DNA of 64,000 nt from Rubrobacter marinus (GTDB lineage Bacteria > Actinomycetota > Rubrobacteria > Rubrobacterales > Rubrobacteraceae), in assembly GCF_011492965.1 (NCBI RefSeq), contig NZ_CP045121.1, forward strand, positions 868,001 through 932,000, in the 5' to 3' direction. Below, piece after piece: positions 1 to 64,000 of this stretch. The notes beneath the pieces were generated by a model, which searched no databases, was not told the origin of the DNA, and saw nothing but the letters and a program-made list of their open reading frames with translations. Each line of letters opens with the position of its first letter. The stretch's first letter is position 1. A program made the position numbers and the translations under genes.

Positions 1-93
1 CCCGCATGCGACCCCCGCCGCCACGAACCCCTTCGCCGCGGCGGCCCCGCCCTCCACGGCGCTTATTCCGATTTCTGTATTTTTATTCATCAT
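1..93 (-). CDS. argJ: ArgJ, N-terminal fragment cut by the window edge
   Basis: The minus strand reads from an ATG at 93 (or the next one, at 90) to the window edge with no stop. The peptide carries AKGFVAAGVACG, which fits the A-x-GF-x-A-x-GV-x-x-G start of the ornithine acetyltransferase / N-acetylglutamate synthase family. ArgJ moves the acetyl group from N-acetylornithine to glutamate in the cyclic arginine pathway. It diverges from argC, and the first codons are unusually AT-rich because they overlap an ARG-box-like operator. Only about 31 residues are visible, so the call rests on this motif plus the arg context. Confidence 0.65.
   Translation of the reverse strand, partial: MMNKNTEIGISAVEGGAAAAKGFVAAGVACG
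74..91. promoter_or_regulatory. ARG-box-like operator 1 (ArgR site)
   Basis: The core tgtatttttattca matches 9 of the 10 fixed positions of the ARG-box consensus TGAAT-WWWW-ATTCA, and the four central bases are all A/T. It overlaps the first codons of argJ and lies about 85 bases before argC, so ArgR bound here could act on both directions. The argR gene is 1.1 kb away. Confidence 0.65.
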
Positions 94-146
94 CGGACAG
101 CATTGTCGCAGGCGCGCACGAGGGGGTCAAGCGTTTTATGCAGAAA

Positions 147-164
147 CTTGAATAAATATCCGAG
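147..164. promoter_or_regulatory. ARG-box-like operator 2 (ArgR site)
   Basis: The core tgaataaatatccg matches 8 of 10 fixed ARG-box positions. It sits 73 bases (about seven helical turns) from operator 1 and touches the argC ribosome binding site (gagggg, 162-167), so ArgR bound here could also block translation initiation or early transcription. This is inference from sequence alone. Confidence 0.5.
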
Positions 165-174
165 GGGTGATGTA

Positions 175-1215
175 ATGGCGCGCATGGGCTTGAAGGTAGC
201 GGTTTACGGTGGCAGCGGGTACACGGGCGGGGAGCTTCTGAGGCTCCTCTCGGGGCACCCGGAGGTCGGTGGGATAGAGGTATCTTCGCGCCAGCACGCG
301 GGGAAGGTCGTGGGGGACGTCTACCCCGAGCTCGCGGTGCGCGAGACGTTCGTGGAGGCGGGTGAGATCGACGGCTCCTCGCTGGACGTGGCGTTCGTCG
401 CCTACCCGCACATGGAGAGCGCGGGGCTGGTGAAGGAGTTGCTCGCGGCCGGGACGAGGCTCGTCGTGGACCTTTCGGCGGACTTCCGGCTGCCGGACGT
501 GGCGATGTACGAGGAGTGGTACGGGCCGCACCCCGCGCCGGAGCTCCTAGAGGAGGCCCACTACGGGCTGCCGGAGGTCTTCGGGTCGCCGGAGGGCGGG
601 CGGCTCGTGGCGAACCCGGGATGTTACCCGACGGCGGCGATCCTCGCCCTCGCGCCGGTGGTGAAGCGGATCGCGGTCTCCTCCGTCTCCGTGAACGCCC
701 TCTCCGGGGTGAGCGGGGCCGGGGCGAAGCCGACGCAGAAGTCGCACTTCGTGAGCGCGAACGAGAACGTCTCGCCGTACGGGGTCAGCGGCGGGGCGCC
801 GCGCCACCGCCACACCCCGGAGATAGAGACCATGCTCAGGCGCTTCGCGCCGGGGACGCCGAACGTCACGTTCGTGCCGCACCTGCTGCCCATCTCGCGC
901 GGGGAGCTCGAGACGATCTACGTGGACCTCCCGGAGGGGGCGGAGCTGCCCGGGGCCGGGGACGTCCTCGGGTGGTTCGCGGAGGACTACGACGGCTGGG
1001 CGTTCGTCGAGGGGCGCCCGGAGGTGCCACAGATCTCGCACGTCGTCGGGACGAACCGGGCGCGGCTCTCCGTGGCGGTGGACGAGAGGGCCGGGAGGCT
1101 AGTGCTCTTCTCGGCGCTGGACAACCTCTTGAAGGGGGCGTCTGGGGCGGCCGTCCAGAACATGAACCTGGCCCTCGGGTACGCGGAGACGGCCGGGCTG
1201 GAGTACCTGAGATAG
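175..1215 (+). CDS. argC: N-acetyl-gamma-glutamyl-phosphate reductase ArgC
   Basis: This enzyme reduces N-acetylglutamyl phosphate to the semialdehyde with NADPH, the third step of arginine synthesis. The 346-residue protein has the N-terminal nucleotide-binding motif YGGSGYTGGELLRLL (about residues 11-25) and the catalytic cysteine in NPGCYPTA (Cys150), and its length is usual for the family. ATG 175 was chosen because gagggg lies 7 bases upstream; an in-frame TTG at 103 would add 24 residues unlike the family. It leads a run with argR, a GNAT-ACT gene and argG, under two ARG-box-like sites. Confidence 0.95.
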   Translation: MARMGLKVAVYGGSGYTGGELLRLLSGHPEVGGIEVSSRQHAGKVVGDVYPELAVRETFVEAGEIDGSSLDVAFVAYPHMESAGLVKELLAAGTRLVVDLSADFRLPDVAMYEEWYGPHPAPELLEEAHYGLPEVFGSPEGGRLVANPGCYPTAAILALAPVVKRIAVSSVSVNALSGVSGAGAKPTQKSHFVSANENVSPYGVSGGAPRHRHTPEIETMLRRFAPGTPNVTFVPHLLPISRGELETIYVDLPEGAELPGAGDVLGWFAEDYDGWAFVEGRPEVPQISHVVGTNRARLSVAVDERAGRLVLFSALDNLLKGASGAAVQNMNLALGYAETAGLEYLR

Positions 1216-1229
1216 CCGTGGAGGGCGAG

Positions 1230-1709
1230 ATGGGAAAGACGCAAGAAGGGGTAGACAAGGGCACCCGCCAGAACCTCATCCTCAGGCTCATCTCCGAGCA
1301 GCCTCTAGGGACCCAGGGGGACGTCGTCGAGGCGCTCGCGGGGGTCGGGGTGGAGGTCGCGCAGGGCACGGTGAGCCGCGACCTCGCCGAGCTCGGGGTC
1401 TTGAAGGTCGGCGGCCGCTACCTCGCGCTCCCCCACGAGTCGAACATGGCCGGCATCGAGGTGCTGCCGAGCTTCGTGCTGCGCGTGACCGCCGCCCAGA
1501 ACACCGTCGTCGTCCACACCCGCGACGGGACCGCGGGCGCAGTCGCGAACGTCCTGGATCGGGTGAAGGGGCTCAAGATCGTGGGTACCGTCGCGGGCCT
1601 CGACACGGTCTTCGCGGTCTCGCCCGACAACGCGGCGGCCGAGGAGGTCGCCGGCCTGATCGCCGACGTCTGCCGCGCTCGTACCCGCCCCGCGGGCACC
1701 ATCGAGTAG
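1230..1709 (+). CDS. argR: Arginine repressor ArgR
   Basis: A 159-residue arginine-sensing transcription factor. The N-terminal winged-helix region (about 1-75) includes GTVSRDLAELGVLKV, the family's DNA-recognition segment. The C-terminal part (about 85-155) has GTAGAVANVLDR and GTVAGLDTVFAV, the arginine-binding hexamerisation domain. It starts 14 bases after argC ends and is followed directly by the GNAT-ACT gene, so the repressor is probably co-transcribed with the genes it controls. The operators at 74-91 and 147-164 make autoregulation likely. Confidence 0.95.
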   Translation: MGKTQEGVDKGTRQNLILRLISEQPLGTQGDVVEALAGVGVEVAQGTVSRDLAELGVLKVGGRYLALPHESNMAGIEVLPSFVLRVTAAQNTVVVHTRDGTAGAVANVLDRVKGLKIVGTVAGLDTVFAVSPDNAAAEEVAGLIADVCRARTRPAGTIE

Positions 1710-2609
1710 TTGGTCGGAGCGAGCGGAACAGCGGCGCCCTGCCGCGTGAGGCCCGGTAACCCCGAAGACCTGGGGTTTCTGCGCGAGATGCTCTACGAGG
1801 CCTCCGGCCACAGCGACATCTCGGACCCCGCCATCTCCCTCTACCTCGAAGGCTGGGGACGGCCCGGAGACGCCGCCGTGGTCGCCCTCGACCCCGAGAG
1901 CGGCCGGAGGATAGGGGCCGCCTGGTACCGTCTGATGACCCCGGAGAGACCCGGATACGGCTTCGTCGACGCCTCGACGCCGGAGATAGCGATGGGGGTG
2001 GTCCCCGACCGTCGCGGGAGGGGCGTCGGCGGCGCCCTGCTCCCCGCCATCATGGACGCGGCCAGGGCCGAGGGGTTCGACGCCGTCAGCTTGAGCGTGC
2101 GGCGGAACAACACGGCGGCCGTGCGGCTCTACGAAAAGAACGGCTTCGTCAGGGTCGCGGAGATCGGCTTCGCGCATCCCTCGTGGGCGATGAGGGCCGA
2201 GTTGTCGCGCACGGGAGAACGGGAGCAGGCGCGTTCTCTCGAGCTGAAGAAGCTCGACGGGCGCGTGGCGGTGTGCCGGCTGGATCCCGCCTCCGGCGTC
2301 CCGGGTTGGGCGACGGGGTCGGGCCTCTTCTCCGTGACCCGTACTCCCGACGAGCTCTCGGTCGTCTGCCCGGAGGAGAACGTGCCCGCCGGCGTGAAGC
2401 ACGAAGGCGGCTGGCGCGTCCTCCGGCTGGAGGGTCCGTTCCCTTTCTCGGCGGTGGGCGTCCTGGCGTCGGTCGCGGCGCCCCTGGCCGAAGCCGGGGT
2501 GAGCATCTTCGCCCTCTCGACCTACGACACCGACTACGTGCTCGTGCGTGAAGAGGTTCTGGATCACGCCGCGTCCGTTCTGCGCGAGCGGGGGCACGAG
2601 GTTCTATGA
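1710..2609 (+). CDS. GNAT acetyltransferase fused to a CASTOR-like ACT domain
   Basis: Residues about 10-165 form a GNAT domain: the acetyl-CoA loop is seen in VVPDRRGRGVGGALL, followed by RRNNTAAVRLYEKNGFVRV. Residues about 175-299 match the ACT_7/CASTOR-type family, with LDGRVAVCRLDP, FSVTRTPDELSVVCPEE, FPFSAVGVLASVAAPLAEAG and SIFALSTYDTDYVLV. Proteins of this ACT family bind amino acids; human CASTOR1 senses arginine. The TTG start at 1710 follows the argR stop directly; GTG 1746 is an alternative. The place between argR and argG suggests an acetyltransferase whose activity responds to an amino acid, perhaps arginine. The substrate is unknown. Confidence 0.8.
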   Translation: MVGASGTAAPCRVRPGNPEDLGFLREMLYEASGHSDISDPAISLYLEGWGRPGDAAVVALDPESGRRIGAAWYRLMTPERPGYGFVDASTPEIAMGVVPDRRGRGVGGALLPAIMDAARAEGFDAVSLSVRRNNTAAVRLYEKNGFVRVAEIGFAHPSWAMRAELSRTGEREQARSLELKKLDGRVAVCRLDPASGVPGWATGSGLFSVTRTPDELSVVCPEENVPAGVKHEGGWRVLRLEGPFPFSAVGVLASVAAPLAEAGVSIFALSTYDTDYVLVREEVLDHAASVLRERGHEVL

Positions 2610-2640
2610 GTTCCGTACCATCGAAGAATCCGGAGGAGAC

Positions 2641-3861
2641 ATGCTAGAAGGCAAAAAGGTAGTGCTCGCGTACTCCGGGGGGCTCGACACCTCCGTGTGC
2701 CTGAAGTGGTTCGAGCGGCAGGGGGCGGAGCCGTACGCCCTTTACCTGGACCTCGGGCAGGGCGAGCCGGCCGTGGACGTGAAGGCCAAGGCGCTGAAGA
2801 TCGGGGCGGCCGACGCGTTCGTGCGGGACGCGAAGAAGGAGTTCGCCGAGGAGTACGTCGGACCCGCCATAAAGGCGAACGCCCTCTACGGGGGCAAGTA
2901 TCCCCTCTTCACGGCGCTCGGGCGTCCGCTCATCGCGAAGAAGATGGTCGAGGTGGCGCGCGAGGTCGGGGCGACGCACATCGCGCACGGCTCGACGGGG
3001 AAGGGGAACGATCAGGTGCGCTTCGACGTAACCACCGCCTCCATCGCCCCGGACCTTACCGTCGTGGCCCCGGTGCGCGACTGGAACATGAGCCGCCCGG
3101 AGGAGATGGCCTACGCCGAGGAGCACGGCATCCCCGTCCCGTCACCAGGGAATCCCCTACAGCGTCGACGAGAACCTCTTCGGCCGCTCCATCGAGGCCG
3201 GCCCCTCGAAGACCCGACCACGAGCCCACCCGGACGTCTACGAGATGACCACCTCTCCGGAAGAGGCCCGAACGAGCCCCGGTACGTGACGATCGGCTTC
3301 GAGGAGGGCCTGCCGGTCAGCCTCGACGGGGACGCCCTCCCGCTCGCCGAGCTGATCGCGGAGCTCAACGTCGTCGCCGGGACCCACGGGGTCGGGAGGC
3401 TCGACATGATCGAGGACAGGCTCGTCGGCATAAAGAGCCGCGAGATCTACGAGTGCCCCGCCGCCCTGACCCTCGTCCAGGCCCACAAGGAGCTCGAGAC
3501 GATGACCCTCACGAAGGACGTCCTCCGCTTCAAGGCGACCGTCGAGCAGCGCTACGCCGAGCTCACCTACGAGGGCCTCTGGTTCACCCCCCTCAAGACC
3601 GCCCTCGACGCCTTCGTCGCCGAGACCCAGGGGACCGTCACCGGCAGCGTCCGGCTCAAGCTCTACAAGGGTTCCTCGACCGTCGTCGGGCGCACAGCCC
3701 CCCACGCCCTGTACAACAAGGAGCTCGCCACCTACGACCCCAACAGCACCTTCGACGAGGCCGCCGCCGCCGGCTTCATCGCCCTGTGGGGCCTCCCGGC
3801 CCGCCAGTGGGCCGGCGTCAACGGCGGCATCGAGGTCAAGGAGAGCCCGGCCGCGAAGTAG
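2641..3861 (+). CDS. argG: Argininosuccinate synthase, with a cluster of compensated indels
   Basis: ArgG joins citrulline and aspartate using ATP. The P-loop-like AYSGGLDTS (residues 10-18), GSTGKGNDQVRF and the C-terminal domain are intact, and ggaggag lies just before ATG 2641. Between about 3140 and 3270 the reading frame carries family-unlike sequence. In the other frames the expected SVDENLFGRSIEAGP and DVYEMTTSPEEA segments appear. Single bases seem lost at about 3141, 3154, 3203 and 3268 and two at about 3230, six in total, so the frame is restored. As written the conserved substrate-binding loop is scrambled. A sequencing fault in C runs is the simplest reading; a true defect cannot be excluded. 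Confidence 0.85.
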   Translation: MLEGKKVVLAYSGGLDTSVCLKWFERQGAEPYALYLDLGQGEPAVDVKAKALKIGAADAFVRDAKKEFAEEYVGPAIKANALYGGKYPLFTALGRPLIAKKMVEVAREVGATHIAHGSTGKGNDQVRFDVTTASIAPDLTVVAPVRDWNMSRPEEMAYAEEHGIPVPSPGNPLQRRREPLRPLHRGRPLEDPTTSPPGRLRDDHLSGRGPNEPRYVTIGFEEGLPVSLDGDALPLAELIAELNVVAGTHGVGRLDMIEDRLVGIKSREIYECPAALTLVQAHKELETMTLTKDVLRFKATVEQRYAELTYEGLWFTPLKTALDAFVAETQGTVTGSVRLKLYKGSSTVVGRTAPHALYNKELATYDPNSTFDEAAAAGFIALWGLPARQWAGVNGGIEVKESPAAK

Positions 3862-3899
3862 CCGCGCGACGGGAGCGTAGGGTGCGAGGAGATCACGAC

Positions 3900-4490
3900 G
3901 TGAATGCGAGGCACGGTCTCCCCCGTCTCCGGCCCCGGGGGCTCGGGCATGAGGGCCGAGTTCGGGGCGCCGTCCTGGAGCTGGTCCAGGGGGACATCAC
4001 GGATCAAGAGACGGACGCCATCGTGAACGCGGCCAACGCGAGGCTGGCCGGCGGGGGAGGGGTGGACGGCGCGATCCACCGCGCCGGGGGCCCGCGGATC
4101 ATGGAGGAGTGCCGGAGGCTCGGCGGCTGCCCTACGGGCGAGGCTCGCATCACCACCGGGGGCGAACTCAAAGCCCGCCACGTCATCCACGCCGTCGGAC
4201 CCGTGTACCGGGGCGGCGCCTCCGGCGAGGAGCACCTGCTCGCGAGCGCCTACCGCAACAGCCTTCGCCTCGCCGCCGAGCACGGCCTCGAGAGCGTCGC
4301 CTTCCCCTCGCTCTCCACCGGCGCCTACGGCTACCCGGTACAAGATGCCGCGGAAGTCGCGCTGCAAGCCATCGTGGAGTTTCTAGAGAACGAAAGGCAC
4401 GGGCTGGAGCTCGTCCGCTTCGTCCTCTTCGACCGCCGCACGATGGAGGCGTTCGAGGAGGCGTTCGAGCGGGTGCTTCCGAGGCATTGA
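3900..4490 (+). CDS. Macro-domain protein (probable ADP-ribosyl/O-acetyl-ADP-ribose hydrolase)
   Basis: A 196-residue protein, nearly all macro domain. It has the family signature VQGDITDQETDAIVNAAN, then GGGGVDGAIHRAGG, GEARITTGG, HVIHAVGP and the second ligand loop SLSTGAYGYP. Macro domains of this MacroD-like type remove ADP-ribose from proteins or deacetylate O-acetyl-ADP-ribose. GTG 3900 is chosen for gaggag at 3887-3892. It starts 38 bases after argG in the same direction, so it may be at the end of that transcript, though no arginine-related role is implied. Confidence 0.9.
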   Translation: MNARHGLPRLRPRGLGHEGRVRGAVLELVQGDITDQETDAIVNAANARLAGGGGVDGAIHRAGGPRIMEECRRLGGCPTGEARITTGGELKARHVIHAVGPVYRGGASGEEHLLASAYRNSLRLAAEHGLESVAFPSLSTGAYGYPVQDAAEVALQAIVEFLENERHGLELVRFVLFDRRTMEAFEEAFERVLPRH

Positions 4491-4603
4491 ACGAGCTCGC
4501 CGGAGGTGAGAACGCACGACGCCTCCGGTTCCGATCTCGACGAGGACCGGCCCCGAACGGGACCGGTCCTCTTGCTGGGCGTTGCCGCCCGAGGGCATCG
4601 CCC

Positions 4604-6043
4604 TCAGTTGCTGACCCTGTACCCCTCGCCGCACACTATCCCCTCGCGGCAGGTCGCCTGATAGTCCGGCTTGACCGCGCCGAAGTAGTAGACGTTGTAG
4701 TAGGGGTTGGGGTCCACGGGTTGGCCTATCTTCTTCGCCGCGGTGCCGGTGAAGCGGTGGTAGAGGACCTGTAGCCCCTTTCCGCCATATGGGGAGCCGT
4801 CCGAGAGGAAGTAGGGGTAGCGGTAGAAGGCCTGGTGCAGGTGCGGCTCGCCCACGGGGATGCTCGGGTCGCCCGAGTCGCCCGCGAAACCTATGATGCT
4901 CGTGTTGGTCACCCTCGCGCCCCTGTAGATGCCCCGGGCAAGCCCGTTGAGATGCGCGGACATGCTCACGTACTTGCCGTTGTCGGAGCGGATGACGACG
5001 AAGATGCCGTAGTTTTTGTGGCTGTTGTTTCGACCGGCGAAGGTCACCGTACCGCTCGCGAAGGGCGAGAAGAGCACGTCCCCCTTCCTCAAGGGGTAGT
5101 CGATGGCGAACTTGTCGTTCGTGTAGTACGTCGAGGAACATCGACCGTAGCCGAGGTTGCCGTGCGTGTACTGTCCCCAGTAGTTCGGTATACCCAACCG
5201 GGTCCAGCCGGTCCCGTTGGCATAAGCGCCATGCTGCGTCTGGACAGAGAAGGTGCTCCTCGCCCTCCAGCAGCCCTCACCGATCATGTACTCCTCGTAG
5301 ACCGGGGTAGGTTGCGCCGTTGCCGCCAGGTTGCGTACAGGCTCGGAAGACCCCTCCTGCGCCGTCTTTCGGCTCGCGGCCTCGTCCGTCGCCTCGCGCG
5401 CCTTCAGCTCTCGCTCGACGAGCGGCTTGTCACCCTGCTGCTGGAAGGTCTGGGCTCTGTCGCCGTCCGGCAGCCCCCGCAAGGAGCGGGTCGAGCGTGA
5501 CGGGGGGGCGAACTCGAGCCCCGCGAGCAACTCCTTGCCCTCGGCGTCCAGCTTCTCCTCGTACAGGTTGATCTGGTACACCCTGTTCTGGACCGGGACG
5601 TAGACCTCGATAGATGGCGTGCTGCCCGGGATCGGGCCGACCGCTACTCCCTTGTACTTCTTCTTGCCAACCGTTACGTACTGGCGCTTGACAGGGACGT
5701 CGGAGAGCTCGTCGAGCCTGTCCCGGACGGCGGACTTTATCTGGCCCGGCTTCATGTCGTAAGCCAGCGCCACGCGCACCACCGGCGTCCCGCCGTGCTC
5801 CGTCGTAGCTTTCTCTTCGGGCTGCCACAACGTGTAACCCTGAGTATCATCGATGGTGTAGCGCTCGCGCTCGAGCCGCAACTCGGCGGGGTGCGAGATC
5901 GAGGCGCCGATCTCGTCGCCCAACGTCTTCTTGATGCGCGTAGCGTTCGGATCCCGCTCCGCCTCCACGCCTGCACCGGGCATCTCCGCCCCAATGACCA
6001 CCGCCATACAAACCGCCAACAAGAGCAATGCCTTGGTGCGCAA
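4604..6043 (-). CDS. Secreted M23-like peptidase-fold protein with Lys in place of the first zinc His
   Basis: A 479-residue protein with an N-terminal signal peptide (hydrophobic KALLLLAVCMAVVIGAE), an unassigned N-terminal domain (about 40-180) and a C-terminal LytM/M23-type domain (about 300-420). In that domain Asp315, His364 and the HLH pair (His401, His403) are present, but the position of the first zinc ligand, four residues before Asp315, is Lys311 (DKFAIDY). TTG 6043 is supported by ggaggggg 4 bases upstream. A paralogue at 8984-10390 has the same substitution. It may bind zinc differently or act as a non-catalytic wall-binding or activator protein. Confidence 0.8.
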   Translation of the reverse strand: MRTKALLLLAVCMAVVIGAEMPGAGVEAERDPNATRIKKTLGDEIGASISHPAELRLERERYTIDDTQGYTLWQPEEKATTEHGGTPVVRVALAYDMKPGQIKSAVRDRLDELSDVPVKRQYVTVGKKKYKGVAVGPIPGSTPSIEVYVPVQNRVYQINLYEEKLDAEGKELLAGLEFAPPSRSTRSLRGLPDGDRAQTFQQQGDKPLVERELKAREATDEAASRKTAQEGSSEPVRNLAATAQPTPVYEEYMIGEGCWRARSTFSVQTQHGAYANGTGWTRLGIPNYWGQYTHGNLGYGRCSSTYYTNDKFAIDYPLRKGDVLFSPFASGTVTFAGRNNSHKNYGIFVVIRSDNGKYVSMSAHLNGLARGIYRGARVTNTSIIGFAGDSGDPSIPVGEPHLHQAFYRYPYFLSDGSPYGGKGLQVLYHRFTGTAAKKIGQPVDPNPYYNVYYFGAVKPDYQATCREGIVCGEGYRVSN

Positions 6044-6742
6044 TTTTCCCCCTCCGGAAAGTTGAGCTCTCTATACAACTGTTATCGGCCGGGAACTCGA
6101 GAAACTCAAACGACCCCTGCCGTCTCGCGAGACCCGCCGGCGGACTAGCCCCCGGTTCTGCGGGATCTTCACCCGGATCCCGCCCCGAAGCTCGCCGAAC
6201 ACCCCCTGCACGCAACGGCGGTCAAAGGCGCGATACGCCACAGCATGACAGCCTTGTTGCTTGAGGATCTTAACAAAGATGAACCCAGATCGAAAGGGTC
6301 CGCGAACCCGCTAAGCCCCAAAAGTAGTGTCCCACCCTGCCTGGTGCCCGCATCTAGTGTGTTGCGGGGGCGACCGTGCTCGACGCTCGGTTCTGCTCCT
6401 CCTGCCCCACGTCCCCCGAATCCTTCTGACGGTAAGACCACCGACCGGCCCTCCCGCGAGGGCCGAGATGCGACGGGCCGGGGGACACGGTGGCTGCTCA
6501 CGCGCGGCCCCTGGAGCGTAGACGCGCGCTCCGCGCCCTGCCCCGACTTATTCATCCTTTGAGCACGACGTAACTTTCGTGGCGCAGAAACAGAATGCTG
6601 TTGTCGCAAGAAAACCCCGTCGGGCTCCGAGGTCGGTGCTCCCGGCGAGATGGCCTCCAGACCCGAAGGAGGAGAAGGGAGGGTGTTTGGAGACGGACAG
6701 GCGCGACCACAGCGACGGCGAACGAGAGAAGGGAGAGAGGAC
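6044..6742. other. Gene-free spacer with a perfect hairpin
   Basis: About 700 bases without a convincing gene; the open frames here lack family-like sequence or a good start. A perfect 8-bp hairpin with a 4-base loop (cggccctc/gagggccg) lies at 6446-6465. The spacer separates two divergent secreted-protein genes and must hold both promoters, but I cannot place them with confidence. Confidence 0.5.
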
Positions 6743-7168
6743 TTGAGCGGCGTGGTTCATTGCAGGGCGGTGCGGTTTCTAGCGGTTCTCGCGTTATGCG
6801 CGGGCCTGCTGGTCGGCGCTCAGAGCGAGGCGAAGGCCGACTACCAGTTCGGCAGCGGCGCGTCGACGGGAGGGGGACACGGGGGGCCGGACTCGAACAA
6901 GTACGTCCCGGAGTACAACGGCCTCGTGGGCACCTGCTACGACGGCCAGGTCGGCCTCGACAGGTACTACTACGACTACCAGGCCTGGTACGGGCCCCTG
7001 GTCCATTACATCTACTACGACACCTGCGACATGAACCGTCTCGGCGCCACCTCCGCCGGCTGGTCCAGGGTGTACGCGCACGAACGCGCGCACTCCAGGG
7101 GGTTCGCGCACTACGAGGGGGCACCCTCCTACAACGCCTCCTACTACCCCAAGGTCGACGTTTACTAG
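6743..7168 (+). CDS. Very small secreted protein with a metzincin-type HExxHxxGxxH motif
   Basis: A 141-residue protein with a clear signal peptide (RFLAVLALCAGLLVGAQSEAKA). Near its end is HERAHSRGFAH (His113, Glu114, His117, Gly120, His123), which fits the metzincin zinc motif exactly and is followed by YEG. Only 18 residues follow and no Met-turn is visible, so it is much smaller than known metzincins. Two cysteines (Cys65, Cys95) could form a disulfide outside the cell. TTG 6743 has gggag 7 bases upstream; GTG 6752 is possible. It may be a minimal protease, or the motif may bind a metal without catalysis. Confidence 0.6.
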   Translation: MSGVVHCRAVRFLAVLALCAGLLVGAQSEAKADYQFGSGASTGGGHGGPDSNKYVPEYNGLVGTCYDGQVGLDRYYYDYQAWYGPLVHYIYYDTCDMNRLGATSAGWSRVYAHERAHSRGFAHYEGAPSYNASYYPKVDVY

Positions 7169-7234
7169 ACGTCCGATGGACCACGCGGACCGAACCGAGA
7201 GGGCGTGGCGACCGTCGTGCCCGGAGGAGGAATG

Positions 7235-7957
7235 ATGAAACGATTGCTGCTGATGTTCGCGCTCGGCGCGATGGCCGTGGCGGCGCTCGCGCCGGCGGCC
7301 CTGGCCCAGCAACACGGCGCCGAAGAAGACGTGTTCGACTGCGCCGACTTCGCGACGCGGACGGGGGCGCAGGCCCTGCTCGGGCCGGAGGACGACTCCA
7401 AGCTCGACGACGACGGCGACGGCAAGGCCTGCGAGATCGGGCCGGACGGGAAGGCCGAAGACGGGACAAAACTGGCCGCCAAGACCGGCGGGGACCTCGA
7501 CTGCATAGACTTCCCGTCCCAGGAAGCGGCCCAGGCCAAGCTCAAGGCCAAGCCGTCCGACCCCGACGGGCTGGACCTCGACAACAGCGGTGTTGCCTGC
7601 CAGATCGTCCCCGTCCCCTACGAGGACGGCGCCAGCGACCGGACGCCCGTCGCCGCCGCGAAGTCGAAGGCCAAGCTCGACTGCGCCGACTTCGAGTACC
7701 AGCAGGAGGCGCAGATGATCCTGCTGCGCGACGAGGCCGACCCGAACGGGCTGGACGAGGACGGGAACGGCCTCGCCTGCGAGGAGGAGCTGGAGAGCTT
7801 CGCCGCCAACGAGGAGGTAGTCGAGGCGGCGCGCGCCTCTACCCACTCCGACGGCGGTCTCGACCCCTGGTTGCTCCTCGTCCTCGCGGGCGGTCTCGCG
7901 GGCCCCGGCGCGGTTGGCGTAGCCGCGTGGCGCCGCCGCGGGACTTCCGAGGGCTGA
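7235..7957 (+). CDS. Secreted protein with three Excalibur calcium-binding repeats
   Basis: A 240-residue protein. After a signal peptide ending near ALAPAALAQQ come three Excalibur-type units, each opening with DC-x-DF and closing with an acidic loop plus cysteine (DDDGDGKACE, DLDNSGVACQ, DEDGNGLACE). A C-terminal membrane segment (LDPWLLLVLAGGLAGPGAVGVA) followed by WRRRG should anchor it. ATG 7235 is 4 bases after ggaggagg. Excalibur domains bind calcium on surface proteins of actinobacteria and firmicutes. It is followed by a second protein of the same type, so the two probably work together at the envelope. Confidence 0.85.
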   Translation: MKRLLLMFALGAMAVAALAPAALAQQHGAEEDVFDCADFATRTGAQALLGPEDDSKLDDDGDGKACEIGPDGKAEDGTKLAAKTGGDLDCIDFPSQEAAQAKLKAKPSDPDGLDLDNSGVACQIVPVPYEDGASDRTPVAAAKSKAKLDCADFEYQQEAQMILLRDEADPNGLDEDGNGLACEEELESFAANEEVVEAARASTHSDGGLDPWLLLVLAGGLAGPGAVGVAAWRRRGTSEG

Positions 7958-7982
7958 GCCTACCCCCACAAGCCGAACACGC

Positions 7983-8017
7983 GCCGCTCCCGCCGGGATC
8001 TTCTCGGCGGGAGCGGC
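7983..8017 (+). terminator. Strong hairpin between the two Excalibur genes
   Basis: A perfect 13-bp stem (gccgctcccgccg and its complement) with a 9-base loop. There is no T run after it, so it may be an attenuator or an mRNA-stabilising element that sets the ratio of the two Excalibur proteins. It ends 22 bases before the next start codon. Confidence 0.55.
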
Positions 8018-8039
8018 CAAGAACCCGGAAGGGAGAACC

Positions 8040-8765
8040 ATGAGAAGACTAGCGCTCCTGTTCGCGCTCTGCGCGGCGGCCATCCTGGCGCTCGCGCCGG
8101 CGGCCCTGGCCCAACAGGGGACCGACCTGGACTGTTCGCAGCTCGGGGCTCCAGGATCCAGCCCCGAGGAGGCGCAGGCCGAGGCCCGGGCCATCCTCGA
8201 CGCCGACCCGGCGGACCCCAACGGCCTGGACCCCGACGGCGACGGCGTCGCCTGCGAGTTCGAGGCGTCATCGAGCGGCGAGGTCGCCTTCGAAGACGGG
8301 ACGGGCTCCGTAACCGACGTCGCCGCCGCACCGGCCCCGCGAGACGACGATCCGGACTGCGAGGACTTCGGTTCCCGGGCCGAGGCCCAGGCCGCCCTCG
8401 ACGCCGGCGCGAGCGACCTGGACGCGGACGGCGACGGCGTCGCCTGCAACGAGCTGTTCGTCGAGGAGCCCCCGCTCTCCGTGGAGGAGCCGCCCGAGCA
8501 GTACCGGGACGAGGCGTCGCCGTACCCCGGCGTCGAGGTGGCCCCCGTCACGCCGCCGCCGGGCGCCGACAGCCCCGTCTTCCAGCCGGCGGAGCCGGAC
8601 GTCGCAGAAACCGCGTCTCCCGCCTCGCCGGCGCCGCTACCGGCCGCTACCCCGAAGCAGTTACCGGCCACGGGTGGAGCCCCGCTGTCCCCTGCCCCGG
8701 CGGCCGGTGCGCTCCTGATTGGCCTCGGCGTCCTCGCGACCGCCGCTCGGAGGCGCCAAGCGTAA
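8040..8765 (+). CDS. Excalibur-domain surface protein with LPXTG-like sorting tail
   Basis: A 241-residue protein: signal peptide ending near ALAPAALAQQ (almost the same as its neighbour's), two Excalibur units (DPDGDGVACEF and DADGDGVACNE), a long Pro/Ala/Glu-rich spacer, and a C-terminal LPATGG followed by a hydrophobic stretch and RRRQA. That tail is the layout of a sortase substrate, so the protein is likely linked covalently to the wall. No sortase gene lies in this window. It is probably a gene duplicate of the upstream Excalibur gene with a different anchoring mode. Confidence 0.85.
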   Translation: MRRLALLFALCAAAILALAPAALAQQGTDLDCSQLGAPGSSPEEAQAEARAILDADPADPNGLDPDGDGVACEFEASSSGEVAFEDGTGSVTDVAAAPAPRDDDPDCEDFGSRAEAQAALDAGASDLDADGDGVACNELFVEEPPLSVEEPPEQYRDEASPYPGVEVAPVTPPPGADSPVFQPAEPDVAETASPASPAPLPAATPKQLPATGGAPLSPAPAAGALLIGLGVLATAARRRQA

Positions 8766-8786
8766 CCTGGAGCTCTTGCTCCGCCG

Positions 8787-8824
8787 GACGGGGGATTGGG
8801 CTTCTCCTGCTCCCCCGTCTTTAC
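8787..8824 (+). terminator. Rho-independent-like terminator after the Excalibur genes
   Basis: A 9-bp stem gacggggga/tcccccgtc with a 15-base loop, followed by ttt. It fits the end of the secreted-protein transcript starting near 6.7 kb. Confidence 0.55.
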
Positions 8825-8983
8825 TCAGAGTCTTCTGCGGGATGCGTCGACCCCTGGATCTTCGGGTTCGTGCCGCCTGAACCCGGTCCCGACTGCTGCG
8901 GGCTGCGCCGTCCTTTATGAGGGGTACGGCGCGGGGTCTCAGAAGGACACTAAAACATGCAGGCGCAAAAAGGAGTAACGCGA

Positions 8984-10390
8984 ATGAACACGAGAGGTAG
9001 GGCCCGGACCCCGGGCCGGTACGCCTGCGCGATGCTCGCCGCCGCGCTGATGGCGCTGCTGATGATAGGGGCGGCTTCCCGCGAGGCCGCCGGAGAGCCC
9101 GGCGGAACCGAGCGCGCCCGAGACGCCGCGGTCGGGGCGTCGGTGTCGCACCCAGCGGGGTGGCACGTCGAGCACGAGCGCTACTCCTATGATGGGACCT
9201 ACGGCTACACCCTTTGGCGTCCTGACTCCGGGGCGGAGGAAGATCACGGCGGCACGCCCGCGGCTCGCGTCGCCCGGGTCTACGACGTCGGGGCCGGTGG
9301 GGTAGACGAGAGGGTGCGGGCGAGGATCTCCGCCCACCCGGATCTGAAGATCGAGCGCAAGGACGTCGCGGTCGGGGAGGAGGGGCTTCGGGGCGTCGCT
9401 CTCGGTCCGATCCCGGGGAGCACCCCGTCCGTGGAGGTGTACGCCGAGGAGAACGGCTCGGTCTACCAGATCAACCTGTACGGCGAGACCCTGAACGCCG
9501 AGGACGAGAAGCTGCTCTCGAGCCTGAGGTTCGAGAGGCCTTCGAAGTCGATCGACTCGCTCGGCCTGAAGGACGGGAAGAAGGCCGAGTCCCATTATGG
9601 CAGGGGCAACCCGGAGCCCTCGAAGAGGGAGCTCGAGGCGCGCCGGGCCGCCGCGGCGGGGACGACGGACGCCCCCTCGGCCTCGACGTTCGGGGCCGCG
9701 GCGCTCGCCGCGTCGTCGGTACCGGTGTACGGCGAGTCCCAGATCGAGGAGGGCTGCTGGAGGTCGGCGAGCACCTTCTTCTACCAGACCCAGCACGGCT
9801 ACGGGGCCAACAGGAGCGCCAACGGCATCGCCACCGGTTTCACCGTGCTCGGCCGTCCCAACTACTGGGGGCAGTACACCCATGGCTCCCTCGGCTACGG
9901 CCGATGCGCCTCCACCTACTACACCAACGACAAGTTCGCCATCGACTACCCCCTCGACCGGGGCGACTACGTCTTCTCGCCCTTCTCCGGTGGGACCGTC
10001 ACGTTCGCGGGTCGCAACACGTCGCACGCAAACTACGGCATCTTCGTCGTCATCAGGTCCTCGAACGGCAAGTACGTGAGCATGTCCGCCCACCTCGACA
10101 GCCTCGCCGCCGGTATCCGCCCGGGCGCCGCGGTCACCGCAGACACCGTGATCGGCTACGCCGGGGACACGGGGGACCCGAGCATCCCCGTGGGCGAGCC
10201 GCACCTGCATCAGGCCTTCTACCGCTACCCCGGCTTCAAGACCGACGGCTCGCCCTACGGCGGCCAGGGCCTGCAGGCGATCTACCACCACTACGTGGGC
10301 ACCGCCGCGGGGACCGGACCCGGCGTCTACCAGTTCGGCTGGTCAAAGACCTCGACGCAGCTGACCCAGGGGGATCGCATCAGCAACTAG
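8984..10390 (+). CDS. Secreted M23-like peptidase-fold protein, paralogue of the gene at 4604-6043
   Basis: A 468-residue protein with a signal/membrane segment (CAMLAAALMALLMIGAA) and the same layout as its paralogue: shared middle segments such as VALGPIPGSTPSVEVY and VYQINLYGETL, then a cysteine-bearing linker and the LytM/M23-type domain. Lys317 again replaces the first zinc-ligand His, while Asp321, His370, His407 and His409 are kept. ATG 8984 has aggag 8 bases upstream. Conservation of the same odd residue in both copies argues for a selected feature rather than decay. Confidence 0.8.
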   Translation: MNTRGRARTPGRYACAMLAAALMALLMIGAASREAAGEPGGTERARDAAVGASVSHPAGWHVEHERYSYDGTYGYTLWRPDSGAEEDHGGTPAARVARVYDVGAGGVDERVRARISAHPDLKIERKDVAVGEEGLRGVALGPIPGSTPSVEVYAEENGSVYQINLYGETLNAEDEKLLSSLRFERPSKSIDSLGLKDGKKAESHYGRGNPEPSKRELEARRAAAAGTTDAPSASTFGAAALAASSVPVYGESQIEEGCWRSASTFFYQTQHGYGANRSANGIATGFTVLGRPNYWGQYTHGSLGYGRCASTYYTNDKFAIDYPLDRGDYVFSPFSGGTVTFAGRNTSHANYGIFVVIRSSNGKYVSMSAHLDSLAAGIRPGAAVTADTVIGYAGDTGDPSIPVGEPHLHQAFYRYPGFKTDGSPYGGQGLQAIYHHYVGTAAGTGPGVYQFGWSKTSTQLTQGDRISN

Positions 10391-10456
10391 ACGCTGGACG
10401 GGGGAGGGCGCCGCAAGAGAGGCCAACGATCTCGGCGCCACGACCTGGACGAGCAG

Positions 10457-10500
10457 CGCAGAGCCCCGCGACGCCGCTGAAGGCGTGGCGGGGCTCTGCG
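10457..10500. terminator. Bidirectional hairpin between convergent genes
   Basis: A perfect 13-bp stem cgcagagccccgc/gcggggctctgcg with a further inner pairing acgcc/ggcgt. It lies between the rightward M23-like gene and the leftward transglutaminase gene and probably ends transcription from both sides. Confidence 0.65.
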
Positions 10501-10666
10501 CCTTCCGAGGAAGGCGGGATGCTCTTGCGCTCCCGCTCTCCTCCCCGCTCCTGGTTTGGGAGATCTCGCCGTCCGGAGACGGTCGCCGCGTAGAAGCTCT
10601 CGTTTGGCGGCGAGCCTTGGTCGTTCCGTCCGGTCGGGCGCCACGGACCGTACGACGGCGTGGGGC

Positions 10667-12877
10667 TCAGACCTTGCTCGCCTCCCTGAGCTTCTCGGCG
10701 GCCTTCAGCGCCGTGGGCTCCAGGCGGTCGAACTCTTCGACGAGCTCCGCGGGGACGGCGTTGCGGAAGCGGGCGTGGAGGTAGATCTCCCCCAGCCGCG
10801 CCACCCCCGGCTCCCCGGAGGCTTCGGCCGCCCTCCTGGCGTACTCCTCGGGCGTCTCGTGTCCCTCGCGGACGATGCCCGCCTCCTCGAAGGCCGCGGA
10901 GATCGCCCCGTAGCGGCTGTACAGCCGGGCGTCCGAGACTTTTACCGAGCGCCTCGGGGCCGGCTTGCGGAGCTTTTTCTTGAGGAAGCGGCGCCCGTAG
11001 ACGGCGGCGACGGAGGCGCCGCCGAGCAGGAGGCCCGCGACGACGATGCTGGCCGGGTCGAGGCCCGCCACGCCCCGGATGAGGGAGCCCGCGGGCCTGA
11101 GGACGGGGCCGAGCGCCTCGCCGGCCTTGGCGGCGACGAAGGAGAGGGCCTTGCTCCCCTGGAGGTTGCCCTGCTCGTGGTACTCCCACGGCGTCGAGTC
11201 GAAGCCGGGGGTGGGGTCGAACGTGGACCAGCCGTGGCCGGGGAAGTACACCTCGACCCAGGCGTGGGCGTCGGAGGCCTTCACCTCGTAGAGGCCCGTG
11301 AACGGGTTGTACTCGCCCGAGACGTAGCCCGTCGCTATGCGGGCGGGGATGCCCAGGGAACGCGCCATGACCGCGAGAGACGAGCTGAACTGCTCGCAGT
11401 AGCCGCGCCTCTCCTCGAAGAGAAAGTACTCGACGGCGTCCATGTTCTCGCGCTGAGGCGGGATCGAGAGGTCGTATGGGTAGTTGTTCTTCAGGTGCTC
11501 GTTCATGGCGACCACCGCGTCGTAGGGGTTGGAGGCGTCCTGCGTGAGCTCGCGGGCGAGCTCGCGGGTGCGCTCCCCGCCGCTCGCCGGGAGCCCGAGG
11601 TAGCGGTCCGTGACGAATCCCGGGTAGTTCGTTCCGGCCGCGCGGAGCTCGTCCGGGGAGGCGTTCGGGACCTGCGAGATCACGGAGTACGTCGAGCCCT
11701 CGGGGATCTCGTAGGGGGCGCGCAGGGAGTTGTACGGGTCCACCTTGATTCCGCTCGCCGGGAAGTACAGCGTCTCGGGCTGGAAGGCGCCGAAGATGAC
11801 GTTGGAGGAGTCCTTCTCCACGTAGAAGACCTGGGCGACCTGCCTCGACTGGCCCTGCCTGGGCTCGGTGTTTTGGGCGGCGAAGAGGTCGTAGCGCGGG
11901 CCTTCGGAGCGGAGCGTCTCCAGGGAGCCCTCGTCGTCGCCCGTGGAGATCTCCCACCCCTTCCCGTTGTACTCGTCGAAGACCACCCCCCGGTACGGCG
12001 TCGGCTCCTGGCTCTTGACCTTCATGACGACCTCGTCCGAGAGCCTCCCGCGCGAGCGTAGGTCCATGTACGGGTTGAAGCCGTGGTACGAGTCGGGGGC
12101 TATGGCCTGCGGCGGCCCCGCGAACGGATCCCCTGCCTGGTCGTAGCTCGAGTTCTGCACGCCCCCCGAGAAGTCCGCCTGGACCTGCTGGAAGAAGCTC
12201 GTGGGCATCATCGTGAGGTTCATCCCCTGCTTCTGCGGCAGGAGGGAGAAGCACAGGAAACCGACCGCGACGATCGCGAGCGTGCCGGGCAGCACGATCC
12301 CCCTCAGCAACCCCCGGCTCGGGGCCGCCGGTAGCCCCGCCCTCTCGCGCGCCTCGGAGAGGTGCATCTGGGTCAGGGCCCCCGAGGCGCAGAAGAGAAA
12401 CGCCACTATAAAGAGCCCGTACCACAGGCTCGTCGAGAGCACGGCGCCGACGGCTATGAGGATCAGGCCGCTAAGGAGCGAGTACGTGACGTCTTTTCTG
12501 GCCGGGAGGTCGAAGGCGTGGATGACCTGTATCCACAAAAAGAGCCGCGCGAGCGGCACCCGCGTGTCGTAGAGCGAGCTGAGGGCCTCCCTGAAGAAGA
12601 CGGCCAGAAGCGCCAGCGCGAAGACGGCCAGCATCGCTTTTATGACGTAGTTCTTCTCGCGCCTGCGGTTGTACGAGACGGCGAAGGCGACGATCGTGAG
12701 CAGCGGGACGAGCACCCCGGTCGCGGGGCCGAAGTACCCGCTGGTCAGCACGGCGACCTCTCCGACGAGGACCGCCGCCAGCACCCAAGCCCGGAGCTCG
12801 ACCGAGTCCTCGGGCTTGCGCTTCGGGGCCCGAGGCAGCTTGAAGTTCGGTAGCTCCAACTTCACGAGATCCTCCAC
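10667..12877 (-). CDS. TgpA-type membrane transglutaminase
   Basis: A 736-residue protein: an N-terminal region with several membrane helices (about 28-215, DUF3488/TgpA-like), an extracytoplasmic segment, a transglutaminase core with the triad Cys494 (RGYCEQF), His538 (SDAHAWVEVY) and Asp554 (TFDPTPG), one more helix (about 610-630), and a cytosolic DUF4129-like tail. The core would make or break amide bonds outside the membrane. GTG 12877 overlaps the end of the DUF58 gene by 16 bases; with the MoxR ATPase this is the common MoxR-DUF58-TgpA operon. Confidence 0.92.
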   Translation of the reverse strand: MEDLVKLELPNFKLPRAPKRKPEDSVELRAWVLAAVLVGEVAVLTSGYFGPATGVLVPLLTIVAFAVSYNRRREKNYVIKAMLAVFALALLAVFFREALSSLYDTRVPLARLFLWIQVIHAFDLPARKDVTYSLLSGLILIAVGAVLSTSLWYGLFIVAFLFCASGALTQMHLSEARERAGLPAAPSRGLLRGIVLPGTLAIVAVGFLCFSLLPQKQGMNLTMMPTSFFQQVQADFSGGVQNSSYDQAGDPFAGPPQAIAPDSYHGFNPYMDLRSRGRLSDEVVMKVKSQEPTPYRGVVFDEYNGKGWEISTGDDEGSLETLRSEGPRYDLFAAQNTEPRQGQSRQVAQVFYVEKDSSNVIFGAFQPETLYFPASGIKVDPYNSLRAPYEIPEGSTYSVISQVPNASPDELRAAGTNYPGFVTDRYLGLPASGGERTRELARELTQDASNPYDAVVAMNEHLKNNYPYDLSIPPQRENMDAVEYFLFEERRGYCEQFSSSLAVMARSLGIPARIATGYVSGEYNPFTGLYEVKASDAHAWVEVYFPGHGWSTFDPTPGFDSTPWEYHEQGNLQGSKALSFVAAKAGEALGPVLRPAGSLIRGVAGLDPASIVVAGLLLGGASVAAVYGRRFLKKKLRKPAPRRSVKVSDARLYSRYGAISAAFEEAGIVREGHETPEEYARRAAEASGEPGVARLGEIYLHARFRNAVPAELVEEFDRLEPTALKAAEKLREASKV

Positions 12878-14018
12878 GGTTCCTCGACGTCCCTGCCGAG
12901 CCTCGTGACATGGCGGCCCCCCGCCTCGGTCGCCCTCGCGAACGCGTCCTCCTCATCCGGCGTCATCCAGGGGCCTCCCTCGCCGGCTAGCTCGTGGCAC
13001 GAGACCAGGACTACGGTCTGCGCCTCGGAGACGTCGGGCGGCTCGGAGGGGCGCGGCCTGCCCCCGCGGTCCTCTTCACGGACGGGCGCACCTCGACGCT
13101 CGCCCCCTCGGGGTCCGGGGCCTGCTCGCGTCGAGGCCGGCGCACCACGTCAGGACCTTGTCGGGGTCGGGGTCTTCCGGGAACGGGAGCCGCTGGGGCC
13201 GGCGTCCGCGCGAACCTCCCTGCCCTCGCGCAGCCCGTAGAGGAGGAGGGAGGCCCCGGCCGAGACGACGGCCTCGCGCGCCTCCCTCGGGGCCCTCGGG
13301 TCGAGGTGCATCGCGACGACGAGGGGGGATGGGTCTCCTCGGCGAGCTCGAGGACCGCGAGCTTCCCCGCCGCGAGCCCGCGGGCGCTCTTCTTCCAGGC
13401 GATCAGGCGCGCCGGGTCCCCGGTGCGGTACTCGCGGATGCCCCAGAACTCGCCCCCTAAGCCCCGGCGGAGCGTCGGGGCCTCGCTCTGGTCCTTGCGC
13501 TCGGCGTCCAGGGAGGACGACGGCGGGAGCCCCGCGACCGCCCAGGTCCTCGGGTACACCACGATGCTCGACGCGACCCGCGACTTGCGGCGGGCGAAGA
13601 ACATCCCGAACGGCGCCCCGGACTCGACCGTCGCCTCGCCCCCGGTGTAGATGCCCCGGCGCGGGGTGACCCGGTAGCGGACCACCTCCGTCCCCCCGCG
13701 CGCGAGGCGCACGGCCACGCCGCGTCCCACGTCACCGGCGAAGCCGTCCACGACCTCCAGGAGGTGCCGGGCGAGTCGGCCGGTGTTCTTCAGCTCCAGC
13801 GAGCACTCGAAGGGCTCGCCCGCGGTGGCGACCACCGGGGCCCTTCGGGAGACCTCTATGCCGCGGACGTTCCACAGGGGGACGAGCGCGGAGACGGCGA
13901 CGACGGCGGCGATCGTCGCCGAGACCACGTAGAGCCAGCCGGCCCCGGCGGTCGTCGCGATCAGGTAGAGCACGACGCCGAGGACGGCGGCGAAGATCGG
14001 CTTGCGCAGCCTCTTCAT
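12862..14018 (-). pseudogene. DUF58 protein, broken by at least four frameshifts as sequenced
   Basis: The first ~230 codons read cleanly from ATG 14018: two membrane helices, then a DUF58 core ending in GIREYRTGDPARLIAWKKSARG, the family hallmark. Frame is lost at a run of six G at 13323-13328, again near 13195, again near 13120 and again near 13075. Reading across the frames recovers sensible sequence to DVSEAQTVVLVSCHELAGEG and a stop at 12862, inside the transglutaminase start. DUF58 proteins pair with MoxR ATPases in envelope or protein-complex maturation. Clustering in G/C runs suggests base-calling errors; a real pseudogene remains possible. Confidence 0.75.
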
Positions 14019-14041
14019 AAGACGGTTCCCGGAGCCCCGGG

Positions 14042-14995
14042 CTACGCCGGCGAGGGGACGGATTCGAGGGCCTCGGCGACCACGGCCTCGGCGCTCGCGC
14101 CGGAGGAGCCGCCGCGGACGGAGATCCTGTGCGGCAGCGCGTCCGGGGCAAGCTCCTTGACGTCCTCGGGCCCGACGAAGTCCCGACCCTTCGTCGCCGC
14201 CCGCGCCTGGGCCGCCCGGATGAGGGCGATGGTCCCGCGCGGCGAGACCCCAAGAGAGACCGCCGGGTGGTTGCGGGTCGCCCCGGCGAGCGCGACCGCG
14301 TAGCCCAGGACCTCCTCGTGGACCTGGACCTTGCGCACGATCTCCCGGGCCACCGCCACCTCCCTTACGCTGACGACCGGGCGGATCTCGTCCAGCGGCC
14401 TCCGCTCGACCTGCGCCCGCACGATGCCGAGCTCGGCCCTGCGCTCCGGGTAGCCCATCGTCGTGGCGACCATGAAGCGGTCGAGCTGCCCCTCGGGCAG
14501 GGGATACGTCCCGTGGAACTGGTGCGGGTTCTGCGTCGCGACGACGAAGAACGGCTCGGGCAGCTCGCGCGTCTCGCCCTCCACCGTCACCTGCCCCTCG
14601 GCCATCGCCTCCAGGAGCGCGCTCTGGGTGCGGGGGGTGGCGCGGTTGATCTCGTCGGCCAGCAACACCGGCGCGAAGACGGGCCCCGCGAGCCACTTGA
14701 AGACGGCCTCCCTGGGGTCGTAGACGCTGGTCCCGGTGATGTCGCTGGGTAGCAGGTCCGGGGTGAACTGTATGCGCGAGAAGTCCGCCGCTATGGAGGA
14801 CGATATGGCGCGAGCGAGCGTCGTCTTGCCCACCCCGGGGATGTCCGTCAGCAGCACGTGGCCCCCGGCGAGAAGCGAGATCAGACAGAGGTCCACGACC
14901 CTGTCCTTCCCGACCACGACCCCGCGGATGGAACCGCGCAACCGGCTAAATATCTCCCGCACCTCCACGAGGCTCTCCACCCGGCTACCCTGCAC
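14042..14995 (-). CDS. MoxR-family AAA ATPase
   Basis: A 317-residue ATPase with Walker A GVGKTTLARA, Walker B VLLADEINR, sensor 1 ATQNPH and the MoxR-typical ATPRTQSALLEAMAEGQVT. The family forms chaperone-like rings acting on partner proteins, often a DUF58/VWA protein encoded next to it, as here. GTG 14995 is chosen because ggaggg lies 3 bases upstream; longer in-frame extensions look like non-coding shadow. It leads the operon, and the DUF58 and transglutaminase genes follow within 25 bases or overlap. Confidence 0.93.
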   Translation of the reverse strand: MQGSRVESLVEVREIFSRLRGSIRGVVVGKDRVVDLCLISLLAGGHVLLTDIPGVGKTTLARAISSSIAADFSRIQFTPDLLPSDITGTSVYDPREAVFKWLAGPVFAPVLLADEINRATPRTQSALLEAMAEGQVTVEGETRELPEPFFVVATQNPHQFHGTYPLPEGQLDRFMVATTMGYPERRAELGIVRAQVERRPLDEIRPVVSVREVAVAREIVRKVQVHEEVLGYAVALAGATRNHPAVSLGVSPRGTIALIRAAQARAATKGRDFVGPEDVKELAPDALPHRISVRGGSSGASAEAVVAEALESVPSPA

Positions 14996-15093
14996 GATCC
15001 CTCCAATAAGCCTGGAACACGAGACGACGCACGCCCCGAAAACACCAACCCGGGCGCCCGCGGCGGCGCGCCCTCCGCGCCGCGACGTTGGGC

Positions 15094-15099
15094 TATTAT
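15094..15099 (+). promoter_or_regulatory. -10-like box directly upstream of tadA
   Basis: TATTAT ends 8 bases before the tadA ATG, and no ribosome binding site lies between. Transcription starting the usual 6-8 bases after the box would give a leaderless mRNA. Confidence 0.45.
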
Positions 15100-15106
15100 C
15101 GGACCC

Positions 15107-15646
15107 ATGCCCCAAAACCTTAAACCGGGGGAGTCGAGAGACCCCACCCCCCACGAGACCGACCTGGCGATGATGCGCCTCGCCCTGAAAGAGGCGCGCC
15201 TCGCCGCCGGGAAGGGGGAGGTCCCCGTCGGCGCCGTCGTGGCCCGTGGGACCGAGGTCGTCTCCTCCGCCCACAACGAGCGTGAGACCACGAATGACCC
15301 GACCGCCCACGCGGAGCTCCTCGCCCTCCGCCGCGCCGCCCTCTCCCTCGACGGCTGGCGCCTCACGGGCTGCACCCTCTACGCGACCCTCGAGCCCTGC
15401 CCGATGTGCGCCGGCGCCCTCCACGCCTCCCGCATCGGCCGGCTCGTCTTCGCCGCCCCCGACCCCAAGGCAGGAGCCGCCGGCACCCTCTACGACCTCC
15501 CCTCCGACGCCCGCCTCAACCACGTCTACCCCGTCGAGCGCGGCCTCCTCGAAGACGAGGCCGCCTCCCTCCTCCGCACCTTCTTCAAAGAGCGCCGCGC
15601 CCGCCGCAGACGGCCCCCGGAGGCGAACGCAGAGCCCGAGCAGTAG
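15107..15646 (+). CDS. tadA: tRNA-adenosine deaminase TadA
   Basis: A 179-residue zinc deaminase that turns A34 of tRNA-Arg(ACG) into inosine. The zinc/catalytic motifs are TAHAELLAL and EPCPMCAGAL, followed by the TadA-like C-terminal GTLYDLPSDARLNHVYPVERG. The N-terminal 15 residues before DLAMMRLALKEAR look dispensable, so ATG 15164 or 15167 is a less likely alternative. The gene diverges from the MoxR operon, and its start seems leaderless (TATTAT at 15094). Another purine deaminase of the same superfamily is possible but less likely given the C-terminus. Confidence 0.88.
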   Translation: MPQNLKPGESRDPTPHETDLAMMRLALKEARLAAGKGEVPVGAVVARGTEVVSSAHNERETTNDPTAHAELLALRRAALSLDGWRLTGCTLYATLEPCPMCAGALHASRIGRLVFAAPDPKAGAAGTLYDLPSDARLNHVYPVERGLLEDEAASLLRTFFKERRARRRRPPEANAEPEQ

Positions 15647-15964
15647 TAAACTTGAAGTACAGGTTTAGTCAGACAAGAATTTCATTCTTACGGTGAACGG
15701 GTAGTAGAGGCTTTGGTCTCGACCTGACAATGAAGGTGCGTGATTTGCTGGAAATTCCGCTTTTCGCCGCCCTTGCGAAAAAAATTCTGAAAAAGTTTGC
15801 CGTGGCGTCGCCGGCGCGAACATCCCATAGGAATCGGCTTCCCGGCCGATAATGGTCACATTAACCTCTTGTTAACGGTTATGTAGCCCCTGTTGCGGTC
15901 CGAAAATCTGGTGTGCTACTTTGCCGCGGTACCAGATGTAGTGTTGAGGTTGTGGGGGTCTGAG
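15647..15964 (+). promoter_or_regulatory. AT-rich leader of nrdR-nrdJ with an inverted repeat
   Basis: About 320 bases without a gene and clearly richer in A/T than the flanks. A perfect 7-bp inverted repeat (atctggt at 15906-15912, accagat at 15931-15937) lies shortly before the nrdR start. The right arm continues into gtagtgt, which resembles half of an NrdR box but matches the full consensus only weakly. It could be an operator or a leader hairpin. Confidence 0.35.
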
Positions 15965-16423
15965 GTGCAGTGTCCGTACTGTGACAACGAGGATACGAGG
16001 GTCATAGACTCGCGGCTCTCCGAGGGGAAGGACGCGATCCGTAGGCGGCGTGAGTGCCTCTCTTGCGAGAAGCGGTTCACCACCTACGAGCGTCGGGAGC
16101 CCTTGCGGTTGATGGTCATAAAGAGGGACGGCTCGCGGGAGGGTTTCGACAGGCTGAAGCTCCAGGCCGGGCTCGCCAAGGCTTGCGCCAAGCGGCAGGT
16201 CTCCGAGGAGGAGATCGAGTTCATGGTCGACGAGATCGAGGCCGACCTTCGGGAGAGGCGCCGCCACGAGGTTACGTCCAGGCGCCTCGGCGACATGGCG
16301 CTGGCGCGTCTCAGAAAGACTGATATGGTTTCGTACCTCCGGTTCGCCTCCGTGTACCGGCAGTACACCGACGTGGATCAGTTCCGGAGCGAGCTCGTCA
16401 GGCTCGCCGGCTCCGGCAGGTAG
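15965..16423 (+). CDS. nrdR: Transcriptional repressor NrdR
   Basis: A 152-residue repressor of ribonucleotide reductase genes. It has an N-terminal zinc ribbon (MQCPYC ... [13 protein letters not shown]) and an ATP-cone domain (about 45-140) that reads ATP/dATP levels. GTG 15965 gives the usual family N-terminus, MQCPYCDN; an upstream in-frame start at 15893 would add 24 unlikely residues. It sits 138 bases before nrdJ on the same strand, the standard nrdR-nrdJ pair of actinobacteria. Confidence 0.95.
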
Positions 16424-16489
16424 CACCAGACCGGGGGGAGACCCCCGCGGCGTCCGGGGTGAGGGCGCGCGTTTGTTACACATCTCGGG

Positions 16490-16508
16490 TCCCAACAGAG
16501 CGTTGGGA
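16490..16508. promoter_or_regulatory. Palindrome upstream of nrdJ
   Basis: A 7-bp perfect inverted repeat, tcccaac-agagc-gttggga, lies between nrdR and nrdJ, 53 bases before the nrdJ start. It could be an operator or a small mRNA hairpin. It does not look like the NrdR-box consensus. Confidence 0.35.
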
Positions 16509-16561
16509 TTCGTGTTGGGGCCAGTAGAATTAAGAGAGAAATAAGGGAGGAAAAAAGAGGG

Positions 16562-18838
16562 ATGGAGATAGGGCGAGATAGGCAGGCTCGGGACGAGGTC
16601 TTCGAGCTCTCGGAGAACGCGGTCGCGGTCCTCAAGAAGCGCTACCTGAAGAAGAACGAGGCGGGCGAGGCGATCGAGGAGCCCATCGACATGTTCCGGC
16701 GCGTGGCGTCGAACATCGCCGAGGGCGAGTTCCGGTTCAGGGAGGGCGAGGAGGCCAAGAGGCTCTACGAGGGGTCGAAGGAGAAGTTCCTCCGGATGAT
16801 GCTCTCGCGGAAGTTCATGCCGAACTCGCCGACCCTGATGAACGCCGGTCGCGAGCTGCAGCAGCTCTCGGCGTGCTTCGTCCTGCCGGTCGAGGACTCT
16901 ATAGACGGGATCTACGACACCCTCAAGCACCAGGCCGTCATCCACAAGTCCGGCGGCGGCACGGGCTTCGGCTTCTCCCGCCTGCGCCCGAAGAACGACC
17001 TCGTGAAGAGCACGATGGGCGTCTCCTCGGGTCCGGTCTCTTTCATGGCCGTCTTCGACGCGTCGACCGAGCACATAAAGCAGGGCGGCACGCGCCGCGG
17101 GGCGAACATGGGCATCCTCAGGGTCGACCACCCGGACATCGAAGAGTTTATCGAGTGCAAGCGCGAGAACGACAAGGTCAACAACTTCAACATCTCCGTC
17201 GCGATCACCGACGCCTTCATGGAGGCCGTCGAGGGCGACACGGACTTCGATCTGGTCAACCCGCGTGACGGCGAGGTCATGAGGACCGTCCGGGCGCGCG
17301 ACCTGTTCGAGAAGATCGTTGCGGGGGCGTGGCTCAACGGCGAGCCGGGGGTCGTGTTTATAGACAGGATCAACGGCGACAACCCAACGCCGCAGTTCCC
17401 CATAGAGTCGACGAACCCGTGCTCGGAGGCGCACCTGCCCCCCTACGACTCGTGCAACCTCGGGAGCATCAACCTCGAGCGCTTCTTCGTCGAGGGCGAG
17501 AGGCCCGGCGAGGGGACGGTCGACTGGGACGAGCTTCGGGAGACGATCCACACGGCGGTCCGCTTTCTGGACAACGTGATCGAGATGAACAGCTACCCGC
17601 TCGCCGAGATCGACGAGATGAGCCGCGGCAACCGCCGCATCGGGCTCGGGGTGATGGGCTTCGCCGACGTCCTCATCAAGCTCGGCATCACCTACGACTC
17701 CGAGGAGGGCCTCGCCTTCGCGGAGAAGATGATGAAGTTCGTCGACGACGAGGCGTGGGAGGCGAGCCGCTCGCTCGCCGAGGAGCGCGGCGTGATGCCC
17801 CACTTCGAGGGCTCCCGCCACGAGGCCCGGGGCGACCGGGTGCGCAACGCGACCGTCACCACGATCGCGCCGACCGGGACCATCTCCATCATCGCGGGCT
17901 GCTCGGGCGGCATCGAGCCGTTGTTCGCCGTGGCGTTCATGCGCCGCCAGGCGGACATGGAGCTTCCCGACGTGAACCCCGAGTTCGTGAGGCTCGCGAA
18001 GGCTCGCGGCTTCTACTCCGAGGACCTGATGAAGAAGGTCGCCGAGCACGGCAGCGTGCGCGACATCCCCGAGGTCCCCGAGGACGTCCGGAGCACCTGG
18101 GTCACGTCCCACGACATAAGCTCCGAGTGGCACGTGAAGATGCAGGCCTCGTTCCAGAAGCACACCTCGATGGGGATCTCCAAGACCATCAACCTCCCCA
18201 ACGACGCGACCACGCAGGACGTCGAGGACGCCTACCGCCAGGCCTTCGCCACGGGCTGCAAGGGGATCGCGGTCTACCGCGACGGCTCGCGCGACGCCCA
18301 GGTCCTCTCGACCGGCAAGACGCGGGTCGGGGTGCAGCCGGGGACCGAGGTCGAGGTCAAGCACGTCTCGCTCGCCGAGGCGCGCAACGGCAGGCCCAGG
18401 ACCCTCTCCGGCGTCACGAAGAAGATACAGACCGGCCACGGCCCGCTCTACGTCTCGATGAACGACGACGAGTTCGGACCGCGCGAGTGCTTCGTCATCC
18501 TCGGCAAGCCCGGCGGCACCGCGGCGGCCTTCTCCGACGCCCTCGGGCGCATGATCTCGCTGGCCATGACCCACGGCGCCCAGCCTGCCGAGATCGTCAA
18601 CCAGCTCCGCGGCATCCAGGACGGCCACCCGGCCGGCTTCGGCCCGAACGCCGTCCTCTCCGTCCCTGACGGCGTGGCCAAGGCGATGGCCGAGCACTAC
18701 CTGATCGAGGATGGTGCTGCCGCCGCGAAGGAGCGCGAGCTGCCGATCATCGGGGCCTGCCCGGAGTGCTCCGGCGGCCTCACCATGCAGGAGGGCTGCG
18801 TCGTCTGCCACTCCTGCGGCTACTCCAAGTGCAGCTAG
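16562..18838 (+). CDS. nrdJ: Class II (adenosylcobalamin-dependent) ribonucleotide reductase
   Basis: A 758-residue oxygen-independent enzyme making deoxyribonucleotides, using vitamin B12 to create the thiyl radical. Family marks are FMPNSPTLMNAG, GGGTGFGFSRLRP, QGGTRRGANMG, the active-site NPCSE and SCNLGSIN, and TTIAPTGTISIIAGCSGGIEP. The usual GEQ after NPC is SEA here, but the Cys and Glu are kept. The C-terminus ends in a zinc-ribbon-like CPECSGG and CVVCHSCGYSKC, probably the redox/thioredoxin contact. No intein interrupts the gene. It follows nrdR and ends at a strong terminator. Confidence 0.96.
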   Translation: MEIGRDRQARDEVFELSENAVAVLKKRYLKKNEAGEAIEEPIDMFRRVASNIAEGEFRFREGEEAKRLYEGSKEKFLRMMLSRKFMPNSPTLMNAGRELQQLSACFVLPVEDSIDGIYDTLKHQAVIHKSGGGTGFGFSRLRPKNDLVKSTMGVSSGPVSFMAVFDASTEHIKQGGTRRGANMGILRVDHPDIEEFIECKRENDKVNNFNISVAITDAFMEAVEGDTDFDLVNPRDGEVMRTVRARDLFEKIVAGAWLNGEPGVVFIDRINGDNPTPQFPIESTNPCSEAHLPPYDSCNLGSINLERFFVEGERPGEGTVDWDELRETIHTAVRFLDNVIEMNSYPLAEIDEMSRGNRRIGLGVMGFADVLIKLGITYDSEEGLAFAEKMMKFVDDEAWEASRSLAEERGVMPHFEGSRHEARGDRVRNATVTTIAPTGTISIIAGCSGGIEPLFAVAFMRRQADMELPDVNPEFVRLAKARGFYSEDLMKKVAEHGSVRDIPEVPEDVRSTWVTSHDISSEWHVKMQASFQKHTSMGISKTINLPNDATTQDVEDAYRQAFATGCKGIAVYRDGSRDAQVLSTGKTRVGVQPGTEVEVKHVSLAEARNGRPRTLSGVTKKIQTGHGPLYVSMNDDEFGPRECFVILGKPGGTAAAFSDALGRMISLAMTHGAQPAEIVNQLRGIQDGHPAGFGPNAVLSVPDGVAKAMAEHYLIEDGAAAAKERELPIIGACPECSGGLTMQEGCVVCHSCGYSKCS

Positions 18839-18860
18839 ACGCGGCATAGTAGAGCTTTCC

Positions 18861-18891
18861 GGGGCGGGCCTTACGGGGTCCGCCCCTTTTT
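18861..18891 (+). terminator. Rho-independent terminator of nrdR-nrdJ
   Basis: Stem ggggcgggcc/ggtccgcccc (one wobble pair), loop ttacg-g, followed by ttttt. It begins 22 bases after the nrdJ stop. Confidence 0.9.
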
Positions 18892-18993
18892 CGTACCCCT
18901 AGCCGAGCGGCCCCGAGACTTCCCCTCCTGCGTCCCGCGTTCGTGGCGGCCCGGGGTTTGGAGAGATAGGGGGGAGGCGTTATACTCTCGCGC

Positions 18994-19082
18994 GGAGAGG
19001 TGGCAGAGCGGTTGAATGCGGCGGTCTCGAAAACCGTTATGTCGGTAACCCCGGCATCGGGGGTTCGAACCCCCCCTCTCCG
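18994..19082 (+). tRNA. tRNA-Ser (anticodon CGA)
   Basis: Acceptor strands ggagagg and cctctcc pair fully. The anticodon loop ctcgaaa shows CGA at 19028-19030. A long variable arm (about 19037-19057) and the T-arm ggggg-ttcgaac-ccccc complete a class II tRNA. It reads UCG, a common serine codon in such GC-rich DNA. The 3' CCA is not encoded. Confidence 0.95.
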
Positions 19083-19198
19083 CCCCCGGCGATGTCCCCC
19101 TTTCCCTGTCACGGGTTCGTTTCTATTCGGCACCTATATCGTGTAGGCTCCGGCTGTGTTTTCTCCGCGCAGGGTTCGTGAGATAGGGAACGGTCGCC

Positions 19199-20487
19199 TT
19201 GGCCCTTAGGGGGCTTTCGTCTGTGCTGTTCTACGCGCTGGCCGCCGTCGTCCTGGTCGCGTCGGCGGTTGTGGACTACTTCTACCTCGGCATGACGCTT
19301 GAGAGGATCTACACGCCCCTCATGCCGATCCACGCGGACTTCGACACGTTCTGGCTCTCCTCCAGGGCGCTCCTCGAAGGGCGGGACGTGTACGAGACGG
19401 GAGCCGAGCTCGTGAACCTCAACCCGCCGTTGTGGGTCCTGCTCGTCGCGCCGTTCGCTCTCCTGGAGCCCCTATCGGCCTTCCGCCTCTTCGCGGCGCT
19501 CACGGCCGTGCTCATGGCGGCGTCCCTCCTGTGGATGGCGGCCGAGTTGAGGCCGTGGAGGGCGAACCCGCTCGTGGGCTCCCTCGTGCTCGTGGCGCTG
19601 CTCGTCTCCTCGCCGCACCTCGCGACGCTCGCGCTCGGTCAGATGTACCCGATCCTGTGCCTGGGGCTCGTGGCGGCGTGGGCGCTGGACCGGCGGGGCC
19701 GTCCCCTCGCCTCGGGGGCGGCGCTCGGGCTCGTGGTCGCGCTCAAGCCGTCGCTCGCGCCGGTGCTTCTGTGGCCCGTCGTAAGGCGGCGGTGGGGCGC
19801 TTGCGTGGCGGCCGTCGTCTCGGGGCCGCGGCGACGCTCGTCGGGGTGGTCGTCCTCGGGCCGGGGGCGACGCTGCGGTGGATAGACCTCCTGAGGGACG
19901 AGCCCCTGAGCCCGTACTGGGACAACGCCTCGCTGCCCGCGGCGGCGGCCCGGCTCTTCACGGAGCACGAGTTCGGCCGACCGCTCGCGGAGCTGCCGTG
20001 GGCGGTCGGGCTCTTCGGCTTCGTCGGACTGGTCCTCGTCCTCGTGACCGCCTACGCCGTGCGGCGGGACCCGGAGGCCGGGCTCTGGGCGATCGTCGCG
20101 GCCGCGCTCCTCGCCTCGCCCATCGCCTGGAACAACTACCTCCTCCTGCTCGCGCCGGGCGTGCTGCTCCTCCTGGCCCGCGGCCGGACGGCCGTCGCGG
20201 TGCTGCTCGTCGCCCTCCAGCTTCTGCCGCCGCAGTGGCCCCTGCTCTGGCAGGAGGGTGCCCCCCTCGGGGAGACCGTCGGCCCCGTGATCTCGACGCT
20301 CGCGCTCACGTCTTACCTCTACGTCCTCCTCGCGCACTGGCTCGCCTTTCTGACGCACCACAGGGCCGCCGAGACGAGCGGTGTCCCGAAAGCCGGGGCG
20401 CCTTCGAGACGGCGCGGGGGTAGAAGAGCCGGCCGCATCACGCCCGCCCGCAGGACGCTGGCGCATCGTTGCGCCGGGAGCGGGTAG
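19199..20487 (+). pseudogene. GT87-like membrane glycosyltransferase with one frameshift
   Basis: A multi-helix protein of the DUF2029/GT87 type, which uses polyprenyl-phosphate mannose to extend glycans on the outer membrane face. The early DFDTFWLSSRALLEGRDVYE followed by NPPLWVLLVAPFALL is typical of the family. The frame breaks near 19829 in a ggggcc run. Adding one G joins AAVVSG to AATLVGVVVLGPGATLRWIDLL, and the rest runs to 20487 with SPIAWNNYLLLLAPG near the end. TTG 19199 is the probable start. One lost base in a G run may be a sequence error, in which case the gene is functional. Confidence 0.7.
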
Positions 20488-20532
20488 TAAAGCCGGAAGA
20501 AGGGCTGGTGTACACCCGCGGAGAGGAGCGGC

Positions 20533-21441
20533 ATGGGATCCACGCCAAGCGAGCGCATCATAGACAAGCTGCCGTGGTTGGACGACGTCGCCGAGAAGGT
20601 GCAGCCGAAGGTGCAGGAGATCGTCCACAAGGGCGACCCCACGCTGCGCAACATCCTGGACGGGGTCTGGTTCGGGAGCCCCCTGCACCCGGTGCTCCAA
20701 ACCCTGCCCATAGGCTCGTGGACCGCCGTTATGGCGCTCGACGCGGTGGACGTCGTCACCGGCTCGAAGACCGCGCGCAACGGGGCGGACAGCGCCCTCG
20801 CGGTCGGGGTGGCCGGGGGCTACGTTACGGCCGCGGTCGGGTTCTCGGACTGGCGCTACCTCTCCGGCGGCTCGCGCAGGATGGGCATGGCCCACGCCCT
20901 CCTCAACAGCGCGGGGCTGCTGCTCAACACGGCCTCCCTCCTGCTGAGGGCGACGGGCCGCAGAAACCTGGGGCGCGCGGCCTTTCTGGCGGGCTACAGC
21001 CTCAACGGGATGGGCGCCCACCTCGGCGGCGAGCTCTCCTACCACTACGGGCTCAGGGTCAACCGCGACGTCTTCGAGCCGGCCGGCCCCGACGAGTTCG
21101 TCGGGGTCCTCGACGAGGGCGAACTCCCCGCACCAAGCGAGGACGGCGGGATGCGCAAGGTCTCCGTCGACGGGACGGAGGTCCTTCTGGCGCGCGCCTC
21201 GGATGGCGAGATCTGCGCGATCTCCAACATCTGCAGCCACTTCGCCGGACCCCTGGCCGAGGGGATGCGCGAGGGCGATACCGTCGTCTGCCCCTGGCAC
21301 CGCTCCCGCTTCGACCTCAAGACCGGAGAGCCCATCGACGGCCCGGCCGTCTTCCCCCAATCCACCTACGAAACGCGCGTGCGCGGCGGCAAGATAGAGC
21401 TGCGCGCCTCCGAGGACAACGCGCAGAAGAAGGTCAGGTAG
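20533..21441 (+). CDS. DUF2231-type membrane protein with C-terminal Rieske [2Fe-2S] domain
   Basis: A 302-residue protein. Residues about 45-185 contain membrane helices of the DUF2231 type (GSPLHPVLQTLPIGSWTAVM ...). Residues about 195-295 form a Rieske domain with the cluster ligands CSHFAGPL and CPWHRSRFD. The domain order suggests a membrane-held electron-transfer protein, but the electron donor and acceptor are not evident from neighbours. ATG 20533 has gagagg-type ribosome binding sequence upstream. It stands alone between the glycosyltransferase and an F420-type enzyme. Confidence 0.88.
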   Translation: MGSTPSERIIDKLPWLDDVAEKVQPKVQEIVHKGDPTLRNILDGVWFGSPLHPVLQTLPIGSWTAVMALDAVDVVTGSKTARNGADSALAVGVAGGYVTAAVGFSDWRYLSGGSRRMGMAHALLNSAGLLLNTASLLLRATGRRNLGRAAFLAGYSLNGMGAHLGGELSYHYGLRVNRDVFEPAGPDEFVGVLDEGELPAPSEDGGMRKVSVDGTEVLLARASDGEICAISNICSHFAGPLAEGMREGDTVVCPWHRSRFDLKTGEPIDGPAVFPQSTYETRVRGGKIELRASEDNAQKKVR

Positions 21442-21642
21442 CCCGACAGGGTAGTCCGGCTCCCGGGAGCCGCGAGGCTTGGTGCCACGCGCCCCTGGAT
21501 GTGTAGGGCCTGCGCCCGCGTGGTAACAACCAGAAGTCGTGTGTAAGAGGCGGCCCCGCGCCGCGACCGGTCGCGCGAACTCCGAGCCAGATCGCCGGTC
21601 GTGCGGCCGGTTTGGCTTTGGCGTCGTTAGAGGAGGAGCCCA

Positions 21643-22611
21643 GTGAAGGTCGGATACAAGCTAATCGCGGAGGCCTATTCGCCCCAGGAATTGGTCCGTC
21701 AGGCCGTGCGGGCCGAGGAGGCCGGGTTCGACTTCGTCGAGATCAGCGACCACTTCCACCCCTGGTTCGACAGCCAGGGCCACTCCGGCTTCGCCTGGTC
21801 GATCCTCGCCGCGGCGGCGGCGAAGACGGAGCGCATCGAGCTCGCCACCGGCGTCACCTGCCCATTTGTCCGCTACCATCCGGCCGTGATCGCGCAGGCC
21901 GCGGCCACGACCGCGCTCCTCTCGGAGGGTCGCTTCACCCTGGGCGTCGGGGCCGGCGAGCGGCTCAACGAGCACGTCGTCGGCCTCGGCTGGCCGGCGG
22001 TGAGGGAGCGCCACGAGATGTTCCGCGAGGCCCTGGAGATCATCAAGCTGCTGTGGACGGGCGGCTACCACTCCTACGACGGCAGGTACATCACGCTGGA
22101 GGACGCGAGGGTCTTCGACCTGCCCGAGACGCCGCCCCGGATCGCGGTGGCGAGCGGCGGGCCGGTTTCGGCGCGGATCGCCGCCGAGTTCGGCGACGCG
22201 CTCTTCGTTACGGAGCCGAGGACGGATATCACGGAGGCTTACGCCGCGGCCGGCGGGGACGGCCCGAGGTACGCCGAGATCCCGCTCTCCTGGGCCCCCG
22301 ACGAGGCCGAAGCCGCGCGGTCGGCGCGCGAGCAGTTCCGGTTCGGCCTCACCGGGTGGAAGGTCCAGGCCGAGCTGCCCAACCCAGTCAACTTCGAGGC
22401 CGCGACGGCGTTCATCACGGAGGACGACATGCGCGGGGTGTTCGGGATCGGCCCCGACCCCTCCGTCCACCTCGCCACCGCGCAGGGTTTCGTGGACGCC
22501 GGCTACGACCACCTCGCCCTGATCAACGCGGGCCCCGACCCCGACGGCTTCTTCGATTTCTTCGCCTCGGAGATCGCGGAGCCGATGCGGGCGCTGAAGC
22601 CCTCCGGCTGA
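21643..22611 (+). CDS. Luciferase-fold, probably F420-dependent oxidoreductase
   Basis: A 322-residue TIM-barrel enzyme. EEAGFDFVEISDHFHPW, ATGVTCPFVRYHPA, EGRFTLGVGAGERLNEHVVG and the SGGPVSARIAAEFGD segment match the group that includes F420-dependent glucose-6-phosphate dehydrogenase. Members use cofactor F420 to oxidise sugars or reduce other substrates; the actual substrate is not fixed by the sequence. GTG 21643 follows ggaggag by 6 bases. About 200 bases before it carry no gene. It converges on the TPR genes with only 3 bases between stops. Confidence 0.85.
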   Translation: MKVGYKLIAEAYSPQELVRQAVRAEEAGFDFVEISDHFHPWFDSQGHSGFAWSILAAAAAKTERIELATGVTCPFVRYHPAVIAQAAATTALLSEGRFTLGVGAGERLNEHVVGLGWPAVRERHEMFREALEIIKLLWTGGYHSYDGRYITLEDARVFDLPETPPRIAVASGGPVSARIAAEFGDALFVTEPRTDITEAYAAAGGDGPRYAEIPLSWAPDEAEAARSAREQFRFGLTGWKVQAELPNPVNFEAATAFITEDDMRGVFGIGPDPSVHLATAQGFVDAGYDHLALINAGPDPDGFFDFFASEIAEPMRALKPSG

Positions 22612-22614
22612 GCC

Positions 22615-23229
22615 CTAGCCCTTCTCCAGGCTCTCCAGCGCCTCCTGGGCGGCCTGCTTGAGGCGGCGGTTGGAGTCCGATCGAAAGACGGCCTGGAGGT
22701 CGCCGCGGGCGCGCTCCCGCTCGCCGAGGGCCACGAGGGCGGAGGCGCGGTTGTAGTGGGCGATGCCGAGCCTGGGGTCGAGCCTCACGGCGGCTTCGGT
22801 GGCTTCGAGGGCGCCCTCGGGGTCGCCGGAGGCGTCGAGGGAGGCGCCGAGGGCCGAGTAGTAGCGGGGGAGGGGGCGGCGGGAGACGAGCTCCTCGTAG
22901 GCCCTGGCGGCCTTGTCGTACTCGGCGCGGCGGAAGAAGGTGCTCGCCCGGCGCTCGTCCGAGGCGACGGCGCGGGCCATAAGCAGGGTGAGCAGGGCGG
23001 TGCCGGCGAGGTAGGTCAGGAGGACGAGGAGGGCGTTGCCCTCGATCGTGTAGCGCATGACGAACGGGAGGCCGAGGGCCAGGGCGCCGGCGGTGATCAG
23101 GGGCAGGAGGCGGGCCAGAAACTCGCCGTAGGCCCCCACGCGCAGGAGGTCGCGGTGCTGGCGGCCGACAAAGAAGACGAAGCCCAGGAGGATCACCATC
23201 GCCGCGAGCGTCGGGTAGAAGAAGCTCAT
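22615..23229 (-). CDS. Membrane-anchored TPR protein, downstream copy
   Basis: A 204-residue protein with an N-terminal helix (FYPTLAAMVILLGFVFF), two more hydrophobic segments (about 45-90), and TPR repeats (about 105-195, including YYSALGASLDASGDPEGALEATEAAVRLDPRLGIAHYNRASALVALG). ATG 23229 overlaps the stop of the upstream copy (ATGA), so the two are translationally coupled. It resembles that copy along its length and ends in a similar LESLEKG. TPR domains bind partner proteins; no partner is evident here. Confidence 0.75.
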   Translation of the reverse strand: MSFFYPTLAAMVILLGFVFFVGRQHRDLLRVGAYGEFLARLLPLITAGALALGLPFVMRYTIEGNALLVLLTYLAGTALLTLLMARAVASDERRASTFFRRAEYDKAARAYEELVSRRPLPRYYSALGASLDASGDPEGALEATEAAVRLDPRLGIAHYNRASALVALGERERARGDLQAVFRSDSNRRLKQAAQEALESLEKG

Positions 23230-23831
23230 CCCTTCTGCAGCTCCCGGAGGGCGTTGTTCGCCGCGTTCTTGAAGCGGCGGGGGAGGTCGGCTTCGAGGGC
23301 CTTCTTGAGGTCCTTGATCGCGCGGCTCCGCCGCCCGGTGTTCCGCAGGATCAGGGCGCGGTTGTAGTACGCGAGGCCGTACTGGGGGTCGAGCTCGACG
23401 GCTCTGGACGACGCCTCCAGCGCCTCCTCCTCGTGCCCGCCCGCCCCGAGCGCCGCCCCGAGAAAGGCCCAGTGCCGGGCGAGGGGGCGCCCCTCGGCGA
23501 GCTTGCGGTAGAGTGATGCGGCCTCGTCGTAGTTCCCCTGACGGAAGGCCCGGGAGGCCCGCCGCTCCCCGGCCGGCTCGGAGACGAACCGGGAGAGCAG
23601 CAGGATCACCCCGAAGCCTATCGCCCAGAAGATCGGGATCGAGCCGCTGCGGCCCTGCACGAGCGGGAGGCTCGCCGCCATGAGCGTGATCGCCGCGAAC
23701 GGCAACGACCTCCTCGCGAGCTCGCCCCACGCCCCGGCCCGCACGAGGTCCTTGTTGAACCCGAAGACTACCCGCCACGCCACGACGACGAGCAGGACGG
23801 TGAGGATGACGGGGATGGCGGCGGTGCCCAC
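23226..23831 (-). CDS. Membrane-anchored TPR protein, upstream copy
   Basis: A 201-residue protein with an N-terminal helix (IPVILTVLLVVVAWRVVFGF), two further hydrophobic segments (about 45-85) and TPR repeats (about 95-195, including EEALEASSRAVELDPQYGLAYYNRALILRNTG). It is a tandem paralogue of the next gene; both keep an RAGAWGE/RVGAYGE-like motif after helix 1 and end in LQKG/LEKG. GTG 23831 is the start. The pair probably forms a hetero-complex at the membrane; this is inference from coupling and similarity. Confidence 0.75.
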   Translation of the reverse strand: MGTAAIPVILTVLLVVVAWRVVFGFNKDLVRAGAWGELARRSLPFAAITLMAASLPLVQGRSGSIPIFWAIGFGVILLLSRFVSEPAGERRASRAFRQGNYDEAASLYRKLAEGRPLARHWAFLGAALGAGGHEEEALEASSRAVELDPQYGLAYYNRALILRNTGRRSRAIKDLKKALEADLPRRFKNAANNALRELQKG

Positions 23832-23843
23832 GACGCTACCTCT

Positions 23844-24437
23844 CTAGGGGCCTACCGGCGCGGGCCGGATGCCGCGGAGGACCTCGAGGGCGGGCCGCGC
23901 GAGGCCCTGGAAAGCCTCGTCGTCGAGGGCGGGGCGGGAGCCGGCGGTCGAGACGCTCTCCTCCAGCTCGATCCAGCTCTTGCACCCGCCGTAAGACGGG
24001 CTGTACGGGAGCTCGACCGGCTCCTCCAGCAGGTGCACCCTGAGGACGAGCACCGTCAGCGGCTTCTTCGGGCGCCACTTCAGGCGGCTCTCGGCGTACT
24101 CGGGCGTCCAGATGTGGTACGGGTCCAGGGCGTCGAGCTCGTCGGGTTCGGAGATCTCGTGCGCCGCCTCGACCTCGGCGAAGGAGGTGAAGAGGACGGG
24201 CCCGTCGTCCTTTCGCTGGGGGATGGAGGCGAGCAGGTCGTGGTAGAGCGGCTTGAGCTGCTCGGGCTTCTGATGCTCGTAGCCCCCGAAGAAGAGGAAG
24301 CGGGTCTTCGGGACGGCGAAGGCCTTCTCGCGGATGCCGCCCTTGCGGACGACGAGGGCCGTCTCGCCGCGTTCCAGCGCCTTCACCGCGACCGCCCACT
24401 CCTTCAGCGCGTGCCTCAAAGAGCCTTGAGAATCCAT
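23844..24437 (-). CDS. DUF1802 family protein
   Basis: A 197-residue cytosolic protein. ALKEWAVAVKALERGE followed by LVVRKGGIREKAFAV, and the FLFFGGYEHQKPEQLK segment, match DUF1802, a family of unknown function found in cyanobacteria and actinobacteria. ATG 24437 is preceded by gagaggtgat. The gene shares an 80-base divergent promoter region with fumC and runs toward the TPR pair. No function is proposed. Confidence 0.8.
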   Translation of the reverse strand: MDSQGSLRHALKEWAVAVKALERGETALVVRKGGIREKAFAVPKTRFLFFGGYEHQKPEQLKPLYHDLLASIPQRKDDGPVLFTSFAEVEAAHEISEPDELDALDPYHIWTPEYAESRLKWRPKKPLTVLVLRVHLLEEPVELPYSPSYGGCKSWIELEESVSTAGSRPALDDEAFQGLARPALEVLRGIRPAPVGP

Positions 24438-24520
24438 CCGATCACCTCTCGTATAATGCCGCCTTATCGGGCAGATTATATGACGCGACCGCACACGCTT
24501 CGAAGAGGAGGACGTTTACC

Positions 24521-25918
24521 ATGACGCAGCACGAGACGGCGCACCGCGTAGAGCGCGACTCGATGGGCGAGGTCGAGGTCCCCCGCGACGCCCTCTTCGG
24601 CGCCCAGACGAGAAGGGCGCTCGACAACTTCCCCATAAGCGACCTCCGCTTCCCCCGCCGCTTTATAGAAGCATTGGGGGCCATCAAGCTCGAAGCGGCG
24701 AACGTCAACCACGAGCTCGGCGGGCTGGACGAGAGCGTCAGAGACGCGATCGTGCAGGCGGCCGAGGAGGTGGTGGACGGGAGGCTCGACGGGCAGTTCG
24801 TCCTCGACGTCTTCCAGACAGGCTCCGGCACCTCGACGAACATGAACGCCAACGAGGTCATCTCCAACCGCGCCATCCAGATTCTGGGCGGCGAGCTCGG
24901 CTCCAAGAGCCCCGTCCACCCCAACGACCACGTCAACCGCGGCCAGTCCTCCAACGACGTCATCCCGACCGCGATCCACCTCTCCGCCCAGATCTCCATA
25001 CAGCGCGACCTCCTCCCCGCCCTCGAGAAGCTCCGCGCCGCCCTCGACGAGAAGGCCAACGAGTTCGACGGCGTCGTCAAGACCGGCAGGACCCATCTCC
25101 AGGACGCGACCCCGATCCGCCTCGGCCAGGAGTTCCGCGGCTACGCCGGGCAGATCGAACGCGGCATCGAGCGCGTCAAGAAGGCCCAGGGCGACCTTGC
25201 GGAAGTGGCTTTGGGCGGCACGGCCGTCGGCACCGGCGTCAACACCCACCCCGAGTTCGCCGGCAAGGTCACCCAGCGCCTGGCGGCTCGCTTCGGCGTC
25301 GAGGTTCGCGAGACGGAGAACCACTTCCAGGCCCAGAGCGCGCTGGACGGGACCGTCTTCGCGAGCGGTGCCCTCAAGACCGTGGCGGTCAGCATGCTAA
25401 AAGTAGCCAACGACGTCCGCTTCCTCGGCAGCGGCCCCCGCGCCTCCTACGCCGAGATCGCCCTCCCCGAGGTGCAGCCCGGAAGCTCCATCATGCCCGG
25501 CAAGGTAAACCCCGTCATCGCCGAGAGCGCCGCGATGGTGAGCGCCCAGGTCATCGGCAACGACGCGACGATCGCGCTCGCGGGCGGGAGCGGCAACTTC
25601 GAGCTCAACGTCATGATGCCGGTCATCGCCCACAACCTCCTCCAGTCCATCGCCCTCCTCGCCACGACCGCCGACAATTTCACCGACCAGCTCGTCGCCG
25701 GCCTCGAAGCCACCGAGCGCGGCCCGGAACTGGTAGAGAACGGCCTCATGCTCGCCACCGCCCTCGCCCCCGAGGTCGGCTACGACAAGGCCGCCGACCT
25801 CGCCAAGAAGGCCTACAAGGAGAACAAGACCATCCGCGAGGTCGCACGCGAGGAGACCGACCTCTCCGAGGACGACCTCGACCGCCTCCTCGACGCCAAG
25901 CAGATGACGGGAGCGTAA
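24521..25918 (+). CDS. fumC: Class II fumarate hydratase
   Basis: A 465-residue enzyme converting fumarate to L-malate in the citric acid cycle. Motifs include TGSGTSTNMNANEV, HPNDHVNRGQSSNDVIPTA, the family signature GSSIMPGKVNPV and TGRTHLQDATP. Its length and the SSNDV context favour fumarase over aspartase, although the two are close relatives. The start follows agaggagg. It stands as a single gene; a 30-base gap separates it from a lower-GC insert. Confidence 0.95.
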   Translation: MTQHETAHRVERDSMGEVEVPRDALFGAQTRRALDNFPISDLRFPRRFIEALGAIKLEAANVNHELGGLDESVRDAIVQAAEEVVDGRLDGQFVLDVFQTGSGTSTNMNANEVISNRAIQILGGELGSKSPVHPNDHVNRGQSSNDVIPTAIHLSAQISIQRDLLPALEKLRAALDEKANEFDGVVKTGRTHLQDATPIRLGQEFRGYAGQIERGIERVKKAQGDLAEVALGGTAVGTGVNTHPEFAGKVTQRLAARFGVEVRETENHFQAQSALDGTVFASGALKTVAVSMLKVANDVRFLGSGPRASYAEIALPEVQPGSSIMPGKVNPVIAESAAMVSAQVIGNDATIALAGGSGNFELNVMMPVIAHNLLQSIALLATTADNFTDQLVAGLEATERGPELVENGLMLATALAPEVGYDKAADLAKKAYKENKTIREVAREETDLSEDDLDRLLDAKQMTGA

Positions 25919-25949
25919 AAGAGTTCTTAAGAAACGGAGTTACGGTCCA

Positions 25950-26873
25950 TTGGCTGCTTCTCTTATTCCAATAGATGTCAGGGAATGGCTCTTTGAGGTC
26001 TTCGCAGATTGCAACAAACGAGTTGCTAGCAAGATGACTCGTATACCTACCGTTCACGAAACGTCTTTGGACCTTTCGATGATTGAGCATCTCTCACAAG
26101 TAGCCGTGCCTGTGAGACTTCCTTCAGATTGGACGGTCCGACTAGACACGCACTATCTAGGGGGCGCTCGGCATTGGGGAACGTGGGAGATAGCAGATAT
26201 AGGCATTCTGTTTTTGCTTCGTCGCGCCGGAGAAGTTATTCGGAGTAAGGTAGCAGTCTTACAATCCAAACGTCTTTATCCTGTAGAGCAGGATTATGAA
26301 GAAGATGAACCGATAGATTATTATCGAGGATTCGGTAGACTATGGGAGCCCAGAGAATCGTTTCTGCGAGTAACCTCTGAGCGTGAGTTCCATTTCAAAC
26401 AAAGATCTCGTTACAAAGCTTTGGTCGTTAGCGACCATCAATACGTAGCTATACAAGAGTATGAGAATCGGCACGGAATTCCTGTCTACTACTTGCTATA
26501 CCATCCGCTTCGAATCCCGTCTGTTCGCAAGCTTCCGCTCAGTGGCGGACGCAGCGTTAGAGGCAAGTGCAAAGTTGGTTGCCGGATCGTTCCAGCCCAA
26601 GCCCTACGCGATGCTTTAAGCACACGAGAGAGAGCTTACACACCTAGCTACGGAGACCTAAAGTTTCTTCTTCCTCCCCCCTTTGATGAGCGCCAGTATG
26701 AGGTGGGTTGGCCGCTGGAGACGTTCGTAGCTGACTTGTTGATTCAGTGTGAGGAAGGCTATGTTGCTAGTGGACCATATGATGAGGGAATTAATGCCGT
26801 GTTCACTGAGCGGAATGCTCCTATCTCAGCAGCTATTTCAGTCACCATTGATGCGCCTGAAACCTTCGGCTGA
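25950..26873 (+). CDS. Lower-GC orphan protein of unknown function
   Basis: A 307-residue protein I cannot assign. Visible segments are LDTHYLGGARHWGTWEIADIG, VAVLQSKRLYPVEQ, PVYYLLYHPLRIPS and a GWPLETFVADLLIQCEEGY region; no membrane helix or signal peptide is seen. Its codons use far more A/T in third positions than the neighbours, and base composition by eye is near half G+C, in sharp contrast to fumC. The TTG start has ggag 10 bases upstream. It precedes a toxin-antitoxin pair, so it is probably horizontally acquired. I recall similar hypothetical proteins in other bacteria but no function. Confidence 0.75.
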   Translation: MAASLIPIDVREWLFEVFADCNKRVASKMTRIPTVHETSLDLSMIEHLSQVAVPVRLPSDWTVRLDTHYLGGARHWGTWEIADIGILFLLRRAGEVIRSKVAVLQSKRLYPVEQDYEEDEPIDYYRGFGRLWEPRESFLRVTSEREFHFKQRSRYKALVVSDHQYVAIQEYENRHGIPVYYLLYHPLRIPSVRKLPLSGGRSVRGKCKVGCRIVPAQALRDALSTRERAYTPSYGDLKFLLPPPFDERQYEVGWPLETFVADLLIQCEEGYVASGPYDEGINAVFTERNAPISAAISVTIDAPETFG

Positions 26874-26916
26874 GGAAGTAGGTGCTGACGCCATGCACCT
26901 TTAGGAGGAAAGCAAC

Positions 26917-27141
26917 ATGGCCGAATTGATGAATCGTATCACAGCGGACCCGGAGCAGTGCGGTGGGCGTCCCTGCATCCGCGGGAAGCGGATTCGGGTC
27001 AGTGACGTGTTGGATCTCTTGGCGAACGGCCTCTCACCCATGGAGATCGTTGAAGAGGTGCCCGATCTCGAACTCGAAGATGTTGGCGCGAGCTTGAGGT
27101 TTGCAAGCCGACGCTTGAATCATCCCCTCGTCGCTGCTTGA
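26917..27141 (+). CDS. DUF433 antitoxin-like protein
   Basis: A 74-residue protein matching DUF433: ITADPEQCGGRPCIRGKRIRVSDVLDLLANGLSPMEIVEEVPDL. These small helix-turn-helix-like proteins act as antitoxins or regulators for PIN-like DUF5615 toxins. The ribosome binding site taggagg is 9 bases before ATG 26917. Its stop overlaps the start of the next gene by 4 bases, the usual antitoxin-first layout. Confidence 0.88.
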   Translation: MAELMNRITADPEQCGGRPCIRGKRIRVSDVLDLLANGLSPMEIVEEVPDLELEDVGASLRFASRRLNHPLVAA

Positions 27142-27491
27142 TCGTTTGGATAGACGCTCAGCTCTCCCCGTACTTGGCGCGGTGGCTCTCCTCCGAATTC
27201 GGCGTCGAAGCGAAGCCGGTTCGGGAACTTGGCCTACGCGATGCCAAAGATCGTGAGATCTTCCTGGAGGCACGGGAGGCAGGAACTGTAGTGCTAACGA
27301 AAGATAGCGACTTCGTGCTGCTGCTCGAACAGCTTGGCTCGCCACCACAAGTTCTGTGGCTTGACGCCGGCAACACCTTGAACGCGCGCCTCAGAGAAGT
27401 CCTGGCGCAGACCTTCCCCGCCGTGCGAGACTTGCTCCTTCGTGGTGAACCCTTGGTCGAAATTTCAGAGGCGGAAAGCACGAATGCTTGA
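27138..27491 (+). CDS. DUF5615 PIN-like toxin
   Basis: A 117-residue protein with the PIN/Mut7-C-like pattern: WIDAQLSPYLARWLS at the start (first acidic residue Asp6), LRDAKDREIFLEAREAGTVVLTKDSDFVLLLEQLG in the middle with several conserved Asp, and a short C-terminal tail. Such proteins are expected to be ribonucleases kept in check by the DUF433 partner. The TTG start overlaps the antitoxin stop (TTGA), which couples translation. Base composition is intermediate between the orphan gene before it and the host background. Confidence 0.85.
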   Translation: MIVWIDAQLSPYLARWLSSEFGVEAKPVRELGLRDAKDREIFLEAREAGTVVLTKDSDFVLLLEQLGSPPQVLWLDAGNTLNARLREVLAQTFPAVRDLLLRGEPLVEISEAESTNA

Positions 27492-27702
27492 TGCTTTCGA
27501 CGAGCAAAAGCTTTGGTTCGTAGCCGTAAGACAAGCACCGCTTTGTCTGGTCTAGCAGGTGCATAACGAATGCGAACCCCTTGTGTACCGGCGGACGAGG
27601 AGGGGCTCCTCTGACGCTGACTTGCCGCTTGTTGGGGCAGTACCTGTCTCGTAGCCTTACCCACAGGAGCCCCATTTCCTCGACCCCAAATAGAGGTGAG
27701 CG
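27492..27702. other. Spacer with distant inverted repeat
   Basis: About 210 bases with no gene. ggggctcct at 27602-27610 and aggagcccc at 27665-27673 are exact complements 54 bases apart, which may form a long-loop stem shortly before the next gene (start 27703). Confidence 0.3.
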
Positions 27703-28104
27703 ATGAGTGCGACGCTGACGGTGCGAGACGAGACGACGTTTGCTTTCGGCGGGGAGGAGCGAGTGTTTACGCTCGATTTTTCGGCCGAGCGGGTGACGGT
27801 GCGAGACCTGATCCGCGTCCGCGTCCGCGGGGAGGTGGAGGAGTATAACGCCCGTCGCGGCGAGCTCTTCCGCGGCCTCGTGCAGCCGACCGACACGGAG
27901 AGGGTGTTGAACGGCTTCAGGGTGCGCGAGGGGCGCAGGATCGACGCTGAGGAGCAGGTCGAGCGGGCGATAGAGGCGTTCGGGCGCAACGGGTTCTTGT
28001 TGCTGGTCGACGACCTCCAGGTGGACGACCTGGAGGAGACCATCGAGGTCGGGCCGGGGACCACGGTGACGTTTCTGAAGCTCGTCCCGCTCGTTGGGGG
28101 CTGA
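27703..28104 (+). CDS. Small protein linked to the DUF4132 gene, function unknown
   Basis: A 133-residue acidic, cytosolic-looking protein. Visible segments are TTFAFGGEERVFTLDFSAERVTVRDLI and IEAFGRNGFLLLVDDLQVDDLEETIEV; no known catalytic motif was recognised. Gaggtgag precedes ATG 27703. The next start overlaps its last codons, so it is almost certainly co-expressed with the DUF4132 protein and may be its partner or regulator. Confidence 0.75.
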   Translation: MSATLTVRDETTFAFGGEERVFTLDFSAERVTVRDLIRVRVRGEVEEYNARRGELFRGLVQPTDTERVLNGFRVREGRRIDAEEQVERAIEAFGRNGFLLLVDDLQVDDLEETIEVGPGTTVTFLKLVPLVGG

Positions 28105-30664
28105 GGGGTTGTTCTTCTGGAGGAAGAAGGCGCGCGCGGCGGACCCCTACGAAGCGCTCGTGCACGAGATCGTCGAGGAGCAACGGAAGTCGGGGACGTA
28201 CTGGTTCAACTTCGAACCGAAGAACGTGCCCGCGGGGCAGCGCGTCCTCTCCCTGAGCCCCGAGGACCAGAAGGGTTTCGTGCTGGCCGCGACGGCCTGG
28301 ATCGAGGAGAACCGGGGTGGCAACGACTTCGCGCGCTGGGCGGTGGTCCACCGCACGATGACGGCGGTGCTGCGAAGGCGGCTCCCCTTCGACCACGCCG
28401 ACCTGATGGCCCTCCTGGCCTGGTCGCTGCGGCAGCCCCTCCACTATTTCTACGTCGCTCCGCAGTTGATCAAGGCCGTCGAGGGCTACACGAAGGAACA
28501 CGAGTTGACGCCGGAGCTTCGGGAGAGGATCGGGGAGCTCGCACAGCACCTGGTCTCCGGCTACACCACCGCCGATACGCGCCGGTGGGCGAAGAAGCTG
28601 AGGGAGCTCGCGGGGCTCCGCTCGGGGACCGTCCCGCTCGTGGCGGGCGAGGCGTGGTCGGACGTCGCTATCCACGACGTGGAGACGGAGGATGACGAGG
28701 GGCGACGGACGGCCTGGGTCGAGCTGCTCGGCCTCTGCGCGGGGGCCAGCGGAGCGAAGCCGTCGGCGAGGTGGAGGAAGGATGTGGAGCGGCACCTGGA
28801 GGGGATCGGCTTCGGGCCGTTCAAGGAGGCCGTGCTGCGGTGGTTCCCGCTCGTGGAGAGGCCGCGGACACGGCCCATCGAGGAGTGGTCGGAGTGGGCC
28901 CCGGACCCGAACCTCCTGATCGAAGACTCCAACGCCGACGTCCTGAAGGGCCTCGCGTGGGCGTGCGGCCTGCAGGAGGACGCGGAGCTCTCGCGCGCCC
29001 TCACGGCGCTGGCCTTGTCAGCGTACAAGAAGGTGCCGCAGGTCGGGGCGCGCTGCGTCCGGGTGGGGAACGCCTGCGTCTGGGCGCTGGGGAACATGCC
29101 CGGGATGGGTCCCATCGGGCAGCTCGCGCTGCTCAAGGTGCGGGTGAAGGCCGGGACGGCGCAGAAGGGGGTCGAGAAGGCCCTCGCGGCGGCGGCCGCG
29201 AGGCTCGGGCTGCCGGAGGACGAGATCGAGGAGATGTCCGTTCCTTCCTACGGGATGACGGAGGTTGGGCTGCGGCGCGAGGCTCTCGGCGGCTTCACCG
29301 CCGAGCTGGCCGTGACCGGGACGAGCTCGGTCGAGATTCGGTGGACGCGCCCGGACGGGAAGGCGCAGAAGTCGGTGCCGAAGGCGGTGAAGGAGGAGCA
29401 CGCTCAGGGCCTCGGGGAGCTGAAGGGGGCGTCGAAGGACGTCCAGAAGATGCTCACCGTCCAGCGCGACAGGATCGAGAACCTCTACCTCGAAGCGAAG
29501 GTCTGGCCCTACGGCGTCTGGCGGGAGCGCTACCTCGACCACCCCCTCGTCGGCACGCTGGCGCGCCGTCTGATCTGGCGCTTCACGGACGGCGACAGGA
29601 CGGTGGCGGGTGTGTGGTACGGGGGCCGCATGGTAGATCGGACCGGGCGCGTCCTCTCCTGGCTCGGCGACTCCACGCGGGTCGAGCTCTGGCACCCGAT
29701 AGGGGAGACGCCGGATGAGGTGATGGCCTGGCGCGACTGGCTGGCGGAGCTCGAGATACGCCAGCCCTTCAAGCAGGCCCACCGCGAGGTCTACCTGCTC
29801 ACCGACGCGGAGCGTAACACCCGGGTCTACTCGAACCGCTTCGCCGCCCACGTCCTCAAGCAGCACCAGTTTAACGCCCTGTGCTCGGCGCGCGGCTGGA
29901 AGAACAGCCTCAGGCTGATGGTCGACGACGAGTACCCGCCCGCGACGCGCCACCTCCCGGCCCACGGCCTGCGGGCGGAGCTCTGGGTGGAAGGCCTCGG
30001 CGAGGACTACGGGACCGACACGACCGAAGCGGGCACCTACCTGTACGTCGCGACGGATCAGGTCCGCTTCTACGGGTCAGACGCAAGAGAGAACTACGCC
30101 CACGCGGGCGGCGGCGGATACGGACCCGTGGTGTACGGCGCGGCCGCCGCTGCCGAGCCGCTGGCGCTAGAGGAGGTGCCACCCCTGGTCTTCTCGGAGG
30201 CGATGCGCGACGCCGACCTGTTCGTCGGCGTCGCGAGCGTCGGCAACGACCCCAACTGGTCGGACGGCGGGCCGGAGGGGCGCTACAGGGACTACTGGAC
30301 GAGCTACTCCTTCGGGGAGCTCTCGGCGACGGCGAGGACGCGCGCGCAGGTGCTGGAGAAGCTCGTGCCGCGGCTCAAGATAGGAGACAGGTGCCGCCTC
30401 GAGGAGCGTTTCCTCGTCGTCCGGGGCGACGTCCGGACGTACAGGATTCACCTGGGCAGCGGCAACATCCTGATGGAGCCGAACGACCAGTACCTGTGCA
30501 TCGTGCCCGCGAGCGGCTCCGCCTTCGGTGGCAACGGGAACGTCTTCCTGCCGTTCGAGGGCGACCGCACCCTGGCGGTCGTGCTGAGCAAGGCGTTCCT
30601 GCTGGCCTCCGACCGGGACATAAAGGACCCGACGATCCTGAGCCAGATCCACGGCACACGGTAG
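28094..30664 (+). CDS. Large DUF4132-domain protein
   Basis: An 856-residue cytosolic protein. The C-terminal third carries the DUF4132 pattern: RLIWRFTDGDRTVAGVW, VELWHPIGETPDEVMAWRDWL, IRQPFKQAHREVYLLTDAE, YSNRFAAHVLKQHQFNALC and RGWKNSLRLMVDDEYPPATR. The N-terminal part (about 100-500) seems helical and repeat-like. DUF4132 occurs in MolR-type proteins whose biochemical role is not settled. TTG 28094 overlaps the previous gene by 11 bases; TTG 28109 is possible. The near-full-length conservation and coupling to a small gene suggest a two-protein system. Confidence 0.82.
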   Translation: MGAEGLFFWRKKARAADPYEALVHEIVEEQRKSGTYWFNFEPKNVPAGQRVLSLSPEDQKGFVLAATAWIEENRGGNDFARWAVVHRTMTAVLRRRLPFDHADLMALLAWSLRQPLHYFYVAPQLIKAVEGYTKEHELTPELRERIGELAQHLVSGYTTADTRRWAKKLRELAGLRSGTVPLVAGEAWSDVAIHDVETEDDEGRRTAWVELLGLCAGASGAKPSARWRKDVERHLEGIGFGPFKEAVLRWFPLVERPRTRPIEEWSEWAPDPNLLIEDSNADVLKGLAWACGLQEDAELSRALTALALSAYKKVPQVGARCVRVGNACVWALGNMPGMGPIGQLALLKVRVKAGTAQKGVEKALAAAAARLGLPEDEIEEMSVPSYGMTEVGLRREALGGFTAELAVTGTSSVEIRWTRPDGKAQKSVPKAVKEEHAQGLGELKGASKDVQKMLTVQRDRIENLYLEAKVWPYGVWRERYLDHPLVGTLARRLIWRFTDGDRTVAGVWYGGRMVDRTGRVLSWLGDSTRVELWHPIGETPDEVMAWRDWLAELEIRQPFKQAHREVYLLTDAERNTRVYSNRFAAHVLKQHQFNALCSARGWKNSLRLMVDDEYPPATRHLPAHGLRAELWVEGLGEDYGTDTTEAGTYLYVATDQVRFYGSDARENYAHAGGGGYGPVVYGAAAAAEPLALEEVPPLVFSEAMRDADLFVGVASVGNDPNWSDGGPEGRYRDYWTSYSFGELSATARTRAQVLEKLVPRLKIGDRCRLEERFLVVRGDVRTYRIHLGSGNILMEPNDQYLCIVPASGSAFGGNGNVFLPFEGDRTLAVVLSKAFLLASDRDIKDPTILSQIHGTR

Positions 30665-30732
30665 GAGAGCGACCCGCACGCGGCCCTGCGGTACGCTACG
30701 CGGACGATCCGCAACCGAAGCCGGGGAGAGGC

Positions 30733-31125
30733 ATGGCAGGGAACGGCACAGATACGGGCATCTCGCTCTCCCGCGCGTTGCTGGGCGCCCTCTTCGTGGG
30801 AGCCGGCGCGCTGCACTTCTACGCCCCCGGCGCCTACGAGAGGATAATGCCGCCGTACCTGCCGCTGCACCGCGAGCTGGTCCTTCTCAGCGGCGCCCTG
30901 GAGATCCTGGGCGGCCTCGGGATGCTCACCGAACGGACGCGCCCCGCAGCAGGAGTCGGACTCGTCCTGCTGCTCCTCGCGGTCTGGCCGGCGAACCTCC
31001 AGATGCTGCTCGACGCCCGCGCTGCCGACAAGCCCTCGTGGTGGCTGGCGCTCCTGTGGGCGCGTCTGCCGCTCCAACTCCTGCTCATGGCCTGGGTCTG
31101 GCGTGCCTCTCGCCCTCGCGCCTGA
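30733..31125 (+). CDS. DoxX-like four-helix membrane protein
   Basis: A 130-residue protein with about four membrane helices. SRALLGALFVGAGALHFYAPGAYERIMPPYLP and the GALEILGGLGML segment match DoxX-like proteins, a broad family with links to redox or thiol stress. ATG 30733 follows ggggagagg. It lies 68 bases after the DUF4132 gene, so read-through is possible, but no functional link is evident. Confidence 0.8.
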   Translation: MAGNGTDTGISLSRALLGALFVGAGALHFYAPGAYERIMPPYLPLHRELVLLSGALEILGGLGMLTERTRPAAGVGLVLLLLAVWPANLQMLLDARAADKPSWWLALLWARLPLQLLLMAWVWRASRPRA

Positions 31126-31227
31126 CCCCTCCCTGGCGTAGGCTGTCCACGGGCGGGGAGCGGAAGCACGGCGCGCGGGAGCCCGCTACGCAGAGGGCTA
31201 TTCTCCTTCGTCCGGGAAGCTGTGCAG

Positions 31228-31233
31228 TATAAT
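31228..31233 (+). promoter_or_regulatory. -10-like box of msrA copy 1
   Basis: A perfect TATAAT in a short AT-rich patch, 37 bases before the msrA start. No convincing -35 box is visible. This gene has a normal leader with the ribosome binding site aaaaggagaggg. Confidence 0.5.
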
Positions 31234-31270
31234 AAGCATACCGATATTCAGATAAAAGGAGAGGGCTTGT

Positions 31271-31822
31271 ATGGCCGACGACGCGAGGCGTAGCGAGGTT
31301 GCGACGCTCGGGGGCGGTTGCTTCTGGTGCGTGGAGGCGGTCTTCGAGGAGACGAAGGGCGTCCTGAAGGTCGAGTCGGGGTATTCGGGCGGGTCCGTGG
31401 CCCATCCGACGTACCGGCAGGTGTGCTCGGAGACGACGGGGCACGCGGAGGTCGTGCAGGTGACGTTCGATCCGGCGGTGATCTCGTACCGCGACGTCCT
31501 TGGGGTGTTCTTCGCCACGCACGACCCGACGACGCTGAACCGCCAGGGGGCGGACGTGGGGACGCGGTATCGCTCGGCGGTCTTCTACCACGACGAGGAG
31601 CAGAGGCGCGTCGCCGAGGAGGTCATCGCGGAGATCGAGGCCGAAGGGGTGTGGGACGACCCGATCGTGACGGAGGTCGTGCCGTTCGACGAGTTCTACC
31701 GGGCCGAGGAGTACCACCAGGGGTACTTCCGGAACAACGCCCGGCAGCCGTACTGCCAGGTTGTTATAGCGCCGAAGGTGGCGAAGTACCGCAAGCAGCA
31801 CCTCGACAAGCTCAGGGCGTAG
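31271..31822 (+). CDS. msrA: Peptide methionine-S-sulfoxide reductase MsrA, copy 1
   Basis: A 183-residue enzyme that repairs oxidised methionine with thioredoxin. The active site is GCFWC (catalytic Cys near residue 17) and the family motifs [33 protein letters not shown] and EEYHQGYF are present. Further Cys in VCSETTG and PYCQVV may act as resolving residues. ATG 31271 has a strong ribosome binding site. A shorter second MsrA with different cysteines is at 36618-37088. Confidence 0.96.
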   Translation: MADDARRSEVATLGGGCFWCVEAVFEETKGVLKVESGYSGGSVAHPTYRQVCSETTGHAEVVQVTFDPAVISYRDVLGVFFATHDPTTLNRQGADVGTRYRSAVFYHDEEQRRVAEEVIAEIEAEGVWDDPIVTEVVPFDEFYRAEEYHQGYFRNNARQPYCQVVIAPKVAKYRKQHLDKLRA

Positions 31823-31845
31823 CGCGTCTAGTCCTGAAGAATAGC

Positions 31846-31880
31846 GCCCCGCGGCGGCCTTGGTGAGGCGGTCGCGGGGC
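31846..31880 (+). terminator. GC hairpin after msrA copy 1
   Basis: An 8-bp stem gccccgcg/cgcggggc with a 19-base loop, 24 bases after the stop. There is no T run, so it may end transcription weakly. Confidence 0.4.
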
Positions 31881-31939
31881 CGTGTCGTGCGCGTGGCCTG
31901 CCGCGGGGTCAAGGTGGGGACTTACTCTACGGAGGCCGG

Positions 31940-32317
31940 ATGGGGCTGTTTGATGGGTTGCTCGGGCATGCTTCGGAGATAGACGTCTCGAAGGTCGGGG
32001 ACGACTTCCGGCAGGTTCTGGCGCCCGGCGAGCGGGTCGAGAAGGCTTACCAGTTGATCCGGGATCTCTTCGTCTTCACGAACAAGCGCCTGATTCTGGT
32101 GGACAGGCAGGGCCTGACGGGGAAGAAGGTCGAGTACCACTCGCTGCCCTACAAGAACGTCACCCACCTCAGCGTAGAGACGGCGGGCCACCTCGATCTC
32201 GACGCCGAGCTGAAGATCTGGATCTCCGGGAGCCCCATGCTGGTCCAGGAGCAGTTCAACAGGAACCCGAACATCTACGAGGTCCAGAGCGTCCTCGCCG
32301 GCTACGTGCTCGGCTAG
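31940..32317 (+). CDS. Bacterial PH-domain protein (bPH_1-like)
   Basis: A 125-residue protein that is all one domain. ILPGE-like LAPGERVEKAYQLIRDLFVFTNKRLILVDRQGLTGKKVEYHSLPYKNVTHLSVETAG is the typical bacterial pleckstrin-homology pattern (cited in pieces: LFVFTNKRLILVDRQG, YHSLPYKNVTHLSVETAG). Members form rings and their roles are largely unknown. ATG 31940 follows acggagg. It is a single gene about 200 bases before the rhodopsin operon. Confidence 0.9.
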   Translation: MGLFDGLLGHASEIDVSKVGDDFRQVLAPGERVEKAYQLIRDLFVFTNKRLILVDRQGLTGKKVEYHSLPYKNVTHLSVETAGHLDLDAELKIWISGSPMLVQEQFNRNPNIYEVQSVLAGYVLG

Positions 32318-32435
32318 GCGAAGAACAGCGGAGGGAGCGCGACGCCGGCGCCGACCACCGTCGAGGCCTGTCGGCCCGCCACGACCGTGCTCTAGATGCG
32401 CGCGAGGGACCAAGACGCCGCTCCCCGGGGTAAAG

Positions 32436-32449
32436 GTAAGAAGTCTTAC
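32436..32449. promoter_or_regulatory. Palindromic site upstream of the rhodopsin operon
   Basis: gtaaga-ag-tcttac has 6-bp perfect arms and lies 73 bases before the rhodopsin start, in a short AT-rich break in the GC-rich leader. It could be an operator for a light- or stress-responsive regulator; the regulator is not in this window. Confidence 0.4.
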
Positions 32450-32521
32450 TTATCGAAGGCGGGCGCGGGAGTAGGATGCTTTCAACAGAACCTCTAAGGG
32501 AAAGGGAGGGACAGAGAAGGC

Positions 32522-33232
32522 ATGGATACCGTATTCTTGTCTATCGGAGCGTTGGGCATGCTTGTGGGCGCGGTGTCTTTCGCGTACCTCGGTACGCAAG
32601 CTCCGCAGGGCACCCGACATTTCTACGCGATAACCTTTGTAATAGCGCTGATCGCATTTCTCTCCTACCTGGTGATGGCGACGGGCGGGGGGGCCACGCT
32701 GGTCGGAGACCGGGTCTTCTACTACGCCAGGTACGTGGATTGGGTCTTCACCACGCCGCTGCTGCTCCTCGATCTCGCGCTCCTGGCGCTGGCGCGTCCC
32801 GGCCGGAACGTCGGGCTGATCGTCGGCATCATCGTCCTGGATCTCTTTATGATACTTACGGGGCTGTGGGCCGGCGCGACCGAGGGCGCCGGGCGCTACT
32901 TCCTCTGGTTTATCAGCACGGCCGCCATGGTCGCCCTCCTCTACCTCGTGGTAACCCGGCTCTTCGCCGCCGCGCGCACCCAGTCGCCCGGGGTGCAGCA
33001 GGTCTTCAGGACCCTGGCGATCCTGACGGTGGTCCTGTGGTCCCTGTACCCCATCGTGTGGCTGCTCGGTACAGAGGGCTTCGGCACCGTGGGCATCACC
33101 ACCGAGGTCGCCCTCTTCCTGGTCCTGGACCTCTCGGCGAAGATAGGCTTCGGCTTCCTCCTCCTGACCAACCGGCAGGCCCTGGGCGAGATCTCCAGCG
33201 GCGGTGCGGCGAGGCCCGCCAGGGTCAGCTGA
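32522..33232 (+). CDS. Bacteriorhodopsin-like proton-pumping rhodopsin
   Basis: A 236-residue seven-helix retinal protein. Helix C reads RYVDWVFTTPLLLLD, giving Asp73, Thr77 and Asp84 at the places of bacteriorhodopsin Asp85, Thr89 and Asp96 (DTD type). Lys207 in LDLSAKIGFGF is the retinal Schiff-base site, with Asp203 matching Asp212. Glu185 and Glu195 match the proton-release pair Glu194/Glu204. These residues together predict an outward proton pump rather than a chloride/sodium pump or sensor. It leads an operon with crtY and blh, which make its retinal. Confidence 0.95.
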   Translation: MDTVFLSIGALGMLVGAVSFAYLGTQAPQGTRHFYAITFVIALIAFLSYLVMATGGGATLVGDRVFYYARYVDWVFTTPLLLLDLALLALARPGRNVGLIVGIIVLDLFMILTGLWAGATEGAGRYFLWFISTAAMVALLYLVVTRLFAAARTQSPGVQQVFRTLAILTVVLWSLYPIVWLLGTEGFGTVGITTEVALFLVLDLSAKIGFGFLLLTNRQALGEISSGGAARPARVS

Positions 33233-33366
33233 GCCCTACGGTCTAGCCGCAAAACCAGGAATCGCTTCCAGGCCGCGCCGGTGTCCTATAGAGGGTACCG
33301 GCGCGGCACGTCGTGACCGCGCGAGCACGCCCGTTCGGCCGCCGACGATCCGGAGAGGGAGATGCA

Positions 33367-34665
33367 ATGACGCCGATCGCGAGCGGAGGGACGGGGATAG
33401 CAGCGGCGCCGCGTCCCGCGCGCCCGGCGCGAGAGAGGGGCAGCCCCGTCGCCCTGCCCGCGGCCCTCGACCGGCCCGTGCGCGACGACTACGAGTTCGT
33501 GATCCTCGGCGCGGGATGCTCCGGTCTGAGCCTGTGCCACTACCTGCTGGAGGAGGGGGTGGACGCCCCTATCCTGATACTCGACCGCAAGACCTCCTTC
33601 GAGGACGACCGCACCTGGTGCTTCTGGGACGTCGAGCCCACCCCCTTCACCCACCTCGCTCGCGGGGAGTGGAGCTCCTGGTCCTTCGCCTCGGAGGCGG
33701 GCTCGGTGACCCAGACGACGAGCCGCTACCCCTACAAGTACCTCGCCGGCCGGGACTTCTACGAGCACGTCCTCGACCGCCTCGCCGGGAGTCCGAACGT
33801 CACGGTTCGCCTCGGCGAGGGGGTGGGCGGGTACGCGGAGGAGAGCGGAGGGGTCGGCGTCGAGACCTCCGCGGGCAGGGTTCTCGCCCGTCGCGTCTTC
33901 GACGGCCGCGGCCTCCCCCCCGGCTCCGCCGCGTTCGAGGAGGCTCGGCGGCGCTCCGTGTGGGTGCCGCAGGAGTTTCTCGGGCGTCGCATCAGGACGC
34001 GTCGGGACGTCTTCGATCCCGGCCGCTGCACGCTGATGGACTTCTCCGTAGACCAGTCACGGGGCTTGCGCTTCGCGTACGTGCTCCCGACGGGGGAGAG
34101 GGAGGCCCTCGTCGAGAACGTCTACCTCTCGGAGACGGGTACCTCCCGGCAAGGGCACCGGTCGGAGATAGGGGCGTACCTCGAAGGCTCCTACGGTCTC
34201 GGCCCCGGGGAGTACGAGGTGATGGGGGAGGAGAGGGGCTACATCCCGATGACGGACCACCGGTTCCCCCGCAGGCTCGGGGAGAGGGTCCACAGCATCG
34301 GCATGCTGGGCGGCGAGACGCGCCCCTCGACGGGGTACGCCTTTCTGCGCATCCAGCGCTACTGCCGGGAGCTCGCCCGCGCCGTCTCGGCGGGGTTCGA
34401 GGAGCCGCCCGCGAGGGTGCATCCCCGGCGCCTGGACCTGCTCGACGGGATCTTCTTGCGTTTCGTGCGGGAGCGTCCAAAGGAGTGTCCGGAGGTCTAC
34501 CGGAGGATGTTCGCGGGCGTACCTCCCGACGCCCTCGTGCGTTTCCTGACCGAGAGGAGCACGCCGCTCGACGAGGCTCGTCTCGTCCGGGCGCTACCGA
34601 AGAGGCCGTTCCTCGCGCTCGCCGTCGAGGCTCTGCTCGAAAACGCCAGAGGCAGGAGAACGTGA
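33367..34665 (+). CDS. crtY: Lycopene beta-cyclase CrtY
   Basis: A 432-residue flavoprotein that closes both ends of lycopene to give beta-carotene. The FAD-binding start is YEFVILGAGCSGLSLCHYLLEEG (about residues 42-64); other CrtY-like segments are DDRTWCFWD, FEHVLDRL-like YEHVLDRL, FSVDQ, and GMLGGETRPSTGYAF near the C-terminal substrate site. ATG 33367 follows ggagaggg. The gene lies between rhodopsin and blh and feeds the latter with beta-carotene. Geranylgeranyl synthase, phytoene synthase and desaturase genes are not in this window. Confidence 0.93.
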   Translation: MTPIASGGTGIAAAPRPARPARERGSPVALPAALDRPVRDDYEFVILGAGCSGLSLCHYLLEEGVDAPILILDRKTSFEDDRTWCFWDVEPTPFTHLARGEWSSWSFASEAGSVTQTTSRYPYKYLAGRDFYEHVLDRLAGSPNVTVRLGEGVGGYAEESGGVGVETSAGRVLARRVFDGRGLPPGSAAFEEARRRSVWVPQEFLGRRIRTRRDVFDPGRCTLMDFSVDQSRGLRFAYVLPTGEREALVENVYLSETGTSRQGHRSEIGAYLEGSYGLGPGEYEVMGEERGYIPMTDHRFPRRLGERVHSIGMLGGETRPSTGYAFLRIQRYCRELARAVSAGFEEPPARVHPRRLDLLDGIFLRFVRERPKECPEVYRRMFAGVPPDALVRFLTERSTPLDEARLVRALPKRPFLALAVEALLENARGRRT

Positions 34666-34671
34666 CGAAGT

Positions 34672-35727
34672 TTGGGTGACGTCCGTGTCGTGGGGGTTTC
34701 GGAGGCCGCGCGGCGGACCGTGCGGCGCAGGGTGCTGTGGCCCTCCTGGGGCCTGATCTCGGTCGCAGCGCTCCTCTTCGCCGCCGGCCTCGAGGTGCCG
34801 GGGTGGGCCGAGTACGCGCCGTTCGCCCTGAGCTTCGTCCTCTTCGGCCTGCCGCACGGCGCCCTGGATCACCTCGCGGTCCCGCGCCTCCTGGGCCGTG
34901 AGCCCTGGCCGTGGCCCGTGCTGGCGGTGGGCCTGCTCTACCTCGTCCTCGGCGGCCTCTACCTGGCCCTGTGGTTCGTCTCCCCGGTCGCCGCTTTCGC
35001 GTTTTTCATTTCTCTTACGTGGTTTCACTGGGGCGGGGGCGACCTGCACGCCCTCGTCGCGTTCGTCCCCGAGGGGCTCGCCTACCCGGCGGACAGGACG
35101 CATCGCGCGCTCGTCGCCGTCGCGCGCGGCGGGCTGCCGATGCTCGTCCCGCTCCTCGCGCACCCCGAGTCCTACCGCGCCGTCGCCGAGAGCACCGTCG
35201 GGCTCATCCTGGACGACGCGAGCGGCCTCTCGTGGCCGTTCGCGCCGGGCTTCCGCCTCTACGCCGGCGTTTCCTTCGCCCTGCTCGTCGCGGTGGCGCT
35301 GGCCTACGGCTACGTGAGCGCGAAGGGACGCGGCTCCCTCGCGGCCTGGCGCGTCGATGCCGCGGAGACGGCGCTCCTGGCGGCGTACTTCGCGCTCGTG
35401 CCCCCCGTGCTCGCCGTCGGCCTCTACTTCTGCCTCTGGCACGCCCCCCGGCACATCGCCCGGCTCGTACTGCTGGATGGTGCCTCCGCCGTCGCCCTCG
35501 AAGGGGGACGGCTCCCCCTCGCGCGTTTCTTCCGGGACGCGGCCCCCCTTACCCTCGCGGCCCTCGCCCTGCTCCTGGGCCTCTACGCCACGTTGCCGGG
35601 GACCGGTACCTCGGCGGCCGCGCTACTCGCGCTGTACCTCGTGCTCATCTCCGTCCTCACCCTGCCGCACGTCGTCGTCGTCTCGTTCATGGATCTCGAG
35701 CAGGGCCTCTGGAGCCGGGAGACCTGA
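34672..35727 (+). CDS. blh: Brp/Blh family beta-carotene 15,15'-dioxygenase (retinal synthase)
   Basis: A 351-residue membrane enzyme that splits beta-carotene into two retinal molecules. The His-rich iron-binding motifs of the family are present: GLPHGALDHLA, TWFHWGGGDLHAL, CLWHAPRHIARL and LPHVVVVSFMDL. About nine hydrophobic segments fit the known fold. TTG 34672 starts 7 bases after the crtY stop, so the two are surely co-transcribed. Together with crtY it makes the rhodopsin operon self-sufficient from lycopene onwards. Confidence 0.92.
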   Translation: MGDVRVVGVSEAARRTVRRRVLWPSWGLISVAALLFAAGLEVPGWAEYAPFALSFVLFGLPHGALDHLAVPRLLGREPWPWPVLAVGLLYLVLGGLYLALWFVSPVAAFAFFISLTWFHWGGGDLHALVAFVPEGLAYPADRTHRALVAVARGGLPMLVPLLAHPESYRAVAESTVGLILDDASGLSWPFAPGFRLYAGVSFALLVAVALAYGYVSAKGRGSLAAWRVDAAETALLAAYFALVPPVLAVGLYFCLWHAPRHIARLVLLDGASAVALEGGRLPLARFFRDAAPLTLAALALLLGLYATLPGTGTSAAALLALYLVLISVLTLPHVVVVSFMDLEQGLWSRET

Positions 35728-36058
35728 CGCGGAGAGCCGTCCCCCGCAGCACCGTGCGAGTCCGGACACGACCCAACAGGAACCGAGCACCTACGAGGTC
35801 AGGAGCGCCCTCGCCGGCTGCGCGTAAGGCCAAACACCCGCGCGGTTCCAGACCGTCCGGGATCGGAGGCTTTGAGGAGGTGGATTCCTCGTGCGGAGCC
35901 GACGTGAGGGCAGGCGCGGGCGGGACTCGTTCGCAGGAGTAGCGGTTGCGCGATGATAGGGCCTCCGGAACGGTACACGCGTGGGCGGCATTACGCTCGG
36001 AGCGATGGGTAAGGAACCTGGGGCCGCTCCCGGCTGTGGATCGGCTCTGGTTCAGGGG
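35728..36058. other. Spacer after the rhodopsin operon
   Basis: About 330 bases between convergent genes. I see no gene with family-like sequence and no clear terminator with a T run. Confidence 0.4.
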
Positions 36059-36469
36059 TCAGCCGAAGATGAGCCAGTAGAGGCCGTACAGGAAGGCGAC
36101 CGTCAGGAACGCCGCCACGGCCACGAGGATGGCCTTCCCCGCGAAGGGGAGGGTCCTCCATATGTCCCTGAACTCGCGGCCCAGGCTCCGCAGCCTGACC
36201 TCGGCCTTGTCCAGGAAGAGGGCAATAAAGTGGACCTCGCTCGCGAGCAGCGCGAGGCCTATAAAGGCGGTGCCGAAACCGAAGCCCGGGGCGGGGCCGA
36301 GGAAGAGGCTCGCGACCACGAGCAAGACCCCGCTGACGACGTAGAGGATGCTGCTCGGCGACAACCGGCTCCGGGTCTCCTGGTGGCGCCGCTCGTAGCG
36401 GTCGCGGAAACGGCGACCCGGCTTGCTCGCCCGGAAATCTCGCAAACTGCGCTGCATCCTCTCGGTCAT
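36059..36469 (-). CDS. PGPGW-like two-helix membrane protein
   Basis: A 136-residue protein. A basic N-terminus ([17 protein letters not shown]) is followed by two close helices around [20 protein letters not shown] and [14 protein letters not shown], a layout like the TIGR02611/PGPGW family, then a third helix near the end ([20 protein letters not shown]). The usual PGPGW itself reads PAPGFGFG here. The function of the family is unknown. ATG 36469 diverges from msrA copy 2 across about 150 bases. Confidence 0.65.
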
Positions 36470-36617
36470 AGAACTCTTATTCCCCCGGAACGCTTCTGCT
36501 AACAGTGCGCTGCTCCCGCAGCTTTTCTCGGCCGTACCTGCGTGTTCCGGAATACGGGCGTCGGCTGAAGCGCATGATAGGCTCTGCGTACCGAGCGACG
36601 GCGGAAGGAGCGGGTTT

Positions 36618-37088
36618 ATGACGGAGAAGGCTACCTTCGGGGCGGGGTGCTTCTGGGGCGTGGAGGCTGCGTTCCGCAAGATCGACGGCGTCCTGGAGGC
36701 GACCTCCGGGTACTCCGGCGGGCGCGTGAAGGACCCCTCCTACGGCGACGTCTGCACGGGCACGACGGGCCACGCGGAGGTCGTCGAGGTCGAGTACGAC
36801 CCCGGACGGGTCTCGTACGAGGAGCTTCTGGAAACCTTCTGGAACGAGCACGACCCGACGCAGGTCAACCGCCAGGGCCCGGACGTCGGGACGCAGTACC
36901 GCTCGGCGATCTTCTTCCACTCCCCCGAGCAGGAGGCCGCGGCGAGAGCCTCCCTGGAGGCTGCCCAGGCGCGCTTCAAGAAGCCCATCGCCACCGAGAT
37001 AACGCCCGTCTCCGAGTTCTACCGGGCGGAGGAGTACCACCAGCGCTACTTCGAGAAGGGCCTGCTCTCCCGCTTCTTCTCGTTCTAG
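36618..37088 (+). CDS. msrA: Peptide methionine-S-sulfoxide reductase MsrA, copy 2
   Basis: A 156-residue MsrA. The active site is GCFWG, so the second cysteine of copy 1's GCFWC is absent, and the C-terminal YC segment is also missing. The only other Cys is in [12 protein letters not shown]. Remaining motifs ([33 protein letters not shown]) are standard. It may use a different regeneration route or reductant. ATG 36618 is preceded by aaggagcggg. It lies about 900 bases after the rhodopsin operon. Confidence 0.95.
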
Positions 37089-37119
37089 GGGGACGAACCC
37101 GGCGGGGTCCGCCAGCCGT

Positions 37120-37497
37120 TCAGCTCCGGCTCATGCCGCCGAGGCCGAAGAGGTCGTCCTCGCCCCCGCCCGTCTGCAGGGCCTCCGCGAGCTCGTCGAG
37201 GCCGCCCATCTCGACCCTCATGCCGCCCGCGCCCGCGGGGGGCGGGTTCAGGGCGACGTACTCGACCTTCCCCCGGCAGCCTTCGAGGACCGCGAGCAGG
37301 CCCATGCCGGAGACCTCGACGGGCTTGAAGCCCGGGCCGAAGTCCGTGGAGTCGAGGAAGGCCTGCGCCCCGTCCGCGGAGCCGAAGAGGGGGAGGGCGC
37401 CGCGCTCGTCGACCGAGATCAGGAGCGGCTCGGCGCCGGAGACGGCCTCCCGGAAGAGGAGCACGTAGGGCGGCTGGGGCGCTTCCCTGGCGGGCAA
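37120..37497 (-). CDS. Small protein of unknown function after a cupin gene
   Basis: A 125-residue cytosolic protein, not recognised. Visible segments are YVLLFREAVSGAEPLLISVDERGALPLFGSADGAQAFLDS and GMGLLAVLEGCRGKVEYVALNPPP, which recall SseB-like input domains only loosely. The exact start is uncertain: TTG 37497 is used because it directly follows the cupin stop. The C-terminus is Gly-rich (GGGEDDLFGLGGMSRS). Confidence 0.6.
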   Translation of the reverse strand: MPAREAPQPPYVLLFREAVSGAEPLLISVDERGALPLFGSADGAQAFLDSTDFGPGFKPVEVSGMGLLAVLEGCRGKVEYVALNPPPAGAGGMRVEMGGLDELAEALQTGGGEDDLFGLGGMSRS

Positions 37498-37508
37498 CGG
37501 GGCTCTAC

Positions 37509-37826
37509 CTAGGGCCTCGGGGCCATGGTGACGAGGAGGACGAGGTTCTCCCCGCTCTCGTTGCGGACGCCGTGGGGCTCGCCGGAGCGCGCGATCACGG
37601 CTTTCCCCCGGCCGAGGTCCGCCTCCTCGTCCCCGACGGTGAAGCGGCCGGTCCCCTCCAGGACGTAGTAGACCTTGTCCGACCCCTCGTGGGCGTGGAC
37701 CTTCTGGGCCTGGCCGGGCAGGAGGCAGTAGAGATCGTAGAAGAGGTGCGGGGAGTCGAAGAGGGCGTTCTTCTTCATCTTCTCCTCCGAGAAGGCGACG
37801 GCGTCTGCGAAGGACCTGCTCTCCAA
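37509..37826 (-). CDS. Single-domain cupin protein
   Basis: A 105-residue cupin. HAHEGSDKVYYVLEGTGRFTVGDEEADLGRGKAVIARSGEPHGVRN holds both cupin motifs, with metal-ligand-type His in VHAHEGSD and EPHGV. Members bind metals or small ligands; the substrate is unknown. TTG 37826 follows gagagccgga. It is followed within 12 bases by the small unknown gene, likely one transcript. Confidence 0.88.
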   Translation of the reverse strand: MESRSFADAVAFSEEKMKKNALFDSPHLFYDLYCLLPGQAQKVHAHEGSDKVYYVLEGTGRFTVGDEEADLGRGKAVIARSGEPHGVRNESGENLVLLVTMAPRP

Positions 37827-37965
37827 ATCCGGCTCTCCTCTTCTTGCGTTGGGCGCGGCCCAACTCTAGCATCTCGCGCGGTATTGTGAGACCCGGGCGC
37901 GCGGCCTCCCGCGAGCCCGGCAAAACGGAGGAGGGAAAGATGAACAATACGGAGGTAGCACCCGC

Positions 37966-38553
37966 GTGAGGTACCCCATGACGACCCTGCGCCTCCCCGA
38001 GTGGGTGGACGGGTTCCTGCCGGACGCCGAGACGCCCTACCCGAGCGTCGAGGACCGGATGAGGCTCGTCGTCGGGCTCGCGCGGGAGAACGTGGAGCGG
38101 GGGACCGGCGGGCCGTTCGGGGCCGCGGTCTTCGACCTGAGGAGCGGCAGGCTCGTCGCCCCCGGCGTCAACGCCGTCGTCGCCCTGGGGCTCTCCGTGG
38201 CCCACGCGGAGGTACTCGCGATCTCGACCGCCCAGGGGGTGCTCGGCCGCTTCGACCTCGGCGGGGAGGGGGAGCCGCCCCTCGAGCTCGTCACGAGCAC
38301 CGAGCCGTGCGCCATGTGCTCGGGGGCGATCCTGTGGTCCGGCGTCCGGAGCCTCGCCTCGGGCGCCCGCGACGAGGACGCCCGGGCCGTAGGCTTCGAC
38401 GAGGGCCCCAAGGCCCACCGCTGGGAGCTGCCCTTCGAGGAGCGGGGCATCACCGTCGCCCGCGACGTCCTGCGCGAAGAGGCGGCGGGGGTGCTGAGGC
38501 GCTACGCCGAGGGGGGCGGCGAGATCTACAACGCCCGCCGCGGCGCGCCGTGA
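37966..38553 (+). CDS. Nucleoside/guanine-deaminase-like cytidine deaminase-fold protein
   Basis: A 195-residue zinc deaminase: AHAEVLAIST and TEPCAMCSGAILWSG give the zinc ligands and catalytic Glu. The C-terminal GGGEIYNARR resembles the end of bacterial guanine deaminases (GuaD), whereas the separate TadA of this window is at 15107. The substrate is therefore probably a purine base, but this is inference. GTG 37966 is used; ATG 37978 is also possible. It converges with the M24 peptidase gene with one base between stops. Confidence 0.85.
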   Translation: MRYPMTTLRLPEWVDGFLPDAETPYPSVEDRMRLVVGLARENVERGTGGPFGAAVFDLRSGRLVAPGVNAVVALGLSVAHAEVLAISTAQGVLGRFDLGGEGEPPLELVTSTEPCAMCSGAILWSGVRSLASGARDEDARAVGFDEGPKAHRWELPFEERGITVARDVLREEAAGVLRRYAEGGGEIYNARRGAP

Positions 38554-38554
38554 T

Positions 38555-39727
38555 CTAGAGCCGGAACTCCTTCGGGAAGTCCGTGAGGTTGCGGCTGCCG
38601 TCCTCGGTGACGACGACTAGGTCCTCGATCCTGATGCCGCCGATCTTCGGGTCGTAGAGGCCGGGCTCTATCGTGATGACGTCGCCGGGGACGAGGGTCT
38701 CGTCGGCCGTGGAGACGCGGGGAGCCTCGTGGATCTCGAGCCCCACCCCGTGGCCGGTGCCGTGGATGAAGCCCTCCTGCAGGGGCTCGCCGGGCTTCTG
38801 GTCGTGCTGGAGGGTCTTGTAGCCCTTCTCGTGCAGGATCTCCGAGACCCTGGCGTGGATCTCGCGGCCGTTGATGCCGGGGCGTATCATCGCGAGCGCG
38901 GCGAGCTGGCTCTCCAGGACGGCGTCGTACATCCTCTGGAGCTCCCCGGACGGCTCGCCCTTGACGAAGGTCCGGGTCATGTCGGCGTAGTAGCGGCTCT
39001 CCTTGCTCGCGGGGAAGATGTCCACGATGATGGACTCGCCCGCCCTCAGGGGCCCGTGCCCCTCGTCGTGCGGGTCGGCGGCCTGGGGGCCCCCGGCGGT
39101 TATGGTCCCGTCGGCGGCGCAGCCCCGCCTCAGAAGCTCCGCGTCGATCTCGGCGCGCAGGGTCTCGCTCGTCAGGACCTCGCCGCGCCACCGCAGGGTG
39201 CCGTCGCCGCCGGCCTCGGACTCCTTCAGGATCTCCACGGCGTGGGCGCACGCCGCCTCGACCGCCCTCTGCGTCTCCCCTATGTAGGAGACCTCCTCCT
39301 CGGTCTTGGAGCGGCGGAGATCGGCGAAGAGCTTCGCCTCGGGCGTCACGGTGAGGCCCCGCGCGCGCAGCTCGTCGGCGTAGAGGATGCCGAGGTCGGG
39401 CGGCACGGCTACGGGGGAGTCCTTCGCCCCGACCTGGGAGAGGAGGCCGGCCGCTGCGGCGGCCAGCGCCCGGCCCCCGCTCTTGAGCTTCTTGGCGAGG
39501 TCCACCACCCCGAGCTCGTCGAAGGAGAGCACCTCGTCGGCGCGCGCCTGCTTCTTCGCCCGGCCGTACTCCATCGAGGAGACGGCGAGGTAGCTTCGAT
39601 CCTTCGCCCTCAGGCAGATCATGGGGTCGGGGGCCAGAAACCCCGACAGGTGGTACGCCGCCGCGTCGTGCTGCGAGGCCCCTATGACGAGGAGCGTCCT
39701 GCCGGATGAGCCCGTGCCGTTCTCCAT
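38555..39727 (-). CDS. M24 family Xaa-Pro aminopeptidase/dipeptidase
   Basis: A 390-residue peptidase. After an N-terminal creatinase-like domain (about 1-150), the pita-bread domain shows the five metal ligands in order: DIFPAS, DMTRTF, HGTGHGVGLEIHE, TIEPGLY and RIEDLVVV. It should split peptides before or after proline with two metal ions. ATG 39727 follows gggagga by 7 bases; upstream in-frame codons are not needed. The gene diverges from the NifU-like gene. Confidence 0.92.
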   Translation of the reverse strand: MENGTGSSGRTLLVIGASQHDAAAYHLSGFLAPDPMICLRAKDRSYLAVSSMEYGRAKKQARADEVLSFDELGVVDLAKKLKSGGRALAAAAAGLLSQVGAKDSPVAVPPDLGILYADELRARGLTVTPEAKLFADLRRSKTEEEVSYIGETQRAVEAACAHAVEILKESEAGGDGTLRWRGEVLTSETLRAEIDAELLRRGCAADGTITAGGPQAADPHDEGHGPLRAGESIIVDIFPASKESRYYADMTRTFVKGEPSGELQRMYDAVLESQLAALAMIRPGINGREIHARVSEILHEKGYKTLQHDQKPGEPLQEGFIHGTGHGVGLEIHEAPRVSTADETLVPGDVITIEPGLYDPKIGGIRIEDLVVVTEDGSRNLTDFPKEFRL

Positions 39728-39837
39728 GAGAATCCTCCCGAAGTCTAAGATCCAGGTTCGTGGAGCCATTCTACTACCGGCGCCGCGCCGCCCCGGCGAG
39801 GGACCATCTAACCGCCGAAAGGAGACGGGGCCTCATA

Positions 39838-39843
39838 TATAAT
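39838..39843 (+). promoter_or_regulatory. -10-like box directly upstream of the NifU-like gene
   Basis: A perfect TATAAT within tatatataat ends 8 bases before ATG 39852, too close for a normal leader. The transcript is probably leaderless; if the start codon is instead ATG 39870, a short leader exists. Confidence 0.55.
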
Positions 39844-39851
39844 CGGGACGG

Positions 39852-40094
39852 ATGGGTGCCCCAACGGACATGAGAAGCAGGGTCGAGACCGCCCTGAACA
39901 AGGTGCGCCCGGCCCTCAAGGCCGACGGCGGCGACGCCCGCGTCGTCGAGTGCGACGAGGAGAAGGGGAAGGTGAGCATCGAGATGCTGGGCGCCTGCGG
40001 CGGCTGCCCCCTCTCGCAGCTCGACTTCGCCTACGCCATCGAGAGCCTCATCCGCCGCGAGGTCCCCGAGGTCCGCGACATCGTAGCCGTCTAG
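39852..40094 (+). CDS. NifU C-terminal-type Fe-S scaffold protein
   Basis: An 80-residue protein with the Nfu/NifU C-terminal domain: VRPALKADGGDARVVECDEEKGKVSIEML, then GACGGCPLSQL whose CGGC holds or passes an Fe-S cluster, and IESLIRREVPEVRDIVAV. It should deliver clusters to client proteins. It may be leaderless (see the TATAAT at 39838). No SUF or ISC genes are visible nearby. Confidence 0.92.
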   Translation: MGAPTDMRSRVETALNKVRPALKADGGDARVVECDEEKGKVSIEMLGACGGCPLSQLDFAYAIESLIRREVPEVRDIVAV

Positions 40095-40145
40095 GCCGCG
40101 GCAGACTCGCCCCGGCCCGGCCACCGGAGCAGGGAAGGGGACCCT

Positions 40146-40898
40146 CTAGGCCGGCGGTCCCGCTACGCGTCGCGAGCGCGCCGGCCGGCGCGCTACGAAG
40201 ACGTCGCGCCCGTGCGGGTCCCCGACGATCTCCGGCTCGAAGCCGGCCTCCCGGAGCAGCCTCAGCCACTCGGCGCGCGGGAAGAGGCCGCAGAGATGCC
40301 GGTCGTGCTCGACCCGCGCCGGTCCGTTCCCCTCCCGGAGCAGGTAAGCGTACTCGACGGTGTAGGTCGTATCCTCCTCGTCCGGGTCGTACGTCCACTC
40401 CAGGTAGCGCAGCGCGCGCCCGTCGCCGTCGGTGCCGCCGTGTTCGGTGCCCGGCCGGAACGTCTCCCGGACGTGGTCCGGCACCAGGAGGGCCAGCCCG
40501 CCGGGGGCACAGTGCACGAACGCTGTCTCCAGCGCCCGCCGGAGGTCGTCGAGCGTGGTCATGTAGTCGATGGCGTCGTGGACGAAGACCACGCCGAAGG
40601 CGCGCCCGAGCCGGAGCGTGCGCATGTCGCCCTCGAGGTGTTCGCAGTCCGGGTTGAGGGCGCGGCTCACCTCCAGCATCTGGGGGGAGAGGTCCGTGAG
40701 CGTCACCCGGTCGAAGAGCGTCTTGAGGTGCACCGCGTTGCTGCCCCCGCCGCAGCCCAGCTCGAGCAGGGCGGGCGCGGGCGGTAGGCCCTTCTCCTTC
40801 AGCACCCCGCGAAAGAAGGCGGCCTCTTCGACGTACTCGTCGGGCGGGGAGAGCAGAGGCCACCACGCGCCCAGCTCGGCGTAAAGCTTCGGCATCAT
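40146..40898 (-). CDS. Class I SAM-dependent methyltransferase
   Basis: A 250-residue methyltransferase. LLELGCGGGSNAVHL is the SAM-binding motif I, LTDLSPQML motif II, and VVFVHDAIDYM motif III; the C-terminus forms a small substrate-facing region (YDPDEEDTTYTVEYAYLLREG). The substrate is unknown. ATG 40898 (Met-Met-Pro) is preceded by cggaggcgg. The gene stands alone on the minus strand. Confidence 0.88.
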   Translation of the reverse strand: MMPKLYAELGAWWPLLSPPDEYVEEAAFFRGVLKEKGLPPAPALLELGCGGGSNAVHLKTLFDRVTLTDLSPQMLEVSRALNPDCEHLEGDMRTLRLGRAFGVVFVHDAIDYMTTLDDLRRALETAFVHCAPGGLALLVPDHVRETFRPGTEHGGTDGDGRALRYLEWTYDPDEEDTTYTVEYAYLLREGNGPARVEHDRHLCGLFPRAEWLRLLREAGFEPEIVGDPHGRDVFVARRPARSRRVAGPPA

Positions 40899-41017
40899 CG
40901 CCGCCTCCGTTCCGGGTGCCTCCGGGCCGACGTACGAGCCCCGCAACCCAGGGGGAGCGCTCGAAGGTTCCGGCGCCCCTCCCTACCGAGGGTTCGGGAG
41001 GCGGCCTTTTGGAGGGG

Positions 41018-41542
41018 TTACTGTTGTTCCTGGCGGGTGGCGCGCAGGGCGTTCGGGGGGAGGGCCTCGCGGGCGGCGGTGAGGGCGTTGGCGGCGAGGC
41101 GCCGGTGGCGGCGGAGCCCGAGGCGCTTCAAGGGTCCCGCGCTCTTGGACTCCTCGCTCGCGAGGTGGGTCAGCGTGATCATGTCGTTCACGCACGCCCG
41201 GTAGCCGAGGGCGCACATCTCGACCTGCACCTCGGACGGGGAGGAGAGGAGGGTGCGCCGGATCTCCTCGGCGCGCTCGACGATGGACCGCGAGAGGGCG
41301 CCGGCGTCCGCCTGCAGCTCCTCGACGGTGCGGTACCCGACGATGTCCTCCGGCGAGATCCTCCGGGCCACGAGACCGGGGTTCGCCGCCCTGCGGCGGA
41401 GCACGAGGAAAGCCGCGGCGCCCGTCAGGAACGCCGTCGGGACGAGCAGCAGCCCCCAGAGCGCCTCGGACGTGAGGTACGAGACGAGCCCGACCGCCGC
41501 GACTTCCAACGCGACGAGGACCGCTAAGTAGACTTTTACCAT
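41018..41542 (-). CDS. Two-helix membrane protein of unknown function
   Basis: A 174-residue protein: two N-terminal membrane helices (YLAVLVALEVAAVGLVSYLT and LWGLLLVPTAFLTGAAAFLVL) and a cytosolic helical domain (about 55-174) with EDIVGYRTVEELQADAGALSRSIVERAEEIRR. Not recognised. The start follows caggatgg-type sequence; the annotation rests on the signal of two clear helices and a coherent codon bias. Confidence 0.6.
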   Translation of the reverse strand: MVKVYLAVLVALEVAAVGLVSYLTSEALWGLLLVPTAFLTGAAAFLVLRRRAANPGLVARRISPEDIVGYRTVEELQADAGALSRSIVERAEEIRRTLLSSPSEVQVEMCALGYRACVNDMITLTHLASEESKSAGPLKRLGLRRHRRLAANALTAAREALPPNALRATRQEQQ

Positions 41543-41663
41543 CCTGATAAACCTCCGCCATGCCGGCTCGCACCGGCCTCCTGTGGGACCAGTCTAGTTT
41601 TTACCGGGCGCTTCCGCAACCGGACCGGCACGGAAGCGGGGAGGCCGGCCCCCCGTCGCACTG

Positions 41664-41669
41664 TATAAT
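41664..41669 (+). promoter_or_regulatory. -10-like box directly upstream of the Yip1-like gene
   Basis: A perfect TATAAT ends 7 bases before GTG 41676, with no ribosome binding site between. This fits a leaderless transcript. Confidence 0.55.
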
Positions 41670-41675
41670 CCCTTT

Positions 41676-42278
41676 GTGTCCGCGCCCTCCTCGAAGAACG
41701 CCACCGAGTTCGACCCCGGCCGTCCCGTCGGGAGCTTCCTCGAGGTGCTCCGCGGGCTCTTCTTCGCCCCGAAGCGCTTCTTTGTCGAGTTCTCGGCCGA
41801 GGGGCCGCTGCGCGAGCCCATCCTGTTCGTGCTGCTCGTGAGCGCGGTGAGCGCCGTCGTGCGGCTCGCGCTCGTCGCGGTCTTCGGCGTCTCCTTCGGC
41901 GACCTGGACGCGGGGGACATGGGCGCAAGCGCGTTACAGGCGCTCCTCTACGTGGCCTTCTCGCCGGTGCTGGTCGGCCTCTTCGCGGCGGTCTACCTGC
42001 TCTCTTTGCGGACCTTTATGGGCAACACCGGGGACTACCGGCAGGTCTACCGCCTGATCTCCTACGTCTACGGCGCCCTGATCCTGCTGCCACTCCCCGT
42101 CGTCAACGCCTTCGCCTTCACCTACGCCATGCTGGTCCTCGTGGCCGTGGGCGTCCGCTACGTCTACCGCGCCTCGTTCCTTACCGCCCTCCTCACGGCC
42201 CTCGTCGGCTACGTGCCGGCGGCGCTCCTCTTCCTCACCCTGACGGTCTACGTGACCGGCCTCGTCTTCGGCCGCTAG
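41676..42278 (+). CDS. Yip1-domain membrane protein
   Basis: A 200-residue protein with about five membrane helices. FLEVLRGLFFAPKRFFVEFSAEGPLREPILFVLLVSAV at the start and FSPVLVGLFAAVYLL further on fit bacterial Yip1-family proteins, whose role is unclear. Its last 4 bases overlap the 3' end of the convergent gene on the other strand. The GTG start is probably leaderless. Confidence 0.75.
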   Translation: MSAPSSKNATEFDPGRPVGSFLEVLRGLFFAPKRFFVEFSAEGPLREPILFVLLVSAVSAVVRLALVAVFGVSFGDLDAGDMGASALQALLYVAFSPVLVGLFAAVYLLSLRTFMGNTGDYRQVYRLISYVYGALILLPLPVVNAFAFTYAMLVLVAVGVRYVYRASFLTALLTALVGYVPAALLFLTLTVYVTGLVFGR

Positions 42279-43063
42279 GGCCCGCCGCCGACCGACCGGT
42301 ACTCCCTGACGTCCCTCTCCGCCCGTTGGCGGAGGCTCTCGGGCAGGCCGACGGCCCCCTTCTTCCCGTAGCGCTCCCTGAGCAGGCCGCAGGAGATCCT
42401 GAGGTAAGCCGCCCTCATCTCTAGCTCTTCGAGGACGTCCATCTCCCTCGGGAAGACGCGGAACGCGAGATCCTCGCGGGCGCCCAACCTCGGCGGGCCT
42501 CCGTGCCCCCGGCCCGCCTCGAGCCGCCCCTCCCACCGCCGGCGCAGCGCGCCCATCGCCTCCGTGTCCGGGGCGACGTTCAGGGGGCCGGTCTCGAACG
42601 GGTCCTCCGGGGCGAAGCCGAAGGTCTCCTCGAGCAGGCGCGCGGAGCGGCGGGCCCTCGCCCCGCGCCGGCCCTTCAGGTACTCGTACTCCGAGCGGAG
42701 CAGGACGAGCTGCACGTCGTAGTAGGCGCCGAGGCCCGCGAGCGTCGGGCGATCGGCGTCCAATCCCCGCGCGTCGAGCGCCCGGCCGAGGGCCGCTCGC
42801 CGCCTCCGGAACCTCACGCGCCGCCAGCCGAAGAGGCCGCCCCCGAGCACGAGGCCCGCGGCGACGGGGATGGCGGCGGCGTACGGGCCCGCCCACGAGG
42901 TGCCGAAGACGGGCGCCGAGAGAAGGACCGACGCCCCGACCAGGCAGGCCGCGGCGAACCCCGCCATCGTCGCCCGGCGGCCCCAGCCCGCCGCCCCGTC
43001 GTAGAGCCGGCCGAGCGCGTACCAGAGCCCGAGGGCGTCGTCCGATGTGGGGGTGGACCGCAC
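42275..43063 (-). CDS. Membrane protein of unknown function
   Basis: A 262-residue protein: two membrane helices (about 33-85: MAGFAAACLVGASVLLSAPVFG and AAAIPVAAGLVLGGGLFGW) then a basic, helical cytosolic part with LRSEYEYLKGRRGARARRSARLL and an AYLRISCGLLRERYGKKG segment. Not recognised. It is convergent with the Yip1-like gene and its stop overlaps that gene's end by 4 bases. It diverges from the PAP2-like gene. Confidence 0.6.
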   Translation of the reverse strand: MRSTPTSDDALGLWYALGRLYDGAAGWGRRATMAGFAAACLVGASVLLSAPVFGTSWAGPYAAAIPVAAGLVLGGGLFGWRRVRFRRRRAALGRALDARGLDADRPTLAGLGAYYDVQLVLLRSEYEYLKGRRGARARRSARLLEETFGFAPEDPFETGPLNVAPDTEAMGALRRRWEGRLEAGRGHGGPPRLGAREDLAFRVFPREMDVLEELEMRAAYLRISCGLLRERYGKKGAVGLPESLRQRAERDVREYRSVGGGP

Positions 43064-43082
43064 GTGCTAGATTCTACTCCCC

Positions 43083-43676
43083 GTGCCCCCCGCCAACCCC
43101 ACCACAGAGCCCTCGCCCCGCGCCGCGAAACGCCTCGCGGACGTCCTCAACCCCTTCACCGTCTTCACCGCGCTCTACGCCTCCGTCGCGTTCTCGGTGA
43201 CGACCCCCGGAGCGGCCGTCCTCTACCTGGCCGTCGAGCTCGTCGCGGCCGGGCTCGTCGTCGGGTTCGTCGTCTCGCTCAGGCGGAGGAGGCGCGTGGG
43301 GGATTTCTGGATCTCCAGCCGCGGCCAGCGCCTCGTCCCCGCCGTCTTCCTGCTCCTTACCTTCGCGGCGCTGCTGTGTACCCTGGCCCTCCTCGACGCG
43401 CCGGAGGGGATCTTCCTCGCAACCCTCTCCATGGGCCTCGCCAGCGCGGCGGTGGCCGCCGTGACGCTCGCGTGGAAGGCCAGCGCGCACTCGGCGGTCG
43501 CCGGTCACGCGGCCGTCGCCGCCCTCCTCGTGCTAGGGCTCCCGCCGGCCGTACCCTTCCTGCTCGTCCTTCCGGCCGTGCTCTGGGCGAGGGTGGCGAC
43601 GGGGGCGCACACCCCGGCGCAGGTCCTCGCGGGGGCCGCGGTGGGTGCCGCGTTCGCCGCGGTTTTCCTTGCCTAG
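43083..43676 (+). CDS. PAP2-superfamily-like membrane phosphatase
   Basis: A 197-residue protein with about six membrane helices. KASAHSAVAGHAAVAALL and ARVATGAHTPAQVLAGAAVG match PAP2 signature motifs 2 and 3 with their catalytic-type His; RVGDFWISSRGQRLVP stands where motif 1 is expected. It may remove phosphate from a lipid such as undecaprenyl or phosphatidyl phosphates. GTG 43083 has little leader before it and may also be leaderless. It diverges from the gene ending at 42275. Confidence 0.72.
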   Translation: MPPANPTTEPSPRAAKRLADVLNPFTVFTALYASVAFSVTTPGAAVLYLAVELVAAGLVVGFVVSLRRRRRVGDFWISSRGQRLVPAVFLLLTFAALLCTLALLDAPEGIFLATLSMGLASAAVAAVTLAWKASAHSAVAGHAAVAALLVLGLPPAVPFLLVLPAVLWARVATGAHTPAQVLAGAAVGAAFAAVFLA

Positions 43677-43749
43677 GGGAGGGAACGCCGCGGCTGGCGC
43701 CGAGCACCGGCACACCCGACCGAACCGGGCATCCTCCCGTCAGGCCATC

Positions 43750-43938
43750 TCAACGAGCGCGCTTCTTCCACCCGGCCTCCACGCGCTCCACGGCTTGCTT
43801 TCTGCTCTTGAGGTTGTAGAGGGTCTCGTCCCCGGCGCGTGCCGTCCAGGATCCGTGCCAGTTCCATACCTGCCCGGCGACTCGACCGTCCACCAGAACG
43901 TCGTAACTGCTCTCCCCGGTCTTGCGCAGCTCGGCCAT
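43750..43938 (-). CDS. Small basic protein
   Basis: A 62-residue protein: MAELRKTGESSYDVLVDG, then VWNWHGSWTARAGDETLYNL and KQAVERVEAGWKKRAR. It has coherent codon use, several Trp and a plausible fold, so it looks real, but I do not recognise a family. A longer frame exists but lacks a better start. Confidence 0.55.
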   Translation of the reverse strand: MAELRKTGESSYDVLVDGRVAGQVWNWHGSWTARAGDETLYNLKSRKQAVERVEAGWKKRAR

Positions 43939-44242
43939 ACCCGGAGTTTAATCCCGGGCGAAAGCGGCCGCCCGGAGCGCCGACCCGAGCTCTGTCGCAA
44001 GCACCCGCGAGGTTCTCGCTGTGCCGCGCGACGGAGTTCTGGTCTCGAGTTCTACGCGTAACGGAAGAGAAAACTGGTGCCCGTCCAAATGGGGAAAGGG
44101 AAAGGAGGAGTAGGACACCAGCAACACCTAAATGTATATCGCATATAGATTTGTGAGTCAACGAAAAATCGTAAGTTGCATACTACGGGACACGCTGTTG
44201 CACCTTAATGTGTAGTTAGATTAACTACGCGTTAGCTGTTGT
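43939..44242. promoter_or_regulatory. AT-rich patch with a large palindrome
   Basis: About 300 bases; the central part (roughly 44120-44240) is far more A/T-rich than anything around it. An imperfect 29-base palindrome, taatgtgtagtta-gat-taactacgcgtta, lies at 44206-44234, with perfect 7-bp inner arms. A second near-palindrome, tatatcgcatata, lies near 44140. It may be a protein-binding site, a promoter region or a scar of past insertion. Confidence 0.5.
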
Positions 44243-44377
44243 TTAGAAAGCCTTCCAACGGTTGCCCTCGCGGGGGACGGCTGAGATCATGGCGCGGAAA
44301 GCCCTTGGGGAAAGGGTGGAGAAGGGCGTCGCCGGGCGGGAAGACCGCCGGGCGGCGCCCTTGATCTTTGTCCGCAT
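44243..44377 (-). CDS. Possible 44-residue basic peptide
   Basis: ATG 44377 is preceded by agaggag at about 8 bases, and the frame runs to TAA at 44245-44243. The peptide begins MRTKIKGAARRSSRP and ends REGNRWKAF, with many Arg and Lys. A strong 18-bp-type hairpin (44322-44362) lies inside it, so it could equally be part of a structured RNA. No family was recognised. Confidence 0.3.
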   Translation of the reverse strand: MRTKIKGAARRSSRPATPFSTLSPRAFRAMISAVPREGNRWKAF

Positions 44378-44447
44378 CGCCAGGCTCCTCTGGGTCGATC
44401 CCGGCGTGAACCGCGGTGGACGTCCGCGTTGTTCCGGAGCATAAAGA

Positions 44448-44481
44448 AGGCCCGTCTGCCCTGTGCGGGGCAGACGGGCCT
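44448..44481 (-). terminator. Terminator of tRNA-Glu
   Basis: A perfect 14-bp stem (aggcccgtctgccc and its complement) with a 6-base loop. On the minus strand it follows the tRNA 3' end within 6 bases and is followed by ttcttta, as expected for a rho-independent terminator. Confidence 0.85.
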
Positions 44482-44486
44482 GGAGT

Positions 44487-44557
44487 GACCCCACCGGGGT
44501 TCGAACCCGGGTTTTCGCCGTGAGAGGGCGATGTCCTAGGCCACTAGACGATGGGGC
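44487..44557 (-). tRNA. tRNA-Glu (anticodon CTC)
   Basis: On the minus strand gccccat pairs with gtggggt (wobbles at both ends of the stem). The D-arm, the anticodon stem tcgcc/ggcga with loop ctctcac (anticodon CTC) and the T-arm ccggg-ttcgaac-cccgg give a full cloverleaf. It reads GAG. CCA is not encoded. A terminator follows at once. Confidence 0.93.
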
Positions 44558-44664
44558 CTCGGTGGCTCCTCGGAGCCGGAAGAGAGTTTAAACGATGACC
44601 CCTCGATCGTCAATTTGGAGATCGGGGCCGCCGCTCCGGCCTCGAGCAGCCCCTCCGAAGGCGC

Positions 44665-45264
44665 CTAGGCGCGGCGGCACAGGCCGGCGAGGTGGCGGGC
44701 GAGGACCGCCTTCACCGTCTCGGTCGATGCCAGATCCGGCCGTATCACGGCGTGTACGGTGAGGCCGTCGATGACCGCATACAGCCGCTCGGTCTCGAGG
44801 TCGACGTCCAGGCCGGGGACGGCGCCGTCCGACTCCACGAGCGCCCGGACCGACCGCTCGCACAACTCGCGCAGGCCGTCGTACGCCTCGTCGCGCAGCG
44901 CCCGCAGGATCGGATCCACGAGCGCCTTGCCGGTCAGCGCCAACCACACCTCGGCCTCCGCCCGCCTCTCGGCATCCAGGGGCAGCACCTCGGAGAGCAT
45001 GGACTCGGCCGCCTGCCGCGGGCCGCAAGAAGCCAGGTCGAGCGCCCTCACGCGGCGGCGCGCCCGCTCCGTGACCAGCCCCATCGCGAAGGCCAGAAGC
45101 TCCGTCTGGCTCCCGAAATAGTGCCGGAGGGAGCCCATGGAGAGCCCCGCCTCGCGCGCGACGTTACGAACCGACGCGCGCTCCAACCCGTCCCGCAGGA
45201 TCACGCGCCACGCCGCCTCCGCTAACTCCGTTCGCCGCGCATCGGCGTCGACCATCTTCGGCAT
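44665..45264 (-). CDS. TetR-family transcriptional regulator
   Basis: A 199-residue regulator. The N-terminal helix-turn-helix (about 8-55) reads TELAEAAWRVILRDGLERASVRNVAREAGLSMGSLRHYFGSQ; the C-terminal ligand-binding part is BetI-like in length (LDVDLETERLYAVIDGLTVHAVI). ATG 45264 is used. It diverges from a membrane-protein gene, and twin palindromes lie between them, so it probably represses that gene and itself. Confidence 0.92.
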   Translation of the reverse strand: MPKMVDADARRTELAEAAWRVILRDGLERASVRNVAREAGLSMGSLRHYFGSQTELLAFAMGLVTERARRRVRALDLASCGPRQAAESMLSEVLPLDAERRAEAEVWLALTGKALVDPILRALRDEAYDGLRELCERSVRALVESDGAVPGLDVDLETERLYAVIDGLTVHAVIRPDLASTETVKAVLARHLAGLCRRA

Positions 45265-45274
45265 GCTTCCTTTA

Positions 45275-45317
45275 TAGCACAAACGTGCTATCATCTCTAA
45301 ACCGCACAGTCGTGCTA
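45275..45317. promoter_or_regulatory. Two TetR-type operators
   Basis: tagcac-aaac-gtgcta (45275-45290) is a perfect palindrome; ccgcac-agtc-gtgcta (45302-45317) keeps four perfect inner pairs and one identical right arm. Their centres are 27 bases apart, between the divergent tetR and membrane-protein genes, and the first also overlaps the likely -10 region of tetR (tataaa on the minus strand). Confidence 0.7.
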
Positions 45318-45332
45318 CGAAAGGTGGGTTCC

Positions 45333-45896
45333 GTGATCTACGCCGTGATCGTCGCTTGCGAGGTGGGTTTCTGGGTGGTGTTGCTCGCCGGGCTGGCGGC
45401 GCGGTACGGGCTGCGTCGGCCGCGGCTGGGCGCGGCTCTGCTGGTCTGCGTGCCGCTCGTGGATCTCACGCTGCTCGGGGCTTCGGTGCTGGATCTCCGC
45501 CAGGGGGGTGAAGCGGACTTCGCGCACGGCCTGGCCGCGGTGTATCTGGGGGTCTCCGTGGCGTGGGGGCATTCGATGGTGCGTTGGGCCGATGCGAGGT
45601 TCGCCCATCGGTTCGCCGGTGGTCCGGTCCCCTCGAGGCCTCCCGCCGGCGGGGTCGAGCACGCCAGGTACCAGCGCGGTCAGTGGGCGAGGCACCTGCT
45701 CGCGTGGGCGGTCGGCTGCGCCCTGCTCCTCGGTGGGGTGGCACTAGTTGGAGACGCGGACCGTAGCGCGGCCCTGCTGGGGATCGCGCAGACCTGGACG
45801 CTGGTGCTGGCCGTCGACTTCCTCTGGTCGATGAGCTACACGCTCTGGCCGCGCAGGGCGCCCGCGCGCAGGGAGGGCATCGACGGGAGCGTCTAG
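45333..45896 (+). CDS. Membrane protein controlled by the divergent TetR
   Basis: A 187-residue protein with about five hydrophobic helices: YAVIVACEVGFWVVLLAGLAARY, LGAALLVCVPLVDLTLLGASV, and a C-terminal pair around HLLAWAVGCALLLGGVAL and LVLAVDFLWSMSYTLW. WADARFAHRFAGG is a notable polar loop. I recall similar actinobacterial proteins without a known role. GTG 45333 follows aaaggtggg. Confidence 0.68.
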   Translation: MIYAVIVACEVGFWVVLLAGLAARYGLRRPRLGAALLVCVPLVDLTLLGASVLDLRQGGEADFAHGLAAVYLGVSVAWGHSMVRWADARFAHRFAGGPVPSRPPAGGVEHARYQRGQWARHLLAWAVGCALLLGGVALVGDADRSAALLGIAQTWTLVLAVDFLWSMSYTLWPRRAPARREGIDGSV

Positions 45897-45949
45897 GGGA
45901 GCCGCGGGGCGAGCTGGCGCGTTGGGCGGGGACGCCGGGCAGGGTGCCG

Positions 45950-45974
45950 GCCCCGCCGGTAGCGTCGGCGGGGG
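45950..45974. terminator. Hairpin between the convergent membrane-protein gene and gltX
   Basis: A 9-bp stem gccccgccg/cggcggggc with a 7-base loop lies between two convergent genes and probably ends transcription from both. Confidence 0.55.
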
Positions 45975-45995
45975 CTTGCGGTTCGGGGGAGCGGT

Positions 45996-47489
45996 CTAGC
46001 CGACGGGCTTCTTCAGCTTCTCGGCGACCCTCTCTATGCGGCGGAGGGTGCGTTCGCGGCCGAGGAGGGCGAGGGTCTCGAAGAGGCCGGCGCTAACGGT
46101 GCGGCCGGTGGCGGCGAAGCGCAGGGGGTGGATGAGGTGGCGGGCCGCCTTCCCCTTCTCGTCGGCGAGGCCCCTTATTACCTGCTCGATCCTCTCCTCC
46201 GTCCACTCGTCCTCGGAGAGCGCTTTCAGCCCCTCGACGAGCTCCGGAAAAGTCTCGCGGGCGAACTCCTTGCCGAACTGCTTCTCGAATTCGGCCTCGT
46301 CGTAGGCGAGCTCGTCGCCGTAGAAGTAGCCGACGAAGGCGGGTATCTCGTCCGTGCGGTTTATGCGGTCCTTTATGAGCGCCATGATCCGGACGAGGCG
46401 CGGCATGTCGCGCTGGAGCTCCTCGGGGCTCGCGGCGCCCGCCTCCACGAGCATGGGGCCCGCGATGAGGGCGAGCTCCTCGGGCGACTGGCGGCGGAGG
46501 TAGAGGGCGTTTATGGAGGTCAGCTTCTTCTCGTCGAAGACCGCCGGGTTGCCGCTGACGCGCTCGATGCGGAAGCGCTCGGCGAGCTCGTCGGGGGAGA
46601 AGATCTCCTCGTCCGCCGCGTAGCCCGCCCCAAGGAGCGCGAGATAGTTGAAGAGCGCCTCCGGCAGGTAGCCCTGGGCCGCGAAGTCCTCGACGCTCGC
46701 CGCCCCGTGGCGCTTGGAGAGCTTCTTCTTGTCCGGCCCCAGGACCTGCGGGACGTGGGCGAAGGCGGGGAGGTCGTAGCCCAGTGCGCCGTAGACCAGG
46801 ATCTGGCGGGGCGTGTTCGAGAGGTGGTCGTCGCCGCGGATGACGTGGCTGATCTTCATCTCCGCGTCGTCGACGGCCGCCGCGAAGTTGTAGGTCGGGG
46901 TGTCGGTGGACTTCATGAGGACGAAGTCTTCGATGTTCGCGTTCTCGAACGTCACCGGCCCCCGGATGAGGTCCTCGACGACCGTCTGCCCCTCGGTGGG
47001 CGTCTTGAAGCGCACCGTGAAGGGCTCGCCGGACTCCGCCCGGCGCCGCGCCGCCTCGGGGTCCATGTCGCGGTACTCGCCGCCCTTGTAGATCGGCTGC
47101 CGCTTCTCCGCCCGCGCCCTCTCGCGGAACTCTGCCATCTCCTCGGGGGTGGCGAAGTCCCGGTAGGCGTCTCCCGAGTCCAGCAGCTTCTTCGCCGCCT
47201 CGCGGTAGAGGTCGAAGCGCTCGGTCTGGCGGTAGGGGCCGTGCGGGCCGTCCACCTCCGGACCCTCGTCCCAGTCCAGGCCGATCCAACGCAACGAGCG
47301 CTTGAGCTGCTCGACGGAGGGCTCCGTCGAACGCTCGAGGTCCGTGTCTTCGATCCTGAGGACGAACGTGCCCCCGTTCTTGCGGGCGAAGAGCCAGTTG
47401 AAGAGCGCCGTCCTGACCCCGCCGACGTGCAGGGAGCCCGTCGGGCTCGGCGCGTAACGTACCCTGACGTGCGAATTGTTATTGTCCAT
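45996..47489 (-). CDS. gltX: Glutamyl-tRNA synthetase
   Basis: A 497-residue class I synthetase that charges tRNA-Glu. The HIGH-type motif is APSPTGSLHVGG (about residues 13-24), and the KMSKS-type motif is DKKKLSKRHGAAS. The C-terminal all-helical anticodon-binding domain follows. ATG 47489 is used. A tRNA-Glu gene lies 1.4 kb away on the same strand. Whether the enzyme also charges tRNA-Gln depends on gatCAB, which is not in this window. Confidence 0.95.
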   Translation of the reverse strand: MDNNNSHVRVRYAPSPTGSLHVGGVRTALFNWLFARKNGGTFVLRIEDTDLERSTEPSVEQLKRSLRWIGLDWDEGPEVDGPHGPYRQTERFDLYREAAKKLLDSGDAYRDFATPEEMAEFRERARAEKRQPIYKGGEYRDMDPEAARRRAESGEPFTVRFKTPTEGQTVVEDLIRGPVTFENANIEDFVLMKSTDTPTYNFAAAVDDAEMKISHVIRGDDHLSNTPRQILVYGALGYDLPAFAHVPQVLGPDKKKLSKRHGAASVEDFAAQGYLPEALFNYLALLGAGYAADEEIFSPDELAERFRIERVSGNPAVFDEKKLTSINALYLRRQSPEELALIAGPMLVEAGAASPEELQRDMPRLVRIMALIKDRINRTDEIPAFVGYFYGDELAYDEAEFEKQFGKEFARETFPELVEGLKALSEDEWTEERIEQVIRGLADEKGKAARHLIHPLRFAATGRTVSAGLFETLALLGRERTLRRIERVAEKLKKPVG

Positions 47490-47651
47490 GCGTTAAAGCT
47501 AGCACAAGGCCCGAGCGCCGGTGAGCCGTACCCCCCCGCTCCTTGGGCGCCGAATACCCCCGAAATATGGTCCGCTTCGAGGGATGCGCCTTCGCCGATC
47601 CGGGCCGATGATGGCCCTCTGATCGGAGAGCATCGAGTCGGGAGGCGCGCG

Positions 47652-47855
47652 ATGGAGAACGAGCAACGCCGGAAGCCTGGCGGTCGTGAAGGGCAAGAAG
47701 CGCCGGGTGCCGGAGGACGAGGGCCGGAGTGGCGCAAGGTGGTCGTCGCCCTGATCCTCGCCCCGATCTTCGCCGTGGTGCTCGCACCCGTCCTCTGGTA
47801 CCTGTTCGTCGTCGTGGCCTTCTGGTTCGATCCTCCCTGTTTCGTGTGCCTGTAG
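47652..47855 (+). CDS. Small single-helix membrane protein
   Basis: A 67-residue protein: a polar, basic N-terminus (MENEQRRKPGGREGQEAPG) and one membrane helix (VVVALILAPIFAVVLAPVLWYLFVVVAFW, about 31-59) ending in a DPPCFVCL tail with two Cys. ATG 47652 is preceded by ggagg. No family recognised. Confidence 0.55.
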   Translation: MENEQRRKPGGREGQEAPGAGGRGPEWRKVVVALILAPIFAVVLAPVLWYLFVVVAFWFDPPCFVCL

Positions 47856-47959
47856 CGGCGTCCTGGAGGCGGACCCGGAGCTACCGCTTGCGGCCGCGGG
47901 GGCCCCGTGGACGTAGAAGAGGCGAAGAGCCTGCCCCGTGACCTTTCGAGCTGGTGGCC

Positions 47960-48826
47960 TTACGGGCGGCCGGCGCGCCGCCAGGCGAGCGGCGTCGTGC
48001 CGTGGGCGCGCCTGAAGGACCTCACGAAGTACCCGGGGGTATCGTAGCCGACGCTCCGGCCGACCTCCTCAACGGGAAGGTCGGTCTCGACCAGCAGGCG
48101 GCGCGCCTCGGCCATGCGGCGCTCGGAGATCCACTCCAGAACCGTACGCCCCGTCTTGCGCCCGACGACCGTGGTGAGGTGCCCGGGCGTCAGGCCCACC
48201 GCCCGCGCCACGTCCTTGAGCGAGATCCGCTCTGCGTAGCGCTCCTCGATGAAGCCGAAGACCTCGGCGAGCAGGGGCTCGTCCTTGAGCCTGAGGTCCC
48301 CGACGACGTCCGCCGCCAGCCTCGACAGCTCCACGAGCAGGAGCGTAAGGTGCGAGAGGACGGCCTCCCGGTAGCCGTCCCGCCTGCGGCGGAGCTCGGC
48401 GTCGAGCGCGGAGAAGCGCCCGGACCACGAGGCCCGCTCCCCCGGCGGCACCCTCAGGCGCTGGGCGCCGGGGTTGCCCGTCCCCCTCACGAATGGGAAG
48501 AGCAGCGGGTGGGCGCGCCAGGAGAGGAAGGCGCCGGGAGCCTGCGGCCCGAGGACCTCGGGCGGAAAAGAGACGGTCCAGCCCTCGCCCCGGCGAAAGC
48601 CGCTCATACCGGCACCGACCCCGATCACCTCGCCCGGGGCGATCACGAACGCGTCGCCGTCCTCCACCGGCCACTCCCGGTCGTCGAGGCGCAGCGAGCC
48701 GCCGCCCCGCTCGAAGTAGGCGAGCCCGAGAAAGTCGTGGGAGTGGGGGCCCTCGGCGGATCCGGCGTCCGAAGCAGACCCCCGGCCCGGGAACCTCAAG
48801 ACGCCCACGGGCGGCACCCCGGGCAC
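47960..48826 (-). CDS. AraC-family transcriptional regulator
   Basis: A 288-residue regulator. Residues about 15-120 form a cupin-like AraC-binding domain (HSHDFLGLAYFERGGGSLRLDD, AFVIAPGEVIGVG). The C-terminal pair of helix-turn-helix motifs is ISLKDVARAVGLTPGHLTTVVGRKTGRTVLEWISERRMAEARRLL and VEEVGRSVGYDTPGYFVRSFRRAHGTTPLAWRR. GTG 48826 is used. Target genes are unknown; the next leftward and rightward genes are not obviously linked. Confidence 0.92.
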   Translation of the reverse strand: MPGVPPVGVLRFPGRGSASDAGSAEGPHSHDFLGLAYFERGGGSLRLDDREWPVEDGDAFVIAPGEVIGVGAGMSGFRRGEGWTVSFPPEVLGPQAPGAFLSWRAHPLLFPFVRGTGNPGAQRLRVPPGERASWSGRFSALDAELRRRRDGYREAVLSHLTLLLVELSRLAADVVGDLRLKDEPLLAEVFGFIEERYAERISLKDVARAVGLTPGHLTTVVGRKTGRTVLEWISERRMAEARRLLVETDLPVEEVGRSVGYDTPGYFVRSFRRAHGTTPLAWRRAGRP

Positions 48827-49319
48827 CGCCTCGTAGGTGTAGACCGGCGGCCCCCTCCCTTCCTGTCCAGCCTCCTCGTACTACCCATACCGATCCTTCT
48901 CGTCCTCGACCAGCACCCCGGGCACCGCCCGGCAGACTGCGCGGTACCGCACCGGCGCTTCCGCCCATGATAAACCGAAAATCGTTCCACAAAATCCGAA
49001 CATCCGCCCTTTGCGCCGGTGTACGGCGGCAAGATACTGAGCTTGTAGCTGAACATCGTCCTACTGATGGGAGAGGAAGGATGGGTGTGGGCGCGACGGA
49101 GCGGCGCGGAGATCACGCCCCAGGCGCCGGGGATGACGGGCCGTTGCCCCTCTACGGTCCTCCGCGCGGGTTGATGGGCACACCTTCGGCGTGCCAACGG
49201 AGAATAGATCGGGGGGCAGCGCGGCTGGATCCCAACGCAGAGGCGCGCGGCCGTGCGGCCCCATCCTTTACGGGGAGGCCATCGAGCGGCGGGCACGGAA
49301 TCGCTGGAGGAGGCAAGAG
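48827..49319. other. Spacer between AraC gene and oxidoreductase gene
   Basis: About 490 bases between divergent genes, partly AT-richer (about 48960-49070). I see no gene with convincing sequence; the promoters of both neighbours must lie here. Confidence 0.4.
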
Positions 49320-50312
49320 ATGCAGGTGACGGGTAGGCAGGATCCCGCAACGTACGACGTCGTGGTGGTGGGTGGCGGTGCCGCCGGTCTGAGCGGCGCG
49401 CTGGCGCTGGGGCGGGCGAGGCGATCGGTGCTGGTGATCGATGCGGGGGAGCCGCGCAACGCGCCCGCCTCCGGGGTCCACGTGTTTCTCACCCGGGAGG
49501 GCATGAACCCGGCCGCGCTGTTGGAGGCCGGTCGGGAGGACGTCCGCCGCTACGGCGCCGAGGTGCTCGAAGGGCGCGTCGCCTCGGCCGCCCGCGTCGA
49601 TGAGGGCTTCACCGTCGGGTTGGAGGACGGCCGCCGGGTTGGCGCCAGGCGGCTGCTCGTCGCCACGGGGCTCTTCGACGAGCTGCCGGACGTGCCGGGC
49701 ATCCGGGAGCGGTGGGGGCGCGACGTGCTGCACTGCCCGTACTGCCACGGGTGGGAGGTCCGCGACGAGCCGATCGGCGTGCTGGCGTCGAACCCGTGGG
49801 CCGCGCACCAGGCGCTGCTGTTCCGGCAGTGGAGCGACGACGTCACCCTGTTCCTGCACGATGCGCCCCGGCCCACCGACGAAGAGGCGGAGGGGCTGGC
49901 CGCGCGCGGCATCGCGGTCGTGGAAGGGGAGGTCGCCTCCCTCGAGATCGTCGGGGATCGCCTCGCGGGCGTCCGTATGGGCAGCGGCGAGGTCGTCGCG
50001 CTTCGCGCCCTGGCGGTCGCGCCGCGCGCCGTGGCCCGCACGGAGGTGTTCGAGGGCCTCGGCCTGAGGACGACCGGCCATCCCTCCGGCCTGGGCGAGC
50101 ACGTCGAGGCCGACGCTGTGGGCCTCACCTCCGTCCCCGGGGTCTGGGTCGCCGGGAACGCGGCCGATCTCGCGGCGCAGGTCATCAGCGCCGCCGCAGC
50201 GGGCGTCCGGGCCGGGGCGGCCATCAACGCCGACCTCATCGCCGAGGAGACCGAACACGCGGTGACCGCCTACCGCGCCCGGCGCGAAGCCCGAACCGCC
50301 GGCCGCCGCTAA
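49320..50312 (+). CDS. Thioredoxin-reductase-like FAD/NAD(P)-dependent oxidoreductase
   Basis: A 330-residue flavoprotein. The FAD-binding GGGAAGLSGALALGRA, the redox-type CPYC in LHCPYCHGWEV, and the second nucleotide site around PIGVLASNPWAAHQALLF are present; the end AGNAADLAAQVISAAAAGVRAG is typical of the thioredoxin-reductase-like group. ATG 49320 follows ggaggagg. It is followed after about 100 bases by a methyltransferase gene; in many actinobacteria these two activities are fused in one polypeptide. Confidence 0.88.
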   Translation: MQVTGRQDPATYDVVVVGGGAAGLSGALALGRARRSVLVIDAGEPRNAPASGVHVFLTREGMNPAALLEAGREDVRRYGAEVLEGRVASAARVDEGFTVGLEDGRRVGARRLLVATGLFDELPDVPGIRERWGRDVLHCPYCHGWEVRDEPIGVLASNPWAAHQALLFRQWSDDVTLFLHDAPRPTDEEAEGLAARGIAVVEGEVASLEIVGDRLAGVRMGSGEVVALRALAVAPRAVARTEVFEGLGLRTTGHPSGLGEHVEADAVGLTSVPGVWVAGNAADLAAQVISAAAAGVRAGAAINADLIAEETEHAVTAYRARREARTAGRR

Positions 50313-50414
50313 CCCCTTCGGCCGGAGACGAGGCGCGCGAGCGGGGGCTCGGCGCTCGTTCGCCTCGGCAAGAAAGATGGCAACAAAATAGAGCGACGCA
50401 GAGGAGACGCAACG

Positions 50415-51062
50415 TTGAACGACGAACGTCACGCAGAGCATCGAGGGGGCCACGGCGACGCGGAGGCCGAGCGGTTCTGGGAGGACCACTACCGCCGGCG
50501 CGAGCGGGTGTGGAGCGGGAGGCCGAACCCCGTGCTGGTCGACGTCGCCGGGAGCCTGCGGCCGGGCACCGTGCTGGACCTCGGCTGCGGGGAGGGGGGA
50601 GACGCGATCTGGCTCGCCCGGCGGGGCTGGCGCGTGAGCGCCGTCGACATGTCCGCCACGGCCCTCGAGCGGGCGGCGGAGGACGCGGACGCGGCCGGCG
50701 TCGCCGACCGCATAGACTTCCGGCGCCACGACCTCGCCCTCACCTTCCCCTCGGGCGCCTTCGATCTGGTCTCCGCCCAGTACCTGCACTCGCCGGTGGA
50801 GTTCCCCCGCGTCCACGTCCTGCAACAGGCGGCAAGCGCCGTGACGCCCGGCGGCCTCCTGCTGATCGTCGACCACGCCTCGGTCAGCCCCCGGTCATGG
50901 GCCGCCCCCGAGGAGACGCTGGCCCCGCTCGACCTGAGCCCCGACGAATGGCGCACCGAGAGGATCGAAGCCCGCGAGCGCGAGGCCATCCGCCCGAACG
51001 GGCAGGGGATCACCGTCACCGACAACATCGTCGTTGTCAGACGGGTGGGAGGGAGATCGTAA
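50415..51062 (+). CDS. Class I SAM-dependent methyltransferase (TehB-like)
   Basis: A 215-residue methyltransferase. After WEDHYRRRERVWSGRPNPVLVDVAG comes motif I VLDLGCGEGGDAIWLARRGW, then VSAVDMSATAL and DLALTFPSGAFDLVSAQYLH. TehB-type enzymes methylate tellurite, selenium compounds or thiols, but the substrate here is open. TTG 50415 follows agaggaga. It pairs with the preceding oxidoreductase. Confidence 0.88.
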   Translation: MNDERHAEHRGGHGDAEAERFWEDHYRRRERVWSGRPNPVLVDVAGSLRPGTVLDLGCGEGGDAIWLARRGWRVSAVDMSATALERAAEDADAAGVADRIDFRRHDLALTFPSGAFDLVSAQYLHSPVEFPRVHVLQQAASAVTPGGLLLIVDHASVSPRSWAAPEETLAPLDLSPDEWRTERIEAREREAIRPNGQGITVTDNIVVVRRVGGRS

Positions 51063-51250
51063 CCGAGCTCCTCAGCCCAAAACCCGGGACGAGCCGTACC
51101 GCTTGCTCGACGCCTCCACCGTGGCGCTGCGGCTGGCGCCGACGTCGTGCCTACCTGCGATCCGTTACGGTCTTTCGACCGCCTCCGCGAGCGGTGCAGG
51201 CGCGGCTCTCCCCGGGAGAGCACTACCGGCTCGACGGCTTGGTGCCTGCG
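51063..51250. other. Spacer between convergent methyltransferase and lut genes
   Basis: About 190 bases; no gene and no clear terminator seen. Confidence 0.35.
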
Positions 51251-51913
51251 TCAGCCGACGATTAGGACTTCGAGCGTTCGCGGACCGTGCACGCCCTCGA
51301 CGCGGTTGAGCTCGATATCCGAGGTGGCGGAGGGGCCGGAGATAAAGGTGATCGCGCGCCCCTCGCCGACGACGGTCTCGCGGAGCCCGGCGAAGGCCTC
51401 GGGGACGAGGCCCACGACCTGCTCCTCCCTGACGACGCACAGGTGGTAGTCGGGCAGCAGCGTGAGCGCCCGCCGGCCCTGCGCCTCGCCGGCGTCCAGG
51501 ACGATGGTGCCGGTCTGGGAGATCCCGAGGGCGCAGCCGGTGAGGACGCCGTCGCTGCGGTCGAGCTCGTCGTTGGTGAGCTGGGCGCCGGCCCCGCTAC
51601 CGTCGCGCAAGACCTCCACGCCGTAGGGGACCCAGGCCTCCGGCAGGCCGGGGGGGACGACGAGCTTCTCGACGCCGCGCGCCTTCAAGGCGTCGCGGAT
51701 CGCCCCGGGGAGGCCCGACTCGCTCACGCGGCTCACCTTCGCCTTGTACTCGGCGGTGCGCTCGGCGAAGCGCTCGACGATCTCCCCGCGCGGGGCGTCG
51801 TCCGTCTCGCGGTAGCCGCGCTCGACGGGGACGTCCTCCGGGCGCTCGGCGTCGGGGACGTCGCGGGTGGAGCGCCGGATCCTGCGCAGAATCTCCTCCC
51901 TCGCCGCGCTCAC
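51251..51913 (-). CDS. lutC: LUD-domain lactate utilisation protein LutC
   Basis: A 220-residue LutC/YkgG-family protein: TGCALGISQTGTIVLDAGE, LLPDYHLCVVREEQVVGLVPEAFAGL and FISGPSATSDIELNRVEGVHGPRTLEVLIVG are the LUD-domain marks. With LutA and LutB it oxidises L-lactate to pyruvate. GTG 51913 overlaps the lutB stop by 4 bases. It is the last gene of the operon. Confidence 0.92.
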   Translation of the reverse strand: MSAAREEILRRIRRSTRDVPDAERPEDVPVERGYRETDDAPRGEIVERFAERTAEYKAKVSRVSESGLPGAIRDALKARGVEKLVVPPGLPEAWVPYGVEVLRDGSGAGAQLTNDELDRSDGVLTGCALGISQTGTIVLDAGEAQGRRALTLLPDYHLCVVREEQVVGLVPEAFAGLRETVVGEGRAITFISGPSATSDIELNRVEGVHGPRTLEVLIVG

Positions 51914-53433
51914 GACGCGCCGTCCCCGGTGGAGCCGTTGGGGGAGGGGCCGCCCCGGCGGGTCTTCCACCAGTCGCGGAAGGTCTGCTCGGGGACGGGC
52001 TTGAGGTCGCGGGCCTCCGTCCAGCCGGCGAGCTTGCCGGGGAGGCGGTGGATGGTGCCGCTCCTCGCCAGCGGCCACTGGCCGACGTGGGCCGCCTTCT
52101 GCGCGCCCTCGTAGAGCCGCCTGTTGGCGAAGATGCGCCCCATCGCCTGCATCGCGACGTTCTCGGGGTCGAGCCTTTCTCTCAAGCCGCCCTCGTCCTG
52201 CTTGTGGCGGACCACCTTGCCGCGCAGGTGGATGAGGACCTGGGGGATGTTGATCTTCACCGGGCAGACCTCGTAGCAGGCCCCGCACAGGGAGGAGGCG
52301 TAGGGCAGCGAGTCCGGGCCGGGCTCGCCGATGCCCACGAGCTGCGGCGTGAGGATCGCGCCTATCGGCCCCGGGTAGACGGAGTTGTAGGCGTGGCCGC
52401 CGGTCCGCTCGTAGACGGGGCAGACGTTCAGGCAGGCCGAGCAGCGGATGCAGTTGAGGGACTGGCGCCCGATCTCGTCGGCCAGGACGTCCGTCCGGCC
52501 GTTGTCCATGAGGACGAGGTGGAACTCCTCCGGCCCGTCGCCCGAGCCCTGCGACGCCCCGGTCCAGAACGAGGTGTACGGGTTCATCCGCTCGGCGGTC
52601 GAGGAGCGGGGGAGGAGCTGCATGAAGACCTCGTAGTCCCGCCACTGAGGGATGACCTTCTCTATCCCCATGAGCGTCACCAGGACCGGCGGGAGCGTCG
52701 TGCACATCCGGCCGTTCCCCTCGGACTCGACGACGCAGACCGTGCCCGTCTCCGCGACCGCGAAGTTCGCCCCGCTGATGCCGACCTTCGCCGAGAGGAA
52801 CTTCTTGCGCAGGTAGAGCCGTGCGGCGTTGGCGAGGTCGGGCGGGTCGTCCGAGAGGTCCTCGACGCCGAGCTCGCGCATGAAGAGCTCCCGGATCTCC
52901 GAGCGGTTCTTGTGGATCGCCGGTACGAGGATGTGCGACGAGGTCTCCCCGGCGAGCTGGATGATGAGCTCCGCGAGGTCCGTCTCGTACGCCGCGATCC
53001 CCTCGCCTTCGAGGTACTCGTTGAGCTTGGTCTCGTCCGTCGCGATGGACTTGACCTTCACGACCTCCCTCGCGCCGTGGCTCTTGGCGATGCCCGCGAC
53101 GATCCGGTTCGCCTCCTCGGCGTCGCGCGCCCAGTGGACCTGGCCCCCGGCCCTCTTCACGGACTCTTCGAGCTCGACGAGGTAGTCGTCGAGGTGGCGC
53201 AGCGTACGCGCCTTGAGGGCGCGCCCGGCCTCGCGCAGCTCCTCCCAGTCGGGCATCTCGGCGACGGCCACACCCCTCTTGCGGCGGATGGTCTGGGTGG
53301 CCTTGCCGAGGTTACGGCGGAGCTGAGAGTTGGAGAGGGATTCCTTTGCGCTCTCCTCGAAGGTCGGGGTCCGGCCCTCGGAGAACGCGTCGGGCGGAGC
53401 TTTCTTTTCGGGCTGGTGCCTGATGATGGTCAT
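51910..53433 (-). CDS. lutB: Iron-sulfur lactate utilisation protein LutB
   Basis: A 507-residue protein with an N-terminal LUD domain (KVKSIATDETKLNEYLE, SGANFAVAETGTVCVVESEGNGRM) and a C-terminal ferredoxin-like part with two [4Fe-4S] motifs, CIRCSACLNVCPV and CGACYEVCPV. It passes electrons from lactate within the LutABC complex. ATG 53433 overlaps the lutA stop (TAATG). The operon order is A-B-C on the minus strand. Confidence 0.95.
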   Translation of the reverse strand: MTIIRHQPEKKAPPDAFSEGRTPTFEESAKESLSNSQLRRNLGKATQTIRRKRGVAVAEMPDWEELREAGRALKARTLRHLDDYLVELEESVKRAGGQVHWARDAEEANRIVAGIAKSHGAREVVKVKSIATDETKLNEYLEGEGIAAYETDLAELIIQLAGETSSHILVPAIHKNRSEIRELFMRELGVEDLSDDPPDLANAARLYLRKKFLSAKVGISGANFAVAETGTVCVVESEGNGRMCTTLPPVLVTLMGIEKVIPQWRDYEVFMQLLPRSSTAERMNPYTSFWTGASQGSGDGPEEFHLVLMDNGRTDVLADEIGRQSLNCIRCSACLNVCPVYERTGGHAYNSVYPGPIGAILTPQLVGIGEPGPDSLPYASSLCGACYEVCPVKINIPQVLIHLRGKVVRHKQDEGGLRERLDPENVAMQAMGRIFANRRLYEGAQKAAHVGQWPLARSGTIHRLPGKLAGWTEARDLKPVPEQTFRDWWKTRRGGPSPNGSTGDGAS

Positions 53434-54167
53434 TACCTCTCCTCCGTGCTCGCGAGGATCTCCGCGAGGTGGACGGTCCTGACGCCGGCGCGCTGGCGCT
53501 TGAGGCCGCCGCCGATGTGCATCAGGCACGAGTTGTCTCCGGCCGTGCAGATCTCGGCCTCCGTGTCGAGGACGTGGCGCAGCTTGTCCCCGAGCATCGC
53601 CACCGACGTATCCGCGTTCTTGACGGCGAAAGTCCCCCCGAAGCCGCAGCACTCCTTCGCCTCGGGGAGCTCCACGAGGTCTATGCCGCGGACCCGTCTC
53701 AGAAGCTTCAGCGGTGCCTCGCCGACCTTGAGCATCCGCAGGGAGTGGCAGGTCGGGTGGTAGGTGACGCGGTGGGGGTAGTAAGCCCCGACGTCCGTGA
53801 CGCCGGTCTTCTTCACGAGAAACTCGGAGAGCTCGAAGACCTTCTCGCCGAGCTCCTCGACCTCGTAGAGGAGCTCGTTGTCGTTCGCGAGGTTCGCGGC
53901 GAGGGGGTAGAGCTCGCGGACCATGCCGACGCAGGAGCCCGACGGGGCGACGACGGCGTCGTAGGGGCCGAAGACCTCGACGAAGCGGCGGACGAGCGGG
54001 ATCGCCTCGCGCTGGTAGCCCGTGTTGAAGTGCATCTGGCCGCAGCAGGTCTGCTCCTCGGGGAAGACCACCTCGTGCCCGAGACGCTCCAGGACCTCGA
54101 CCGTCGCCCGGCCGGTCTCGGGGAACAGGGTGTCGTTGAAGCAGGTGATGAAAAGGGCTACGCGCAT
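53433..54167 (-). CDS. lutA: Lactate utilisation protein LutA (CCG-domain)
   Basis: A 244-residue protein with two cysteine-rich CCG domains (EEQTCCGQMHFNTGY and AKECCGFGGTFAVKN), each expected to hold an unusual Fe-S centre, as in heterodisulfide reductase and glycolate oxidase subunits. It starts the lutABC operon for L-lactate oxidation. The ATG is preceded by ggaggcgcag-type sequence. Confidence 0.94.
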   Translation of the reverse strand: MRVALFITCFNDTLFPETGRATVEVLERLGHEVVFPEEQTCCGQMHFNTGYQREAIPLVRRFVEVFGPYDAVVAPSGSCVGMVRELYPLAANLANDNELLYEVEELGEKVFELSEFLVKKTGVTDVGAYYPHRVTYHPTCHSLRMLKVGEAPLKLLRRVRGIDLVELPEAKECCGFGGTFAVKNADTSVAMLGDKLRHVLDTEAEICTAGDNSCLMHIGGGLKRQRAGVRTVHLAEILASTEER

Positions 54168-54192
54168 CCTGCGCCTCCGCCCGACGGGATCC

Positions 54193-54936
54193 TCACGGTC
54201 GGCCTCCTTGGTCTCTCTCCTGCGTAGATGTTAGCCCACGCGGGGGGGGGGGGCGGTTCTCAGGCCCGCCGGTGTCCGTCACGTCGCGGGTGGAGAGCCA
54301 GCCCTCGCTCAGAGCCTTCCTCGTCGCCTCGCCGCGCGAGCTCACCCCTATTCTTGGGTAGATGTTCGCGAGGTGGCGCTTGATCGTCGCCTCCGAGAGG
54401 TGGAGGGCGCGCGAGATCTGGCGGTTGGAGAGGCCCCGGGCGACGAAGAGCAGGATCTCGAGCTCCCTCGCGGAGAGGAGATCCGCCCCCCTCTCGACCT
54501 GGCGCAGGGTCTCCCGCGGGACGACCATGACGACGTTCTCGTCGTACGGGCCCTCCTCGGGGTTCTCGGCGGCGGTGTGGACGGCCGACAAGAGCTCGTT
54601 CATGGAGGCGCTCTTGACGAGGTAGGCGCTCGCCCCGAGGGCGAGAAGCTGGCGCACGAGGGAGGGATCGTCGTGCATGGTGACCACCACGATCCTGGGC
54701 CTCGGCTGGAGATGGAGCAGCTTCTCCATCGCCTCCTGGGCGCCCATCACCGGCATCTCGACGTCCAGGATCACCACGTCGGGGGCGAGCGCGCGGGCGA
54801 GCGAGACGGCCTCGGCCCCGTTCTCGGCCTGGCCCACGACCTCTATGCCCTCGTCGGTCTGGAGCATCTCGCCGAGGCCCTGGCGGAACATGGTGTGGTC
54901 GTCGGCGAGCAGCACCCGGATCTGCTCCGCCTTCAT
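54193..54936 (-). CDS. LuxR/NarL-type response regulator with a C-run in its tail
   Basis: A 247-residue two-component regulator. The receiver domain (about 5-120) has the acidic pocket ADD and phospho-acceptor Asp58 in VVILDVEMP. The C-terminal LuxR helix-turn-helix is LSARELEILLFVARGLSNRQISRALHLSEATIKRHLANIYPRIG. The extreme C-terminus is encoded across twelve C residues (on the minus strand) that give a Pro stretch, so slippage would alter only the tail. Its start overlaps the kinase stop by 4 bases; the kinase at 54933-60527 is its likely partner. Confidence 0.93.
   Translation of the reverse strand: MKAEQIRVLLADDHTMFRQGLGEMLQTDEGIEVVGQAENGAEAVSLARALAPDVVILDVEMPVMGAQEAMEKLLHLQPRPRIVVVTMHDDPSLVRQLLALGASAYLVKSASMNELLSAVHTAAENPEEGPYDENVVMVVPRETLRQVERGADLLSARELEILLFVARGLSNRQISRALHLSEATIKRHLANIYPRIGVSSRGEATRKALSEGWLSTRDVTDTGGPENRPPPPRGLTSTQERDQGGRP
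54242..54253 (+). repeat. 12-base G homopolymer inside the response-regulator tail
   Basis: An uninterrupted run of twelve G on the plus strand. It is the longest homopolymer I noticed, sits near the end of the response-regulator coding region, and is a good candidate for slippage during replication or transcription, or for an assembly-length error. Confidence 0.85.
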
Positions 54937-57900
54937 GAGCCCTCTCTCGCCAGGGGGACGGAGATCTCGACCTTCGCCCCGCCGCCGGGGACCGAGTTGA
55001 GCTCGAACGTCCCGCCGACGAGCGAGGCCCGCTCCCTCATCGACCTCAAGCCCCCGTTGGCCCGCGTCCCGTCGGGCTCGAAGCCCCGTCCGTCGTCCTC
55101 CACCGTGCCGATCACCCTCTCTTTCGTTATCTCCAGATCAACGGCGACGCGCTCGCAACCGGAGTGGTTGACGGCGTTGCGGATCGCCTCCCGCAGGACC
55201 AGGAAGATCTGGTTGCCTATGTGCGGTGGGACGAGGGACTCGTCCCCCTTCACGCTCGACTCGTAACGCACGCCCATCGGGACGGTGGTCTCCTCGAGGT
55301 TCGCTATGGCCCTGACCATGCCCTCCTCGACCTCCGAGCGGCGGAGCATCATCGAGAGGTCCCTGGTGGACTTCAGCGAGGCCTTGGCCTCGTCCTTGGC
55401 GAGCTCCAGCTTCGCCGCCGCCGCCTCGGGGCTGCGCTCCCTCAGGACCTCGTAGAGCTCCAGGTTCTGGCGCACCGCGGCTATGGAGTGGGCCACGCGG
55501 TCGTGCAGTTCGCGGCTGATGATATGGCGCTCCTCCCGGGCCCCCGCGTAGAAGGCGAGACGCCGCTCGGCCTCCTCGGCCTGCTCCCGCGCCCGGAGCT
55601 CGCGCTCGCGCGAGCGGTCGAGCTCCGCCTCGGCCTCCTTGCGGCTGGTGACGTCCTCGAAGACCTTGACCGCCGCCACGACGCGTCCCCGGTCGTCGCG
55701 CGCGGGCGCGGCGTTCGTCCGGACGACGCGCCGCGTCCCGTCGGGACGCACCACGAGGTACTCCACGCCGGAGACGGAATCCCCCCCCAGCGCGCGGACT
55801 AGCGGCCATTCTTCCCGCGGCATCTTACCGCCGTCGGGGTACGAGAGCGCGCCTCGGCCGCACTCCTCGACCGAGCCGATCTCGTCCCCGTAGATGCGCC
55901 TCGCGCCCTCGTTGGCGAGGACGAACCTGCCGGAGGGCTCCGCTATAAACACGCCGCCGGGCATCTGCTTGAGGATGGTCTCCAGCCGCGTCCTCTCCTC
56001 CTCGGCCAGGCGCCTGAGCTCCTCGCGCTCTTCCTCCGCCCGGCGGTTGTTCTCGACGTCGAAGATGGTGCCGACCCACTCGCGCGTCTCGCCGCCACCC
56101 TCCACGATGGGTACGCCGCGCAGGACGACGCGGCGGTACTCCCCGTCGCGGTGCCTCAGGCGGTACTCCGCCTCCATCGGCTCGGGGTTCGAGGCGGAGA
56201 TCTCCTCCCACAGGCCCTCCGGGGGGCGGTTCTCGGGGTGCAGGGCATCGAGCCAGCCGAAGCCCCGGTACTCACGATAGGTCTGGCCGGTGTACTCCTC
56301 CCAGGCGGGGATGGGCTCGACGATCTCACCCCTGCTGTCCCCGGTCCACACGATGGAGGAGGTCGCCTCGGCCAGAGACCGGTAGCGCTCCTCGCTCTCG
56401 GTCAGGGCCTCGAGCGCCGTGCGCTGCTCGTGGACGTCCGTCGCGGCCCCGAACCAGCGCACGGCGCGGCCCTCGTCGTCGCGCAAGGGGTTCGCCCGCA
56501 CGAGAAACCACCGGTAGGAGCCGTCGCGGCCCCGGATACGATGCTCGCTCCTGAACGGGAGGCCCGAGTCGACCGCCCTGAGGAAGCCCTGAAGCGAATC
56601 CTCGCGGTCCTCGGGGTGTACGGTGTAGAGCCAGCCGTAAGCCTCCGCCTCCCCGACGTTCTGGCCGGTGTATTCGAACCAGCGCCGGTTGTACCAGCCG
56701 GTGTTTCCGGTGGCGTCGTTGCTCCACAGGAGGTCGGGGACGAGTTCGGCGACCGCGCGGAAGCGCTCCTCGCTGCTCCTCAGCGCCTCCTCGGCCCGCT
56801 TCGCCTCGGTGATGTCGGTGACGAACGCGACGTACTCCCCCTCGTAGAGGCGGGTCCCGGCGAAGAGGCCCCACCGGCGGGTCCCATCCTCGCGCAAGTA
56901 CTCCTTCTCGAAGGGGGTGGAGCGGCCGAACGACACGAGCTCCCGTTCGGCTTCGAGGGTGCGCGGCATGTGCTCCGGCGGCGTCAGATCGTCCCAGCGC
57001 AGAACCTTCTCCTCCACCTCCTCGCGGCCGTAGCCGCTCATGCGGAGGAAGGCGTCGTTGGAGTCGACGATGGTCCTGGTGTCGTCGAAGTAGACGACGC
57101 CGACCGTCTCGATCGCTATCGTCTGTTGCAGCCGGTGCTCGCTCTCGCGCAGCGCCTCCTCCGCGAGCCTCCGATCGGTGAGGTCGGCCGTCACCACGAG
57201 GATGCCGCGCGGCCGGCCCTCCTCGTCGTCGAGGCGACTCGTGGTGCTGTTCGCCCACACGAGCGTCCCGTCCGGGCGCTCGTAGCGCTTGTCCAGAGAG
57301 ACCGGCTCGCCCCCCGTCAGTAGCTCCTCCAGGGCCGTCTGGCTCTCGGCGACGTCGGCGGAGTACGTCACGTCGGCCACGCTCGATTCGAGCAGCTCCT
57401 CCCGCGAGCGGCCCAGGATCCGGCAGAGCCCGTCGTTCACCATGACGAAGCGTCCGTCCAGAGAGAGCTCGCAGAGACCCACCTCGGCCCCCGAAAAGAT
57501 CGCGGAGAGGCGCTCCTCGCTCTCGCGCGAGGCTTCTTCGGCGCGGGCGCGTTCGAGGCGCGTCCAGATGCGCTCGCCCGTCTCGCGGAGGAGGTCGACC
57601 TCGCTCTCGGACCACTCCCGGGTCTCGGCGTCCGCGACGCAGAGAGCGCCCACCAGCACGCCATCCTTGACGAGCGGCGCCCCCATGCAAGCGGTGATCC
57701 CGAGCGCGGCCGAGGCCGGGCGGTCGGCCGGGGGGACCAGGGGCGACGCCTGGGCGTCGTCGATGACGTGGCACTCCCCGCGGCGCAGGATCTCGATGGA
57801 CCAGGAGAGGGCGGCGACCGGGTGCTCGCCGGCGAGCGAGGGCGAGCCGCCGCGCGCGAAGTCCCGTACGACGCGCGCGACGCCCGACGCCTCGTCGACC

Positions 57901-60527
57901 TCGACGTAGTAGGCCCGGTCCACGCCCAGATTCTCGGCCAGAAGCCGGCAGGCCTCGCCCTGGAGCTCCGCCGGGTCGGAGAGCGACCGCAGCGCGTCGC
58001 CCAGCTTCACGAGGAAAGCCTGCCGCTCCGCGTTCTGGCGCAGCGCCGCCTCGGCCCGCTTGCGGTCGGTGATGTCCTGGAAGATGTTCACGGCGCCCGT
58101 GATGTTCCCCGCGCCGTCCCGAAGCGCCGTAACGTTGGCGAGGATGTCGATGATCGTGCCGTCCGGGCGCTCGATCTTCAGCTCGCGGTCGACGGCCGGC
58201 TCGCCGGTCGCGAGCACGCCCGCGGTCGGCGATTCTTCGGGCGTCAGCGGGGTCCCGTCGGGCCCGTAGGTGCGCCGTGAGCCGCAGAGCATCCACGCCT
58301 TGTCGTCGGCCTCCGGCTCGCGCCCCCACAGCTCGACCGCGCGCGAGTTGTGATAGGCGAGCGTCGCGTCGGCGTTGCAGGCGTAGACGGCCGCCGGGAT
58401 GAAATCGATCAGGTGCCGGTACCTATCCTCGCTCTCCCGCAGCTTCGCTTCGGCGACTTCTTCCTGGAGGCGGAGGACCTCCTCTTGCGCCCTCTTCCAC
58501 TCCGTGATCTCCTTTGTGGTCGTCGCCACGCCGTCGCCCAGCTTCACGGCGGACTGGAGAAACCACCCGTCGAACTGCTCGTGGACGCAACGACGCTCGT
58601 CCTGCTGCGGCACGCCCGTCTCGACGACCTCCTTGAAGGCCTCGAAGATCCCCTCCTCGACCACCCCGGGGTTCCTCTCGAGCAGGCTCTGCCCGACGAC
58701 TTCGCCGTACTCCTTCTCGGAGGTGTGGTTGTTCAGCAGCCACTCGAAGTCGACGATCTCGCCGGACTCGTCGCGGACGGCCTCGAACACCTGGATCATG
58801 TCCATCGAGGCGTCCATCGTCGCCTGGATCAGGTCGCGGCTCTCCTTCAACTCCGCCGTCCGTTCCCTCACCTGGCGCTCCAGCTCGGCCCGGTGCCGCT
58901 CCTCCGTCTCGCGCAGGGCTTTCTCGGCGCGGGCGCGCTCGACCGCCGCCCAGGTGCGCTCGGCGGTCTCCTCGACGAGCGCGACCTCCTGCGGCGTCCA
59001 GGGGCGGGGCGTCGTCCGGTCGGCGACCAGGGCCGCCGCCAGCCGGCCCTCCTTGACCAGGGGGGCCACGACGGCGGCGCCGATGCCGCGGTACCATGCG
59101 CGCTGCTGATCCGGCATCGCGGGGTCTTCGTCCACGTCGCGCACCACCCAGGTCTGCCCGTCGGCGAGCCAGGGCATCGGCCAGTCCTCCAGCGGGTAGC
59201 GGCGGGCGTGGCTCGGGGCCCCCGGCCGGCGGTAGTCGCGGGCGACGACGAACTCCCCGGCGGCCTCGTCGATCTCGACGTAGTAGGCGCGGTCGGCGCC
59301 GAGGTGCTCCCCCAGCACGCGGCTCGCGGTCGCCTGCACCTCGACCGGGTCGTCGAGCGGCCTGAGCGCGTCGCCGAGGCGCACCAGGAACGCCTGCCTC
59401 GCCTCGCTCCCGCGCATGGCCTCCTCCGCCTCCTTACGCTCGGTGATGTCGCGGAAGTTGGCGACGAGGCCGCCCACGGACGCATCGTCGAAGAGGTTGG
59501 TGAACGTGCCCTCCAGCCAGCGCCACCCTTGCGACTTGTGGCGGTAGCGGTGCTGAATGGTGACGCTCCCGCCGGGGTCGTCGGAGAGCTCGCGGAAGGC
59601 GTCCGCGCACCTTTCGAGGTCGTCCGGGTGGATGTGACCGGCCTCGAACGGACTCATGCCGACGAACTCCTCCACCCCGTAGCCGCAGACCCTCTCCACG
59701 GACGGGCTGGCGAAGCGGATGGTCCCGTCGCGCTCGCTGATCGTGAGAACGTCCGCGCCCTTGTCGATCAACGAGCGCCACCGCGCCTCGTTCCGCGCGA
59801 GCGCCTCCTCGGCCCGCCGCCGCTCCAGAAACTGCGCGATCTGCCCGCCGACCAGCCCGGCCGTCCTGATCAGGTCCTCGTCGGGGGGCAGTTTCTCGCG
59901 GCGGAAGAGCTCGAAGACGCCGACGAAGGCCCCATCCGCGATGGGGAAGGCGAGCGCCCCGCGCAGGCCGTCCTCGGCCGCGGCCTCCGCCCGCGTCGTA
60001 TCGCCGTCTTCGAGGATGTCTTCGACCCACACGGGCTCGCCCCGGTCCCAGACCCTCCCCGGCAGCCCCTGCCCGCGCCGGAAGGTCGCGTCCTCGTTCG
60101 CCGCCTCCAGGGCCCCCGCGGAGGAGCCGGAGGAACGCCAGTGGCCGGCACGGCGCAGCACGCCGGTGCCCTCGTCCAGCTTCCACAGGACGCCGGCGTG
60201 CCAGTTGAGGCGCTCCCCGAGGATCTCGTAGAGCTTCGGGGCGGCCTCGTCGAGGTCCCTCGCGCTCGCGAGAACCTGGCTCACGGCGTACTGGGCGGCG
60301 ATGCGGCGCCGGTACTGCTGCCGCTCCCGAACCCCGGCGCGCATGGAGGAGGCGAACCTCCTGCTCGCCTCCGTGAGGTCCGAGAAGTGCCTCCTCGCGT
60401 CGAAGACCTCGGAGCGCGCCGTCCCCTCGCGCCCGCGCAGCGCCGCGACCTCGCGCCTGAGGCGCAGGATCTCCGCGTCGCGGGGGTCCGCCCCCGCCCC
60501 GTTGGGCTCTCTCCCGCGAAGATCCAC
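54933..60527 (-). CDS. Very large multi-PAS/GAF soluble histidine kinase (NarX-like, HisKA_3)
   Basis: A 1864-residue protein without visible membrane helices. In order: coiled-coil start (about 15-75), GAF 1 (85-235), PAS 1 (245-365), GAF 2 (380-530), PAS 2 (565-680), PAS 3 (700-820), GAF 3 (835-985), then about five more PAS domains (roughly 1000-1625), a coiled coil, the HisKA_3 dimerisation helix with phospho-acceptor His about 1675 (ISRELHDRVAHSIAAVRQNLE), and an HATPase domain (REAIRNAVNHSG, DDGRGF, GLRSMRERA). It overlaps the response-regulator gene and follows the CheB-CheR gene. PAS/GAF number suggests many small-molecule, redox or light inputs. Confidence 0.95.
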   Translation of the reverse strand: MDLRGREPNGAGADPRDAEILRLRREVAALRGREGTARSEVFDARRHFSDLTEASRRFASSMRAGVRERQQYRRRIAAQYAVSQVLASARDLDEAAPKLYEILGERLNWHAGVLWKLDEGTGVLRRAGHWRSSGSSAGALEAANEDATFRRGQGLPGRVWDRGEPVWVEDILEDGDTTRAEAAAEDGLRGALAFPIADGAFVGVFELFRREKLPPDEDLIRTAGLVGGQIAQFLERRRAEEALARNEARWRSLIDKGADVLTISERDGTIRFASPSVERVCGYGVEEFVGMSPFEAGHIHPDDLERCADAFRELSDDPGGSVTIQHRYRHKSQGWRWLEGTFTNLFDDASVGGLVANFRDITERKEAEEAMRGSEARQAFLVRLGDALRPLDDPVEVQATASRVLGEHLGADRAYYVEIDEAAGEFVVARDYRRPGAPSHARRYPLEDWPMPWLADGQTWVVRDVDEDPAMPDQQRAWYRGIGAAVVAPLVKEGRLAAALVADRTTPRPWTPQEVALVEETAERTWAAVERARAEKALRETEERHRAELERQVRERTAELKESRDLIQATMDASMDMIQVFEAVRDESGEIVDFEWLLNNHTSEKEYGEVVGQSLLERNPGVVEEGIFEAFKEVVETGVPQQDERRCVHEQFDGWFLQSAVKLGDGVATTTKEITEWKRAQEEVLRLQEEVAEAKLRESEDRYRHLIDFIPAAVYACNADATLAYHNSRAVELWGREPEADDKAWMLCGSRRTYGPDGTPLTPEESPTAGVLATGEPAVDRELKIERPDGTIIDILANVTALRDGAGNITGAVNIFQDITDRKRAEAALRQNAERQAFLVKLGDALRSLSDPAELQGEACRLLAENLGVDRAYYVEVDEASGVARVVRDFARGGSPSLAGEHPVAALSWSIEILRRGECHVIDDAQASPLVPPADRPASAALGITACMGAPLVKDGVLVGALCVADAETREWSESEVDLLRETGERIWTRLERARAEEASRESEERLSAIFSGAEVGLCELSLDGRFVMVNDGLCRILGRSREELLESSVADVTYSADVAESQTALEELLTGGEPVSLDKRYERPDGTLVWANSTTSRLDDEEGRPRGILVVTADLTDRRLAEEALRESEHRLQQTIAIETVGVVYFDDTRTIVDSNDAFLRMSGYGREEVEEKVLRWDDLTPPEHMPRTLEAERELVSFGRSTPFEKEYLREDGTRRWGLFAGTRLYEGEYVAFVTDITEAKRAEEALRSSEERFRAVAELVPDLLWSNDATGNTGWYNRRWFEYTGQNVGEAEAYGWLYTVHPEDREDSLQGFLRAVDSGLPFRSEHRIRGRDGSYRWFLVRANPLRDDEGRAVRWFGAATDVHEQRTALEALTESEERYRSLAEATSSIVWTGDSRGEIVEPIPAWEEYTGQTYREYRGFGWLDALHPENRPPEGLWEEISASNPEPMEAEYRLRHRDGEYRRVVLRGVPIVEGGGETREWVGTIFDVENNRRAEEEREELRRLAEEERTRLETILKQMPGGVFIAEPSGRFVLANEGARRIYGDEIGSVEECGRGALSYPDGGKMPREEWPLVRALGGDSVSGVEYLVVRPDGTRRVVRTNAAPARDDRGRVVAAVKVFEDVTSRKEAEAELDRSRERELRAREQAEEAERRLAFYAGAREERHIISRELHDRVAHSIAAVRQNLELYEVLRERSPEAAAAKLELAKDEAKASLKSTRDLSMMLRRSEVEEGMVRAIANLEETTVPMGVRYESSVKGDESLVPPHIGNQIFLVLREAIRNAVNHSGCERVAVDLEITKERVIGTVEDDGRGFEPDGTRANGGLRSMRERASLVGGTFELNSVPGGGAKVEISVPLAREGS

Positions 60528-63194
60528 CTAGTCCTCCGGTACCCCTCGGATCACCACGACGCCGCCGGTCGCGCCGTCGGGGAGGGGACGGCCCCTCGCC
60601 TCGAAGCGACAGAGCGTCCCGTCCTTCGCGCGCGTGGCGAACCTCGTCTCGAACTCCTCGCCGCGGGAGGTCCTTGCCTGGGGCGTCTCCTCCGCCGGCA
60701 AGGGCTCGCCGTCCTCCGACAGCACCGGGAAGTGTCCGAGGCGGGCTCCCGAGCCCTTGTCGCCGACCTCCCCGTCACCGAACCTCCGGCGGAAGACCTC
60801 GTTGCTGAACAGCACGGTGCCGCCGGCGTCCACGGCCAGCACGGCGTCGACGATGCCCTGAAGGACGGCCTCGAGGCGCATCCGCGCGGTCTCGCTCGCC
60901 CGGCGCTCCTCCTCGCGGGTGCGCGCCATCTCCTGGAGCTCCGCGCTCCGGGCCTGGAGGTCCTCGTTCGTCGTGTTCAACTCTTCTATCGTGGCCTGGA
61001 GCTCCTCGTTGAGGGTCTCGAGCTCCTCGTTCGTCGCCTGGAGCTCCTCGTTGAGGGTCTCGACCTCCTCGGTCGCGGCCTGGGCCTCCTCGGAGGTCAT
61101 CAGGGACTCCTCGTAGGCGGCCTGGAGCCCCTCGTTCAAGCCGCCGAGCTCCCGGTTCGCCTCTTCGAGCCTCCGGTTCGCCTCGATCAGGCGCTCGTTC
61201 TGCGCCCTCAGGCGCGCCCTGTCGGCCTCGGCCTCACGCTCCGTCTCCCGCAGTTCGGCGTCCAGGGAAGCTATGCGCTCCTCCAGCCCCCGCCGCTCGA
61301 GCGCCCCTCCCGTGACGTCGTTGACGACCACCATCGCGGTCTCCGCCGGGCCGGATTCGCTGCGCCTGGGATAGCAGTCGAGCCTGAGGTAGCGGGGCTC
61401 GCCGGTCGCGGCGTCCTCCAGGGCGAACTCGCCGGTCGCCGCCGACTCGCCGTCCCTGAAAGCGACGTCCACCGCCGCGCGCACCTCGGCGTACGGCGCC
61501 TCCCGCATCGCGTGCAGGAAGTCCTCGCCGACGGCGGAGCCGTGGATCGAGAGGAGGTGCCGGGCGGCGGCGTTTATCGCCCTGATGTCGTACCTGTGGT
61601 CCACGATGACGAGCCCGACCGGAATGCGGCTCAGGTCGTCCTCGCCGCGCGCGCCCTGCGGCGCCTCGGCCCTGCCCTGGGCACGCTCCCCGGTCGGGCC
61701 CTGGGTGGCGGAAAGGGGGGGCTTCCGGGCGGTGCCCCCGTGCTCGGGGGCCGGGCTCGGGGCGGGGACGGGGAGCGAGGGGAGCAGGAAGCGTTCCCCG
61801 TGGCGCCGGTACACCTTGAACTGGCGGCTCACCGGTGCGAAGTACTCGCTCAAGGGGGAGACCGTCTCCGCCTTGCCCAGGACGAGGTCGCCGCCGTCTC
61901 TGAGGGAGTAGGCGAAGAGCTGCAGAGCGCGCCTCTGGAGCTCCGGGGCGAAGTAGATCAGGACGTTCCGGCTGACGCACAGGTCCATGTTCGGGAACGG
62001 GGAGCGCCGGGAGAGGTCGTGCTCGCCGAAGACGATCATGCCCCGCACGCTCTTCTTGATGGCGTACTGGCCGTCCGCCTCCTCGAAGAACCGATTCAGC
62101 CGCTCCTCGGAGAGCCCGCGGACGGAGGAGGGCGGGTAGACGCCCCGGCGGGCGAACCGTATGGCGTCCTCGTCGATGTCCGTGGCGAAGATCCTCGCGT
62201 CGAAGAGCCCCCTCTCCGAGCCCAGAAGCTCCGAGACCGTTATGGCGAGGGAGTACGCCTCCTCGCCCGTGGCGCAGCCGGCCGACCAGATCCTCAGGCC
62301 GCGGTTCTGGCGCCTGGCCTCCTCGATGAGCCTCGGGAGCACCTCCTCCTTGAGGTAGTCGAAGTGCTCGGCGTCGCGGAAGAACTCGGTGACTTTTATG
62401 AGAAAGGAGTTGACGAGGTTGCGGTACTCGTCGGGGCGCTCCTCCAAATACCTGCGGTACTCCGCGATCGTCGGGCGGCCGACGGCGGCCATGCGGCGCC
62501 TCAAACGCCGCCCGATCGTGCTCCCCTTGTAGGAGCCGAAGTCCACGCCGTGGGTCTCGCGCAGCCACTCGAGGATGCGCCTCAACTCCCTCTGCTCGTC
62601 CTCCGGCGTCTCCTTCGTCCCGCCGGCCTCGGCGAGCAGGTCGGAGACGACGCGCGGGATCTCGTCGAGGTCCGCGACGACGTCGACGGTGTTCGGGGCG
62701 AGCGAGGCGGGCATGCTCGGGAACTCGGCGGTCCGGGGGTCCTGGACCACGACCGTCCCGCCCCGCTCGCTCACCATCCGGGCGCCGTCCGTTCCGTCGC
62801 TGCCGGTCCCCGTGAGGACGACGGCGACGAGGTTCTCCCCGAAGACCTCGGCGGCGCTACCGAGGAGCAGGTCGACCGAGGGCTTCGGCCTCTCGGACGA
62901 GTCCTCGTGGAACCCTATCTCGGAGTCCGTGATCCTGACGTGCCGGTTCGCGGGCACCACGAAGACCACGCCGGCCTCCAGCGGCTCCTTGTCCGAGACG
63001 GTGCGGACCGGCAGGGCGCTGCCGCGCGAGAGGATGCTCTCGAGGTGGCTGACGTGCGCGGGATCCAGGTGCTGGGCGATGACCACGGGAGCCGGGAAGT
63101 CCTCCGGGAGCGCCGAGACGATTCTCGACAGGGCTTCTATGCCTCCGGCCGAAGATCCCACCGCCACCAGTTGCGTAAAAGGCGCCTCAGACAA
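60528..63194 (-). CDS. CheB-CheR-PAS fusion protein
   Basis: An 888-residue protein. Residues about 1-190 form a CheB-type methylesterase with Ser15 (GSSAGG), His42 (IAQHLDP) and Asp133 (TGTGSDG) in place; about 200-470 a CheR methyltransferase (IWSAGCATGEEAYSLAI, FATDIDEDAI). Then come a PAS domain, a coiled coil made of repeated EELQATNEELETLNEEL-like units (about 690-770), and a second PAS domain. Such fusions methylate and demethylate a signalling partner. No chemoreceptor or flagellar gene is nearby, so the target is probably the PAS kinase next door. TTG 63194 is the start. Confidence 0.93.
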   Translation of the reverse strand: MSEAPFTQLVAVGSSAGGIEALSRIVSALPEDFPAPVVIAQHLDPAHVSHLESILSRGSALPVRTVSDKEPLEAGVVFVVPANRHVRITDSEIGFHEDSSERPKPSVDLLLGSAAEVFGENLVAVVLTGTGSDGTDGARMVSERGGTVVVQDPRTAEFPSMPASLAPNTVDVVADLDEIPRVVSDLLAEAGGTKETPEDEQRELRRILEWLRETHGVDFGSYKGSTIGRRLRRRMAAVGRPTIAEYRRYLEERPDEYRNLVNSFLIKVTEFFRDAEHFDYLKEEVLPRLIEEARRQNRGLRIWSAGCATGEEAYSLAITVSELLGSERGLFDARIFATDIDEDAIRFARRGVYPPSSVRGLSEERLNRFFEEADGQYAIKKSVRGMIVFGEHDLSRRSPFPNMDLCVSRNVLIYFAPELQRRALQLFAYSLRDGGDLVLGKAETVSPLSEYFAPVSRQFKVYRRHGERFLLPSLPVPAPSPAPEHGGTARKPPLSATQGPTGERAQGRAEAPQGARGEDDLSRIPVGLVIVDHRYDIRAINAAARHLLSIHGSAVGEDFLHAMREAPYAEVRAAVDVAFRDGESAATGEFALEDAATGEPRYLRLDCYPRRSESGPAETAMVVVNDVTGGALERRGLEERIASLDAELRETEREAEADRARLRAQNERLIEANRRLEEANRELGGLNEGLQAAYEESLMTSEEAQAATEEVETLNEELQATNEELETLNEELQATIEELNTTNEDLQARSAELQEMARTREEERRASETARMRLEAVLQGIVDAVLAVDAGGTVLFSNEVFRRRFGDGEVGDKGSGARLGHFPVLSEDGEPLPAEETPQARTSRGEEFETRFATRAKDGTLCRFEARGRPLPDGATGGVVVIRGVPED

Positions 63195-63295
63195 CAGCTC
63201 TCCTTATCCGTTCCTGACCCATTGCATTGTACCGTTCGTCGTGAAGCCGAGCGAAAAGCAATTCTATGCCCCACGGTTTTCAGCGGTTATTTAAG

Positions 63296-63332
63296 TACAC
63301 ACAACGCCCGAAGGTATACATCTTTGTGTGTA
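63296..63332. promoter_or_regulatory. Inverted repeat in the divergent cheB control region
   Basis: tacacacaa at 63296-63304 and ttgtgtgta at 63324-63332 are exact complements 19 bases apart, within an AT-rich patch between the CheB-CheR gene and the divergent CheB gene. It may be an operator or, if transcribed, a hairpin. Confidence 0.45.
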
Positions 63333-63433
63333 TCTGCGGGCCCCGGCGACCGTCTAGAATTCGGTGACGAGTACTTTGGGCGGTGGCCTCTCGCCGGGAG
63401 GGCCAAGCCGGCGTACGGAAGCGGGAGCGTGGT

Positions 63434-64000
63434 TTGCCGAACGGGCACGACATCATCGTAGTCGGGGCCTCCTCCGGGGGATAGAGGCGCTGCGGCAGAT
63501 TCTCGGCGAGCTGCCCGGGGATCTCCCCGCCGCGCTCTTCGTGGTCGTCCACCTCCCCGAGGACTCGCCGAGCGCCCTGGCCCGCATCCTGGACCGCGCC
63601 GGGCCCCTGACGGCGAAGAACCCCGAGGACGGCGAGACCATCCGCGAGGGCCACGTCTACGTGGCCCGGCCGAACCTGCACATGCTCCTGGAGGACGGGA
63701 AGGTGCGCCTCACGCACGGGCCGAAGGAGAACCGTCACCGGCCGGCGGTAGACGCCCTGTTCCGGACGGCGGCCGTGGCGCACGGCCCGCGGGTCGTGGG
63801 CGTGGTCCTCTCCGGGGCCCGCGACGACGGCACGGCGGGGCTTCTCGCCGTGAAGCGCCGCGGCGGGCTCGCGGTCGTGCAGGACCCGGACGACGCGCTC
63901 TTCGACGGCATGCCCGAGAGCGCGCTCCGCTTCGTCGACGTAGACCACTGCCTTCCGCTCGGCGGGGTGGCGCCCCTGCTCTCGCGCCTCACCCGCGAGC
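63434..64000 (+). pseudogene. Stand-alone CheB-type methylesterase, frameshifted early and cut by the window edge
   Basis: TTG 63434 begins a frame reading LPNGHDIIVVGASSGG, then a stop at once. Adding one base in the G run at 63475-63480 joins it to an open frame IEALRQILGELPGDLPAALFVVVHLPEDSPSALARIL, with the CheB triad visible as Ser (ASSGG), His (VVHLPED) and Asp (LSGARDDGTAG). It has no receiver domain, like plant-bacterial CheB-only proteins in non-motile species. The end lies beyond the window. The lost base may be a sequence error. Confidence 0.7.

Follow-up and report, generated by a model that had tools for sequence, protein, structure and literature searches.

A GNAT acetyltransferase joined to a CASTOR/Atu0741-type ACT module in the arginine operon of Rubrobacter marinus: a possible amino acid-set accessory enzyme

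The mammalian proteins CASTOR1 and CASTOR2 are cytosolic arginine sensors composed of ACT repeats, and in CASTOR1 the guanidinium group of the ligand is held by Asp304 together with main-chain carbonyls (PMC5187391). Knowledge of CASTOR as an arginine sensor comes from animals, and the literature searched contains no characterised bacterial relative. Amino acid-regulated acetylation has been described in actinobacteria, where the protein acetyltransferases AAPatA and MaKat contain an ACT and a GNAT domain in one protein (PMC6434083). AAPatA has an N-terminal ACT domain with a DxPGxL motif placed between beta1 and alpha1, uses Asn or Cys as ligands and has acetyl-CoA synthetase as its target (PMC6434083). 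A third related group are Cg3035 and other GNAT-type N-acetylglutamate synthases (NAGS), which lie in or near arginine synthesis (PMC3827942). We analysed an open reading frame of Rubrobacter marinus with a GNAT domain followed by a CASTOR-related ACT module inside an arginine operon. The literature search returned no described bacterial CASTOR-like arginine sensor and no Rubrobacter GNAT-ACT protein; an ACT-gated GNAT is a known idea, whereas no account of its combination with a CASTOR-type module, of its place in an arginine operon or of the modular shuffling reported below was found there.

The window (the whole stretch of DNA that was analysed, 64 kb) opens at a divergent arginine cluster, in which argF-argD-argB-argJ is read from the minus strand and argC-argR-[GNAT-ACT]-argG-macro from the plus strand. 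The 5' end of argJ occupies positions 1..93 (-; TIGR00120, 475.6 bits at G000:C1:866864-868057), and its operon extends beyond the window, argB, argD and argF being read downstream of argJ. On the other side, argC (175..1215, +; TIGR01850, 339.7 bits) is followed after 14 bp by argR (1230..1709, +; Arg_repressor and Arg_repressor_C), which abuts the fusion gene (1710..2609, +) with a gap of 0 bp; argG (2641..3861, +; NF001770, 494.9 bits) starts 31 bp further on, all three arg genes running in the same direction as the fusion. At about 3140-3290 argG has two frameshifts that compensate each other, so that about 40 residues are scrambled when compared with homologues; a sequencing error is the probable cause. 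Directly after argG there is a gene for a macro-domain (ADP-ribose-type) protein (3954-4490; PF01661, 157 bits), and macro-domain-like genes also follow argG in five relatives (L044, L045, L047, L048 and L049).

Two ARG-box-like operators, TGTATTTTTATTCA (76..89, +), overlapping the argJ start, and TGAATAAATATCCG (149..162, +), upstream of argC, are present in the divergent argJ/argC promoter, the position expected for members of an ArgR regulon. They are the only ARG-box-like matches (up to 3 mismatches) in the 64 kb, where 0.3 are expected by chance and two were reached in 4 of 100 shuffles, and each of the 30 relatives examined (30/30) also has a pair, with nearly equal spacing, in its divergent argJ/argC region, where the site at the argJ start keeps its offset. 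The fusion gene is therefore very likely part of an ArgR-controlled operon, to judge from these putative ArgR binding sites.

The fusion gene is one open frame of 299 aa with a TTG start directly after the argR stop, a start also found right after argR in four homologues (L044, L045, L005 and L052). Pfam matches are above the curated cut-offs for Acetyltransf_1 (PF00583; aa 45-146, 1.8e-13, 51 bits against 20.7), A9CJY8-like_N (aa 186-227, 2e-18, 66.0 bits against 27) and ACT_7 (aa 232-293, 1.4e-20, 73.3 bits against 27). The GNAT domain, delimited by Pfam, Foldseek and a 52-row alignment, covers 1740..2168 (+; about aa 11-153), and has both the GNAT fold and an acetyl-CoA loop, RGRGVG (aa 102-107; 2013..2030, +), that fits the (Q/R)xxGx(G/A) motif and in which R102, G103, G105, V106 and G107 are invariant across five fusions. 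The remainder is not a single ACT domain but a two-part module of the Atu0741 type (aa 177-299; 2238..2606, +), with A9CJY8-like_N (2265-2390) and ACT_7 (2403-2588) adjacent and in this order. The AlphaFold2 model obtained with the 52-row alignment (pLDDT 89) has a GNAT and an Atu0741 fold, whose mutual orientation is uncertain (pTM 0.62). A chance reading frame or misread domains can be discarded, because the domains match Pfam, other genomes carry fusions 74-75% identical to this one at the equivalent position, and both domains have a pairwise omega of 0.16-0.33. In the arg neighbours omega is 0.02-0.24; both GNAT and ACT are under purifying selection, yet evolve faster than the arginine enzymes.

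The ACT half resembles Atu0741 (PF21631 + PF13840; 1zhv) over the whole 123-aa module, both by sequence (E 1.8e-29 over aa 177-299) and by structure (Foldseek TMt 0.84, rmsd 2.2), and PDB sequence matches extend to CASTOR1 (about 7e-16) and CASTOR2 (1.3e-14). The first-pass annotation, made from the letters alone, had read this frame as a GNAT domain followed by an ACT_7/CASTOR-type domain, placed between argR and argG in an arginine operon; Pfam, the PDB matches and Foldseek bear out both domain identities and the CASTOR relationship, and the flanking argC, argR and argG confirm the placement. The two-part unit is homologous to half of CASTOR, and the architectures differ: CASTOR is a tandem double module without an enzyme domain that acts on GATOR2, whereas the Rubrobacter protein has a single module on an acetyltransferase, so that a CASTOR-like pocket would need a homodimer. 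Atu0741 and the other modules examined outside Rubrobacteraceae are, in contrast, stand-alone proteins.

In the alignment, Asp275 (2532..2534, +) is the equivalent of CASTOR1 Asp304, the guanidinium contact (PMC5187391). Conserved pocket residues were considered as a diagnostic for arginine and discarded, since Asp275 is invariant in every aligned module, including copies in histidine and proline contexts; it permits arginine but does not indicate it. Of 297 actinobacterial genomes sampled, 25 carry the module, including 18 from Rubrobacteraceae, and it also occurs on plasmid records next to other amino acid genes. Two of these records, from Burkholderia and Paraburkholderia (L186 and L188), encode a stand-alone Atu0741-type ACT protein after a histidine ABC transporter and hutH, which suggests a histidine-linked sensor in these Burkholderiales; on a plasmid of Peptoclostridium acidaminophilum (L185) a stand-alone ACT with a slot-like STYDTDY motif adjoins glutamate-5-semialdehyde dehydrogenase, a gene of the proline pathway, and further modules lie next to other genes. 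Within Rubrobacteraceae, three modules located elsewhere (L035, L037 and L042) have no arg genes within the fetched stretches. The module thus looks like a general amino acid-linked sensor without a fixed ligand, and because of these other neighbours, being CASTOR-like is no proof of arginine binding. The fusion could then sense another amino acid (e.g., ornithine, citrulline, glutamate or histidine) and gate the GNAT in the same way, as the histidine and proline contexts and the invariance of Asp275 would allow; we consider this unlikely, though a serious contender, because the Rubrobacteraceae slot is arginine-specific and controlled by ArgR boxes. On the basis of this operon context, arginine is probably the ligand.

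Foldseek places the GNAT half nearest to PA4866-type amino acid-analogue acetyltransferases and RimI-like enzymes, with the Pat protein of S. lividans also among the matches, and RimI is its top NCBIfam match, below cut-off. PA4866, the phosphinothricin and arsinothricin N-acetyltransferases and RimI are its closest relatives by fold and profile, although none has an ACT module and the fusion scores far below their curated cut-offs; the first three types we take to include enzymes acting on glutamate analogues. Relatives of the slot GNAT in Paenibacillus, Metabacillus, Jeotgalibacillus, cyanobacteria, Chloroflexota and Nocardia are free-standing, and neither arg genes nor an ACT module were present in their fetched flanks, barring one weak transcarbamylase-like match (L098). 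The scan used patterns taken from the GNAT part, and would thus overlook an ACT module fused to a GNAT of another type.

An acetyltransferase allosterically set by arginine, either a new feedback enzyme or a non-classical NAGS, had been proposed from the sequence. As a NAGS, the GNAT would acetylate glutamate, and arginine feedback would act through the CASTOR-type ACT module in place of the amino-acid-kinase domain that ArgA has. The operon and its operators would suit such an enzyme, as would the affinity of the GNAT to enzymes that presumably use glutamate analogues and the lack of any ArgA above cut-off in a profile search of the genome, and Cg3035 sets a precedent for NAGS of the GNAT type (PMC3827942). 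Membership of the classical ArgA or Cg3035 families was rejected, since no NAGS family cut-off is reached: the Cg3035 model (NF049894) gives 21.6 bits against a cut-off of 280, and the fusion is absent among the matches listed for the ArgA model (TIGR01890). Cg3035 itself differs from the fusion, being neither arginine-inhibited nor part of the ArgR regulon (PMC3827942). A short reading frame elsewhere in the genome (L157:1279-1785), considered as an alternative NAGS, scores a weak 26.5 bits to the ArgA model and equally weakly to others. Moreover, ArgJ is present, arg genes do not adjoin the free-standing relatives in Bacillota, Cyanobacteriota and Chloroflexota, and 16 of 32 relatives have no GNAT at this position while their arg genes stay intact, which shows that the slot GNAT is not the sole NAGS. 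The NAGS claim is thus weakened, and we rate it as rather doubtful; with argJ present and half of the slots devoid of GNAT, a NAGS at this locus would be an accessory one. Its fullest version, in which an arginine-binding CASTOR-type module gates a GNAT making N-acetylglutamate and replaces the amino-acid-kinase plus GNAT design, having been assembled repeatedly and in both orders, seems improbable.

An analogue of AAPatA, that is, an amino acid-gated protein acetyltransferase acting on an arginine enzyme or on ArgR, appears comparably doubtful. Asn- and Cys-activated AAPatA follow the same two-domain logic, including the acetyl-CoA loop (PMC6434083), and the RimI and Pat matches point the same way, but the ACT type differs, SAVGVL stands at aa 247-252 instead of DxPGxL, the GNAT is N-terminal in the window (the order of AAPatA occurs only in L038, L051 and L056) and the target is only hypothetical. 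Both this and the NAGS are special cases, with the substrate fixed, of the reading that we prefer, an acetyltransferase set by an amino acid. For its substrate, glutamate is our single best guess, held tentatively, the enzyme being then an accessory NAGS that replenishes the acetyl cycle of ArgJ; we give equal weight to a protein of the pathway, acetylated on a lysine or at its N-terminus, and another pathway amino acid seems somewhat less likely still.

We looked for relatives in whole genomes as well as in named genome contigs, and compared 32 argR-argG slots of Rubrobacteraceae. GNAT-ACT in one frame is present in 5 slots (L043, L044, L045, L046 and L005) and the reverse ACT-GNAT fusion in 3 (L038, L051 and L056), whereas the genes are split as GNAT and ACT in 3 (L047, L049 and L050) and as ACT and GNAT in 1 (L033), although some split pairs may be assembly errors. 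Both parts are thus together, fused or split and in both orders, in 12/32 slots; ACT is alone in 10 (L032, L036, L053, L054, L055, L057, L059, L060, L061 and L065), GNAT is alone in 4 (L048, L052, L058 and the degenerate L040), and 6 are empty (L064 and L066-L070). The coupling is therefore not obligatory, since either part is commonly alone in the slot. Each of the eight in-frame fusions recovered occupies the argR-argG slot (8/8). For Rubrobacteraceae this rejects a random distribution of the fusion relative to arg genes, named beforehand as the outcome that would count against the proposal, and the genome-context survey agrees with the non-random association that had been anticipated. In the named set, the fusions come from Rubrobacter or Rubrobacteraceae MAGs and from one assembly labelled just 'uncultured actinobacterium' (L087), and none was seen among the ACT examples inspected outside Rubrobacteraceae. 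In genus g12 the slot also contains an MBL-fold hydrolase (Lactamase_B_2, about 259 aa), which lies between argR and ACT in L054, L055 and L056 and between ACT and argG in L057.

The slot states are scattered over a backbone tree built from ArgC, ArgR, ArgG and ArgJ in concatenation, with ACT alone on several deep branches. Thirteen slot GNATs form one clade (100/98) and those of genus g4 fall outside. A separate GNAT recruitment in this genus (L033 and L038), suggested by the tree, is not significant, as a single clade of all slot GNATs is not rejected (AU p 0.31). L051 and L056 have sister GNAT halves (100/99), whereas their ACT halves pair with local ACT-only genes; pairing each of the two GNATs with a backbone neighbour was rejected (p 0.008 and 0.0005), as was joining the two ACT halves (p 3.5e-11). 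The AU tests were chosen after the trees had been seen. The simplest account of these trees would be that one GNAT type became joined behind two different resident ACT genes, besides the GNAT-ACT order of the window. The ACT-only proteins L053 and L057 have an N-terminus that resembles the last strand of the GNAT and, because of this apparent remnant, are probably fusions that were shortened by deletion. In genome G017 the slot is occupied by ACT, and a GNAT of the slot type, which lies near the slot clade with weak support, is encoded elsewhere.

Such a mosaic could also arise if ACT were a separate regulator of the pathway and the GNAT a passenger, the two neighbouring genes having fused by chance at an operon position that tolerates this, without allosteric coupling. 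ACT alone is the commonest slot state, also on deep branches, two GNAT-only genomes (G007 and G023) have no A9CJY8-like_N match at all, and the unrelated MBL hydrolase shares the slot in L054-L057. Nevertheless, both fusion orders, a GNAT joined to different ACTs and two constrained domains exceed what one accident would produce, and we regard this explanation as quite unlikely. Repeated joining of the same parts is the strongest evidence for functional coupling and, since the pairing was built more than once and in both orders, it is probably a feedback device.

The reading that we favour, which we place just on the likely side of even, is an accessory, ArgR-controlled acetyltransferase set by an amino acid, most likely arginine, on its CASTOR/Atu0741-type ACT module. 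At low arginine the operon would be de-repressed through the operators seen at its promoter. The ACT modules of two copies would pair and form a pocket like that between the CASTOR1 halves, and arginine bound there would change the activity of the attached GNAT, as the repeated fusion and the ACT-GNAT enzymes known elsewhere suggest. The GNAT, with its observed motif and fold, would then move an acetyl group from acetyl-CoA to an amine of the arginine pathway. The locus links a CASTOR-type module both with arginine genes and with an enzyme that has a potential activity readout, making the sensing question directly testable, and the fused, reversed, split, sensor-only and enzyme-only forms within one family offer a comparative series for allosteric coupling.

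Other genes of the window include two similar reading frames of 477-479 aa on opposite strands (4604-6043, -, and 8957-10390, +), which share an HGxLGYGRCxSTYYTNDKFAIDYPL...SMSAHL region and look like paralogous secreted peptidase-like proteins. Between them, two adjacent genes (7205-7957 and 8040-8765, +) encode secreted proteins with repeated DxDGDGxACE (excalibur-like) motifs.
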